Shown: positions 1-38,688 of the stretch, one piece after another
How the letters are laid out: each line of letters opens with the position of its first letter
Numbering within the stretch: position 1 is the first letter of the stretch
IMG/VR virus record: IMGVR_UViG_3300028364_000007
Span: 1 to 38,688 of that record
Length of the DNA: 38,688 nucleotides
Reading direction: 5' to 3' (one strand)
Source of the DNA: a virus
The notes under the pieces: generated by a model
Told to the model about the DNA's origin: nothing
Seen by the model: only the letters and a program-made list of their open reading frames with translations
The model's database searches: none
Position numbers and translations under genes: made by a program

Positions 1-93
1 CATCGCTGTGCCGTCACAAACCGCGCTATCGCTTGGCACGGTCGCGCAGCCACTTATCAACATCAGCGCCATGAGTAGGGATATTCGCATCAT
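1..93 (-). CDS. Outer-membrane spanin gene, 5' part (cut by window edge)
   Basis: This is the beginning of the lipoprotein gene whose complete copy lies at 38486-38683. It starts with two consecutive ATG codons at 93 and 90, inside the inner-membrane spanin gene (26-253) but in another frame. The signal peptide and lipobox are included in this part. It is listed because, on the circle, reading continues from base 1 to base 38590. Confidence 0.8.
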   Translation of the reverse strand, partial: MMRISLLMALMLISGCATVPSDSAVCDGTAM

Positions 94-98
94 CCATT
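1..98. repeat. Direct terminal repeat, left copy
   Basis: Bases 1-98 are identical to 38591-38688, so the contig is circularly closed or terminally redundant, with a unit of 38,590 bp. The repeat cuts through the spanin genes: it holds the last 24 codons of the inner-membrane spanin and the first 31 codons of the outer-membrane spanin. A 98-base repeat placed inside a coding overlap looks more like assembler overlap of a circular or circularly permuted molecule than a physical phage end, but sequence alone cannot settle this. Confidence 0.95.
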
Positions 99-253
99 TC
101 CTTCCTTGTCTCAATGTATGTCTTTGCGGCGCGCTTTTCCGCCTTGTCAGTCGCATCCTTGCGCCCGCGCAGGTAAGCGCCTATGAAAGCAGCAACAGCG
201 ACACCAGCGGCGAGGATATAGGGCCAGACGCCGCCTAGCAGCACGCTGATCAT
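26..253 (-). CDS. Inner-membrane spanin (Rz-like), 75 aa
   Basis: The protein has one N-terminal membrane segment (about residues 3-28) followed by a short, charged, helix-prone stretch (about 30-56), the architecture of i-spanins that link the inner membrane to an outer-membrane lipoprotein and fuse the membranes at the end of lysis. The start at 253 is preferred over an in-frame ATG at 277 because it gives an ATGA overlap with the upstream stop. The lipoprotein gene starts inside this gene in another frame, the classic Rz/Rz1 nesting. The family is too variable to name from sequence, so the call rests on topology, nesting and the neighbouring endolysin. At 75 residues it is short for an Rz protein. 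Confidence 0.75.
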   Translation of the reverse strand: MISVLLGGVWPYILAAGVAVAAFIGAYLRGRKDATDKAEKRAAKTYIETRKEMDDANIPTHGADVDKWLRDRAKR

Positions 254-441
254 TTTACGGCCTTCCGGTTGCGCCACTTGTCAAACGCAAGCCATGCTTC
301 AGACAGCAGAAGGGCGGTCACCGCGACGATATCCGCGTTTTCGTAAAACACAGCGGCGGTGCCTTCGGTGGCAATCCCTGCCGATACAGCGGCAAGCGCG
401 CCGAGGCGGAGGACCGTGCGGGCGATAAGTGCGTAATTCAT
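250..441 (-). CDS. Small membrane protein, holin candidate (63 aa)
   Basis: A 63-residue protein with two hydrophobic stretches (about residues 10-30 and 36-52) and a basic C-terminal tail (KWRNRKAVK). It sits between the endolysin (stop overlaps this start) and the spanin pair (ATGA overlap), which is where phages keep a holin. Two hydrophobic segments and a positive tail fit a class II-like holin. The first segment contains several small and polar residues, so true membrane insertion is not certain. The protein at 1157-1486 and the four-segment protein at 38058-38498 are rival holin candidates. Confidence 0.5.
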   Translation of the reverse strand: MNYALIARTVLRLGALAAVSAGIATEGTAAVFYENADIVAVTALLLSEAWLAFDKWRNRKAVK

Positions 442-1160
442 TTGCGTCTCCCAAAGATTGCAGTGATGAATTGCGCCCAGAAGCTAGGCGTCGGGGCAGG
501 TGTTGCAGGGGTATTGACGCTACCCCCCTTGGGAAGGGCCATAGGGAGTGGCGCAGGTGATAATGCATCCCACCCTGCATCGAACAGCGCGCCCGCAAAC
601 ATTTCGTGCGATGCTGCAACTTCTTTGTCCGAGCCGTCCTTGCCGTTCACGATCCGGCGCGGGTTAATCTCCGGCGGGTTGTGTATCGCGCGAGGGAAAA
701 CATAGTCTGACAGTTTGCGTCCGGTAAATTTGCCGTAGCGCATACCTTCCACGGCAATGCGGGCCGACACGTCCAGCTTGAGCGCGTCCGAGTAGTTCAC
801 GATACCAAACTTGGAATAGTTGTAATCGTGTGTCGCTTGAATTTGCCCGCGACCAAAAGCCCCGCCGCGCCAGTAAGGGGTTTTGACCCACTTGAGCTGA
901 CCCTTGGCAAACGCCCTATCCAGCCTGCCAATGACTGTAGCGTCACTCGGATTTTTGTTCTTGTGCCACGGCATGACAGTCTCTTTGATAGGCGCCATAC
1001 CCCCGCCAGTCTCGCGCCGAACCTGTGCCAGCACGTTGGCCATGTGGTGCAGGTCCAAGGCACTACCCGCGTCCAGCAGCGCCTCGATCCCCGCCACGGT
1101 TTCGCTCGCCAGCGGCCCCATAGGCCCACGAATGGCGTTAAAGAATTTTGCTCTATTCAT
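438..1160 (-). CDS. Endolysin, GH19 chitinase/lysozyme-like
   Basis: This 240-residue protein probably cleaves peptidoglycan glycan strands at lysis. It carries RRETGGGM (Glu50, in the place of the first catalytic Glu of GH19 enzymes) and FGRGQIQATHDYNY (residues 102-115), which matches the GH19 pattern GRG-x-x-Q-L-T-x-x-x-NY. The catalytic region spans about 1-205. A Pro/Ala/Thr-rich linker follows, and then a short hydrophobic-basic end (FWAQFITAIFGRRK) that could touch the membrane. No signal peptide is seen, so release should need a holin. The start at 1160 gives an ATGA overlap with the upstream gene; a longer reading from 1208 adds 16 unlikely residues. Confidence 0.8.
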   Translation of the reverse strand: MNRAKFFNAIRGPMGPLASETVAGIEALLDAGSALDLHHMANVLAQVRRETGGGMAPIKETVMPWHKNKNPSDATVIGRLDRAFAKGQLKWVKTPYWRGGAFGRGQIQATHDYNYSKFGIVNYSDALKLDVSARIAVEGMRYGKFTGRKLSDYVFPRAIHNPPEINPRRIVNGKDGSDKEVAASHEMFAGALFDAGWDALSPAPLPMALPKGGSVNTPATPAPTPSFWAQFITAIFGRRK

Positions 1161-1486
1161 GTAAACCACCCTACAATTATATCTTTGAAGAATACGACGC
1201 CCCCCCATGCAATCGCGCCCAGCACGCCTAGCAGCATAAGCCCTCCGGTTATTCGAGCACGCACTGACGTGACCAGATCCGTTACCGGCTCGATATTATC
1301 CAGCCGCCGCAGAACATCAGCTTGCCCGTGCCGAATGTCACTGAGCTCTACGCTTGTGGCACGCCGCGCCCGTTCGGTTTCAGCCTGCGCAACTTTCCGC
1401 TCTTGCCGGTCCTCCTCCGCGCGACCATTCATGTGCTCAACCATGGCTGCAATTGCGGCAACTTGTTCTGCAATAGTTCTCGGCAT
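1157..1486 (-). CDS. Coiled-coil protein with C-terminal membrane anchor
   Basis: A 109-residue protein: a long charged helix (about residues 1-70, rich in Glu, Arg and Ala) followed by one strongly hydrophobic segment (about 79-102) and a short end. It resembles the XhlA-like or DUF1515-like small proteins often found next to phage lysis genes, though I cannot assign a family. It overlaps the endolysin start by four bases (ATGA), so it belongs to the lysis cassette. It could assist holin action or anchor a complex at the inner membrane. Its ATG follows directly on a TAA of the tiny upstream frame. Confidence 0.6.
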   Translation of the reverse strand: MPRTIAEQVAAIAAMVEHMNGRAEEDRQERKVAQAETERARRATSVELSDIRHGQADVLRRLDNIEPVTDLVTSVRARITGGLMLLGVLGAIAWGGVVFFKDIIVGWFT

Positions 1487-1600
1487 TTAGCAAATTCCTT
1501 TGGCGGCGTTGAGGGTGCTGCGCGCCTCTAATCGGATGGACCAAGCAACACCCGCCATAGCGTCGCCAATTATGGCCCAGAACTCTTTAATAACTTCCAC
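1487..1600 (-). CDS. Possible 37-aa protein between tail fibre and lysis genes
   Basis: A GTG-initiated frame fills the gap between the tail fibre stop (1604) and the ATG at 1486. Its TAA is immediately followed by that ATG, the same tight packing as elsewhere in this operon. The product would start VEVIKEFWAIIGDAM and end in AAKGIC. The ribosome binding site is poor: AAGG lies only one base before the GTG. An internal ATG at codon 15 is an alternative. No function can be assigned, and it may simply be a spacer. Confidence 0.35.
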   Translation of the reverse strand: MEVIKEFWAIIGDAMAGVAWSIRLEARSTLNAAKGIC

Positions 1601-1603
1601 GCC

Positions 1604-3676
1604 TTACTCTGTTACCCATGTTCGCATGTCAAAAAAGGTGGTTAGCCCAGTGGTCAAAGGCGTCCAATACAGCCGGAAAATTAAAAGGTTTTCTCCCGTC
1701 CCAATAACCAGCGGGCTGTTTAAACTTCCAATAGCGCCTTCAGTGTAAACCTTCCCCCCGCGCCAAGAGCTTTCATAGCGCCCCAAGCTGGTGCGAGGGC
1801 GTTTATAAAACCGAAGATTAGCTATCCCCCTGCGATCAGTGGCTTCTGCAGGAATGACCAGACTCGCCAAAAGCAAAGCTCCGGAAGACCCCTGACCGTG
1901 CAAAGAAAGTGTGCCGCCTTGGTTCGCGCTACAGGTTATACCAATGCTTACTTCAAGTTCACAAGTAGGGCTAGATAAGAAAAACGCGGGAAGCCTGAAT
2001 GGGGTGAACCCATCACCGGCTACTGCCGCTAGATGGGTTAGGCTAGTCGTTCCGCTAAGGTCATAGACAGCAGGGGTGTCCTCTTCCAGCCCGCATATTT
2101 TGTGCAATGTTTTTTGTGAGTACCTCGCGACACGTGGGTTAACCGACCCAGCCAGCATAACAAGATTTCCAGATGCCGGAGTTGTCGTTGGCCACAAGTC
2201 AGGATTGCCCGCATCGTTATCCCCCGTCCAAAGGCTGTTACCATTTGAATTTATTGGAGCGACCGTAAGTGTTCTAAAATCGTTCGCTTGTGTGCGCACC
2301 CGTGACAGCCATTCAGTCGTGATTGCGTGATTAGTGATGTTTGTGAAGGTGCAGCCCTGAACGTACATAGTTGACGACCGCCCGACGGTTGCGCCCCTAT
2401 CTACCGCGTTAAACGTGACGCCCTGACCAGACAGGCCCCCGATGTTTATAGAGCAGTTGTACTGTGCGCCAATTCCCCACACACTTGCGTTTTCAATGCG
2501 GCCATATGTCTGTCGAACGTATCCGGTCCGATACCAAAAGGCGATGGGGCATTGGTCTGTGTGCAGGTTTGTTGCAGACACATCTATGCCGTTCCACAAT
2601 ACCACTGCGCCGCTAGACCAGTTTGTGAATTTGATATTTTGGATGTCGAGATATTTGCTTGCGGTTCGATAAACACTATCACCTCGGATGGCGTATGCCC
2701 CGCCTCCCGCTACGCCGTCCCAGATCGAAGTAGGGACGCTCGTGTAGTCTGAGGCGCTACCGATCAGCCCCGTTGCATCCCTGCCCCATATACGCAAAGG
2801 GTTGGTAAACGCTGGCAGGTGCTCAAACAGAATCCCAGCATCTCCAAGCGTGGCCGATGGCAACTGTATACGCCAGATGCCGCCCGCCGCCTTCTCGCCA
2901 ATCTCTTGCAAAATATCAAACGCACGCCTGATCGTAGTTGGCTGGTTGGCGGTTAGGCCGTCTTTAGCTGTTGTTGCCCCGTTTGCTGCGTTGTCGATGT
3001 AGATGACGTTTTCTTGGTCAAGTGTGGGCTTTGAGTGCCAAACATCAGAGCCACGAGCGATAAACCAGCCGCCAACTGTCTGCACATCCCACAGGTTCGG
3101 CACGTTTCCCGAGGCCAAGTATTGACCACCGCCGCGCAAGGACCGGCCTGCAATAAAGCAGTAAGCCACAGATCCCACAAGCGCTGCTTGCATGTCTGTC
3201 GTGCCGGGGGTTGTGTTCGCTGCCCAGTGATCGGGGTACACGTCACCGTCAGGCGACCATCTTTGCCCGTCTGCTGTGGTTAGCGCCGTGCTTGACGCGT
3301 CGCGCTTGTACGCTAGCAACCCGACACCGCTACGAACAAACAGAATATCCTGAGCATCTGGCACATTCAGCAGCAGCGCCTCGGCCCGCGTTGGTGCGTA
3401 TGTTGCCCCGTCACTGGACGGCGTAATGTCTACAGTCCAAGTGACAATCCCTGCGCCCGTTGAGGCTGCAACTGTGTAAGTGTCCCGCTCTGCGAAAAAC
3501 TGCGCAAACGCCGTAGTTGCGTTAGCGTTAAACGGGTTTGTGATTGCGGTGCGCGATGCATCAGAAAATAGAGTTGCAAGCGCATTGTCTGACGTGCGCC
3601 GAACCTCAACTTCAGCGCCCGGCACAATTTCACCGGATGAATTTACGATTGTCGCGTTGAATGAACCAGGTGCCAT
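1604..3676 (-). CDS. Tailspike or tail fibre with predicted beta-helix
   Basis: This 690-residue virion protein is the likely receptor-binding component. The N-terminal 70 residues resemble fibre attachment domains (motif VPGAEVEVRR, then NPFNAN). The middle (about 210-470) is rich in short Asn/Gly-containing turns and alternating strands (for example LDIQNIKFTNWSSGAV, YVQGCTFTNITNHAIT), typical of a right-handed parallel beta-helix as in pectate-lyase-like tailspikes. The C-terminal 150 residues look like a separate beta domain. GGAG lies eight bases before the ATG at 3676. It is last among the tail genes, as expected for the adhesin. Depolymerase activity is possible, but no catalytic site can be pointed to. 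Confidence 0.75.
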   Translation of the reverse strand: MAPGSFNATIVNSSGEIVPGAEVEVRRTSDNALATLFSDASRTAITNPFNANATTAFAQFFAERDTYTVAASTGAGIVTWTVDITPSSDGATYAPTRAEALLLNVPDAQDILFVRSGVGLLAYKRDASSTALTTADGQRWSPDGDVYPDHWAANTTPGTTDMQAALVGSVAYCFIAGRSLRGGGQYLASGNVPNLWDVQTVGGWFIARGSDVWHSKPTLDQENVIYIDNAANGATTAKDGLTANQPTTIRRAFDILQEIGEKAAGGIWRIQLPSATLGDAGILFEHLPAFTNPLRIWGRDATGLIGSASDYTSVPTSIWDGVAGGGAYAIRGDSVYRTASKYLDIQNIKFTNWSSGAVVLWNGIDVSATNLHTDQCPIAFWYRTGYVRQTYGRIENASVWGIGAQYNCSINIGGLSGQGVTFNAVDRGATVGRSSTMYVQGCTFTNITNHAITTEWLSRVRTQANDFRTLTVAPINSNGNSLWTGDNDAGNPDLWPTTTPASGNLVMLAGSVNPRVARYSQKTLHKICGLEEDTPAVYDLSGTTSLTHLAAVAGDGFTPFRLPAFFLSSPTCELEVSIGITCSANQGGTLSLHGQGSSGALLLASLVIPAEATDRRGIANLRFYKRPRTSLGRYESSWRGGKVYTEGAIGSLNSPLVIGTGENLLIFRLYWTPLTTGLTTFFDMRTWVTE

Positions 3677-3679
3677 GTC

Positions 3680-4159
3680 TTAAACTCCGATGAATGTATC
3701 TTGAATGACAAACGCGCCTGCGGCAACCGTTTGAAACTCTGCGCTGGCGTTAGTTATCCGGCACTCGTAATAGTAGCTTTTGCGGGCGATGTCGGTTTCT
3801 GTGTCAGTGACAAGAAAAAAACCTTGGCTATTCGTTGCAAGCGTGATCGCGCCGCTAGTCATCGTCTTGGTAAATACGGCTGGCCCACCGACTGACCGCG
3901 CTAGAACAAACGTGATTTCGTTTGACCCTGATACGTCAATCGGATCGCCCGCGTTATCCACGAAGTTAATGGTGATTTTGCCATCATTCTTTCGTGGCCA
4001 GTCAATGCGGCCTGTATCAACGGTTGACATGGGGCTGCACTCCATTCTGAACTTGGCGCGGATTGTCCGCTCGTTGTTGCGCCTGAACGTCAGGCAGTAT
4101 TCAAGCCGCCGCAAAACGTACCCTAGAACCATTTGGTTAGAGATTACAGGGCTTGGCAT
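3680..4159 (-). CDS. Baseplate/fibre-associated Ig-like protein
   Basis: The region from residue 44 onward (MSTVDTGRIDWPRKNDG...) reads as a beta-sandwich domain of the BppU N-terminal type, used by phages to hold receptor-binding proteins: a strand, a term like NAGDPIDVSG, then FVLARSVGG and a closing AGAFVIQDTFIGV. Two starts are possible. ATG at 4159 has GGAG five bases upstream and overlaps the previous gene, but adds 43 basic residues unlike the rest. ATG at 4030 has GGAG nine bases upstream and starts exactly at the beta domain, leaving a gap of about 110 bases. The longer form is listed because this operon is otherwise gapless. Confidence 0.6.
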   Translation of the reverse strand: MPSPVISNQMVLGYVLRRLEYCLTFRRNNERTIRAKFRMECSPMSTVDTGRIDWPRKNDGKITINFVDNAGDPIDVSGSNEITFVLARSVGGPAVFTKTMTSGAITLATNSQGFFLVTDTETDIARKSYYYECRITNASAEFQTVAAGAFVIQDTFIGV

Positions 4160-4395
4160 TCTCGCTCCATGATTGATAGTTGCGCCTCAAGTTCTGCGAT
4201 GCGCGCGGCCTGAACTTTGCAGGGGCGGTCAACCATTTGCGCAGGCTTGGGGCTTATGCGATCAACGACCTTATCGACGTACTTAATGACTTCTTCAGGA
4301 ACCTTTACGATCCTATCACGCGGGCGAACAGCATCCGCAAGCTTGGCTTGCAGGTCCCGAATGTCTCGCTTTAGCTGTTCTTCTCTATCGCTCAT
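4144..4395 (-). CDS. Short coiled-coil protein of the tail tip cluster
   Basis: An 83-residue, highly charged protein predicted to be helical at both ends (residues 1-22 and 62-82) with a Pro- and Val-rich middle containing repeats of the kind KVPEEVIKYVDKVVDR. It overlaps its neighbours on both sides (ATGA with the upstream gene at 4392, 16 bases with the next at 4159), so it is surely translated with the tail tip genes. No family recognised; an oligomerising linker or fibre chaperone would fit. Confidence 0.55.
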   Translation of the reverse strand: MSDREEQLKRDIRDLQAKLADAVRPRDRIVKVPEEVIKYVDKVVDRISPKPAQMVDRPCKVQAARIAELEAQLSIMERECQAL

Positions 4396-4793
4396 GTTCT
4401 CACCTGCATGGCGGAGATAAAAAGCGCGTCAATCTGCTCTGGTGTAAACCCGTTCCACCCGCCAAGCGATGCAATTAGCGCGTTGTTGCGCGTGATGACG
4501 GTGGCGTACTCCCAAACGATTGCCGCCTCTGGGTCGCCGTCTGCAATCGCCTGCACCTGATCCAGCAAGCCCGCCGCTAGAAGAGCCAGCCGCATTTGCG
4601 CGGGACTGCACTGCATGGCCGCGCGGGCATCGGCTAACGCATCTCGCGCAGACGGCGCCACGTATGCAGTCGCGGTTGGTGATAGATCGCCCCATAGATC
4701 ATGCCCCGGCTCTACGATAACTCCAGACCCATCGTTGCGGGTTGCCAGGATCGCGTCTTGTTCGGCAGATATATACTCTACACTTCTAAACAT
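4392..4793 (-). CDS. Tail fibre accessory or assembly protein
   Basis: A 133-residue protein whose second half (about 50-133) holds SPAQMRLALLAAGLL, IVWEYATVITRNN and GFTPEQIDALFISA. This arrangement is common in small proteins encoded beside fibre genes of alphaproteobacterial phages, where it is often the C-terminal part of a fibre-associated protein. The start ATG at 4793 is chosen over a GTG at 4796 because GGAGG lies six bases before it and it forms a TGATG overlap with the previous stop. It may help fold or mount the adhesin; this is inferred from position. Confidence 0.55.
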   Translation of the reverse strand: MFRSVEYISAEQDAILATRNDGSGVIVEPGHDLWGDLSPTATAYVAPSARDALADARAAMQCSPAQMRLALLAAGLLDQVQAIADGDPEAAIVWEYATVITRNNALIASLGGWNGFTPEQIDALFISAMQVRT

Positions 4794-5296
4794 CACCCGC
4801 CTCCATTTATGCGCAATGCGCTGGTGTAAACCTCTGCGTGCGCCGTTATTTCCGTCGTCCCCTGACCTCCCCCGCCTACTAGGTTAAGGTATATCACATC
4901 GCCGGTCAAAACAGTAATATCCATGAATGTTGTAGCAGACACGCTATTCAGGACTACAGGACTTCCGCCCACGCGCACCCTCACAAAAGATGCCCGCGCT
5001 GAACCTGACTGTGACGCCACAACCGCCCTAAACCGAACCCCCCCAGAGGCAACGGCCCTGTAATGTGATTGCGGGACGGTGACAGTTTCATCTTGAGTAA
5101 TAGTGGCAGACACAGACGCCCAAAGCAAAACATTTCCAGCAACAGACCCCGAAAACGCCCCCACCTGAATAGGAGGCGCGCCTGCCGCGCCTTCTATAAT
5201 ACCAAGCACGTTTCCCGCATATGCCGCAGCCAGCGTAGCCGTAAATGGGCTATCTGCGTCCACTTCACTTGCGGCGATTGTTCTATAGGTTGCCAT
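4793..5296 (-). CDS. Tail tip structural protein, beta-rich
   Basis: A 167-residue protein of alternating small and hydrophobic residues, with strands such as VRFRAVVAS, ASFVRVRVGG and FMDITVLTGDVIYLNLVGGG. The pattern is that of an all-beta virion domain, like tip or fibre head proteins. Gly-rich stretches near residues 138-143 and at the C-terminus suggest flexible loops. It lies between the hub-like protein and the fibre genes, with AAGGCGGAC as ribosome binding site. No catalytic motif, membrane segment or signal peptide is seen, and the precise role is unknown. Confidence 0.55.
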   Translation of the reverse strand: MATYRTIAASEVDADSPFTATLAAAYAGNVLGIIEGAAGAPPIQVGAFSGSVAGNVLLWASVSATITQDETVTVPQSHYRAVASGGVRFRAVVASQSGSARASFVRVRVGGSPVVLNSVSATTFMDITVLTGDVIYLNLVGGGGQGTTEITAHAEVYTSALRINGGG

Positions 5297-5305
5297 TTGT
5301 CCGCC

Positions 5306-7084
5306 TTAAAACATTATATAGGGGCCGCTTCCGTCGGAGAATACACCAGAACCCCCCACAAAGTAAGTGCCTTTAGCTTTCTGCGCCGCGCTGGATGCAT
5401 CATAATTTGGGCGCGCGTCTTCAGCGATAAAGCCATATCGGCCCGAGAACTCAAAAGTGCGCGCGTTGATCCGCAGATTAGACCCCGAATTGACTTCATC
5501 AACCGCCGTGATTTGCATAACCGTGGGCAGGCTTGATCCGTCCTCCGATTGAAGCGCGCGGGTGTCGAGCCTAATAAGCGCCGCCAACTTCACTAAGTCG
5601 CGGTCCTTCACGTCTACATCAAACTGAATTTCCTTCGGAATGTCGCGGTATCTGTTTTGAAGACGTGATGCCACTGCGCCTGCCACACTGTCATCACCCG
5701 CGCCGAGCCACCGGCTGAACACCTCAAAGGCCGAAGCTTGGTTGTATTCGTTCGGCCCCTCGCTGCTCGCGTCCAGCGGGACAAAGACGCGGCGGAAGTT
5801 AGCGCCGCCGGTTGGCGACCCGGTGACGTCAATCTGGCCGTGCCAAAATAAAACGCGGCTAATACGAGCGTCAGTCAGATCCTTGCTGCCTAAGCTGCCC
5901 TCAATAATAGACGCGCGGTCCGTGATGTCGGGAATTGTTTCGTCAAAGTCAGCAGGGCGGTTTGCGCGCATACGGATAAGCTGTGCCACGTCATCCCACC
6001 AAAACACCACGCCAAACTCGCACAGCTCTGTGATGAGGCTCAAGACGCCCGTGGGCTTCGTGATTACCGCGTTCATGTCAAAACCAGCAAGCCATCGGCC
6101 TGCCTCAGTATCCCAGTTTGTCGTGTCCAGCCATGAAGGATCAATGTTTGCGTAATTCTCTAGCAAGTCCGCAACAACATCGGGGATCGTCTGGCCTTCC
6201 ACAACATAACATTGCTGGAATAGATCATCCTCGGAATGACTGGCAGCGTCGGACCCGCTTAGCCCGCGCCCCGTAATCGTAACAACATCGCCCGCGCGCG
6301 TGAATGTGACCACCTCGCTGCCGATCGACGCCTTGCCGCTTGCCGCGTAATCATCGCCAACGGTAGGCGGGGTAAGCGTTACCGTGCCGAGATACGCATC
6401 AGTGATGTCAGCGCCTAGCTTGCCTTGGCTTGCAGCTGGTGCCAGCGCTTTTTTATTGTCCGCAAGGTCCAGCACGTCCTTTGCAATGATTGTGACGCGC
6501 CCGTTAATGTCCGGCCCGTCCCATTCATCTATGATATAGTTTCGCGTAACCATGCTGGCCAATGCCTGCCCAACATAGCCCTCCTTTACTCGCAGCGCCC
6601 TGCCCACATAGTACGGAAACCGCGACCGCAGGCGTCCAAAGAACGTACCGCGCCCGTATGGGTCATAACCTACGCCGCTGGCCAGTGCTGCGCCGCTCTG
6701 TCGTTGCGACTGGTACTTATCAAGCAGCAGGTCGCTTTCTAGGAAGTCCTGCAGGTTAATCGTGACCCGCGCCCGCTTGCCTAACGCGCCCGTCCGGCTG
6801 TCAGACCCGCCAAGATTGATTGTCGCAGGATTGGTAGTAACCGGCCCCGACATAGCGGGGTAAACCAGCACGCCGCCAGGTATGCCGCTTTGGTTCATTG
6901 CAAAGCGGATTGTCTTTGTCCCCTTGGCAAAATTCGGCTTGTCTTGGCACGTCTTGAACGTGTTAAAGCACTTCGCCGCGCCGTCCGTTCCGAGAACAGC
7001 GGTGCAAGCGCCTGTGCCATAGACCAGATCGCAATAGTCGATGTCGATCTCTACAATTTGCAGCGGCTCAAGACTAAGCGTCAT
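5306..7084 (-). CDS. Tail tip / central hub-like minor tail protein
   Basis: A 592-residue protein, large enough and correctly placed (two genes after the tape measure) to form the tail tip or hub. The N-terminus is unusual for a virion protein in having clustered cysteines (Cys18, then ACTAVLG, KCFNT, TCQD within residues 27-47). This pattern recurs in tail proteins of many alphaproteobacterial siphoviruses. The rest mixes beta stretches with Asp/Gly turns, ending in a Gly/Ser-rich tail (TYFVGGSGVFSDGSG). The cysteines could hold a metal or iron-sulphur cluster, as in some tail tips, or form disulphides. The start at 7084 has AGGT eight bases upstream and overlaps the upstream stop by 11 bases. 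Confidence 0.65.
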   Translation of the reverse strand: MTLSLEPLQIVEIDIDYCDLVYGTGACTAVLGTDGAAKCFNTFKTCQDKPNFAKGTKTIRFAMNQSGIPGGVLVYPAMSGPVTTNPATINLGGSDSRTGALGKRARVTINLQDFLESDLLLDKYQSQRQSGAALASGVGYDPYGRGTFFGRLRSRFPYYVGRALRVKEGYVGQALASMVTRNYIIDEWDGPDINGRVTIIAKDVLDLADNKKALAPAASQGKLGADITDAYLGTVTLTPPTVGDDYAASGKASIGSEVVTFTRAGDVVTITGRGLSGSDAASHSEDDLFQQCYVVEGQTIPDVVADLLENYANIDPSWLDTTNWDTEAGRWLAGFDMNAVITKPTGVLSLITELCEFGVVFWWDDVAQLIRMRANRPADFDETIPDITDRASIIEGSLGSKDLTDARISRVLFWHGQIDVTGSPTGGANFRRVFVPLDASSEGPNEYNQASAFEVFSRWLGAGDDSVAGAVASRLQNRYRDIPKEIQFDVDVKDRDLVKLAALIRLDTRALQSEDGSSLPTVMQITAVDEVNSGSNLRINARTFEFSGRYGFIAEDARPNYDASSAAQKAKGTYFVGGSGVFSDGSGPYIMF

Positions 7085-7904
7085 CGTAAAACCTCATAGC
7101 CATATCAAACGCCATTCGCGCTTTGGGTCCGGTGTTGCTTGGGGCAATTACGCCGCCCGACCGCCAAGCGTAAAATATATCGCCGTATTTCGTTGGGCGC
7201 CATGCCCAGAAGAACCCGCCGCCGGTGTTGAAGTGACGCTGGAACGCCTTCCATGCATCTGCGCGAAGATAGCTATCCTCTACCAGCGTCAGGGACGCCG
7301 CCGCCGTCGATCCTTTGCGCACGACAGACGATCCAAGCAGGTTCCCGCCCTCAGACACCCGCGATTGCAGATCAACCACGTTGGCCGTAATTGGTGGTGC
7401 ATAGCCCTGATATATTGTGCGAGGTAACGTGACGGGATTGCCCAGAAAGAACACGCCGATTTCAAGGTTGGCAGTAACGCTTGTGGCGTATATCCGCCAA
7501 AACCGTGCTGATACCGCAGCGAAGTAAAACGCAACGGCTTGATTGTCGGCTGGAACCGCTGGCCCAGATCCGCTATCACTCCATGCGTCGCCTGCCAAAA
7601 CCTTGTACTGAATGCGAAACGCGCCCGCTACATCGCCCGCATTGTGCGCCGCGACCGAGGCAAAAGAGATGGATGTATTGCTGCCCAAGTCTATCTCTAT
7701 GCTTGCCTGACTGGAGCCGTCTGGCGTTATAACCGCCCGATCATACGTTGTGCCTGTGACTGCAAACGCCCGCGACTGAACCACCGCGCCAATACCCGTT
7801 GGGGATGTACCAGACGCCAGATTATCCCACGCTATAACGGGGTTGTTTGACGTGCCTGCCGTGGATAGCGTCGATGCCAAGCCGGGGCTGATATAAATGC
7901 TCAT
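7074..7904 (-). CDS. Distal tail / minor tail protein
   Basis: A 276-residue protein directly after the tape measure, with an ATGA overlap, the usual place for a distal tail protein. Its first 150 residues resemble a discoidin-like jelly roll (ASIEIDLGSNTSISFASVAAHN, then FRIQYKVLAGDAWSDSG and ARFWRIYATS). The C-terminal part (about 190-276) carries aromatic-rich FFWAWRPTKYGDIFYAWR. The jelly-roll part could bind carbohydrate on the host surface. Family placement is by fold impression only. Confidence 0.6.
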   Translation of the reverse strand: MSIYISPGLASTLSTAGTSNNPVIAWDNLASGTSPTGIGAVVQSRAFAVTGTTYDRAVITPDGSSQASIEIDLGSNTSISFASVAAHNAGDVAGAFRIQYKVLAGDAWSDSGSGPAVPADNQAVAFYFAAVSARFWRIYATSVTANLEIGVFFLGNPVTLPRTIYQGYAPPITANVVDLQSRVSEGGNLLGSSVVRKGSTAAASLTLVEDSYLRADAWKAFQRHFNTGGGFFWAWRPTKYGDIFYAWRSGGVIAPSNTGPKARMAFDMAMRFYDDA

Positions 7905-10267
7905 GTCGCAAAACTCACTCTTAGGCCACGATCGCCAGCTTCGTCTTGCAGCTTGTTAAACAGGCTTGTGACCATGCTGCCGTTAAACAGGTCATTAGCC
8001 CCAAAGCCCGTTACCCGCGCTTCTAGCGGGGCTTGTGGTGGTGCTGTTGCTGCCGATGCGCCGCCTGCGCTACCGCCGCCGCCGCCGCCTCCAGACCCGC
8101 TTGGGGATTGGCTGGCAATGCTGGCAATCATCGCGCCCGTTTGCGCAAGTGATACCGCCGCAAGAGCCGCGCCAAGAACAGGCCCGCCCTTTGCGGCCCC
8201 GTATTTATAGCTTTCGACCGCCGCTTCATAGCCCGATATCGTAGCCCGTGCGATTGCCGCCGCCTGTCCGATCTTAAACAGCTTGGCATTGCTTGTCTGC
8301 ATAAGGCCTGCCACCCGATCAAGCACGTTTTTTGTAACTTCCATTTCTTGGCCTTTGATCTTGCCAAGCTTTTCTTGATGCTCGGCCTCAAGGCGCAGCT
8401 TTTGCTCGTCATATTCCGCGCGCGTAATCAACTCCGCGTCAAGTGCCGCACGCAATGTTTCATCGCCCGCCTCATACCATTCCTGCACAGTCTCGGCTTC
8501 GGTCATCATGCCCTGCGTCAATGCGTCGAGGCGCGCCTGCATTTCGTCCGTGACAGCACCCGCGCTACCTACGCCAGCGGTTGGGCCGCCGCCACCACCG
8601 CCACCTGTGCCCGTGCCGGGTGCGGTTGGCGTAATGGGCACGCCCGGAATAATTGGAGTAACTACTAGCGGATCGCGCGACCCATCGTCGGGGCCGGGAG
8701 ATTGGCCAGTATCAACGGACATTGCCGCACGCAGCGCTTCCATAGATGCCAAGGGAGCGCCTGACATATCGGTCAACTGCCCGGCTAGGCCTCTAAGCGC
8801 CTCGGCACTAGCGCCTGCCTCTGCTTTCATGCCAGAGATGCGCTCGCTTATTGCGTCAATGCCGCTTGTTGCGCCGGAAAAATCAACGCCGCCGCCAGCG
8901 GAAAACGGTGACAAAGCCTCGATGGCAATGCCCGGAATTTTATTTAGGCCCGCAACTAAAGAATTTACGCCCTGAACAGCTTTGTTAATAAGTGTTTCAA
9001 ATCCTGAAATTGCCGCGTTAATCATTGCGGCAACGCCGCTTGTCACCGCCCCGACAGCACTTGCAACCGATTCTGCAATCGCGCCAACCATGCCAAAAAA
9101 TGCGCTATTCACGTCCTGCACAGTAGCGGACAGGCCCGCGCTCCAAGCGCCTGCCTTCATTGACATGCGATCAAATACCTCAGCCACCACATCACCCACA
9201 AGTGATAGTGCCTCGCCAACGCTGCCAAACGTGTCCCGTATGCGCCCAACAAGAATCGAAATGCCAGCAACGGCAAGGGTTGCCGCAGCAACAGCCAGAG
9301 TGATTGGCCCGCCCATAAGCGCTAGAACGCCAGTCGCAACCACCGCTGCCGCTGTTACTATTTCAAGGTTTTGAGCAACAAAAACAAGCCCGCTTGCCGC
9401 TCCAGCAGTAAGACTTATCAGCCCTTCAAAAGCACCCAATGCAGTGCTCATAAAATCCTCTGAAAATATAACCTTGGCAAGCTGACCAAACGCCGAAACC
9501 AGTTTGTCTATTGCTTGAGTTGCTGCGTCTGATTTAGCAAACTCTGAAAACTTGCTTGCAATAAAATCAATCGTTGGTGCAAGTTCTGACGCCAGCTTTA
9601 ATTGCAAAGATGTAAATGCGCTTCCAATTTGTGAAACCTTTAGGTTTACCCTAATTATTGCTTGAATCATGCTTTCCGAAAGAATATTGCCAGAAGCTTG
9701 TGCTGCGTCACCAAACTCAGTCATCGCCCTCCCCCCGTCTCGCAAAAGAGGAATTAGCATCGTGGCGTCACTCGCCATTGACTCCATATAGAAAGTCATC
9801 TCTTGCTGGTTGAGGCCTGCGCGCTCTAGGCTCGTGGCAAAAAGCTGCAACGCTTCTGGACCTGATAGCTTTTTGAACTGGTCTATTGTGACGCCAATTT
9901 TTGGCGCAATGTTTTCAAAAAAATCAGCCATTGGGCCAGCGCCAGTCGCAAGAAAGTCACCGATTCTATCATTTACGTCCTGAAGTATGTCAGACATTTT
10001 TCCAGTGTCTATTCCAACGGTGCGCGCTCCCGCTGCCATACGTTGGAATGCTTCAGGCGTTGCGTTTGATCGCTGTGCTAGTATGTTTATTTCAACACCG
10101 GCTTTGATGCCTGCGACAGTCATGGCGGCGAGACTGCCGACAACAGCGCCCGCAGCAACCCCCGCAGCAACGCCTAGCTTTTTAAGGCCAGCGCCCGCCC
10201 TGCCTAACGCTCTATCTAGCCCGCTAGAATCGCCGTTGATCTCAACTAGGAGTGGGGGCAGTGCCAT
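7901..10267 (-). CDS. Tail tape measure protein
   Basis: The 788-residue protein shows typical tape measure features: great length for this genome, Ala/Gly-rich helices, hydrophobic segments (about 33-55, and several between 290 and 440), a Gly/Pro-rich linker near 560-585 and a helical, charged segment around 595-665. The first residues (VEINGDSSGLDRALGRAG) match the start of many siphovirus tape measures. It follows the chaperone pair and precedes the tail tip genes, as in lambda-like phages. By the usual relation of about 0.15 nm per residue, the tail would be roughly 118 nm long; this is an extrapolation. A Gly run near the C-terminus separates the last domain. Confidence 0.9.
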   Translation of the reverse strand: MALPPLLVEINGDSSGLDRALGRAGAGLKKLGVAAGVAAGAVVGSLAAMTVAGIKAGVEINILAQRSNATPEAFQRMAAGARTVGIDTGKMSDILQDVNDRIGDFLATGAGPMADFFENIAPKIGVTIDQFKKLSGPEALQLFATSLERAGLNQQEMTFYMESMASDATMLIPLLRDGGRAMTEFGDAAQASGNILSESMIQAIIRVNLKVSQIGSAFTSLQLKLASELAPTIDFIASKFSEFAKSDAATQAIDKLVSAFGQLAKVIFSEDFMSTALGAFEGLISLTAGAASGLVFVAQNLEIVTAAAVVATGVLALMGGPITLAVAAATLAVAGISILVGRIRDTFGSVGEALSLVGDVVAEVFDRMSMKAGAWSAGLSATVQDVNSAFFGMVGAIAESVASAVGAVTSGVAAMINAAISGFETLINKAVQGVNSLVAGLNKIPGIAIEALSPFSAGGGVDFSGATSGIDAISERISGMKAEAGASAEALRGLAGQLTDMSGAPLASMEALRAAMSVDTGQSPGPDDGSRDPLVVTPIIPGVPITPTAPGTGTGGGGGGGPTAGVGSAGAVTDEMQARLDALTQGMMTEAETVQEWYEAGDETLRAALDAELITRAEYDEQKLRLEAEHQEKLGKIKGQEMEVTKNVLDRVAGLMQTSNAKLFKIGQAAAIARATISGYEAAVESYKYGAAKGGPVLGAALAAVSLAQTGAMIASIASQSPSGSGGGGGGGSAGGASAATAPPQAPLEARVTGFGANDLFNGSMVTSLFNKLQDEAGDRGLRVSFAT

Positions 10268-10846
10268 GCTTTTTTGCTTCCATCTCGGCGCGTAGGGCTG
10301 CGCTGTCTGCCTTTATCGCGTCCAGTTCGTGTTCGCTCATTCCGCCCGCGTAGTCTGTTTTCTGGTGCGGTCGCTTCCACTCAAATTCGTGCAAGATCTC
10401 CGAAACGGTCATCCCCCATATATCACCCGGCGATATACCCCAGCCCCGGCAAACGCAGTAGAGCGTATTTATGTCGTGGTCTTCGGGTTCGCCTTGCGCT
10501 TCTTGTTCGAGGGCGGCGCCTTTTGGCCCTCTGGCTTTTTTCCAAAGTCCACCGATGGAAGAACTGAACAAATATAGGCCTGTTGGAAGCTGAAGATTTC
10601 GGCCTGATCGCCGCCGGTCAGAAAGCCGTAGCTTTCATCTTCTGTGCATTGCCCACCCGCCGCTCGGACCATTTCAAAGTGCACTGCGGCCAGATCCTCA
10701 AGATCAACGCCGCCGTTGATACACTTGTTTGCAAGCATAACATTGTTAATTCCGCGCACCTTGATGCGCTTTAGCAATGCCAGAGAGGGAATAAACGTAA
10801 GGCTTTCCCCCTCATAATCAAACGACTGTTCCCTAAAAATGCTCAT
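10242..10846 (-). CDS. Frameshifted tail assembly chaperone (gpGT-like)
   Basis: This is the predicted product of a -1 ribosomal frameshift: 104 residues of the chaperone at 10469-10846, then 97 residues read in the -1 frame to a stop at 10242, giving 201 residues. The join falls on AAA AAG (Lys-Lys) of the phrase GGA AAA AAG, after which translation continues as ARGPKGAALEQ. The -1 part contains YCVCRGWGISPGDIWGMTVSEIL, the kind of domain found in the second tail chaperone frame. Lambda-like phages make such a G/GT pair at a fixed low ratio to coat the tape measure during tail assembly. An ATG at 10571 in the -1 frame exists but lacks a good context. Confidence 0.8.
10469..10846 (-). CDS. 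Tail assembly chaperone (gpG-like), 125 aa
   Basis: This is the unshifted partner of the chaperone pair. It is read from ATG 10846, which follows directly on the TAA of the tail tube gene, to a TAA at 10469. The folded part is residues 1-95 (SFDYEGESLTFIPSLALL and a later FSFQQAYICSVLPSV); the last 25 residues are a basic, disordered tail (PPSNKKRKANPKTTT). It resembles the GTA_TAC/DUF3356-like tail chaperones by size, position and style, a placement I cannot confirm. Its job would be to bind the tape measure protein before the tube polymerises. Confidence 0.8.
   Translation of the reverse strand: MSIFREQSFDYEGESLTFIPSLALLKRIKVRGINNVMLANKCINGGVDLEDLAAVHFEMVRAAGGQCTEDESYGFLTGGDQAEIFSFQQAYICSVLPSVDFGKKPEGQKAPPSNKKRKANPKTTT
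10509..10541 (-). promoter_or_regulatory. Programmed -1 frameshift site (slippery heptamer plus hairpin)
   Basis: The minus strand at 10541-10535 reads A AAA AAG, in the X XXY YYZ phase relative to the chaperone frame. Three bases later a perfect six-base-pair stem (GAGGGC at 10531-10526 with GCCCTC at 10514-10509) closes an 11-base loop. Heptamer, phase, downstream structure and the matching open -1 frame are all seen directly. The spacer of three bases is shorter than the usual five to nine, so the hairpin may be only part of the stimulator. Confidence 0.85.
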
Positions 10847-11236
10847 TTACACGGGCGCCTTAGTAATGACGCCGACAGATTGCAGCGTGCCAGAGAATGT
10901 TGTCTCGCCGTTGTATGGCGCGCCGATTTGAAAGCCTGACTGGAATTGGAAGTCACCGTCCAGCGTGTACAGCCCGCCAATGGTGATTGTCATTGTTTCC
11001 TGCGTTCCTGTGAACGCCATGTCGGAAAGCGTGGTGGCCTTCAAAACGCCGTCGAGCGCAATCGTGACCATTTGGCTGTTGAAAGTGGCGTCCAGCGTGG
11101 TCATCCATCCGCTGTCACCAGCAGCCGTTACGTCTACCAATTCACCCGCGAAAGATACCGTTTTTGTGCGCAACTCGTCTGCAAGGCTTGTCGCCCCAAT
11201 TGCAATGAGTACAGCGCGACCGTTTGAAGCTGGCAT
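10847..11236 (-). CDS. Major tail tube protein
   Basis: A 129-residue, beta-rich protein resembling the TP901-1/HK97-type tail tube family: an N-terminal strand pair, TKTVSFAGELVDVTAAGDSGW, a long loop, then TMTITIGGLYTLDGDFQF and a closing strand. It is placed between the tail terminator and the tail chaperones, exactly where siphoviruses keep the tube gene. It is smaller than the lambda tube protein but typical for this group. The gene has its own upstream repeat/promoter element (11261-11301) and an AAGGA ribosome binding site, consistent with its need for high expression. Confidence 0.85.
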   Translation of the reverse strand: MPASNGRAVLIAIGATSLADELRTKTVSFAGELVDVTAAGDSGWMTTLDATFNSQMVTIALDGVLKATTLSDMAFTGTQETMTITIGGLYTLDGDFQFQSGFQIGAPYNGETTFSGTLQSVGVITKAPV

Positions 11237-11260
11237 GGGTTAGATCCTTTTAGGGTTAAT

Positions 11261-11301
11261 CTTTGCAAACTCATATCACGGTTTTGCAAAGTTGCAAAGT
11301 G
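11261..11301 (-). promoter_or_regulatory. TTTGCAA-repeat late promoter/operator, tail tube copy
   Basis: Directly after the stop of the tail terminator gene, the minus strand reads CACTTTGCAACTTTGCAAAA, then 12 variable bases, then TTTGCAAAG. The same 20-mer and 9-mer with the same spacing occur at 17478-17518 before the prohead protease and capsid genes. TTGCAA followed 16 bases later by TATGAG could be -35 and -10 boxes. The three TTTGCAA units, spaced about one helical turn apart or two, could equally be activator sites. Confidence 0.65.
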
Positions 11302-11727
11302 CTATGCTACTTCGTCCAGTGTCACGCGGTATAGCGAAACAAAACGCCGCGTGTTTCCATCATCAGACCAGCCAAGTGACATAGTTTCAAACTCCGTGTC
11401 CACCCACGCGATGCCCGTTCCGGTCAGGCCGTACCACTCCAGCGCGTCCCGAACTTTCGATGATAGCGCCGCAATAGCCTGTTCGCTGGATTGGCCCGCT
11501 GTGGATCTCGCGTATCCGTCAATCTGCACCACGAATTGCGAACCGCGCGTGCCGGACGTGTTGAACGGCGATTCCGTAGCCTGCACAATCACGACATAAG
11601 GGAATGGCGTGTTGATTTCGCCCTCTGAATTTTGCGGTGCTTTTGGCGACCACACGTCAGCCGTTAGCTGCGCATTGAGCCGCGTGTATAGCGCTTGCCG
11701 CAGGTTGCCCCATGTTGGTGCTGTCAT
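11302..11727 (-). CDS. Tail terminator / completion protein (DUF3168-like)
   Basis: A 141-residue protein of the DUF3168 style: an N-terminal helix (LRQALYTRLNAQL), then PFPYVVIVQATESPF, a strand pair around QFVVQIDGYAR, a central helix (EQAIAALSSKVRDAL) and a final strand (TRRFVSLYRVTL). Such proteins cap the tail tube and join it to the head. The neighbours are the HK97-gp10-like protein (ATGA overlap) and the tail tube, matching the order of HK97-type siphoviruses. Its stop codon is immediately followed by the repeat element of the tail tube gene. Confidence 0.8.
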   Translation of the reverse strand: MTAPTWGNLRQALYTRLNAQLTADVWSPKAPQNSEGEINTPFPYVVIVQATESPFNTSGTRGSQFVVQIDGYARSTAGQSSEQAIAALSSKVRDALEWYGLTGTGIAWVDTEFETMSLGWSDDGNTRRFVSLYRVTLDEVA

Positions 11728-12167
11728 CTGAGCGATCCCCCTAATGCCCTTTCCAGTCTGGCAATATATTTTGGCGTGATTTTTTCAATCGCTGGAACCC
11801 ATGCGGGACGAGGGTCAATACGCCCACTTCCAAACTCTAGCGCCGCCGCATAGACTACATCGCTGCTAACCGTTGCAGACATTGGACCGATCTTGTCGAA
11901 CATAACGCTGCGTGCAAGCCGCCCTGTGTCGCTCGCGGGTGCCTCTTTCGCTTCGCCGCTGGACGCTTGGTGTGTTCTGCGCGGCTCATACTTTTCATAT
12001 ACAGTACCCGTTGCTGGCCCGTCCTGAATGCGCTTGATAATATCGCCGCGCAACTCCATAGCCGTACCAATCACCGCAACCCCGACCGCCTCTTGTGCAT
12101 CTGCGCTGGCCCTGCGCAACGCCCTTTGCAGTTCGGCCATGCCTTCGATCTTTAGTTCTAGGCTCAT
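11724..12167 (-). CDS. HK97 gp10-like head-tail joining protein
   Basis: A 147-residue protein with the hallmarks of the HK97 gp10 family: start LKIEGMAELQRALRRA, a middle DTGRLARSVMFDKIG, and AAALEFGSGRIDPRPAWVPAI near residues 108-128, which corresponds to the family's E-F/Y-G-T/S...PRPF signature. It probably helps join tail to head or finish the tail. It overlaps both neighbours by four bases. Nothing unusual in length or composition. Confidence 0.85.
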   Translation of the reverse strand: MSLELKIEGMAELQRALRRASADAQEAVGVAVIGTAMELRGDIIKRIQDGPATGTVYEKYEPRRTHQASSGEAKEAPASDTGRLARSVMFDKIGPMSATVSSDVVYAAALEFGSGRIDPRPAWVPAIEKITPKYIARLERALGGSLR

Positions 12168-12517
12168 ACCGCCACCCCGGCTTCTGCGCTGATTTCAAGC
12201 CACTTATCGTCAAAATCCACGTTGTTGATGAACCGCACCTGATACGCCCGCCCGCGAATAACAGCCCTATCCACTTCGGTCAGGTCCGCGAAGTATCGCA
12301 CCACAACCTTGTGCGTAGATGTTGCCTCTGTGCGCTGAGACTGGAAACGCTCCCCACCAGACATAGGTTTAACCATCGCCCGCGTAGGCGATCCAGTTAT
12401 AGCGGCCCATGCCTCAGTGAAGCCGCCTGCGCCGTCTGTGGTGCGAGTCAGGCGTTGAAATGTGACAGGCTCCCGAAGCTGGCCCGCGCTGTATTTTGAT
12501 CCGCAACACTTCGCCAT
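12164..12517 (-). CDS. Head closure / head-tail adaptor protein
   Basis: A 117-residue protein of the phage head-tail joining family (SPP1 gp16 / HK97 gp7-like). Characteristic parts are AGQLREPVTFQRLTRTTDGAGGFTEAW (residues 10-36), TRAMVKPMSGGERFQS and a later HKVVVRYFADL-x-x-x-DRAVIRGRAYQV. It forms the valve ring beneath the connector. The ATG at 12517 is chosen over a TTG at 12520 because it forms a TGATG overlap with the preceding stop. Cysteines at positions 4 and 5 are unusual for the family. Confidence 0.85.
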   Translation of the reverse strand: MAKCCGSKYSAGQLREPVTFQRLTRTTDGAGGFTEAWAAITGSPTRAMVKPMSGGERFQSQRTEATSTHKVVVRYFADLTEVDRAVIRGRAYQVRFINNVDFDDKWLEISAEAGVAV

Positions 12518-13185
12518 CAAAACCGCGCCACTTTATACAGCGCCAAGATGCCCATGACCGCGCCAAGGGCATCGACCTCGCAGCAGTCATCGCCGCGATG
12601 CGTGTACAGGTACGCCGCCGCTTGCTTTACCGCCCGCTTTAGAGCCGCTGGAACATCGCCCGCATTGCCGTAGCCTGATACATAGATGATCTCAATGGCG
12701 TTGCTATTGCGCAACGCAACAGGCCACGTTGCGCCGTTCTTTAGCGTCAGGCGTCCGGGCTTGCGGTATGTGTCAACGTCAAACGTGCTTGCCACAGTCA
12801 CCGCGCTGGCATTGCCAGCTTCGTCATAGACCGTCACGCTATCAATGGATTGCAGAGGATAGCGTGGCAGCTGCAATTCACGCCGCGGTCCCGTTAGATC
12901 GGCAATAGCGCCTTGGCGCATACCATCCCACCACGTTTCTTGCCCGCTTGGCCATCGGTCCAGCGCTAGAATCCACGTTTGTGTGATAAGGGCCAGCCCC
13001 GTAGCCTCCTCGATCATTTCGCGCGCCTGTGCGATTAGGTCGTTCGCCTCGGTGTCAGGTAGGCCCGCCACGCCCTCGACAAGCTGTGCGCGCAATTCAT
13101 CAGCTGTGACAGGCTCGGTTGCTGGCCCCGTCTGGATAACGTGACCACGATCCTGATACAGACTGACTGTCGGGCGTAGGCTCAT
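12517..13185 (-). CDS. Head-tail connector protein (phiE125 gp8 / gp6-like)
   Basis: A 222-residue helical connector that would sit on the portal. It shows EPVTADELRAQL, ANDLIAQAREMIEEATGLALITQTWILALDRWP and the later AIEIIYVSGYGNAGDVPAALKRAVKQAAAYLYTHR, all typical of the phiE125 gp8 / HK97 gp6 family. It lies in the standard order before the head closure gene. A pair of cysteines (DDCCEVD) occurs near residue 202. Confidence 0.85.
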   Translation of the reverse strand: MSLRPTVSLYQDRGHVIQTGPATEPVTADELRAQLVEGVAGLPDTEANDLIAQAREMIEEATGLALITQTWILALDRWPSGQETWWDGMRQGAIADLTGPRRELQLPRYPLQSIDSVTVYDEAGNASAVTVASTFDVDTYRKPGRLTLKNGATWPVALRNSNAIEIIYVSGYGNAGDVPAALKRAVKQAAAYLYTHRGDDCCEVDALGAVMGILALYKVARF

Positions 13186-13391
13186 TTGCGTTTACCTCTG
13201 GTCTTAGTCTCGCTCGGCCCCGTCACCTTTGTTTCGGTGCGCGGGTCAAACATGCGCGCGGCTTTGTGATCTGCCAAGGCCCATTCAGCGACCTGGCCCG
13301 TGACCACCATGCCCGCCGGATAGGTCACAATCGTATGCCCGTCCGGTGCGCATTTGTAGCCTAGCGGGGCTGTGATTTTTGCTTGTGTCAT
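13182..13391 (-). CDS. Small virion-cluster protein (69 aa)
   Basis: The start at 13391 has AGGGG eight bases upstream and is preferred to ATG 13448, which would overlap the upstream gene by 20 bases. The product begins MTQAKITAPLGYKCAPDGHT, has a middle segment YPAGMVVTGQVAEWALADHKA and a strongly basic disordered tail ending KTRGKRK. Short proteins of this type with a beta N-terminus and an acidic or basic tail often lie between capsid and connector genes. No confident function; nucleic-acid or capsid-interior contact is suggested by the basic tail. Confidence 0.55.
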   Translation of the reverse strand: MTQAKITAPLGYKCAPDGHTIVTYPAGMVVTGQVAEWALADHKAARMFDPRTETKVTGPSETKTRGKRK

Positions 13392-13428
13392 AGTGTAACC
13401 CCTACTTGTGTCAGGCCGATTGCTGCCA

Positions 13429-13818
13429 TTAAATGCTTTCCGGCTCAAACTCGTACCCGCGACCGCTTAGGATGCCATTGATCCACTCCAGCGTGGTTTC
13501 TTGGAGACCGCCGACCGAATAAACCGTGAATCCAGCCATAGCCGCCTGTGCATCGGCTGAACTGATTACGCCGTCCACGCCCCATGTCCCAGCAATTGCG
13601 GGCAGGTCACGGTCGGTTGACATAGCGCGCCATTCGGCTTCAAGCGCGGGGGTTCCGCTTCCATCATGCGCGAGTCGCGCCACAACGGGGCCTGTCGTGC
13701 CAGCGGCGACCAATGCGCGGCCAAACGTGTTAGTTCCACGGCCTTGCGCGTCGAATACGCGGTTCATGTCAGTCACGTTCGCAATTAGAACGATCATCGT
13801 GCAGGGGATATTTGTCAT
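13429..13818 (-). CDS. Hypothetical protein in the head cluster (129 aa)
   Basis: The ATG at 13818 has GGAG nine bases upstream. The 129-residue product starts with a beta strand (TNIPCTMIVLIANVTDMNRVF), continues with a mixed region and ends with a helix (TLEWINGILSGRGYEFEPESI). I recognise no family. It lies between the lectin-like protein and a small basic protein, in a stretch that in HK97-like phages holds variable head accessory genes. It could be a decoration or head-completion protein; there is no direct evidence. Confidence 0.45.
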   Translation of the reverse strand: MTNIPCTMIVLIANVTDMNRVFDAQGRGTNTFGRALVAAGTTGPVVARLAHDGSGTPALEAEWRAMSTDRDLPAIAGTWGVDGVISSADAQAAMAGFTVYSVGGLQETTLEWINGILSGRGYEFEPESI

Positions 13819-13836
13819 TATGTGTGCTCCAATTTG

Positions 13837-14658
13837 TTAAAATGTTACGCCAGACTTCAGCGCGTAGTAGGCTTCCATGGCGGCAATCTCGGGGGCGCTG
13901 GCTAGTTTACCAATGACTGTTCTGCCGTAGTTTCTGCCGTTGAAGAAAATGCTGGATGCGTTTCTGGCACCAGTAAATAGTGAATAGTTGCCAAAGTTCC
14001 CTGCGCCCTTTTCGCCAGTGCCGCTGGTTCCGGCAACGCCGTTTACCCGCATCGTTGATAGGTCGCCTGAAATATCATGGGTAACTGAAACCACATCGGT
14101 GCTAGGATTTGTCGCGCTGGAAAATCCTGCGGCACCAGAACCCCCAGGGTTGACTGAACCACGCGAAAGAGTAGAATAAGCTGTAAATCCAGCATCAGTC
14201 CCAGAAGCAAGATAGAAAGACCCTGCATTTGCGTTAATAGATGGGGACAGTTCCATAATTATCCTGCCCGTCGCATCAATCCTGCGCACCCCAGCAAACA
14301 CGCTCATCTTATCGGTGCCGCTAAAGTCAATCCCAGCCGTGGCCGTACCATCGTCTATGCCATCGTAGGCCAGCCATGACAGCCCGCCGCCCTCGTTGTA
14401 TGAAGGCCGCTTGGAAAATGACAGCTGCTCGTCGTTGATGCCGTTTACAGCCCCCGTGTGACGCGCAACAAAATCGCCTGTGGTTGTGACTGGTTCAAAC
14501 AAGCCCCCGACCGTGCGCGTATAGCACCACTCGCGCTCAGGTCGCCACTCGTCACCTGCGATACCGGGGCCGAATAGGGACGCGGGGGAGAACCCGCCTG
14601 CAAGCAACCGACCGAACGGCGACCTGAATCCAGACAGGTTTGATCCTAAATTACGCAT
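13837..14658 (-). CDS. Lectin-like (concanavalin/LamG-type) structural protein in the head cluster
   Basis: A 273-residue protein with a predicted jelly-roll domain of the LamG or concanavalin type, about residues 75-260: LSWLAYDGIDDGTAT, DKMSVFAGVRRIDATGRIIMEL, then VVSVTHDISGDLSTMRVNG and a C-terminal helix (ASAPEIAAMEAYYALKSGVTF) common at the end of such domains. The start at 14658 overlaps the upstream stop by eight bases and has no clear ribosome binding site, suggesting coupling. Its place among head genes, not tail fibre genes, suggests surface display on the capsid. Binding to carbohydrate is only a possibility. Confidence 0.6.
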   Translation of the reverse strand: MRNLGSNLSGFRSPFGRLLAGGFSPASLFGPGIAGDEWRPEREWCYTRTVGGLFEPVTTTGDFVARHTGAVNGINDEQLSFSKRPSYNEGGGLSWLAYDGIDDGTATAGIDFSGTDKMSVFAGVRRIDATGRIIMELSPSINANAGSFYLASGTDAGFTAYSTLSRGSVNPGGSGAAGFSSATNPSTDVVSVTHDISGDLSTMRVNGVAGTSGTGEKGAGNFGNYSLFTGARNASSIFFNGRNYGRTVIGKLASAPEIAAMEAYYALKSGVTF

Positions 14659-14935
14659 GGGAAACAAACACAACCGCGCCGTCAGGCAGGTCTGTCTTAG
14701 CCCACACGCGAACGGGCGATGTGACGCCGGGTGCAAGGTCAGTCAGCAGCACATTGCGCTCGCCGTATCCCTGCGCATACAAGATGCCGTCCGATACAGT
14801 TGGCGCAACCGTATCGGCTGTAACATAAATCTCGATATAGACGCCGCGATTATTCTGAAACGTGATGCTTGCAACGTTGCTGTCAGTCAGCAGCGCCCAT
14901 GTTTTGCCAATTGCAATAGTTGTGTTTTGTGCCAT
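14651..14935 (-). CDS. Small beta-rich virion-associated protein (94 aa)
   Basis: A 94-residue protein made almost wholly of short strands: TTIAIGKTWALLTDSNVASI, GVYIEIYVTADT, SPVRVWAKTDLPDGAVVFVSHA. The ATG at 14935 has an excellent AGGAGG site. It lies between the lectin-like gene (eight-base overlap) and a small hairpin. Similar 90-100 residue proteins next to capsid genes are often head decoration or fibre-base proteins. The specific family is not recognised. Confidence 0.5.
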   Translation of the reverse strand: MAQNTTIAIGKTWALLTDSNVASITFQNNRGVYIEIYVTADTVAPTVSDGILYAQGYGERNVLLTDLAPGVTSPVRVWAKTDLPDGAVVFVSHA

Positions 14936-14957
14936 GTGGGCCTCCTGAATTTAGTGA

Positions 14958-14979
14958 CGGGGCGAACAATGACGCCCCG
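14958..14979 (-). other. Intergenic hairpin between head accessory genes
   Basis: A seven-base-pair perfect stem (CGGGGCG with CGCCCCG, loop of eight) lies between the stop at 14989 and the start at 14935. No U-tract follows on either strand, so it is not a standard intrinsic terminator. It may slow RNA decay or separate expression levels within the head operon. Confidence 0.5.
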
Positions 14980-14988
14980 CTTCTAAAC

Positions 14989-15432
14989 TCAGGTAGCTGC
15001 GACCGCAGTGCCTACATATGTGGTTGGTGCCTTGTCGGGTTTGCCAAGTCGGGCAACAGTGCGCACAACCGCGTTAGTGCCAGTTGTGCCGACATAATTG
15101 AACCGCAAATAGCGCTTGCTGCCATTGTATCCCAGAACACCAATCAGCAGATTGTCGCTGGCGTCCTCTGTAACGGTCAGAGAGTTCACGCCGTTGGTTG
15201 TCTCGATTGCAGGAACCGCAATAGCATCCGCGTCCGCCGTGGTGTCAGAGTGCTGCAACGTAGCGGTAAAGCCAGCCGATGTGCCAGCGTCGGTCACGGC
15301 CCCAGTAAAGAGCTCAATCGCCGCAGCGTTGAAGTCCCGAACGTCAACCCATGCCGAAGCATTGGGCGTAACGCCGGATAGTGTGTCGGTAGACAGATCA
15401 ACTGTCACCATGTTTGCAATTAGATCACGCAT
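14989..15432 (-). CDS. Capsid-adjacent structural protein, probable decoration protein (147 aa)
   Basis: This gene follows the major capsid gene with its own AGGAG site (ATG at 15432). The 147-residue product is beta-rich with Thr/Ala/Asp-containing turns: NMVTVDLSTDTLSGVTPNA, DFNAAAIELFTGAVTDAGTS, then YLRFNYVGTTGTNAVVRTVARLGKPDKAP. The pattern (AAAIELFTG..., ATLQHSDTT...YLRFNYVGT) is frequent for proteins immediately downstream of HK97-type capsid genes in alphaproteobacterial phages, where they serve as head decoration or cement proteins. This function is inferred from context. Confidence 0.55.
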   Translation of the reverse strand: MRDLIANMVTVDLSTDTLSGVTPNASAWVDVRDFNAAAIELFTGAVTDAGTSAGFTATLQHSDTTADADAIAVPAIETTNGVNSLTVTEDASDNLLIGVLGYNGSKRYLRFNYVGTTGTNAVVRTVARLGKPDKAPTTYVGTAVAAT

Positions 15433-15457
15433 TTGATTTACTCCTTTAGCGTGTGAT

Positions 15458-15506
15458 GCTTGGCAGGATCACCAAGCGGGGAAGGCGAGGCCATTACAGC
15501 CCCGCC
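15458..15506 (-). other. Two tandem hairpins downstream of the major capsid gene
   Basis: Right after the capsid stop, the transcript can form GGCGGGGC paired with GCCTCGCC (15506-15499 with 15491-15484, one G-U pair, loop of seven), then GCTTGG paired with CCAAGC (15477-15472 with 15463-15458, loop of eight). No run of U follows. Hairpins behind capsid genes commonly protect the 3' end of a highly used message or partly stop transcription. Both structures are perfect or nearly so by eye. Confidence 0.5.
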
Positions 15507-15512
15507 ATTTGG

Positions 15513-16814
15513 TTATGCCTTGAAGTTAATGATCCGCAGCGCCTCACCGTTAATCATATCGCCGCCGGTGCGCTTGGTCGCGTAGAATTGCACCCGTGGC
15601 TTTGCGGTGTAGGGGTCGCGCAGCATACGGATGCCGATACGGTCCACAATCTGATACGCAGAACGCATGTCACCAACCGCGATGGACAGGGAACCCGTTG
15701 CGGGGTTTGGCATGTCCTCAAACGAAGCGACCGGATAGCCCAGCAGCGTTGCAGGCTGGCCAGCGGCAATGCCCGGCGACCAGACATATGAGCCGTCACT
15801 GTCCTTGAGCTTGCGCGTAAGGGCAGCAGTCGTGCGGTTCATAAACCACGTCGCGTTGGCCTTGTATTGCGCCTTCAAGCCATAAAGCGCAGTAATCAGC
15901 GCATCGCCGCCGTTTGGTGCCGCAGCAAATGCACCGTTCACGCCTGTATCAACCTGCGCAATAGAGTTCGTCAGGTCAGTGCCGTTTGGATAAGCCAAAA
16001 AGCCCTTCGGCTTGCCCACGCCGTTGCCGGATACAAACGAGGCGTTTTCCGCGCGGGCGAAACGGTCAGCAATCTTGCCATTGAGCCAGCTTTCCAGATC
16101 AACCAGCGCATCGTCCAGAACGGTTTGCGAAGCGTCGGGCATTGCATACATCTCATGCACGGGGATCGACCATTTGCCGCTTGCAGGCGTGCCTGTAGCG
16201 GGGCGGGCTTCCATCTCGGATACCCAGCCGAATCCCACTTCTTCGTTGTCATAATAGCCGCACAACTCATTAGTACCGATTGACTGAGCAGACGCATATG
16301 CACGCATGGCGGACGTTTCAAACACCTTGGCAACAACGCGGCCAGACATATCGGGGTAGACGTAGTATCCGCCCGCGCTATCTTGACCGGAAGAAAGCGT
16401 TTTGCGCTCAACATCAGACAACATATCTTTGTCGAAGTTAGCGCGCAGCAGCGACTTCATTGCCATCTCATAGGCGGTGACGTCATCGGCCTTCATGCCC
16501 TCAGGCTTGCGGCCTGTTGCGGCTTCAAGCTCGGCGCCAAACCGCGCGGCCTTGGCTTCAAGATCAACTTCATTGCCAGCGGCGTCAGTCACAAAGCGGT
16601 CGCGGCGCTTGGATTGCAGGACAGCGGCGTCAGCAGCGTCTTGCGCTTTGCCCAGATCCAGTTCGATCTTTGCCAGCTTTTCGTCCAGCAGTGGGTCGGC
16701 GTGGCCCTTGGCTTCGATTTCTTTCAAGCGCAGGTCATTGGCTTCCTTGAATGCCTCAAAGGATTTGCCAACAACTTTGATCGCGTCGATAGCGGTTTGA
16801 TTATCGTCAGACAT
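15513..16814 (-). CDS. HK97-type major capsid protein
   Basis: The 433-residue product has the two-part build of HK97 capsid precursors: an N-terminal, charged, helical scaffolding (delta) region of about 110 residues (from MSDDNQTAIDAIKVV onward), then the shell domain with SAGGYYVYPDMSGRVV, ALVDLESWLNGKIADRFARAEN, SFVSGNGVGKPKGFL and the closing YATKRTGGDMINGEALRIINF. The family's cleavage of the N-terminal part by the neighbouring protease would be expected near residue 110-125. ATG 16814 has AGGAG eight to nine bases upstream and is preferred to the longer reading from 16874, which overlaps the protease gene by 68 bases. Confidence 0.95.
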   Translation of the reverse strand: MSDDNQTAIDAIKVVGKSFEAFKEANDLRLKEIEAKGHADPLLDEKLAKIELDLGKAQDAADAAVLQSKRRDRFVTDAAGNEVDLEAKAARFGAELEAATGRKPEGMKADDVTAYEMAMKSLLRANFDKDMLSDVERKTLSSGQDSAGGYYVYPDMSGRVVAKVFETSAMRAYASAQSIGTNELCGYYDNEEVGFGWVSEMEARPATGTPASGKWSIPVHEMYAMPDASQTVLDDALVDLESWLNGKIADRFARAENASFVSGNGVGKPKGFLAYPNGTDLTNSIAQVDTGVNGAFAAAPNGGDALITALYGLKAQYKANATWFMNRTTAALTRKLKDSDGSYVWSPGIAAGQPATLLGYPVASFEDMPNPATGSLSIAVGDMRSAYQIVDRIGIRMLRDPYTAKPRVQFYATKRTGGDMINGEALRIINFKA

Positions 16815-17454
16815 TGAATGTCTCCTGTAAAAGTTTGATTGCGTCCGCCAGCGCCTGTGCGCCTTTGGTGTCAACCTCGACCTCTACATCGTCCCGATGA
16901 TCGGCTAGGCCCGAGAACCCATCGGCTGCGATAGCCTTGGATTCCGTCTTGGAAAACCCTGCGTCCCGCAAGGCTTTTTCAAATTCTCTAATTGTCCGAA
17001 TGCTCTTGACTGACGCAATGGCCTCGTCAAGCATGGGGATCGTAACCGCGCTGATTTCGTACAAGTCCACTTCCATCAGACGGCGAACACTGCCCCCGCC
17101 CTCCTGTGTGGCGTTCCTCACAACATAGCCGATAGACAGGCTATCCATCGCCCCCGCCTTGTACAGCGCCATTGCCTCGCGGCCCTGTTGCACGTCCTTG
17201 ATGATGCGGCCTTTGACGTATAGACCCCGCTCGTTTTCCTCAATCACATCCCAAACGCCGATTGGCTTTGCCATATCGTGCTGCCACAGCATTTTAACCT
17301 TGCGCTGCCCCAGTGTTTTGGCGAATGCACCGCGCTCGATAACGTCCATGCCGTTATCCACAACGTCAAAAACAGACGCATAGCCCTCAATCGTGCCATC
17401 CTCGTCCGGCTCTTTCTTGAGTTCCAGCGGGAATGCGTGGTGCTTCATGTCCAT
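16807..17454 (-). CDS. HK97-type prohead protease (family U35-like)
   Basis: A 215-residue protease that trims the capsid precursor during maturation. Visible motifs: an N-terminal strand region (GTIEGYASVFD), MLWQHDMAKPIG with the catalytic His59, and GAMDSLSIGYVV with the catalytic Ser107. The C-terminal part (about 160-215) is helical and probably used for assembly. The length is normal for the family. It overlaps the capsid start by eight bases. The ribosome binding site is weak, but the gene is preceded by the strong TTTGCAA-repeat element, so it begins a transcript with the capsid gene. ATG 17448 is an equally possible start. Confidence 0.92.
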   Translation of the reverse strand: MDMKHHAFPLELKKEPDEDGTIEGYASVFDVVDNGMDVIERGAFAKTLGQRKVKMLWQHDMAKPIGVWDVIEENERGLYVKGRIIKDVQQGREAMALYKAGAMDSLSIGYVVRNATQEGGGSVRRLMEVDLYEISAVTIPMLDEAIASVKSIRTIREFEKALRDAGFSKTESKAIAADGFSGLADHRDDVEVEVDTKGAQALADAIKLLQETFNV

Positions 17455-17468
17455 GAACGGGGCTTTCA

Positions 17469-17518
17469 GTTTGCAAACTTTGCAAAGCTATAGCATGTTT
17501 TTGCAAAGTTGCAAAGTG
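17469..17518 (-). promoter_or_regulatory. TTTGCAA-repeat late promoter/operator, capsid copy
   Basis: In the 76-base gap between the minor head gene and the prohead protease, the minus strand has CACTTTGCAACTTTGCAAAA, then ACATGCTATAGC, then TTTGCAAAG and one more TTTGCAAAC. The 20-mer and the TTTGCAAAG at fixed distance are shared with 11261-11301. TTGCAA followed 16 bases later by TATAGC fits -35 and -10 boxes. Four copies of TTTGCAA suggest a dedicated binding protein. Confidence 0.65.
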
Positions 17519-17530
17519 TTGTTGTTATGT

Positions 17531-18331
17531 CTAATCATCCAGCCCGATAACTTGGTGCCCGATAGCACATCGGCAGTTTATGGATGCCCCCGGCGGTAAA
17601 TCAGGATCGCCGGGAAACATCGCAGGAATAGTACCCCCGCCCGCGTCCGGCATTTGAAACGCCTGATCCATTTCCACAATATCGCCGTTCATAGAGTCAT
17701 GGCCAAAGCTATCTTCCGGCACGCGGCGGGTCCGATCATCGGAAACGCTTATCCACTCCTTGCGCAGCTTTAAGCCAGTCGATCTTGCCGCCTGATCTGC
17801 ACCAAAGTTAGCCGCGCCGTGGGTTTCGGTCCTCGCAATGAGCGCGCCCCGCCTACGCGATATTGACGGGATGTACTTATTTATACTTCGCGCAATATCG
17901 GCGGTGCCTAGACCTTCGCTCTGCCCGGCGCTGACCTGCCTGACAATCTGCGCCCGTGTGGTTTCCGTGATTGACGTGATGCGCCTGCGGATGGCCTCGC
18001 CCGCGATGTACTCTTGCGCGATGCGGCGAAAGAAGTCAGCGAAGGATTTAACCTCGAGCACAAGCCCCATTGCCTTGCCCCGATCAACAATGCGCCCACC
18101 GAACGCCTCGACCGACGCAGTGGCCATGTCCAGATACAACGCCTCGATCGTGCGCGCGTGGTCATAGTCCACATTTGGCGCGCCGCCTGTGCGCTCAAAC
18201 TGTTTGACCATATCCCTAGACGCGCGCTCTATTTCGCGCCGCAGTGACGGTGCAAACTTGCGCTCAATGGCCATCAAGAGCCGCTCCTGTCGCACGCGCT
18301 CCCGCGCGGGGTTGTCTACCAAGTATCTCAC
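17531..18331 (-). CDS. Minor head protein (Mu F / SPP1 gp7-like)
   Basis: A 266-residue protein typical of the phage Mu F-like minor head family, which enters the head near the portal. The signature lies in the C-terminal half: LIARTETHGAANFGADQAA, KEWISVSDDRTR, FGHDSMNGDIV and the end PPGASINCRCAIG, with the conserved paired cysteines (NCRC). The N-terminal half is helical. GTG at 18331 is the start, overlapping the portal stop in a GTGA. The gene stands between portal and protease, as usual. Confidence 0.9.
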   Translation of the reverse strand: MRYLVDNPARERVRQERLLMAIERKFAPSLRREIERASRDMVKQFERTGGAPNVDYDHARTIEALYLDMATASVEAFGGRIVDRGKAMGLVLEVKSFADFFRRIAQEYIAGEAIRRRITSITETTRAQIVRQVSAGQSEGLGTADIARSINKYIPSISRRRGALIARTETHGAANFGADQAARSTGLKLRKEWISVSDDRTRRVPEDSFGHDSMNGDIVEMDQAFQMPDAGGGTIPAMFPGDPDLPPGASINCRCAIGHQVIGLDD

Positions 18332-19626
18332 TTGATTGCCACAACCTTGCCCGTCTCATAGCCTGCAATCATGTTGAGCGCCTTTTGGTCAACAGCGTCA
18401 ATCGGGCCAGCTGCGTCGAACTCCATGCCAAGTGGAACTTCACCCATGCCAATATAGACCACATCGCCGCCCTCAACCGTATCGTAGCCCATTGCCTCCC
18501 GCTTTTCGTTGATCGTCAGAACCTTGCTGTCCTGCAAGCTCTTCCACTTCACAGCGCGCTTATCCGCGATGGCGGGGATCTCGTCTAGGTCCGCCTTGAT
18601 CGTCACGCCCTGAGCATCAGCGAGCCACCGCTGCCAGTCTCCCACGCAACGCAACAGCAGCGGAATAACCGTATCCTCCCAAAACGCTAGCCGCGCTTCG
18701 GAGTAGTTCGCATAGGTGTTATCGCCCGGAATGCCGATCAACATCGGCGGCACCCCGAACGCCAAGCAAATATCACGCGCCGAGCTGTTCTTTGTTTCGA
18801 TCATTTCAAGGTCAGCTGGCGACATACCCATGGGCTTCCAGTCCAGACCACCTTCGAGCAACATCGGACGGCCTGCGTTTTTCGCGCCTTGATGGTTGTC
18901 TTGCAATTCGTTTTTCAGCCGATTAAACGCATCATCCCCGAGTGTTTGCCCGTCCTTTACCACCAGCGCACCAGATGGCCGCGCGCTGTTCTGCAATAGC
19001 GCCTGCAGGTAGCCCATGGATGCATTATGCACGTCGATTGCATATGCGCCCGCCTCGATTGGCGCCTGCCCGTACCAGTCACTTAGCGGGTTGAACAGCC
19101 GCGTATGCCAGACCGGCACGATGCCAGCCGACATATCAACGTCCCACTTGGTTTTGCGCCCGCCTACGCTGTATTCAAACGCCTGCACCTCGCCATCCGC
19201 GCCGGGGATAACCTTCATGCGGTCAGGTCGTAGGGCGTATAGCTCGCGCACATCGCGGCCCGAAGCCGTGACGCCCTCCTCATAGCTGTTGCCGCTGATA
19301 AGCAGATAACCGATTTTGCTTTCTACGTATTCCGCATAGTTCTGTGACGGGTTGGGGTTTGCCAGTAATTTGCGCAACGGGGTTTCGGTCAGTTCGGTTT
19401 CGCCCTTGAAAAACGTAAGCGGCACCGATGCCACGGCTTCCGAGATTGAGGATATGCACCGATTGGCCACTACGTTTTTCTGATACCCCTCCTCTGCAAA
19501 CTTTGCATAGTCGCGGGTTGTCCAGACGGGTTGGCCCGGAGACATAACAACAGACCCGCCGACCACGCTTTCCTTAACCTCTGTCGGGACCTGCCCGCGC
19601 GTGATGTCGTAACCGAATAACCGCAT
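18328..19626 (-). CDS. HK97-type portal protein
   Basis: A 432-residue portal that would form the DNA gate of the head. Recognisable stretches are ANRCISSISEAVASVPLTFF, LRKLLANPNPSQNYAEYVES, NSYEEGVTASGRDVRELYALRPDRMKV and DICLAFGVPPMLIGIPGDNTYANYSEARLAFWEDTVIPLL, all standard for the HK97 portal family. The ATG follows directly on the TAA of the terminase gene. It is somewhat shorter at the C-terminus than some relatives but otherwise complete. Confidence 0.95.
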   Translation of the reverse strand: MRLFGYDITRGQVPTEVKESVVGGSVVMSPGQPVWTTRDYAKFAEEGYQKNVVANRCISSISEAVASVPLTFFKGETELTETPLRKLLANPNPSQNYAEYVESKIGYLLISGNSYEEGVTASGRDVRELYALRPDRMKVIPGADGEVQAFEYSVGGRKTKWDVDMSAGIVPVWHTRLFNPLSDWYGQAPIEAGAYAIDVHNASMGYLQALLQNSARPSGALVVKDGQTLGDDAFNRLKNELQDNHQGAKNAGRPMLLEGGLDWKPMGMSPADLEMIETKNSSARDICLAFGVPPMLIGIPGDNTYANYSEARLAFWEDTVIPLLLRCVGDWQRWLADAQGVTIKADLDEIPAIADKRAVKWKSLQDSKVLTINEKREAMGYDTVEGGDVVYIGMGEVPLGMEFDAAGPIDAVDQKALNMIAGYETGKVVAIK

Positions 19627-20859
19627 TTATAGCGTCCTTATGCTTGGGCCTGATTTTGCTTGCATCATAGGCGCAAGCGCGTATCGTATCTCGTCAATAT
19701 AGTGGTTGTTTGCGTCCATAATCACGGGCATAATATCGCCTGAGTTTCGATCAATTTTATAACTGTATAGCCTAAATTCTCTCGCCGTGCTAGTGCATCG
19801 CGGATGGATGATAATTTGCTCATATGATTTCATGTGCGCGATGCCGTCTGCCACCGATCCCGGCCATTTTTTAACGCCCACCATTTTGGGCAATCCGTGG
19901 CGCTTCAGGTAGCTAATGCTTTCAGGTCGCGCGCTATCGGCCCGTGATGTGTAGCTTGCAAAGTCCGGTATGCGGTCGCAGATGAAGTCGCTGGTATCGT
20001 CCAGCTCTAGGCCCACCTTGCCCGCCTCATACTCAACCCATAGCCGCTTGTCATAAACCCAAACGCGGCTTGCGGCTGTCGGGTCTTGCGCAAACCCAAA
20101 GTCCACGCCCTGATACGGTCCATCCCAGTTATGGCCGGGTGTGAAGTCCTCAACCTTGTATTTCCCCTTGAACACCTGCGCTTCGGTAATGGTCAGGAAC
20201 GCGCCCTCCCATACATGGTCATAGGTGTCAGAGCGCAATCGTTGATCCTCTAGGCGCTGTTTGTTGAGGATGTCAGGGAACCACGGGTTATCTCGCCAGC
20301 TTAGGTCAGTGACAATGCAACTTTCGCCCCCGCCGTCCACAAACCGCCTGTGTGTTGCGCTCTCCGCGCTTTCGGGATTGTAGCTTATCCAGTTCTCTGC
20401 GGTCCAGCCCTCGCCTTCCTGCCTGATAGTTGGGATCAGCTTGCGCCACGCAACATCAGACACGCTTTCTGCTTCGTCCGTCCAGTTGCCAATAATGCGC
20501 GCCTTGGATTTAATGCTGTCCAGATTGTGACGCAGACCAGCGAACGCATAGCTTATCCGGCGGTTTTTGGTGCGGATATACTTTTCGCCAACGTCGAAAT
20601 AATCAGCGAGCCAATCATGTGACCGGATTGCCGCTTTGATTTCCTCCATGCTGGATTCATCTAGGCTGTTGAGGTGCTCGCGGGACGCAAGAAAAACTCC
20701 CTCAACGCCTTGTTCTGCAAGCTGGTAAATCCGAAGAGCTGAACGCAATGCTAGGCCAGTTGTTCGGCCTCCACCACGTCCGCCCTTGAATACCCGCGTT
20801 CGTGCTGGCCTTGCAAAGTTAGCGGTGATCTTGGGGATTTCCTCAATCGTCGCTTTCAT
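19627..20859 (-). CDS. Terminase large subunit (PBSX-type)
   Basis: A 410-residue DNA-packaging motor and nuclease. The ATPase half has VFKGGRGGGRTTGLALR (residues 23-39) in the Walker A place and RIIGNWTDEAES (121-132) as Walker B with the catalytic Glu. The nuclease half starts near GVDFGFAQDPTA (251-262, Asp253) and includes DSARPESI and a late DEIRYAL. The style is that of PBSX-family terminases. The Walker A lysine of most family members is an arginine here (Arg32). ATG 20859 has AGGT six bases upstream and overlaps the small subunit gene by 17 bases; an ATG at 20886 would lengthen the overlap. Confidence 0.93.
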   Translation of the reverse strand: MKATIEEIPKITANFARPARTRVFKGGRGGGRTTGLALRSALRIYQLAEQGVEGVFLASREHLNSLDESSMEEIKAAIRSHDWLADYFDVGEKYIRTKNRRISYAFAGLRHNLDSIKSKARIIGNWTDEAESVSDVAWRKLIPTIRQEGEGWTAENWISYNPESAESATHRRFVDGGGESCIVTDLSWRDNPWFPDILNKQRLEDQRLRSDTYDHVWEGAFLTITEAQVFKGKYKVEDFTPGHNWDGPYQGVDFGFAQDPTAASRVWVYDKRLWVEYEAGKVGLELDDTSDFICDRIPDFASYTSRADSARPESISYLKRHGLPKMVGVKKWPGSVADGIAHMKSYEQIIIHPRCTSTAREFRLYSYKIDRNSGDIMPVIMDANNHYIDEIRYALAPMMQAKSGPSIRTL

Positions 20860-21214
20860 CTGTGACCTGCGGCGATACGAACTCAATCTTTGTGGGCTTT
20901 GGCGTCATGCTGCCGTCCTCGCTGACATGGTTGATGTCTGACTTCTCACGCCATCCAGCCTGCGTTTTCATCCAGAAAATCATGGCGGTCGTGTCGCCGC
21001 CCTTGGCTTTGTTGAACAACGCCCCGCCGATTGTGGCGTTTGCCTTGGCTTTGGATACGTCCAGCTCCTCGCGGTAATACTTGCGCAGGGTCTTTAGATC
21101 AATGCCCAATATCTGCGAAATGACGGCCTGCGTGGTTCCTACCGTAGTGTGAAGCTGCACCGTTTGGCGTTGCGCGTCCGTGGGCGAATGTGGGGGCTTA
21201 GTGCGTTTGGTCAT
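20843..21214 (-). CDS. Terminase small subunit
   Basis: A 123-residue protein with an N-terminal helix-turn-helix (about residues 12-50: DAQRQTVQLHTTVGTTQAVISQILGIDLKTLRKYY) for binding the packaging site, followed by a helical oligomerisation part with GGALFNKAKGGDTTAMIFWMKTQAGWREK, a phrase typical of terminase small subunits. An acidic tail closes the protein. It directly precedes the large subunit. The ATG lies six bases after a TAGGTT box, so the transcript may be almost leaderless, or that box may double as the AGGT ribosome binding site. Confidence 0.88.
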   Translation of the reverse strand: MTKRTKPPHSPTDAQRQTVQLHTTVGTTQAVISQILGIDLKTLRKYYREELDVSKAKANATIGGALFNKAKGGDTTAMIFWMKTQAGWREKSDINHVSEDGSMTPKPTKIEFVSPQVTDESDD

Positions 21215-21220
21215 GCGCTC

Positions 21221-21249
21221 AACCTAGCACGCCGTTTTGGTGCTGGCAA
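21221..21249 (-). promoter_or_regulatory. Promoter of the terminase/late operon
   Basis: The minus strand has TTGCCA (21249-21244), a 17-base spacer and TAGGTT (21226-21221) followed by GA. The -10 box and the two bases after it are identical to those of the promoters at 25967 and 35688. The distance to the terminase ATG is only six bases, so transcription would begin at or next to the start codon. Confidence 0.55.
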
Positions 21250-21251
21250 TA

Positions 21252-21290
21252 TATCGCAAATTAGGTGTTGACGTGTATCGCAAAATTGCG
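21252..21290. promoter_or_regulatory. Operator-like repeats between divergent promoters
   Basis: TATCGCAAA occurs twice in the same orientation, at 21252-21260 and 21276-21284, 24 bases apart. The second copy is part of an inverted repeat CGCAA-AA-TTGCG (21279-21290) located inside the spacer of the plus-strand promoter. The first copy abuts the -35 box of the minus-strand terminase promoter. This is the layout of an operator set read by one repressor on two divergent promoters. Confidence 0.5.
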
Positions 21291-21297
21291 CTATAGA
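21268..21297 (+). promoter_or_regulatory. Promoter of the Cro-like gene cluster
   Basis: TTGACG (21268-21273), an 18-base spacer, and TATAGA (21292-21297) form the best plus-strand promoter in this region. The first gene starts at 21331, leaving a leader of about 27 bases with AAGGAG eight bases before its ATG. The spacer contains the CGCAAAATTGCG inverted repeat. Confidence 0.65.
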
Positions 21298-21330
21298 TAG
21301 TGCAACGAAACACCGGCAAGGAGCCACACC

Positions 21331-21495
21331 ATGCAAGACCAATACACTGCCCTGAACAACATGATCTTTAACTTCCAGAAAGAAGTCATGCGCCTTGACG
21401 TTGCCAAGATGGACCCCGAGGTGCGCGCCGCCATGGAAGCGGTCGAGGCTCAGCTTGACGCCCTGCGCACGGGGGAACTTTATGACCTCCGCTGA
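21331..21495 (+). CDS. Small helical protein ahead of the Cro-like gene (54 aa)
   Basis: The frame ATG 21331 to TGA 21495 has AAGGAG at the right distance and follows a good promoter. The 54-residue product is helical and acidic (middle MRLDVAKMDPEVRAAMEAVEAQLDALR), with no recognised domain. Its end overlaps the next gene by 14 bases, so both are translated together. An early regulatory or host-takeover role is possible; only position supports this. Confidence 0.6.
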   Translation: MQDQYTALNNMIFNFQKEVMRLDVAKMDPEVRAAMEAVEAQLDALRTGELYDLR

Positions 21496-21655
21496 TTTCG
21501 TCGCCCTGCAACAGCGCCTTGGCATCAGCCGGGGCGAACTCTGCCGCCGGATCGGGATTGCCCCGAACAGCGGCACCGCATACGCCTTGGGCCGCAAGCC
21601 CGTTCCCCTCACCGTCGCGCTTGCCTGCGCGCAGATTGAAAGCGAAACCAAATGA
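21482..21655 (+). CDS. Cro-like helix-turn-helix regulator (57 aa)
   Basis: A 57-residue protein consisting almost only of a helix-turn-helix domain: FVALQQRLGISRGELCRRIGI (helices 1-2), then APNSGTAYALGRKPVPLTVALACAQI, like the phage Cro and XRE families. The start at 21482 has GGGGGAA five bases upstream. A longer in-frame start at 21395 would overlap the previous gene entirely. It is encoded beside paired TATCGCAAA repeats and two divergent promoters, and probably binds them, controlling its own synthesis and that of the terminase operon. That last step is inference. Confidence 0.75.
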   Translation: MTSADFVALQQRLGISRGELCRRIGIAPNSGTAYALGRKPVPLTVALACAQIESETK

Positions 21656-21855
21656 CCAACCCACACGAAACCTTCTGCCTCAATACCGCCACGCATTTTG
21701 TAGCGGTTCGCGGCAGAACCCCCACAACCCGCACCCGCAAGGATTGCGCGACGATGGACGAGGCCAAGGCATATGGGGCGACCTATGGCGACAAGCGCAC
21801 TATGGTCTATGCGGTCAATTCCCATGGCAACAGCGCCCATATTTGTAACGCTTAG
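21652..21855 (+). CDS. Small hypothetical protein (67 aa)
   Basis: The start overlaps the stop of the Cro-like gene in an ATGA. The 67-residue product begins MTNPHETFCLNTATHFVAVRG, contains TTRTRKDCATMDEAKAYGATYGDKRTMVYAVNSHGNSAHICNA and has three cysteines. The second half looks like a small alpha-beta unit (DEAKAYGATYGDKRTMVYAV). No family recognised. Its end overlaps the end of the convergent PLP-type gene by four bases. Confidence 0.6.
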   Translation: MTNPHETFCLNTATHFVAVRGRTPTTRTRKDCATMDEAKAYGATYGDKRTMVYAVNSHGNSAHICNA

Positions 21856-22556
21856 GCAATAGCTGGCCCCGTCACATTCCAGAATAGCACAATCCCGGCA
21901 CCGTGTCGGGCTTTGCATATTTTCCAAGCCTTCGCGTCATAGTGCGGATCGCTTGGGAATGGCGGTGGGTCTTTCAGCGCCTTAGAAAAAGGCATCCCTG
22001 CCTTGTGGATCGTCGCCCCTAGGACATCTGCCAATGACAGCGTGCGCCCGACCTCCACAACGTGCCGCCGGGCATCGGGCCAAGCCTTTGCCAAGGCCCG
22101 CGCTAGGACGCCCGATCCGCTTGCGCACCAAACCTCGTCCGGTTGCAGGCCCGTTGATCGAGCGGCCTCCGCGATCTTTTCAATTGCCTCGGGCATGTTA
22201 ACTCCGAACGGTGCCAGCCTTGCGCCGGTCCGGCTGCAGTATTCCCGCGCGCGGGCCTGCACCACTGTCAGATAGCCCGGTGATACCTGCATCACCTTCG
22301 CGCCGACCCGCTTCGCCTCTAGTGCCCTTGCGTGTGGCTTGGCCCTCTTTGCCACGAAGATCGTCGCCCGCTTGCCTAGCGCCGCCGCTGTGTGCGCCAG
22401 TGCCGTCTGCGCGCCACCCTCGCATGGCGAGGCGTAAACAACCTCGTCCGCATTCTCGAACAACGCAGGCAAAAAGCGGGCCTTGGTGCCGCCGGGGAAT
22501 AGATCGTCCCTAACAACGTGAATTCCGCTGTGGACCGTGACGACAGGCGGTGTCAC
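21852..22556 (-). CDS. PLP-dependent enzyme-like protein (fold type II)
   Basis: A 234-residue protein resembling the tryptophan-synthase-beta/cysteine-synthase/ACC-deaminase class of PLP enzymes. PGGTKARFL (21-29) places Lys25 where the family holds its cofactor-binding lysine. SPCEGGAQTALAHTAAALG (43-61) corresponds to the substrate-binding loop, and ASGSGVLARAL (145-155) to the glycine loop that grips the cofactor phosphate. It is clearly shorter than free-standing relatives (300 or more), so it is a minimal version. GTG start, GTGA overlap with the ParB-methyltransferase gene, so the two are made together. The likely shared task is DNA modification, perhaps supplying or altering an amino-acid-derived group; substrate unknown. 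Confidence 0.7.
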   Translation of the reverse strand: MTPPVVTVHSGIHVVRDDLFPGGTKARFLPALFENADEVVYASPCEGGAQTALAHTAAALGKRATIFVAKRAKPHARALEAKRVGAKVMQVSPGYLTVVQARAREYCSRTGARLAPFGVNMPEAIEKIAEAARSTGLQPDEVWCASGSGVLARALAKAWPDARRHVVEVGRTLSLADVLGATIHKAGMPFSKALKDPPPFPSDPHYDAKAWKICKARHGAGIVLFWNVTGPAIA

Positions 22557-23929
22557 AATTCTTCACCCAGATCGCTGTTTTCTGTTTCAGGCTCAGGTAT
22601 GTGAACCTCGACCGCGCCGCAAGCCTGCGTTGCTTTTTTTCCGTTACCCTTGACAAACACCAGCACGTTCTGGTGCGTCTTGCCCAGCTTGCGGCCTGAG
22701 GCGAATTGACGACCGACCCTGATCGGCAGCGAACCGACTGACGTGACAAGAATTGCCTCGTTGTAATAGTGCAACCCGGCGGCGCGAAATGCCTCGACGG
22801 TATCCCCGACGAAGTTGTAATAGTTGCCTTTCTTGTCGCGCACATCGCCCACCACGAAGCAGGCAAAACGGTCTTGCTTTAACCGGCTGCAAGCCTTGGC
22901 TATGATCTCGAAATAGGCCGGACGAAATTCCTCGTATTTCAGCGTGGACAGGTCTTTAGGATCATCGCTGTAAACCTCAAGGTCGGCGTAGGGCGGGCAA
23001 CTGAAAACAAAGTCCGCCTCCACGTCCGCGCATAGCCGGTCAATACTGCGGCTGTCGCCCGTGATCCAAACCGGCGGCAGATCATGGCATAGGTCGTCGC
23101 CCTGCGCCCGGTTAGCCTGCACCTGTTCCTCGCGCAACTCCACGCCGATGTATTGCCGCCCAAGACGTGATGCCACAATGCCTCGCACCGAGCCGCCCGC
23201 GAACGGATCAAGGACCGTGCCGCCGGGTGGGCTGAACCAACTGTAGGCAAGTTCGCATAGAACAGGGTCGAAGATCGACCCACCCTCGTTGTTGCCGCGC
23301 CCTGCAAGGTAATGGCCTTCCGGTAAATCTTTAGGAACGCTTGTCGGCGCAAGCCCTTCGCGACCTATTTCTGACTTAATCCCCAGAGCCAGCCAAGCCC
23401 GCTTTCGGTTCTGCCACCAGCCCTCGCGTGCGTTCAGGACGCTAAACGGCGCAATGCCGAACTTATCCGAAAGGCTGGCCGTGCTGCCCTCGTTATCGCC
23501 TTCCCCCGGTAATTCTTCGCCCATCATTTCAAGCGCCGCAATCTCGTCAGTATCAAAACCCGTTAGCGACAGGTCAAACCCGTCAGCCTCCAAGTCCTGC
23601 AGCTCAATCCGCAGCAGGTCATTATCCCAGCCCGCGTCAAGTGCCAGCCTGTTGTCCGCCAGCACATACGCCTTGCGTTGCGCCTCGCTCAGGTGGCTTG
23701 CCTCGATCACGGGTAGCGTTTCAAGCCCTAGCTTCTGCGCCGCCATGACGCGGCCGTGGCCCGCGACAATACCGTTCTGCCCGTCCGTGATGATCGGATT
23801 TAGAAACCCAAATTCACGGATGCTGGCGGCGATCTTGTCCACCTGTGCGGGGCTGTGCGTCCGCGCATTACGGGCATACGGCACAAGGCTTGCGGTCGAA
23901 ACTGTTTTATATGAGGGAAATTCTGTCAC
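22553..23929 (-). CDS. ParB-like domain fused to DNA methyltransferase
   Basis: A 458-residue fusion. The N-terminal ParB/Srx-like domain (about 8-140) has NARTHSPAQVDKIAASI, FGFLNPIIT and GHGRVMAAQKLG. The middle (160-235) includes FSVLNAREGWWQNRKRAWL and WFSPPGGTVL. The C-terminal part is a SAM-dependent amino-methyltransferase fold with motif I DPFAGGSVRG (241-250), then FVFSCPPYADLEVYSDD, where SCPPY (310-314) takes the place of the usual D/N/S-PP-Y/F/W. GTG start overlapping the previous stop. Such fusions occur in phages and usually modify adenine or cytosine amino groups; the CPPY variant and the coupled PLP-type gene leave the exact product open. No partner restriction enzyme is seen. 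Confidence 0.88.
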   Translation of the reverse strand: MTEFPSYKTVSTASLVPYARNARTHSPAQVDKIAASIREFGFLNPIITDGQNGIVAGHGRVMAAQKLGLETLPVIEASHLSEAQRKAYVLADNRLALDAGWDNDLLRIELQDLEADGFDLSLTGFDTDEIAALEMMGEELPGEGDNEGSTASLSDKFGIAPFSVLNAREGWWQNRKRAWLALGIKSEIGREGLAPTSVPKDLPEGHYLAGRGNNEGGSIFDPVLCELAYSWFSPPGGTVLDPFAGGSVRGIVASRLGRQYIGVELREEQVQANRAQGDDLCHDLPPVWITGDSRSIDRLCADVEADFVFSCPPYADLEVYSDDPKDLSTLKYEEFRPAYFEIIAKACSRLKQDRFACFVVGDVRDKKGNYYNFVGDTVEAFRAAGLHYYNEAILVTSVGSLPIRVGRQFASGRKLGKTHQNVLVFVKGNGKKATQACGAVEVHIPEPETENSDLGEEL

Positions 23930-24087
23930 CGAAACATCCCGCCCAGCGCGCGCGCGGTGAAGTATCCAGCGATGCGGCGCATGATGCGGCGCGAGATAGA
24001 CCCCTTGCGCTTTGACGTTACGGCTTGCAAGTCTCCGCTGTATTTTGCGGTTGCGTAGAGGATGCTGCGGAATTTGTTAATCGTCAT
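23926..24087 (-). CDS. Small basic protein (53 aa)
   Basis: The ATG at 24087 has AGGAG nine bases upstream; a longer in-frame start at 24120 lies ahead of that site and inside the promoter. The 53-residue product is strongly basic in its second half (TSKRKGSISRRIMRRIAGYFTARALGGMFR), with an amphipathic helix near the end. It overlaps the ParB-methyltransferase start by four bases (GTGA). Nucleic-acid binding or membrane association would both fit; no family recognised. Confidence 0.6.
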   Translation of the reverse strand: MTINKFRSILYATAKYSGDLQAVTSKRKGSISRRIMRRIAGYFTARALGGMFR

Positions 24088-24110
24088 TTTGTTCTCCTGT
24101 GTCCGCCCTA

Positions 24111-24139
24111 AGAGTACCACCCTGCGCTGATGTTAGCAA
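24111..24139 (-). promoter_or_regulatory. Promoter of the ParB-methyltransferase operon
   Basis: On the minus strand TTGCTA (24139-24134), a 17-base spacer and TACTCT (24116-24111) lie 24 bases before the ATG at 24087, just after the terminator of the upstream cluster. The arrangement makes 24087-21852 a separate transcription unit. Confidence 0.55.
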
Positions 24140-24144
24140 CGCAA

Positions 24145-24179
24145 ACAAAAAAGCCCCGCGCTTTTTACGGCGCGGGGCT
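24145..24179 (-). terminator. Intrinsic terminator of the 25.9-24.3 kb cluster
   Basis: On the minus strand a perfect ten-base-pair stem (AGCCCCGCGC with GCGCGGGGCT, loop of eight) runs into TTTTTTGTTT. It lies after the last gene of the small regulatory cluster and before the promoter of the ParB-methyltransferase operon. Confidence 0.9.
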
Positions 24180-24194
24180 AAGTTGGGAGACAAC

Positions 24195-24329
24195 ATGGAA
24201 AGAACCACCAACAAAGAGGAACAAGATTATCTTGTCACGGGTTTGGCTGTGGTGTCAATGCCCTTCACGGGGTTTCTGGTGCCTGACGTGTTGCGGGCGC
24301 AAATCAAAGCCCACTCTGTGCAGCTGTAG
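24195..24329 (+). CDS. Possible 44-aa protein opposite the end of the cluster
   Basis: ATG 24195 has GGGAG seven bases upstream. The 44-residue product has a charged start (MERTTNKEEQDYLV) and a hydrophobic middle (TGLAVVSMPFTGFLVPDVL), so it may be membrane-bound. It overlaps the antisense gene 24255-24449 by 75 bases, and no clear plus-strand promoter lies between it and the hairpin. One of the two overlapping frames may not be used; the minus-strand one has better coupling. Confidence 0.3.
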   Translation: MERTTNKEEQDYLVTGLAVVSMPFTGFLVPDVLRAQIKAHSVQL

Positions 24330-24449
24330 ATAACGGACAGGTTGACCATCTAGCCCCAGCACCTCGGTCAGCCTGCCCTCTTCGACAAACACTGTGTCCG
24401 CATAGATAAAGCCGCTTCCATCAAAGGGGTCATATATTTCGCGGCTCAT
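24255..24449 (-). CDS. Small hypothetical protein (64 aa)
   Basis: This frame is coupled to the upstream gene by an ATGA. It begins MSREIYDPFDGSGFIYADTVFVEEGRLTEVLG, which reads like a small beta domain with turns, followed by a His/Arg-rich end (QHVRHQKPREGH). It is the last gene before the terminator at 24145-24179. No family recognised. The C-terminal third is antisense to the possible protein at 24195-24329. Confidence 0.5.
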   Translation of the reverse strand: MSREIYDPFDGSGFIYADTVFVEEGRLTEVLGLDGQPVRYLQLHRVGFDLRPQHVRHQKPREGH

Positions 24450-24844
24450 TTCAGCGCCTCGCCCTCAATACTTGCCTTTACCGTCCGAAACGCCTCCATC
24501 TTTGCGGCCTCTGGCTTGTATCCCGCGTTTAAAAGCCGCTTGGTGTGATGGCTTAACTGCGCTTTCAGGCTTGCCTCTGCCTGACGAAGCTCTGCCTTGG
24601 TGGGTGTCGTTGCTGCCTTGGCGGGGGTCGTTGCTGGCTTGGCCTGTGACTTGCGCCTCTGTCGGATCTTTTTGGGAGGTCGGGAAAAAATCAAGCCGTG
24701 TTGGTTGGCTAGGCGGGCCATCGTGCTTTTATCAATACCAGTGCGGCGGGCGGCTTCGCTCAACCAAACGCCTTCATCCGCGTATTGCTTCAGCCAATCA
24801 CGGCACACATCAAATTGAGCTGCTCGCATTTCCGCATATGTCAT
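24446..24844 (-). CDS. Helix-turn-helix protein with basic linker (132 aa)
   Basis: The N-terminal half has a probable DNA-binding unit (residues about 20-52: QYADEGVWLSEAARRTGI, then DKSTMARLANQHGL). A low-complexity stretch rich in Lys, Arg, Pro, Ala and Thr follows (about 55-88), with the near-repeat ATTPAKA/ATTPTKA. The C-terminal part is helical (ELRQAEASLKAQLSHHTKRLL). It looks like a phage regulator or DNA-organising protein. Both ends overlap neighbours by four bases. Confidence 0.6.
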   Translation of the reverse strand: MTYAEMRAAQFDVCRDWLKQYADEGVWLSEAARRTGIDKSTMARLANQHGLIFSRPPKKIRQRRKSQAKPATTPAKAATTPTKAELRQAEASLKAQLSHHTKRLLNAGYKPEAAKMEAFRTVKASIEGEALK

Positions 24845-25182
24845 TGCGTTTTCCTACGCTTGCCTATGCACGGCCCACACTGGCACTGGGTGTAATGGCG
24901 GTGGTTGTTGCATACGCCCATTTTGTTATTGAGGCTTAGGTGCGCTGCGCATCCGGCAACGGCGCAGATCGTGCCCGTTATGCGCGGCTTGGGGGCGGGC
25001 TTGCGAGGGGGCTTGGCCTTCAACTTCAGCTTTATGGCCATCCCATTGTATGTACCGTTGTCGCGCGGAACATTGGCAATAATGCGTTCCCCTCGCCAGT
25101 CCTCGCAGGGCTCCGGCTCGGCCTGTGGCTGCATAGGGCGCATGATCGGCGCGCGGCCTAGCGTGTCTGTGTGGTGTGTCAT
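24841..25182 (-). CDS. Cysteine/histidine-rich small protein, probable zinc binder (113 aa)
   Basis: The first half is hydrophilic with a Lys/Pro-rich stretch (KLKLKAKPPRKPAPKPR). The C-terminal 45 residues carry a metal-site-like set: CAVAGC, later VCNNHRHYTQCQCGPC. Six cysteines and two histidines in that space suggest one or two zinc ions. A basic linker plus zinc site points to nucleic-acid or protein binding. It is coupled on both sides by four-base overlaps. No named family recognised. Confidence 0.55.
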   Translation of the reverse strand: MTHHTDTLGRAPIMRPMQPQAEPEPCEDWRGERIIANVPRDNGTYNGMAIKLKLKAKPPRKPAPKPRITGTICAVAGCAAHLSLNNKMGVCNNHRHYTQCQCGPCIGKRRKTQ

Positions 25183-25388
25183 TGTGCGTAGTCCTTTGCT
25201 GCCTTGAGCACTTCGCTCGCCCTGTAAAACCCGTTGCGCAGAAATGCGTCACCGGCCTCGTCCATTTCGCGCAGGATGTCTTGGGCGTCTTTGGCGCTGG
25301 TGTTGGTGATCTGCGCCACCTCGTACACCGTCAGCGCGCTGGCTTGGCGTAGAAGGCTGGCTATCCGGTCGCGGGGTGTGAGGGTCAT
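25179..25388 (-). CDS. Winged-helix-like small protein (69 aa)
   Basis: The ATG at 25388 is preferred to one at 25418 because it makes an ATGA overlap with the upstream stop. The 69-residue product has the order helix (RDRIASLLRQA), strand-like LTVYEV, helix (AQITNTSAKDAQDILREMDEAG), then a wing (AFLRNGFYRAS), as in winged-helix DNA-binding domains. Many phages carry similar small proteins among early genes. It is probably a regulator or accessory DNA-binding protein. Confidence 0.6.
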   Translation of the reverse strand: MTLTPRDRIASLLRQASALTVYEVAQITNTSAKDAQDILREMDEAGDAFLRNGFYRASEVLKAAKDYAQ

Positions 25389-25894
25389 GTCAGCTTCCCC
25401 ATGCGGATCGTGTCGCAATCGGGATCTCCATTGATGGTGTCGAAGGTAATGCGGTGGGTGTCGCCTGCGCGCAGTGGGTTGCGATCGGCATCAAAAACGC
25501 CATCGGGGTAGGTCTTTGAGATATACATGCGGCCATTCAGCGTCACCGCCCCGCGCTTTGGTTCTGGCTTGACGCGGTAGGCAAGGCCGTCGGACCACGA
25601 TGGTATAACTGTGTTCCATTTACCAAAATCTAGCACTTGGATACCCTTCCCATTATGCCTCGCCAGCAACAGCGCGCCCTTTTCCTCCGGCGTCATGTCT
25701 GCCCATGTTGTAGGTTTTTCTTGATTTGTCATTTGTTCCGTCTCCTGGAATTTAATATCAGACTCAACCGCGTAAATCAGATCGTCACAAAGTCCGCACA
25801 ACTCGTTGAGGTCGTCCAACACGTCCTGAAGCGTTCCCATGCTGTCTTTGTGCACACGGCGAATGGCGGCGAATGCTAGGTCTTTGCTGGTCAT
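25385..25894 (-). CDS. Two-part hypothetical protein, possibly with internal start
   Basis: The 169-residue frame has an acidic helical N-terminal part (1-54, with NELCGLCDDLIYAVE) and a separate C-terminal part beginning MTNQEKPTTWADMTPEEKGALLLARHNGKG. The latter resembles small phage proteins that begin with a WADM-x-PEEKG-type phrase. Codon 55 is an ATG (25732) preceded by CAGGAGACGGAACAA, nearly the same sequence as the leader of the first ATG (CAGGAGACAAAACAA). So a second, 115-residue product from 25385-25732 is likely. Function unknown for both parts. Confidence 0.6.
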   Translation of the reverse strand: MTSKDLAFAAIRRVHKDSMGTLQDVLDDLNELCGLCDDLIYAVESDIKFQETEQMTNQEKPTTWADMTPEEKGALLLARHNGKGIQVLDFGKWNTVIPSWSDGLAYRVKPEPKRGAVTLNGRMYISKTYPDGVFDADRNPLRAGDTHRITFDTINGDPDCDTIRMGKLT

Positions 25895-25966
25895 TTGTTT
25901 TGTCTCCTGTCCCTTTGTTGAAGTTGCGCGGCGGGTGCAGTGGGAGAAGCTGCATGTTCGGGGATC

Positions 25967-25995
25967 AACCTAGCCGCGCATCTGGATGATGGCAT
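25967..25995 (-). promoter_or_regulatory. Promoter of the 25.9-24.3 kb cluster
   Basis: ATGCCA (25995-25990), a 17-base spacer and TAGGTT (25972-25967) followed by GA lie on the minus strand about 70 bases before the ATG at 25894. The -10 octamer equals those at 21221 and, apart from sequence context, 35688. Confidence 0.55.
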
Positions 25996-26042
25996 TTGTT
26001 TTTCGATGGTGCAAGCGTCATCACGGCCTAAACGCTAAATAG

Positions 26043-26077
26043 AAAGTTAGACAAAGCTAGAATCAAATTCTAACTTT
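26043..26077. repeat. Nested inverted repeats in the AT-rich region
   Basis: AAAGTTAGA (26043-26051) is the perfect reverse complement of TCTAACTTT (26069-26077). Inside lies a second inverted repeat, TAGAAT-caa-ATTCTA (26058-26072). Together they could form a cruciform or bind an initiator protein. Confidence 0.75.
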
Positions 26078-26311
26078 AAAGCACTGAAATCATTCAATAA
26101 TACACTATAGATAGAACTTAGAGCCTTCTCTATACTGTTTTTCAAGAGGTTCAGGGAGGCTCAGGGGGTCCCTAGGGGGTCTTTTTAAATGTGTCTAAGG
26201 GGTTCTAACTAAATTTATGCTACTAATCCCATTTACCCTTTAACTTCATAGGCTTAAAAGTAGAATTTCCTTCTAGCTAAGGCTCTACTTTAGGGAGTTT
26301 GGCACAAAAAA

Positions 26312-26345
26312 CAAAAAACCCGCCATTTCGGGCGGGCCTTTTTTC
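26312..26345 (-). terminator. Intrinsic terminator of the DUF3987 operon, possibly bidirectional
   Basis: On the minus strand CCCGCC-CGAAAT-GGCGGG is followed by TTTTTTGTTTTTTG, directly after the stop of the DUF3987 gene. On the plus strand the same stem is followed by CCTTTTTT, so it may stop transcription from either side and insulate the AT-rich region. Confidence 0.85.
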
Positions 26346-26350
26346 TTCGT

Positions 26351-27874
26351 CTATGTCCGGAACCACTGAACCACAAGCTCCCCCTTTCGCCGTCGCTTTC
26401 CTGTCCGCGCCACCACTTCACCGAGCGCCTCAAGGTGCCTCATCGTGGCTTCAATCGTCAGCTTATCAATTTTTGACCGGCCTGCCAGCACCGTCGTTGA
26501 CGCCCCGTTTTCCGTGTCGATGTAGTTCATCAGCCTAGCAGCCAGTGCGTCCTCGGGGCGCGCCTTTTTGTTGTCGTTGGCAAAGACAAGCTGCACCTTG
26601 AAATCGATCTCGTCCTTGATAAATGCGAACGCCCAACGCACATGCTCCATTGTGCGGATGCCATCCGGAATCGCTAGAATGAAACTGACCTTCGCGATTA
26701 ACTCATACGCCCGCCGGATCATCGCTACGCTGGCCTCGCCAGTCTTTTCATCCATGTGTCCCGCATAGTCTATCAGCCACTCAATTATGGCGTCTAGCGC
26801 CTCTGCCGCCTCTGGGGTGGTGGTCACGTCCCTGCGCGGCCCTATATGCTCCACACGGCCCGCTTCGTTGCCGTAGATCACGCCGAGCTTGCCGCCCATC
26901 ATTATAGGCATTTCGATCTTCTTGAACCCCTTGCGGGGGCGCGGGTTTATGTCTCGCTCCGCTACAATAATAGCGCGCCCTACAAACCCCTGCGTCGCGG
27001 TCTCACCATCCATCACGCCTTCAAACGTGCTTGGCGTGGTAAACCCTATGATTGACAAGAATGGCCGCTCCAGCCCGTTATCTACCATTCCCAGCATCCG
27101 GGCCGCATATTCTTCCCGCTCTACGTCACCGCTGTCTTGGGCCTTGGATAGCTGGCCGAAATACACCTTGCGCAGATCCCGCTTGATATCGCCGCCAAGC
27201 AAAAAACGGCTGTTGGCTTTTGAATAGGCGTTCATAATCGTGCCAAACACGCCCTCGAGGTATGATGCGCCGCCGCGCTGTTGAGCGTTGCGCACCTTGC
27301 TCAGAAAAATACCGATCTCGTCAATGTTGTAGAATGACGCTTGGTTCTCGATCAGGTTCCGCACGATCTCTTGTTCGCTTTTGATACCGCCCTGTATCGC
27401 GCCCTGCATTCCCGCCGCGATGTGCAATTCTGTAAACGCCTGCATGACGGCTTCTTTGCCCGTGCTGGATGCCGCTACGCAAAAAGACAGCATGTTAGCC
27501 GTCACGCCGTCGTGTGTGTCATAGTGTGACATACCGCCAATGTTGCCGATTGCCGTGATTGCGCTGGCAACCGCAAGCCTGCGTCGAGGATATCGGCACT
27601 GGCCGTCAATCCAGTCCGCTACCCTGCCCACGAACCCCGGCGGGCGGGTTAGGTCTACGCCTGTCACGTCGATCGGCAGGGCAAAGCCGTCATCTTCTAA
27701 ATGCTCCGGCTCAGGCGCAAACTGCTTTGGAAAAAACTCCTCGTTGAAATCTGAAAAGTCTTCGTCTTTTAGTGATGCAACAGCAGACACGCGGGCCTGG
27801 GCAATATCGTCTTGCGTTTCGTCGTAGCTTTTGCCCGTGGCATAGTCTGCGAGATTGAATGTTTTAGCGCTCAT
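26351..27874 (-). CDS. DUF3987-type replicative ATPase/helicase
   Basis: A 507-residue protein resembling DUF3987 members, which are RecA-like or RepA-like replication ATPases often found with phage primases. LPIDVTGVDLTRPPGFVGRVADWI and RRRLAVASAITAIGNIGG precede a Walker A-like CVAASSTGKEAV (132-143, Lys140), and YNIDEIG (182-188) is the Walker B. A GRAIIVAERD phrase follows near 300, and the C-terminal 60 residues look like a winged helix. The P-loop is degenerate (ASSTGKE rather than GxxGxGKS/T). No separate primase gene was found in the window. It stands beside the AT-rich region, with its own terminator. Confidence 0.75.
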   Translation of the reverse strand: MSAKTFNLADYATGKSYDETQDDIAQARVSAVASLKDEDFSDFNEEFFPKQFAPEPEHLEDDGFALPIDVTGVDLTRPPGFVGRVADWIDGQCRYPRRRLAVASAITAIGNIGGMSHYDTHDGVTANMLSFCVAASSTGKEAVMQAFTELHIAAGMQGAIQGGIKSEQEIVRNLIENQASFYNIDEIGIFLSKVRNAQQRGGASYLEGVFGTIMNAYSKANSRFLLGGDIKRDLRKVYFGQLSKAQDSGDVEREEYAARMLGMVDNGLERPFLSIIGFTTPSTFEGVMDGETATQGFVGRAIIVAERDINPRPRKGFKKIEMPIMMGGKLGVIYGNEAGRVEHIGPRRDVTTTPEAAEALDAIIEWLIDYAGHMDEKTGEASVAMIRRAYELIAKVSFILAIPDGIRTMEHVRWAFAFIKDEIDFKVQLVFANDNKKARPEDALAARLMNYIDTENGASTTVLAGRSKIDKLTIEATMRHLEALGEVVARTGKRRRKGELVVQWFRT

Positions 27875-28202
27875 TTTCTGCCCACCTTAAAAATTTGGTT
27901 CTGTCGTCGGGGGCCATGCGCCTAAATGCGGCAGCGGCAAGGCGCTTCGTTTGCTTGTGTGCCACGATGCTGTTTTCCAAGGCGTCGAGCGATGCCACGG
28001 CATAGGCTTCTAATTCATGCGGGGCAGCGCACGAAGCCCAGAACAAAGCATCCTGCCGGACCTTCTCGGGAAACAACGGCACGTCAGGCACGCCTGCGCT
28101 GTGCTGCTCCAGAAACGCCGATACCGTGCCAATGCACAACTCCGCGTCATGGCGGTATATGTCGCATAGGCCGTAGTAGGTCTGTTGGGCGATGTCAGTC
28201 AT
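27864..28202 (-). CDS. Hypothetical protein upstream of DUF3987 gene (112 aa)
   Basis: The ATG at 28202 is preferred over an in-frame ATG at 28289 because the longer form would run over most of the Cro-like gene. The product is helical, beginning MTDIAQQTYYGLCDIYRHDAELCIG and ending LAAAAFRRMAPDDRTKFLRWAENER. The last phrase is frequent in small phage proteins with an unknown regulatory or replication-associated role. It overlaps the DUF3987 start by 11 bases. Confidence 0.55.
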   Translation of the reverse strand: MTDIAQQTYYGLCDIYRHDAELCIGTVSAFLEQHSAGVPDVPLFPEKVRQDALFWASCAAPHELEAYAVASLDALENSIVAHKQTKRLAAAAFRRMAPDDRTKFLRWAENER

Positions 28203-28377
28203 GGCGCGGGGCCGGGGCCAGATAATCTGACAGCGCCTGCATGGTGGCATAACGCGGGCTTGTTTGCTTGCCGTCGCGAATGTCTGCAATGGTCTGCGCA
28301 GAAAGCCCTGTGGCGTCTGATACCTTTGAAAGCACCCTATCTTGTAGCATGGTTTTTATATTGTCTAAATCTAGCAT
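28195..28377 (-). CDS. Cro/XRE-type repressor-like protein (60 aa)
   Basis: The start at 28377 has AGGTGG seven bases upstream. An in-frame ATG at 28434 would add 19 residues that do not fit the domain. The 60-residue product is a compact XRE helix-turn-helix: MLDLDNIKTMLQDR, VLSKVSDATGLSAQTIADIRDG, then SPRYATMQALSDYLAPAP. It is transcribed away from the recombination operon across a 131-base junction, so it probably regulates both directions. Downstream it is coupled to the replication genes, an unusual place for a repressor but good for timing. Confidence 0.75.
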   Translation of the reverse strand: MLDLDNIKTMLQDRVLSKVSDATGLSAQTIADIRDGKQTSPRYATMQALSDYLAPAPRHD

Positions 28378-28508
28378 ATCGCCACCTATATTTGGTATTA
28401 CTATAATTTGTTCTTGCACAACCCCGCCAATCATGCAACAACATTAAAGCGGGGTTAGAGAGTGTGACCCGCCGCACGGGCCAATGTGCCAAATCAAAGG
28501 ACTAAAAT
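28378..28508. promoter_or_regulatory. Divergent control region between Cro-like gene and recombination operon
   Basis: This junction contains a perfect inverted repeat AACCCCGC (28420-28427) and GCGGGGTT (28449-28456), separated by 21 bases. The left part is AT-rich. TTGGCG followed 18 bases later by TTATAG may serve the minus-strand repressor gene. The plus-strand promoter is not obvious. AAGGA precedes the plus-strand ATG at 28509. Confidence 0.5.
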
Positions 28509-29297
28509 ATGAGTATCCTTGCGACTGCAAGCAAGCCCGCCGACCGCGCCATTATGGTGACGATCTGCGGAGATAGCGGAATGGGCAAAACCAGCCTTGC
28601 CGCTACATTTCCGAAGCCAATCTTTATCCGCGCCGAGGACGGATTGCAGGCGATCCCTGCGGACATTCGGCCAGACGCCTTGCCTCTTGTATCAAACGGC
28701 GCGCAGTTGTGGGAGCAGCTGACTGCCCTACTGCAAGAGGATCACGATTATCAGACGATCGTGATTGACAGCGTGACAGCATTGGAGCGCCTGTTTCTTG
28801 CAGACGTGCTGGCCAGCGACCCCAAGGCCAAGTCTATCAACCAATGTTTGGGAGGCTATGGTGCAGGCACATCGGCGGTTGCGGCCATGCACGGGCGGGT
28901 GCGCAAAGCGTGCGGTCTGCTGAATGAGCGCAAGGGGATGCACGCTGTATTTGTGGCGCACGCCGATGTGCAAACCATGAAGCTACCAGATCAGGATGAT
29001 TATATGCGCTATTCTTTGCGCCTTCCTGACAAGAGCTTGCCGCCCTACGTTGATGATGTGGACGTGGTTGCCTTCCTGCGTCAGCAGATGTTTGTGACCG
29101 GCGGCGACGATGAACGTAAAAAGGCGCGGGGTACAGGGGCGCGTGAACTTGTCTGCAACGTATCGCCCGCCAACGTGTCGAAAAACCGCTACAACATCAC
29201 AGAACCGATGGCCGCTCGCATGGGTGAAAACCCCCTTGCAGACTTCATTTCGGCCCTCAAGGGCCATAACGCACCGAAGAAAAAGGAATCTGAATAA
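28509..29297 (+). CDS. Sak4-like recombination ATPase
   Basis: A 262-residue AAA/RecA-fold protein of the kind used by phages for single-strand annealing or strand exchange (Sak4/AAA_24 group). Walker A is GDSGMGKTS (21-29, Lys27) and Walker B is TIVIDSV (83-89). MHAVFVAHADVQTMKLP follows as the usual sensor region, and the C-terminus is basic (NAPKKKESE). It is the first gene of the plus-strand operon and is directly coupled to an SSB gene (TAATG), the common partner of Sak4 proteins. It would act on single-stranded phage DNA during replication and repair. Confidence 0.82.
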   Translation: MSILATASKPADRAIMVTICGDSGMGKTSLAATFPKPIFIRAEDGLQAIPADIRPDALPLVSNGAQLWEQLTALLQEDHDYQTIVIDSVTALERLFLADVLASDPKAKSINQCLGGYGAGTSAVAAMHGRVRKACGLLNERKGMHAVFVAHADVQTMKLPDQDDYMRYSLRLPDKSLPPYVDDVDVVAFLRQQMFVTGGDDERKKARGTGARELVCNVSPANVSKNRYNITEPMAARMGENPLADFISALKGHNAPKKKESE

Positions 29298-29890
29298 TGT
29301 CATTTTGGGATTTATCCGACGGAAAAACCGCAGCAGACACGCCAAAGGAATATGAGGTTCCCGGCGGCAACATGGAGCCAATTCCGAATAACTCGGACGT
29401 GCTTGCCATCATTGATGAAATTAAATGGACCACGAACGGGAATGAAAGCGACCCGCGCGAATACATCAGCGCGCGCTGGTCTGTGATGGCCCCAGAACAA
29501 TTCAAAAACCGCAAGGTGTTCCACAAAATTTGGGTTACGGACCTTGATCCGAACGCGAAGAACGAAGCTGAGGCAAAATTGAAGCGCGACAAGAATCGGA
29601 AGATGCTCGCGGCCATTGATGCCAATTCGGGGGGTATGCTGACTAAAAGCGGTGACACGCCGACTAATGACGCTTTGGCAATGCACCTGACCAATAAACC
29701 GATGGTGATTAAGTGCATGGAATATGGCTTTAAAGGAAATGATGGAAGGTGGGTTTCCGGCAACTGGGTCAGTGCTGTATCACCAGCAAACAAGGAATTG
29801 CATGTGGGCGAGGCTACGAAAAAACCGGCGGCGAGTGGCGGGTCTGGCGGCGGTGGTCGTGCCGATCTGGATGATTCTATTCCGTTCTAA
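29297..29890 (+). CDS. Single-stranded DNA-binding protein (DUF669-like)
   Basis: A 197-residue protein with a beta-rich core (EWLAIIDEIKW-type start, YISARWSVM, FHKIWVTDLDP, MVIKCMEYGFKGNDGRWVSGNWVSAVSP) and a Gly-rich linker ending in DDSIPF (192-197). The acidic hydrophobic tip matches the DDDIPF ends of bacterial SSBs that recruit replication and repair enzymes. It follows the Sak4-like ATPase with a one-base stop-start overlap and precedes a strong terminator, so it may be made in larger amounts than the downstream genes. Confidence 0.85.
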   Translation: MSFWDLSDGKTAADTPKEYEVPGGNMEPIPNNSDVLAIIDEIKWTTNGNESDPREYISARWSVMAPEQFKNRKVFHKIWVTDLDPNAKNEAEAKLKRDKNRKMLAAIDANSGGMLTKSGDTPTNDALAMHLTNKPMVIKCMEYGFKGNDGRWVSGNWVSAVSPANKELHVGEATKKPAASGGSGGGGRADLDDSIPF

Positions 29891-29902
29891 ATAAACGGGG
29901 GC

Positions 29903-29968
29903 GACCCGCGCCGCGAAGGTGTGGAGCCGATTACCCTGAGTATTCAGAGGCGCGGCGCGGGTCTTTTT
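29903..29968 (+). terminator. Intrinsic terminator after the ssb gene
   Basis: A perfect 13-base-pair stem (GACCCGCGCCGCG at 29903-29915 with CGCGGCGCGGGTC at 29951-29963) encloses 35 bases and runs into TTTTT. The loop can itself form a small hairpin (CTGA-gtat-TCAG). It would limit transcription into the exonuclease and helicase genes. Confidence 0.85.
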
Positions 29969-29988
29969 AGCAGAAATTGGAGAATAGC

Positions 29989-30174
29989 ATGGAACGCAAA
30001 ACAGCAAAACAAAGAACTGAAGATGCCAATAAAGCGATGATTGACGGTCTAAGCGATTGGATGGACGGTTTAATAAGCCACTCGGAGTTTTTGGCTTTGG
30101 AGAGAGAAAATGAAGATGACATCGATCAAAACCATACAGTTGACGCTCTTAAGCCCACTTGTGACTGGTTATGA
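29989..30174 (+). CDS. Small acidic protein ahead of the exonuclease (61 aa)
   Basis: ATG 29989 has TTGGAG eight bases upstream; a TTG at 29977 is less likely. The 61-residue helical product starts MERKTAKQRTEDANKAMIDGLSDWMDG and is acidic in the middle (LERENEDDIDQNH). The end overlaps the exonuclease start in an ATGA. No family recognised; an accessory factor for the following nuclease is possible. Confidence 0.55.
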   Translation: MERKTAKQRTEDANKAMIDGLSDWMDGLISHSEFLALERENEDDIDQNHTVDALKPTCDWL

Positions 30175-31040
30175 CCGCCCCCATGGAACAACGCACCGAA
30201 CAATGGCACGCCGCGCGGGCGGGCCGTATTACTGCCAGCATGGCGGGGGCGTTTCTTGGCCTTTCACCGTTTATGAAGCCGGAGGACGCCATGCGCGCTC
30301 TTGTGCGATCTATGCACGGGATGCCGTCCGAGTTCAGCGGCAACGTGGCAACTGAGTATGGCACATTTCACGAGGACGGCGCGCTGGTCGAGTATCAGAT
30401 GGAGACCGGCAACACGGTCACGCCGCTGGCGTTTGCTCCGCATCGCGACTGGCTTGGCGCATCGCCGGATGGCTTGATCGAACACGATGGGCTTTTAGAA
30501 ATAAAATGCCCGTTTGGACAGCGCAAGAAAAACCCGCCTGAATTTAAGAGCATCTACGATCAGCCGCAGTACTATGCTCAAATTCAGGTGCAGCTATTTT
30601 GCACTGGGCGAGAGTGGTGCCACTTTTTCCAGTGGTCGCCGCACGGCACAAAGATGGAACTGGTGGGATTTGATTCGGAATGGCTTGATATAAACATGCC
30701 AATCCTGCGCACCGCATGGGAAGCCGCCCGCGCCGCAGATCCTGCCGACTTTGAAGGCCCAAAGCGCGCGGCGATTGATACGCCCGAAGCCGTTCGTCTG
30801 GTACGTGAATACGATGAACTGTCGGACGCGATGGATGCCGCAAAAGAAAAGCGCGACGAGGTGCTAGCCCAGATAGTGCGGATCGGTGGCGGCAAAGACG
30901 CGACAATTGCAGGGCGCAAGCTAACGCTGGTTAAGCGCGTCGGGTCCGTGGCATATGCTAAGGCGATGGCCGCTGCCGCGCCTGATTTTGACTTGGAGCC
31001 ATATCGCGGCAAGGCCAGCGAGGGGTGGAAATTCACATGA
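30171..31040 (+). CDS. YqaJ-type (lambda Exo-like) recombination exonuclease
   Basis: A 289-residue nuclease of the PD-(D/E)XK YqaJ family. After an N-terminal QWHAARAGRITASMAGAFLG, the active-site parts are TEYGTFHEDGALVEYQ (Glu/His region, 61-76), GASPDGLI (96-103, Asp100), LLEIKCPF (108-115, Glu110 and Lys112) and QYYAQIQVQL (133-142). A helical C-terminal extension (about 190-289) follows. It resects double-stranded ends for the Sak4-like annealing protein and SSB upstream, forming a complete phage recombination set. ATGA overlaps at both ends. Confidence 0.9.
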   Translation: MTAPMEQRTEQWHAARAGRITASMAGAFLGLSPFMKPEDAMRALVRSMHGMPSEFSGNVATEYGTFHEDGALVEYQMETGNTVTPLAFAPHRDWLGASPDGLIEHDGLLEIKCPFGQRKKNPPEFKSIYDQPQYYAQIQVQLFCTGREWCHFFQWSPHGTKMELVGFDSEWLDINMPILRTAWEAARAADPADFEGPKRAAIDTPEAVRLVREYDELSDAMDAAKEKRDEVLAQIVRIGGGKDATIAGRKLTLVKRVGSVAYAKAMAAAAPDFDLEPYRGKASEGWKFT

Positions 31041-32827
31041 CCCTCCGACCATATCAGCAAGCCGCCGTAGATGCCGCGTGGGACTGGACCACGAGCAGCG
31101 TTGACCCTTTTTTAATCGAAGCTGCAACGGGCGCGGGCAAGAGCCATATCATCGCGGAGATTGCACGCAAGATCCACGTTCACACGGGCAAGCGGGTTTT
31201 GTGCCTTGCGCCCAGCGCGGAGCTTGTCACGCAAAACCGTGCGAAATATCTGGCAAGCGGTCATCAGGCAAGCATGTTTTCCGCCAGCGCCGGGGCAAAG
31301 GACTTGCGGCATCCTGTTGTTTTTGGATCGCCTTTGACAGTCAAGAACCGCATCAGCATGTTTCAGGACGGATATGCCATGGTTGTGCTGGACGAAGCGC
31401 ACGGGATAACCCCGACCATTCGCGGCATTATTGACGCCATGCGCGAAGGCAATCCGAACCTGCGAGTGTGCGGATTGACCGCCACGCCTTACCGATTGGG
31501 AACGGGTTATATTTTTTGCATGGGTCCAGGCGGAAAGATAAACACGCCCGACACGGCGAAAGACCCATACTTTATGAAGTGCGTTTCTCAGATACAAGCG
31601 CCGGAATTGATCGAGCAGGGATACCTAACTCCGCCCGTTGTTGGCACGGCTGGAGCTGGGAAATACGACACGTCCGCGCTAGTGGCAAACATGACCGCAA
31701 AAGAACAAGCCGCCGCCGTCGATCAGGCATATCACGGGCACGGGCGGCTAACGTCTGCAATCGTTGCAGACGTGGTGGCGCAAACGCGCACGCGCAAAGG
31801 CGTCATGTTCTTTGCCGCAACTGTTCAGCATGCGCAAGAAGTCATGGCGTCCCTGCCCCCGCATATGTCCGCCATGGTCACGGCAAATACGCCAACGGGT
31901 GAGCGCAAGTCAATTCTTGCGCGGTTCTTGGCGCGGGATTTGAAATACCTCGTAAACGTGTCTGTTTTGACGGTTGGTTTTGACGCGCCTCATGTGGACT
32001 GCATTGCCATTCTGCGCAAGACGGAAAGCGTTGGGTTGCTGCAGCAGATCATCGGGCGCGGGCTGCGTTTGTGCGAAGGGAAAACGGATTGCTTGGTGCT
32101 GGATTACACCAGCAACATCGAGGACCACTGCCCAGACGGAGACTTATTTTCGCCTGTGGTAAAGGCCGGGTTCGGCACCGAAGGCACGGGCATGTCCGCT
32201 GTTTGCCCTGAGTGCGCATATGAAAACACGTTTTCCGCAAACATCAAATATCTCCACTATGAGCGGGACGAAGCGGGGTATTGTCTGGATTTGGACGGGC
32301 AGCATGTGCAGACAGATTTTGGACCGCTATCCGCCCACCATGGCAGGCGTTGCTGTGGGATGGTGCAGGTCGGGCGCAAGGGGCAATATGACAGGTGTGG
32401 ATATCGCTGGACGTTCAAGGAATGCCCGCATTGCGAAGCGCCTAACGATATTGCGGCGCGGTACTGCATTGAGTGCAAGGGAGAGATCGTTGACCCAAAC
32501 ACAAGGCTACGTGAGGAATTTGCAAGGATCAAGCGGACACCCACCGAAAAGCAGACCGATGATATTGTGTCGCTGGATGTGCGCGAAGGTGTTTCACAGC
32601 GCGGAAATCCTACCGTGCGCGCTGATTTTGTGACGCCGTGGCGCTCTTTTTCGGTTTGGTTTTCGCCAAGAAGCCCATACCCACGCCAGCAGGCAGAGTG
32701 GGCGACATTCCAGCGGGCAACAGAGGATGGCACGCCAAAAACCGTGACCTATAAAAAGGACGCGGAAACTAAATTCTATAACGTGTTTGCGTACAACAAA
32801 GAGGCGGATAAGGATGAAACTGAGTGA
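31037..32827 (+). CDS. DEAD/DEAH-box helicase with zinc-binding C-terminus
   Basis: A 596-residue superfamily 2 helicase. Q-like start RPYQQAAVDAAW; Walker A EAATGAGKSH (28-37); DEAH at 119-122 (VVLDEAHG); motif III LTATPYRLG; in the second RecA domain VSVLTVGFDAPHVDCI and QQIIGRGLRL (337-346). The C-terminal 200 residues carry cysteine pairs CPEC (390-393), CPHC (463-466) and CIEC (477-480), a likely zinc ribbon for DNA contact. The type is that of phage helicases which probably unwind DNA or remodel structures in replication. The start at 31037 gives an ATGA overlap. Confidence 0.92.
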   Translation: MTLRPYQQAAVDAAWDWTTSSVDPFLIEAATGAGKSHIIAEIARKIHVHTGKRVLCLAPSAELVTQNRAKYLASGHQASMFSASAGAKDLRHPVVFGSPLTVKNRISMFQDGYAMVVLDEAHGITPTIRGIIDAMREGNPNLRVCGLTATPYRLGTGYIFCMGPGGKINTPDTAKDPYFMKCVSQIQAPELIEQGYLTPPVVGTAGAGKYDTSALVANMTAKEQAAAVDQAYHGHGRLTSAIVADVVAQTRTRKGVMFFAATVQHAQEVMASLPPHMSAMVTANTPTGERKSILARFLARDLKYLVNVSVLTVGFDAPHVDCIAILRKTESVGLLQQIIGRGLRLCEGKTDCLVLDYTSNIEDHCPDGDLFSPVVKAGFGTEGTGMSAVCPECAYENTFSANIKYLHYERDEAGYCLDLDGQHVQTDFGPLSAHHGRRCCGMVQVGRKGQYDRCGYRWTFKECPHCEAPNDIAARYCIECKGEIVDPNTRLREEFARIKRTPTEKQTDDIVSLDVREGVSQRGNPTVRADFVTPWRSFSVWFSPRSPYPRQQAEWATFQRATEDGTPKTVTYKKDAETKFYNVFAYNKEADKDETE

Positions 32828-33230
32828 TATCCCCCACAACGTCCGCCTGTTTGGGAGCCCCGGGTTTCGCGGCAAGTGCGCGCCGGAAAGCATTGAGCAA
32901 GTGACGTTCTTCAACCGCATCCGGCGGGAATACCCCGAAACATGGGGCGCGATTGCAATTCATGTGCGCAATGAGGGCAAGAGATACCGCGAGCAGATCC
33001 AGATGCATAAGGCGGAAGGCATGACGGCAGGATCGCCCGATATCATCATTCCGGCGCGGGTAACTTTTTGCTGTGAGTTGAAAAGGAGAGACCACACGAA
33101 GTCTGCATTCCAGCCCAATCAGCTACCCTACCTAACCGCCGCCGCAGATAGCGGCGCGTTTGCCTGCGTGGCGCTGGGATGCGATGCTGCGTGGGAAGCG
33201 CTCGGGGTGTGGCTTGATGTCATGGAATGA
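32814..33230 (+). CDS. VRR-NUC domain nuclease
   Basis: A 138-residue protein made of one VRR-NUC domain: an N-terminal IEQVTFFNRIRREYPE, IAIHVRNEGKR, GMTAGSPDIIIP (Asp76) and FCCELKRRDHTKS (Glu88, Lys90), then QLPYLTAAADSGAF. These are the parts of the PD-(D/E)XK active site in the virus-type, usually Holliday-junction or flap-directed, nucleases. ATG 32814 overlaps the helicase end by 14 bases. It probably resolves branched DNA made by recombination-linked replication. Confidence 0.88.
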   Translation: MKLSDIPHNVRLFGSPGFRGKCAPESIEQVTFFNRIRREYPETWGAIAIHVRNEGKRYREQIQMHKAEGMTAGSPDIIIPARVTFCCELKRRDHTKSAFQPNQLPYLTAAADSGAFACVALGCDAAWEALGVWLDVME

Positions 33231-33456
33231 GGCCGTTCGCCCGTCTGTGTGGCTTCGGCGGGTGCTATCTGGCGAGGTTGATATGAAAGACGCGCCTGAA
33301 GCGATAAGAAGCTGGGCACGGCTGGCAATTTACCAAGGGTCCAAGGAATTGCTGGCAATCCCAGACAAACAAAAAAGGCAGGCAGCGCTTGCGCGGGTGC
33401 CTGCCTTGATCCGCCCATATCTTGAGGCGGAAGCATTGCGGATATGGCGCAGTTAA
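33217..33456 (+). CDS. Small helical protein at the end of the recombination operon (79 aa)
   Basis: The ATG at 33217 overlaps the nuclease end by 14 bases. The 79-residue product starts MSWNEAVRPSVWLRRVLSGEVD and has helices ARLAIYQGSKELLAIPDKQKRQAALARVPALIRPYLEAEALRIW. Small proteins with this style of VPALIRPYLE-type end are common in phages near replication genes. Its stop overlaps that of the convergent DUF6378 gene by four bases. Function unknown. Confidence 0.55.
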   Translation: MSWNEAVRPSVWLRRVLSGEVDMKDAPEAIRSWARLAIYQGSKELLAIPDKQKRQAALARVPALIRPYLEAEALRIWRS

Positions 33457-33716
33457 CCCCCCGCTATTTCGCCGCCACAAGCCGCATAGCCTGCAATGTC
33501 CATCCAGTTGTCTGCATAAGACGGATTGCCTTTCATGCGCGCCAGCTTCAGCAGGATCATCATGGCGGCAACATCTGCGCACCCGATCTCCTTGCCAAGG
33601 TATGCGGACCAGAGGCTTGCAATGCATGCAAACGTGTCCTCTGGATTGCCGTGCGTTGCATCGCGGTCCACGGTGACGGCTTGCGATGCTGCCGCTAGTA
33701 TGTCTGCGCGGTTCAT
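33453..33716 (-). CDS. DUF6378 domain protein (87 aa)
   Basis: An 87-residue protein that matches the small phage DUF6378 type: start NRADILAAASQAVTVDRDATHGNPED, then ASLWSAYLGKEIGCADVAAMMILLKLARMKGNPSYADNWMDIAGYAACGGEIAG. The helical core with HG-x-x-ED and DNW-x-DIAGYA is reminiscent of MazG-like all-alpha nucleotide enzymes, but this resemblance is only my reading. It is the last gene of the methyltransferase operon and follows the C5 gene with an ATGA-type overlap inside the 17-base repeated junction. Confidence 0.7.
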   Translation of the reverse strand: MNRADILAAASQAVTVDRDATHGNPEDTFACIASLWSAYLGKEIGCADVAAMMILLKLARMKGNPSYADNWMDIAGYAACGGEIAGG

Positions 33717-33728
33717 TCCGTAGCCTCC
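33712..33728. repeat. 17-base junction repeat, downstream of C5 gene
   Basis: TTCATTCCGTAGCCTCC occurs here and again at 34629-34645, exactly flanking the C5-methyltransferase gene. On the minus strand it reads GGAGGCTACGGAATGAA and holds a ribosome binding site (GGAGG), the last codons of one gene and the start codon of the next. Confidence 0.85.
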
Positions 33729-34633
33729 GCCGCAAGAATGGCGCGGCCTATGAGTTCGGGGATTTGCGGCACAACGGCGTTGCCTAATCCTTTAAGTCGG
33801 TCCACCCTGTTGGGAACCCCATTAGCCACTCGACAAATGGCGGGTTCAGGGCTCCACTCTCGTGGCTTACCGACTGGCCCAAGGATACTTGCTTGCCTAT
33901 TCTGATCCTGCGCTTGACTGACGTGCTTGAAAGGTTGCCCCTGTCCCTGTTGTCGCTGGCTGTTGGTGTCGGCCACATCTTGACCTGCTGGCACAACCCG
34001 ACCTGAGCCAGACGCCCCGTGTGCTTGTCGTATGCTCTTTGACCCATTTTCGCTGGCCCACCATCCTTGGTGATTAGTCTTTCGACCCTCACACCTGGGT
34101 CTTGAGAATTTGGGGTACGCCACAATCCAGACGCGCTCGCGACGATGGGGAGCGCCCAAGGCTGCCGCTGGTATGTTTTCCCATTCCGCATCATACCCGC
34201 ACTCGGCCAAGTCTGACAAAATTCGGCCAAACCATCCCCCTCGTTGTTCACTTGGGCCACTAAGCAGCGCTGCGACGTTCTCCACGATGACGTAGCGGGG
34301 TGATAGCTCGCCAATAAGTCTGACGATTTCGGACCAGAGGCCACTACGGGTTCCTTCTTTGATGCCAGCTTGTTTTCCTGCTGTGCTAATGTCTTGGCAC
34401 GGGAAGCCGCCCGTGATGACATCAACGGAAATGCCGTCTCGTTTAAGAATGTCGCCTGTGAGTTTGGTAACGTCTTCATAGCAAGGCACCTCCGGCCAAT
34501 GTTTCGCCAGCACTTTGCGCGGGAACGGTTCAATCTCGCAGAACGCCACGGTTTCAAAGCCGCCGGTGCGTTCAAGTCCAAGGCTGAAGCCACCGATCCC
34601 GCTGAACAGATCCAGCACTTTAAGCGGCTTCAT
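33713..34633 (-). CDS. C5-cytosine DNA methyltransferase (Dcm type)
   Basis: A 306-residue enzyme adding a methyl group to cytosine C5. Motifs: I LDLFSGIGGFSLG (7-19), IV GGFPCQDIS with catalytic Cys79, VI VIVENV (115-120), VIII HRRERVWIVA (163-172) and X GLGNAVVPQI (282-291). The target-recognition part between VIII and X is short (about 90 residues) and rich in Gly, Ser and Gln. The same DNA, in the +1 frame, encodes an open frame with methyltransferase-like phrases (see 33784-34593). The gene is flanked by a 17-base repeat, hinting at cassette insertion. No partner nuclease is present, so it is probably an anti-restriction orphan. Confidence 0.9.
   Translation of the reverse strand: MKPLKVLDLFSGIGGFSLGLERTGGFETVAFCEIEPFPRKVLAKHWPEVPCYEDVTKLTGDILKRDGISVDVITGGFPCQDISTAGKQAGIKEGTRSGLWSEIVRLIGELSPRYVIVENVAALLSGPSEQRGGWFGRILSDLAECGYDAEWENIPAAALGAPHRRERVWIVAYPKFSRPRCEGRKTNHQGWWASENGSKSIRQAHGASGSGRVVPAGQDVADTNSQRQQGQGQPFKHVSQAQDQNRQASILGPVGKPREWSPEPAICRVANGVPNRVDRLKGLGNAVVPQIPELIGRAILAAEATE
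33784..34593 (-). CDS. +1-frame reading frame overlapping the C5 gene, methyltransferase C-terminus-like
   Basis: This frame lies wholly inside the C5 gene, shifted by +1, and runs 269 residues. From about residue 120 it reads like the C-terminal module of many phage C5 enzymes: FCQTWPSAGMMRNGKTYQRQP, SGLWRTPNSQDPG, KMWPTPTASDNRDRGN and a closing LNPPFVEWLMGFPTGWTDL. The first 100 residues do not look like a known domain. It may be reached by a +1 frameshift or internal start, or be a remnant of an ancestral frame. No slippery site or ribosome binding site was identified. Confidence 0.35.
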   Translation of the reverse strand: MASALDLNAPAALKPWRSARLNRSRAKCWRNIGRRCLAMKTLPNSQATFLNETAFPLMSSRAASRAKTLAQQENKLASKKEPVVASGPKSSDLLASYHPATSSWRTSQRCLVAQVNNEGDGLAEFCQTWPSAGMMRNGKTYQRQPWALPIVASASGLWRTPNSQDPGVRVERLITKDGGPAKMGQRAYDKHTGRLAQVGLCQQVKMWPTPTASDNRDRGNLSSTSVKRRIRIGKQVSLGQSVSHESGALNPPFVEWLMGFPTGWTDLKD

Positions 34634-34645
34634 TCCGTAGCCTCC
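34629..34645. repeat. 17-base junction repeat, upstream of C5 gene
   Basis: Identical to 33712-33728. Both upstream genes end in the residues EATE because of the repeat, and both downstream genes start with ATGAA. The two copies are 917 bases apart and enclose exactly one gene. Confidence 0.85.
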
Positions 34646-34827
34646 AGCGCCGCAAGCCCGTCCGGCGTGATTGTCCAGAGCCGTTCGATCATTTGCGGGC
34701 GCTCACACGCGCAACGGATATACCCGCCGCGATACAGCGCAGACAGAACATTACCCGTCGTGTCGCGGCATATGTGCCAGTCACCGTCTGACATGCGGGC
34801 GAGTGTGGTGCGTTGTTTGGGGGTCAT
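34630..34827 (-). CDS. Small protein upstream of C5 gene, helix-turn-helix-like (65 aa)
   Basis: A 65-residue protein: MTPKQRTTLARMSDGDWHICRDTTGNVLSALYRGGYI, then ACERPQMIERLWTITPDGLAALEATE. The order helix, short turn, helix (NVLSALYRGGYI) and a strand pair (RLWTITPDGLAAL) resembles a small winged helix of the kind ending LT-x-x-G-x-x-A. It is coupled to both neighbours by four-base overlaps and could regulate the operon or assist target recognition. Confidence 0.55.
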   Translation of the reverse strand: MTPKQRTTLARMSDGDWHICRDTTGNVLSALYRGGYIRCACERPQMIERLWTITPDGLAALEATE

Positions 34828-35465
34828 GTCTTATCCTCATAATCGCTTAGGCGCTCAAGGCGTAACCGCGTGCCGGGTGGTATCCAGTCAAACGCGGTTG
34901 AAGCGGTGCTGTCATTCTTGCGCCACACTAGCCAGCTGTAAGCCGTGGCGCTTGAAGCCTTGTGGTCATATCGGCCTTTGACTATCGAGACACGCTCACA
35001 AAATTGCAGAATGTCAGTCGGTGGAGCATCTTTGAACAATTCCCGATAACGCGCGCCACCCGCAAGAAACGCGCTGCGAACAATGACGGCAACACCGTGG
35101 CGGCTAGTGTTACGCGCCTGCGTGATGAATTGCTGCGCCAATCGGAATGGGGGGTTTGTTATTGTCCAGCTAACAACGCCCAGTGGATCGGCACCAAACA
35201 GATAATCCTGCACAGCAAACCCTGCGCCGTAATCGTGAACATCGGACGCCCAAACATCACCAAAGTATTCGTTTAACGGTTTCACCATGTGTCCACGGTT
35301 TGCCGCTGGTTCGCGGCAATCTAATTTTGGCAGGTCATATCCGCACGATGCAATCCATTCGCACAGCGCGCGCGTTGCCCAAGGCGGCGTTGGGAAGTCG
35401 TCACGGCTGTTGTGCGGCTCAACTCGGCGCTGCATAACAGCGGCTGAAGTGTTTTGCTTGCTCAT
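34824..35465 (-). CDS. DNA methyltransferase-like protein with NPPF motif
   Basis: A 213-residue protein with DFPTPPWATRALCEWI near the start, a SAM-site-like CREPAANRGHMVKPL (50-64), a VWASDVHDYG stretch (71-80) and TITNPPFRLAQQFI (101-114), where NPPF is the amino-methyltransferase motif IV. The order motif I then IV and the small size are those of phage N6-adenine-type enzymes. EPAANRG is a looser motif I than the usual DPCAGxG. It overlaps the ribbon-helix-helix gene by four bases. Probably protects the phage DNA from host restriction. Confidence 0.75.
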   Translation of the reverse strand: MSKQNTSAAVMQRRVEPHNSRDDFPTPPWATRALCEWIASCGYDLPKLDCREPAANRGHMVKPLNEYFGDVWASDVHDYGAGFAVQDYLFGADPLGVVSWTITNPPFRLAQQFITQARNTSRHGVAVIVRSAFLAGGARYRELFKDAPPTDILQFCERVSIVKGRYDHKASSATAYSWLVWRKNDSTASTAFDWIPPGTRLRLERLSDYEDKT

Positions 35466-35617
35466 ACCTTATCCTTCTTTGCTATTCGCGCGGCCCAGCG
35501 TTGCATTGCCTTGCGCACTACCTGTGTAATTGTCACGTCCTGCTGTTTGGCAAGGGCGTGGTAGTGGCGGTGTTCTTCTGCCGTCACTCTGATTTGCAGC
35601 CAGTATGTTTTTACCAT
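35462..35617 (-). CDS. Ribbon-helix-helix regulator (51 aa)
   Basis: A 51-residue frame from ATG 35617 to TGA 35462, in an ATGA overlap with the next gene. The sequence starts MVKTYWLQIRVTAEEHRHYHALA and continues QQDVTITQVVRKAMQRWAARI: one strand (YWLQIRV) and two helices, the CopG/Arc ribbon-helix-helix plan. AAGG lies before the ATG. It is the first gene of the methyltransferase operon, immediately beside GTATTGA repeats, and so is likely to repress this operon and perhaps the divergent early genes. Confidence 0.75.
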   Translation of the reverse strand: MVKTYWLQIRVTAEEHRHYHALAKQQDVTITQVVRKAMQRWAARIAKKDKV

Positions 35618-35628
35618 GCCTTACCTTA

Positions 35629-35657
35629 TCAATACGTCAATCAATACACAAGCGCAA
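35629..35657 (-). promoter_or_regulatory. Promoter of the methyltransferase operon
   Basis: TTGCGC (35657-35652), 17 bases, TATTGA (35634-35629) on the minus strand, 12 bases before the ATG at 35617. Two GTATTGA copies lie in it, at 35629-35635 and 35641-35647, spaced 12 bases; the first covers the -10 box. A third copy on the other strand is at 35662-35668. Confidence 0.5.
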
Positions 35658-35664
35658 ATATGTA

Positions 35665-35693
35665 TTGACGCGGCCATTCGTGCGGCGTAGGTT
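35665..35693 (+). promoter_or_regulatory. Early promoter of the 35.7-37.7 kb gene run
   Basis: TTGACG (35665-35670), 17 bases, TAGGTT (35688-35693) followed by GA. It lies 44 bases before the first ATG at 35737. The -35 box overlaps the third GTATTGA repeat, so the ribbon-helix-helix protein could control it. Confidence 0.6.
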
Positions 35694-35736
35694 GATTGCA
35701 GGAAACGGGCAGACGCCCACAACAGGAGAGACCAAG

Positions 35737-35913
35737 ATGACAAACGCAGCTACAGCAAAAAACGTCCGCGCAGCTCACAACGCCGCAGGGAACGACGTCA
35801 AGATAACCCGCGATGGTCACGTCACATACCGCGCAGACGGCGACACGATGTGGATGGATGGCCGATGGGTCGAGGAATACCGCTGCGACGACGCAGGAAT
35901 CGTTTTCCTTTAA
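35737..35913 (+). CDS. Small early protein (58 aa)
   Basis: ATG 35737 has AGGAG eight bases upstream and is the first gene after a strong promoter. The 58-residue product begins MTNAATAKNVRAAHNAAGNDVKITRDGHVTYRAD and ends GRWVEEYRCDDAGIVFL, which reads as a small beta sheet with a helix, in the style of phage early proteins. A much longer in-frame reading exists upstream but lacks a ribosome binding site. Function unknown. Confidence 0.6.
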   Translation: MTNAATAKNVRAAHNAAGNDVKITRDGHVTYRADGDTMWMDGRWVEEYRCDDAGIVFL

Positions 35914-35965
35914 CCCCCGCAGCCTAACCCACCGCCCAGCCGCACCGCACCAAAGGAACAACACA

Positions 35966-36181
35966 ATGACCGACACCACCGCCGTCAACTCTTGCGACCT
36001 GCAGCGCATGATCCTGATGCTCGACGCAGCAGAGGACGCACTGGACAAAGCCGCCCTTGCGGAAAAAAAGCGCGAACAAGGCAAGAAGTTGCGCCAGATC
36101 ACTGAGCAAAGCCGCGCAACCGCCACGCGCAAATTCGTTGCGGAAATGGCCGCAAAATACGACATTGATCTGGGGTCTTGA
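35966..36181 (+). CDS. Small helical protein (71 aa)
   Basis: ATG 35966 has AAAGGA eight bases upstream. The 71-residue product is one long charged helix (RMILMLDAAEDALDKAALAEKKREQGKKLRQ) and a helical end (RKFVAEMAAKYDIDLGS), likely a coiled coil. It is separated from the previous gene by 52 bases and runs up to the next start. No known family. Confidence 0.6.
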   Translation: MTDTTAVNSCDLQRMILMLDAAEDALDKAALAEKKREQGKKLRQITEQSRATATRKFVAEMAAKYDIDLGS

Positions 36182-36183
36182 AC

Positions 36184-36420
36184 GTGACCGCCACTGGACC
36201 AATCACCGCACGCCAGCACCTGCAAGCCGCGTCTGACCTTGAGGGCACCAGCGCGCTTGGCCTGCTGCTGGAGGCATTCCTGAAAGGCAGCGACCTGCGC
36301 TTTGATATGCGCGCCGACGATGTGGATCAGGTCGAGGCATACGTGGCCACGATTGGCGACCGAGCCTATGCGCTCGAGGCTGAATTGCAAACCGAATTTC
36401 TGGGCTGGACCCAATCATAA
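36184..36420 (+). CDS. Small hypothetical protein (78 aa)
   Basis: GTG 36184 is taken as the start, with GGGG eight bases upstream; a TTG at 36178 is possible. The product begins VTATGPITARQHLQAASDLEGTSALGLLLEAFLKG and continues RADDVDQVEAYVATIGDRAYALEAELQTEF. It is acidic and helical, with no recognised domain. It sits in the early run between two other small genes. Confidence 0.5.
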   Translation: MTATGPITARQHLQAASDLEGTSALGLLLEAFLKGSDLRFDMRADDVDQVEAYVATIGDRAYALEAELQTEFLGWTQS

Positions 36421-36447
36421 CAGGGCCGCGCGCCCGATAGGAGAACG

Positions 36448-36840
36448 ATGATGAACATCACGGAATTGAAAAGCGAGTTGGCTGCACTTGAAGCCGAAAT
36501 GTCTGAAAAGGCAATTAAAACCCCCCGAGCGCAAATAACAATCGGATCTTCTAGAACCAGCATTCATATCGACGCGCTCTATAACGATAGCCCGTTTAAT
36601 GGTGAAAAATACAAGATTTTCTTTGCGGCGTCTGTCTCTGACTGCATCGCCGCAGCCCATGACTACATCGCCGCCCTGCCACCGCCGGAGGATGCGGTAA
36701 CCCGCGAATACCTCACCCGCGTTGCATCGGCGGTTGACTACGCCACAGAGCATAGCATTGCAGAGGAATACGTTGCCCCCCTTCGCGGCGTGTCGTGCGC
36801 CATGACTGATAACCTGCTGACGAAGCAGGCCGCGCAATGA
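36448..36840 (+). CDS. Hypothetical early protein (130 aa)
   Basis: ATG 36448 follows AGGAGAACG. An N-terminal coiled coil (ITELKSELAALEAEMSEKAI) is followed by a beta part (RAQITIGSSRTSIHIDALYN, KYKIFFAASVSDCIAAAHDYIAAL) and a helical end. The start could be either of two neighbouring ATGs. The end overlaps the next small gene by four bases (ATGA). No family recognised. Confidence 0.6.
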   Translation: MMNITELKSELAALEAEMSEKAIKTPRAQITIGSSRTSIHIDALYNDSPFNGEKYKIFFAASVSDCIAAAHDYIAALPPPEDAVTREYLTRVASAVDYATEHSIAEEYVAPLRGVSCAMTDNLLTKQAAQ

Positions 36841-36938
36841 TCCGCGAATTTATCGGTGACGTTATCGGCGTTATATGCCTGGTAGTTATCTTTGCCGCCC
36901 TGCCGTGGATTGTCTACGGGTTTGGGGGTGTGCAGTGA
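36837..36938 (+). CDS. Tiny membrane protein (33 aa)
   Basis: A 33-residue frame in an ATGA overlap with the previous gene and a GTGA overlap with the next. It is almost one hydrophobic segment: REFIGDVIGVICLVVIFAAL, then PWIVYGFGG. The tight coupling on both sides supports its reality. Together with the following protein it could form a small membrane pair of unknown purpose. Confidence 0.55.
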   Translation: MIREFIGDVIGVICLVVIFAALPWIVYGFGGVQ

Positions 36939-37108
36939 GCATCATCCTAGCCCTATGGCGCATCCTCCGCCCGGTAAATCCACCGCGCCGCCAAGCCCGC
37001 CGCGATGCTGCGATTGAATGGGCGGGCCGCATAGCCCTGCTGGCGCTTATCGCTGGCGCGGCTTGGATCACATGGGGCGCGATGCCCACACAATTTAGAG
37101 GACATTGA
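36935..37108 (+). CDS. Small membrane protein (57 aa)
   Basis: GTG 36935 overlaps the previous stop (GTGA). The 57-residue product has a basic N-terminal half (ALWRILRPVNPPRRQARRDAAIEW) and one hydrophobic segment (GRIALLALIAGAAWITWGAM). The longer ATG reading from 36875 overlaps the upstream gene and is less likely. No family recognised. Confidence 0.55.
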   Translation: MSIILALWRILRPVNPPRRQARRDAAIEWAGRIALLALIAGAAWITWGAMPTQFRGH

Positions 37109-37109
37109 T

Positions 37110-37367
37110 ATGACACCGGAACAGATAGATCAGATGATGGATGGCCTAAAACAGCAGAATGAAGATGCGGTGGGGGTCACATTGGCGGAAGAGGAACTGG
37201 CGGCTATCCTGACGCACATCGCGGCGCTGGAAAAGCGGGTGAAGGCGGCGGATGAGTTGGTGGATGCCGTGAATAGGACGCTTAGTTTTAGGCCCGTCTC
37301 TCAAGAAAACGTAAGGTTAATGCTGTCAGCATTAGAAGCCTACCGCGCCACCGGAGAAGCCCCATGA
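37110..37367 (+). CDS. Small coiled-coil protein (85 aa)
   Basis: ATG 37110 is preceded by GAGGACATTGAT. The 85-residue product is helical and acidic, with EEELAAILTHIAALEKRVKAADELVDAVN as the clearest coiled coil and a short helical end. Such proteins are frequent in runs of small phage early genes. Its stop overlaps the next start in an ATGA. Confidence 0.6.
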   Translation: MTPEQIDQMMDGLKQQNEDAVGVTLAEEELAAILTHIAALEKRVKAADELVDAVNRTLSFRPVSQENVRLMLSALEAYRATGEAP

Positions 37368-37552
37368 CTGACACAACGACAGAGGCGGTGGATGCCGCTT
37401 GGGAAGAATACGAGGCCAGCGCAAAACCGTGTTTCAACGATGGCGATATGGAATTTTACAACGTCGATGGGATGATGGACGAGGCGCACAACCTTTACAC
37501 AATCGCCAAGGCACTCGTCGCAGAACGTGACGCCCTACGCGGGTACAAATAG
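37364..37552 (+). CDS. Small acidic protein (62 aa)
   Basis: The 62-residue product begins MTDTTTEAVDAAWEEYEASAKPCF and contains DMEFYNVDGMMDEAHNLYTIAKALVAERDALRG. It is acidic and helical in the second half. The start is coupled to the previous gene. Its N-terminal MTDTTT and AVDAAW resemble the starts of neighbouring small proteins (35966). No family recognised. Confidence 0.55.
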   Translation: MTDTTTEAVDAAWEEYEASAKPCFNDGDMEFYNVDGMMDEAHNLYTIAKALVAERDALRGYK

Positions 37553-37563
37553 GAGATAGACGG

Positions 37564-37740
37564 ATGAATGGAGATTTCTGCGACCACCCCGAAAAAACAA
37601 TATCAATATCATGGGTAAACAAGGCCACCGGGTATCAAAGCACGGGACCGATCTGCAACGCCTGCGCGGCGAAACTCTGCGAGGGTCTAAAGCAATACCC
37701 CGGCGCCCATGAGACAATCACCATAACCCCCACGCCATAG
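37564..37740 (+). CDS. Small cysteine-containing protein, possible zinc binder (58 aa)
   Basis: ATG 37564 has GGAG nine bases upstream. The 58-residue product starts MNGDFCDHPEKTISISWVNKATGYQ and has PICNACAAKLCEGL. Cys6 and His8 together with CNAC and a later Cys give the look of a short zinc ribbon. It is the last plus-strand gene and faces the end of the late operon. Function unknown. Confidence 0.6.
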   Translation: MNGDFCDHPEKTISISWVNKATGYQSTGPICNACAAKLCEGLKQYPGAHETITITPTP

Positions 37741-37754
37741 GACGCAACGCCATT

Positions 37755-37792
37755 CAAACAAAAAGGCCCGCGCGCATCCCTCAAGGATTGCT
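37755..37792 (-). terminator. Weak terminator at the end of the late operon
   Basis: After the last minus-strand gene, GCAATCC and GGGATGC can pair around TTGA (one mismatch and one G-U), followed by GCGCGGGCC and TTTTTGTTT. The stem is imperfect, but the position between two convergent operons and the T-run suggest it ends the late transcript. Confidence 0.5.
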
Positions 37793-37794
37793 TG

Positions 37795-38061
37795 TCAGTT
37801 CGGTCCCCGGTCACGCTGCAAGAGTAGCTTAACATCATCGCGGCCCTCTTTAATATCTGCGCGGATCTCGCGGAACATATCCCGCGTCAGCTCAACATCC
37901 GTGGCGCGCTCTCGATCACGGCGGGTTTTTTCACCGTCAAAATCAGAACGCAGTGATTTGTGATTTACCTTAAGCTCAGTATATCCCGCGATAAAAGCAA
38001 CAGCCGCGCAGATCATTGGCCAGTAGTTCAAAAAAACGTCCATTGCGTTATCGTCCCTCAT
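37795..38061 (-). CDS. Membrane-anchored coiled-coil protein (88 aa)
   Basis: ATG 38061 gives an ATGA overlap with the upstream membrane protein; a longer reading from 38238 overlaps it fully. The product has an N-terminal hydrophobic segment (FLNYWPMICAAVAFIAGY) and a charged helix (about 35-88, RERATDVELTRDMFREIRADIKEGRDDVKLL). This resembles XhlA-like lysis accessory proteins in layout, with the membrane end at the opposite terminus. It is the last gene of the late operon. Confidence 0.55.
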   Translation of the reverse strand: MRDDNAMDVFLNYWPMICAAVAFIAGYTELKVNHKSLRSDFDGEKTRRDRERATDVELTRDMFREIRADIKEGRDDVKLLLQRDRGPN

Positions 38062-38498
38062 TTGTTGCTCTGTGTCGTGACAACGCGCGCAACAATGCCG
38101 CCCGCCAGGTGGCACATCACAACCGCAAACCACGGTATCACCAGTTGGGAATTTATACTCAGCATCGGGGATCCGATCGCGACCTCGTTGAACAGGAATA
38201 TCGGCAATCCCCCGCCATACAGCGCGAAGAAAAGCCAATCCTCAACCGTGTCGCGTCCGTTCCATCCTTGGCGTAGGATTTCAAATGCCGCATAACCCAC
38301 CGCGACGACGGCCCACGTTGCGCCCTTTTGCGCAAACTCATTGAACACCGCGAAATGTGCCTGTGCCAGAAGTGACGCCGTGGTTATTCCTAGGGCAAAG
38401 TGGGCAAGCTGGTTTTTTGCATAGCCGTACCAGTCGGACGGGTATGCGTCCGCGCGCGATAGCTCTGCAAGGATAATGCGCAGAATCACATCGCGCAC
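38058..38498 (-). CDS. Polytopic membrane protein of the lysis region (146 aa)
   Basis: GTG 38498 is the start, overlapping the outer-membrane spanin end by 13 bases. The 146-residue product shows about four hydrophobic segments: HFALGITTASLLAQAHF, ATWAVVAVGYAAFEIL, WLFFALYGGGLPIFLF and LVIPWFAVVMCHLAGGIVA. The location beside spanins makes a lysis or antiholin role possible, but superinfection exclusion or another envelope role cannot be excluded. No family recognised. Confidence 0.6.
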   Translation of the reverse strand: MRDVILRIILAELSRADAYPSDWYGYAKNQLAHFALGITTASLLAQAHFAVFNEFAQKGATWAVVAVGYAAFEILRQGWNGRDTVEDWLFFALYGGGLPIFLFNEVAIGSPMLSINSQLVIPWFAVVMCHLAGGIVARVVTTQSNK

Positions 38499-38683
38499 CC
38501 CGCGTCGATTGTGCCGATCAGCGCCGCGCCGGATTGCTTTGCATGTGCGTCAGATATGGCGACAAGAGCCGCCGCGTGTGCCGTGCGCAGCATCGCTGTG
38601 CCGTCACAAACCGCGCTATCGCTTGGCACGGTCGCGCAGCCACTTATCAACATCAGCGCCATGAGTAGGGATATTCGCATCAT
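38486..38683 (-). CDS. Outer-membrane spanin lipoprotein (Rz1-like), 65 aa
   Basis: A 65-residue precursor with a short signal peptide and a lipobox (LMLISGC, lipidated Cys16), which targets it to the outer membrane. The mature part has 50 residues and two more cysteines (24 and 63), which could link subunits. The gene starts inside the inner-membrane spanin gene (26-253 on the circle) in another frame and extends past its end. This Rz/Rz1 arrangement identifies the pair better than sequence similarity could. The two would span the periplasm and fuse the membranes at lysis. Confidence 0.8.
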   Translation of the reverse strand: MMRISLLMALMLISGCATVPSDSAVCDGTAMLRTAHAAALVAISDAHAKQSGAALIGTIDAGCAM

Positions 38684-38688
38684 CCATT
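38591..38688. repeat. Direct terminal repeat, right copy
   Basis: Identical to bases 1-98. It contains the end of the inner-membrane spanin gene (minus strand, 38616-38688) and the start of the outer-membrane spanin gene. It should be counted once in a circular map. Confidence 0.95.

Follow-up and report, generated by a model that had tools for sequence, protein, structure and literature searches.

Can a single stretch of phage DNA encode two parts of one DNA methyltransferase in overlapping reading frames? The question is raised by a minus-strand gene in the IMG/VR virus record IMGVR_UViG_3300028364_000007, a stretch of 38,688 bases that is termed the window here. The original prediction had proposed that this C5-cytosine methyltransferase gene and its +1 frame both look like methyltransferase carboxy termini. 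Its coordinates, lengths and quoted phrases for the 0 frame and for the 269 codons of the +1 frame are correct (Table 1), and the separate searches of both translations that it had suggested led to phrog_363 for the 0 frame and to phrog_1008 for the +1 frame.

Table 1 Features of the overlapping methyltransferase locus in the window.
Feature	Position	Strand	Details
Putative alpha subunit, 0 frame	33713..34633	-	306 aa; C5-methyltransferase chain with motifs I–VIII and X
Alpha-only 5' part, upstream of beta	34480..34633	-	Motif I and following; third-position substitution 0.466
Shine-Dalgarno GGAGGTG of beta	34487..34493	-	7 nt upstream of the ATG; within alpha codons for WPEVPCYED
Putative beta subunit, +1 frame	33784..34479	-	231 aa; start ATG at 34479; stop TAG with last base 33784, ahead of motif X
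Predicted beta motif IX block LNPPFVEWLMGFPTGWTDLKD	33784..33849	-	Over alpha codons of the RVANGVPNRVDRL region
Alpha-only tail with motif X	33713..33783	-	Single coding after the beta stop; third-position substitution back to 0.493

The products of the two frames

The 0-frame product, termed alpha, carries the C5-cytosine DNA methyltransferase motifs I (DLFSGIGG), IV (GGFPCQDIS, including PCQ), VI (ENV), VIII (HRRERVWIVA, including RxR) and X (LGNAVVPQIPELIGRAI), and matches PF00145 (E=2.9e-44), TIGR00675 (2.6e-38) and phrog_363 (5e-85). Residues F10, E33, P78-C79-Q80, E118-N119-V120, R165, R167 and G284-N285-P289 are invariant in 51 aligned alphas. The PF00145 match is confined to residues 3–179, and comparison of the relatives' sequences revealed no motif IX in alpha, either in the window or across the family; the TRD and motif IX are thus not combined in this chain as in a PF00145 monomer. 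Since the Pfam match stops at residue 179 and motif IX is found in the +1 frame, alpha appears to belong to a split C5 methyltransferase and not to the monomeric type. In the AF2 model of alpha the large domain reaches pLDDT values mostly >90 and the carboxy-terminal motif X helix is also modelled, with M.HhaI, M.HaeIII and DNMT1 as PDB matches. Residues 181–255 have pLDDT values <50, indicating disorder where the TRD and motif IX would be expected, and the segment between motifs VIII and X is very variable as well as predicted disordered.

The +1 frame is open between positions 33784 and 34593, and its product, termed beta, has about 75% of the length of alpha. It matches phrog_1008, a family labelled DNA methyltransferase (E about 5e-22 to 1e-21), and yielded neither a Pfam or NCBIfam match nor any catalytic motif, on which grounds we rejected a second complete enzyme in this frame. 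A Shine-Dalgarno sequence together with an ATG at the beta start site recurs in 62 of 153 relatives, compared with 18.7 expected from synonymous resampling of the alpha codons. Toward its end the +1 frame of the window contains a divergent motif IX, LNPPFVEWLMGFPTGWTDL, and the pattern LNPxFVEWLMGFPxGWTDL is present in the beta of nearly all relatives. The profile of the beta motif IX matches the IX block of M.AquI-like betas from mycobacteriophages (E=4e-10), and these betas in turn match ordinary IX–X regions (1e-4), whereas the direct comparison with ordinary single-chain motif IX is weak (E=0.008, probability 2%). The link to ordinary motif IX thus runs via the M.AquI-like betas, and we regard the predicted motif IX of beta as moderately supported. 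The AF2 model of beta is weak (pLDDT 65, pTM 0.34), although a strand-rich stretch around residues 51–100 is modelled better; Foldseek returned no PDB match for this model, and a search of the beta profile against the PDB gave nothing usable.

Small phage genes, one of them encoding DUF6378, surround the alpha gene, and no restriction enzyme was found among these neighbours. ATGA overlaps at 34630–34633 and 33713–33716 couple alpha to the preceding and the next gene, placing the locus in a tight operon. Two genes upstream of alpha lies a 213-aa open reading frame (34824–35465, minus strand) with the sequence TNPPF that resembles a phage N6-adenine methyltransferase and for which no Pfam match was obtained at E<=1e-3.

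Selection on both frames of the overlap

Conserved 0-frame motifs impose some sequence on the +1 frame, and we measured this effect by keeping the alpha protein fixed and redrawing its codons at the phage's own usage in 1000 trials. The beta span contains no +1 stop in the real gene versus a mean of 8.9 in the resampled genes, and it was open in none of the 1000 trials. A beta profile built solely from relatives <45% identical gave the real +1 translation of the window a score of 251.8 bits, compared with 91 ± 12 bits (maximum 130) for the resampled ones, and for the motif IX end, comprising the last 45 residues, the values were 52.5 bits and 2.1 ± 3.9 bits (maximum 23), respectively. About 91 of the 252 profile bits are thus a forced shadow of the 0-frame motifs, as exemplified by GMMRNG over GYDAEW and SGLWRTPN over HRRERVWIVAYP, and the resemblance of the +1 product to the beta family is partly, but mostly not, due to this shadow. 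The original observation is thus confirmed, with the caveat that some of its quoted phrases would seem familiar also if the 0 frame alone were coding.

The same signal is evident in the relatives. At 76 loci found by alpha alone, the region from motif VI to the motif IX block contains 2 stops in the +1 frame compared with 215.7 expected from synonymous resampling, whereas the +2 frame of these loci, serving as control, shows no depletion (564 stops, 525 expected); over all 153 usable loci, 10 stops in the +1 frame stand against 421 expected. We also considered that C5 methyltransferases might be open in the +1 frame in general, and rejected this idea, as enzymes surveyed in two phyla, mostly single-chain with few split alphas included, have 191 +1 stops over motifs VI–VIII versus 209 expected, i.e. 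no depletion.

Codon-position substitution rates were determined from 54 pairs of relatives and are given for 0-frame positions 1/2/3. From the alpha start to PCQ, a bin that takes in some overlapped codons, the rates are.167/.117/.466. They change to.198/.107/.215 from ENV to GYDAEW,.163/.066/.264 from GYDAEW to the end of motif VIII and.332/.198/.215 over the motif IX block, and reach.222/.149/.493 from motif X to the end of alpha. The third-position freedom of alpha is therefore lost within the overlap and regained past the end of beta; in the motif IX block it is the third position of the +1 frame itself that changes fastest. Together, these data strongly support that both frames are under selection and that the dual coding is real. 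Overprinting, one of the explanations offered originally, is corroborated by the stop depletion, the codon-position pattern and the SD/ATG, and the proposed comparison of codon positions among relatives indeed revealed the drop of third-position changes in the overlap. As grounds for rejecting dual coding, +1 stops in relatives and a lack of real +1 homologues had been named; we found the +1 frame open in the relatives and phrog_1008 to be a real family.

These results bear directly on two explanations in which beta would not be a functional protein. The +1 similarity could merely reflect conserved 0-frame codons and mis-annotated frames, as might be suspected from the roughly 91 bits still scored by resampled genes and from the match of the phage 5093 +1 frame to the beta profile. 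The excess of 160 bits overall and of 50 bits at motif IX, along with the stop depletion, the codon-position pattern and the SD/ATG, speaks against it; the tests on stops and on codon positions refute a pure shadow, and we give this explanation practically no credence. Alternatively, the +1 frame could be the decaying, no longer expressed remnant of an ancestral frameshift, which is a plausible origin of the layout, but throughout the family, at 35–70% identity, the +1 frame is still under purifying selection, rendering a remnant highly unlikely.

Relatives and origins of the overlapping layout

A tblastn search with the +1 product yielded 104 phage records (Mycobacterium, Paenibacillus, Arthrobacter, Synechococcus, Lacticaseibacillus and others). 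In all ten phage records inspected the match sits in the +1 frame of a methyltransferase, and several of the ten are annotated with two overlapping methyltransferases. IMG/VR was scanned twice, once with alpha and once with beta, resulting in 160 loci that together with the ten phage records, the window copy and the window stretch make up 172 sequences; both frames are kept in the +1 register in 172/172, and the phrog_1008 family was placed in the +1 frame of a methyltransferase at every locus examined. Phages of E. coli, Klebsiella and Stenotrophomonas also have the overlapping layout. In bacterial and archaeal genomes a profile scan detected 349 relatives, the best 80 of which all have overlapping frames and span many phyla as well as one archaeal MAG. 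Two of these 80, L190 and L228, exhibit a variant frame layout; in L228, from a Desulfovibrio MAG (707–1506), the alpha amino terminus shares the frame of beta and the alpha carboxy terminus lies in another, owing either to a genuine rearrangement or to a frameshift introduced by sequencing. In mycobacteriophages (L338–L356, L005 and L257) alpha ends just past motif VIII, the +1 overlap measures about 190 nt and beta carries motifs IX and X. Enterobacter phage CobraSix (L256, 1427–1861) has a fused C5/adenine methyltransferase reading frame with a +1 reading frame carrying CSLSQVLEKDSIPQKYFLSSTACAGIL, possibly a third overlapping class. No account of the phage-wide overlapping family turned up in the literature searches, although an existing one may have escaped them.

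Totally overlapping C5 methyltransferases have been described in Streptococcus thermophilus 5093-group phages, an S. pneumoniae phage and Tn5252 (PMC5601072). We first meant this 5093 type as a single-chain control and, having found it to be overlapping, treated it as a separate class. Its members (L258–L337; L172, 6067–7026) have a conserved +1 reading frame of about 140 aa belonging to phrog_16143, with an SD-ATG over HDIT, and over motifs VI–VIII 71 such loci, which are not independent, contain 0 +1 stops versus 256 expected. As in the window, two products arise from one DNA in the +1 register, with the beta start at the same gene position; in contrast to the window, motif IX is present within the 0 frame itself and the type forms a separate clade. 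The +1 reading frame ends with DILE..KYFLS, a segment that is missing from the 0 frame and that ordinary enzymes carry in-frame after motif VIII. A quick tree of motifs I–VIII (172 columns, including dual-coding ones) united the window-type split genes and the mycobacteriophage type in one clade (SH-aLRT 96) and placed the streptococcal type elsewhere, among single-chain enzymes. The separate clade, the +1 reading frame in the same place and the displaced DILE..KYFLS segment suggest at least two separate origins of the overlapping layout. Tentatively, and with somewhat more doubt than conviction, we propose that splitting into overlapping frames is a recurrent route: in at least two clades a once-in-frame internal segment would now lie in a +1 gene over motifs IV–VIII with the same start, the two-chain state being locked and the frame constraint preserving it across phyla.

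A putative two-chain methyltransferase and its known counterparts

As the +1 product is devoid of catalytic motifs, has its own SD start and supplies the motif IX missing from alpha, the two products would represent two halves of one enzyme; the same features leave the earlier idea of a second enzyme made by frameshifting with another target domain unsupported. From the sequence data we infer that alpha and beta are very probably the subunits of one heterodimeric C5-cytosine DNA methyltransferase encoded in overlapping frames. Alpha would contribute the AdoMet-binding, catalytic large domain (motifs I–VIII) and the closing motif X helix, and beta a part of the small domain with motif IX and probably the target-recognition residues, which may contact the DNA sequence. 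Co-translation from one mRNA would keep the two chains together, and docking of beta on alpha would restore the I–X set and thereby a sequence-specific methyltransferase activity. The enzyme probably modifies the phage DNA against host restriction, protection being the likely role given that no restriction enzyme was found among the neighbours. In the streptococcal type a beta-like +1 reading frame accompanies enzymes possessing their own motif IX, so that the +1 product need not be solely a motif IX donor.

Two further explanations would have both frames expressed with a different outcome. Programmed ribosomal frameshifting might fuse the catalytic amino-terminal part of alpha to the carboxy terminus of beta, giving a single chain with motif IX besides or instead of beta, as the shared strand, the +1 register, the long overlap and the mycobacteriophage alphas ending inside the overlap would permit. 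Such a fusion appears unlikely, since beta has its own conserved SD/ATG and the product in the window would be devoid of motif X, which is encoded in the 0 frame only and is invariant there. We consider it similarly improbable that beta is an overprinted accessory protein outside the enzyme, such as a regulator or an anti-defence factor: whereas the missing fold and Pfam matches and the streptococcal +1 proteins accompanying enzymes with their own motif IX are compatible with this role, beta carries exactly the motif that alpha lacks family-wide, and the M.AquI-like betas hold motif X too.

It is unusual for a long same-strand overlap to be conserved in phages, in many bacterial phyla and in an archaeal MAG, and on the heterodimer reading a role can be assigned to both of its products. 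The large families phrog_1008 and phrog_16143, labelled 'DNA methyltransferase', appear to consist of partner chains hidden in the +1 frame that annotators frequently overlook or enter as a second enzyme, and alpha alone would be insufficient for predicting or assaying specificity. The natural series of I–VIII+X/IX, I–VIII/IX–X and 5093-type arrangements offers study material for overlapping genes and obligate heterodimers.

Whether such an arrangement had been described before was left open by the original prediction. The kind is known from M.EcoHK31I and M.AquI, and what is new is a very widespread phage and bacterial member. The small chain of M.EcoHK31I is reportedly encoded in an alternative frame within the large chain. 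According to PMC3404938, which summarises Lee, Kam and Shaw 1995, M.EcoHK31I (YGGCCR) of E. coli is a two-polypeptide C5 methyltransferase with motifs I–VIII and X in the large and motif IX in the small chain, its predicted TRD being placed in the large chain, and M.AquI alpha/beta (CYCGRG) is split into I–VIII and IX–X (PMC3404938). Compared by published layout, the window shares the motif split of M.EcoHK31I, with I–VIII and X in alpha and IX in beta, and its small chain, like that of the relatives, lies in an overlapping alternative frame; E. coli and Klebsiella phage relatives share this arrangement. In contrast to the large chain of M.EcoHK31I with its predicted TRD, the alpha of the window has a predicted disordered and very variable segment between motifs VIII and X, and M.EcoHK31I is a bacterial restriction-modification enzyme, whereas the gene in the window belongs to a phage and no restriction enzyme was found next to it. 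Of the two window frames, alpha falls into phrog_363 and beta into phrog_1008; both families carry the label DNA methyltransferase, which is silent on their being overlapping frames of one gene. The I–VIII/IX–X arrangement of M.AquI recurs in the mycobacteriophage relatives, whose small chain holds both IX and X; in the window, beta ends before motif X, which alpha retains, and the two frames overlap over a much greater length than in M.AquI.
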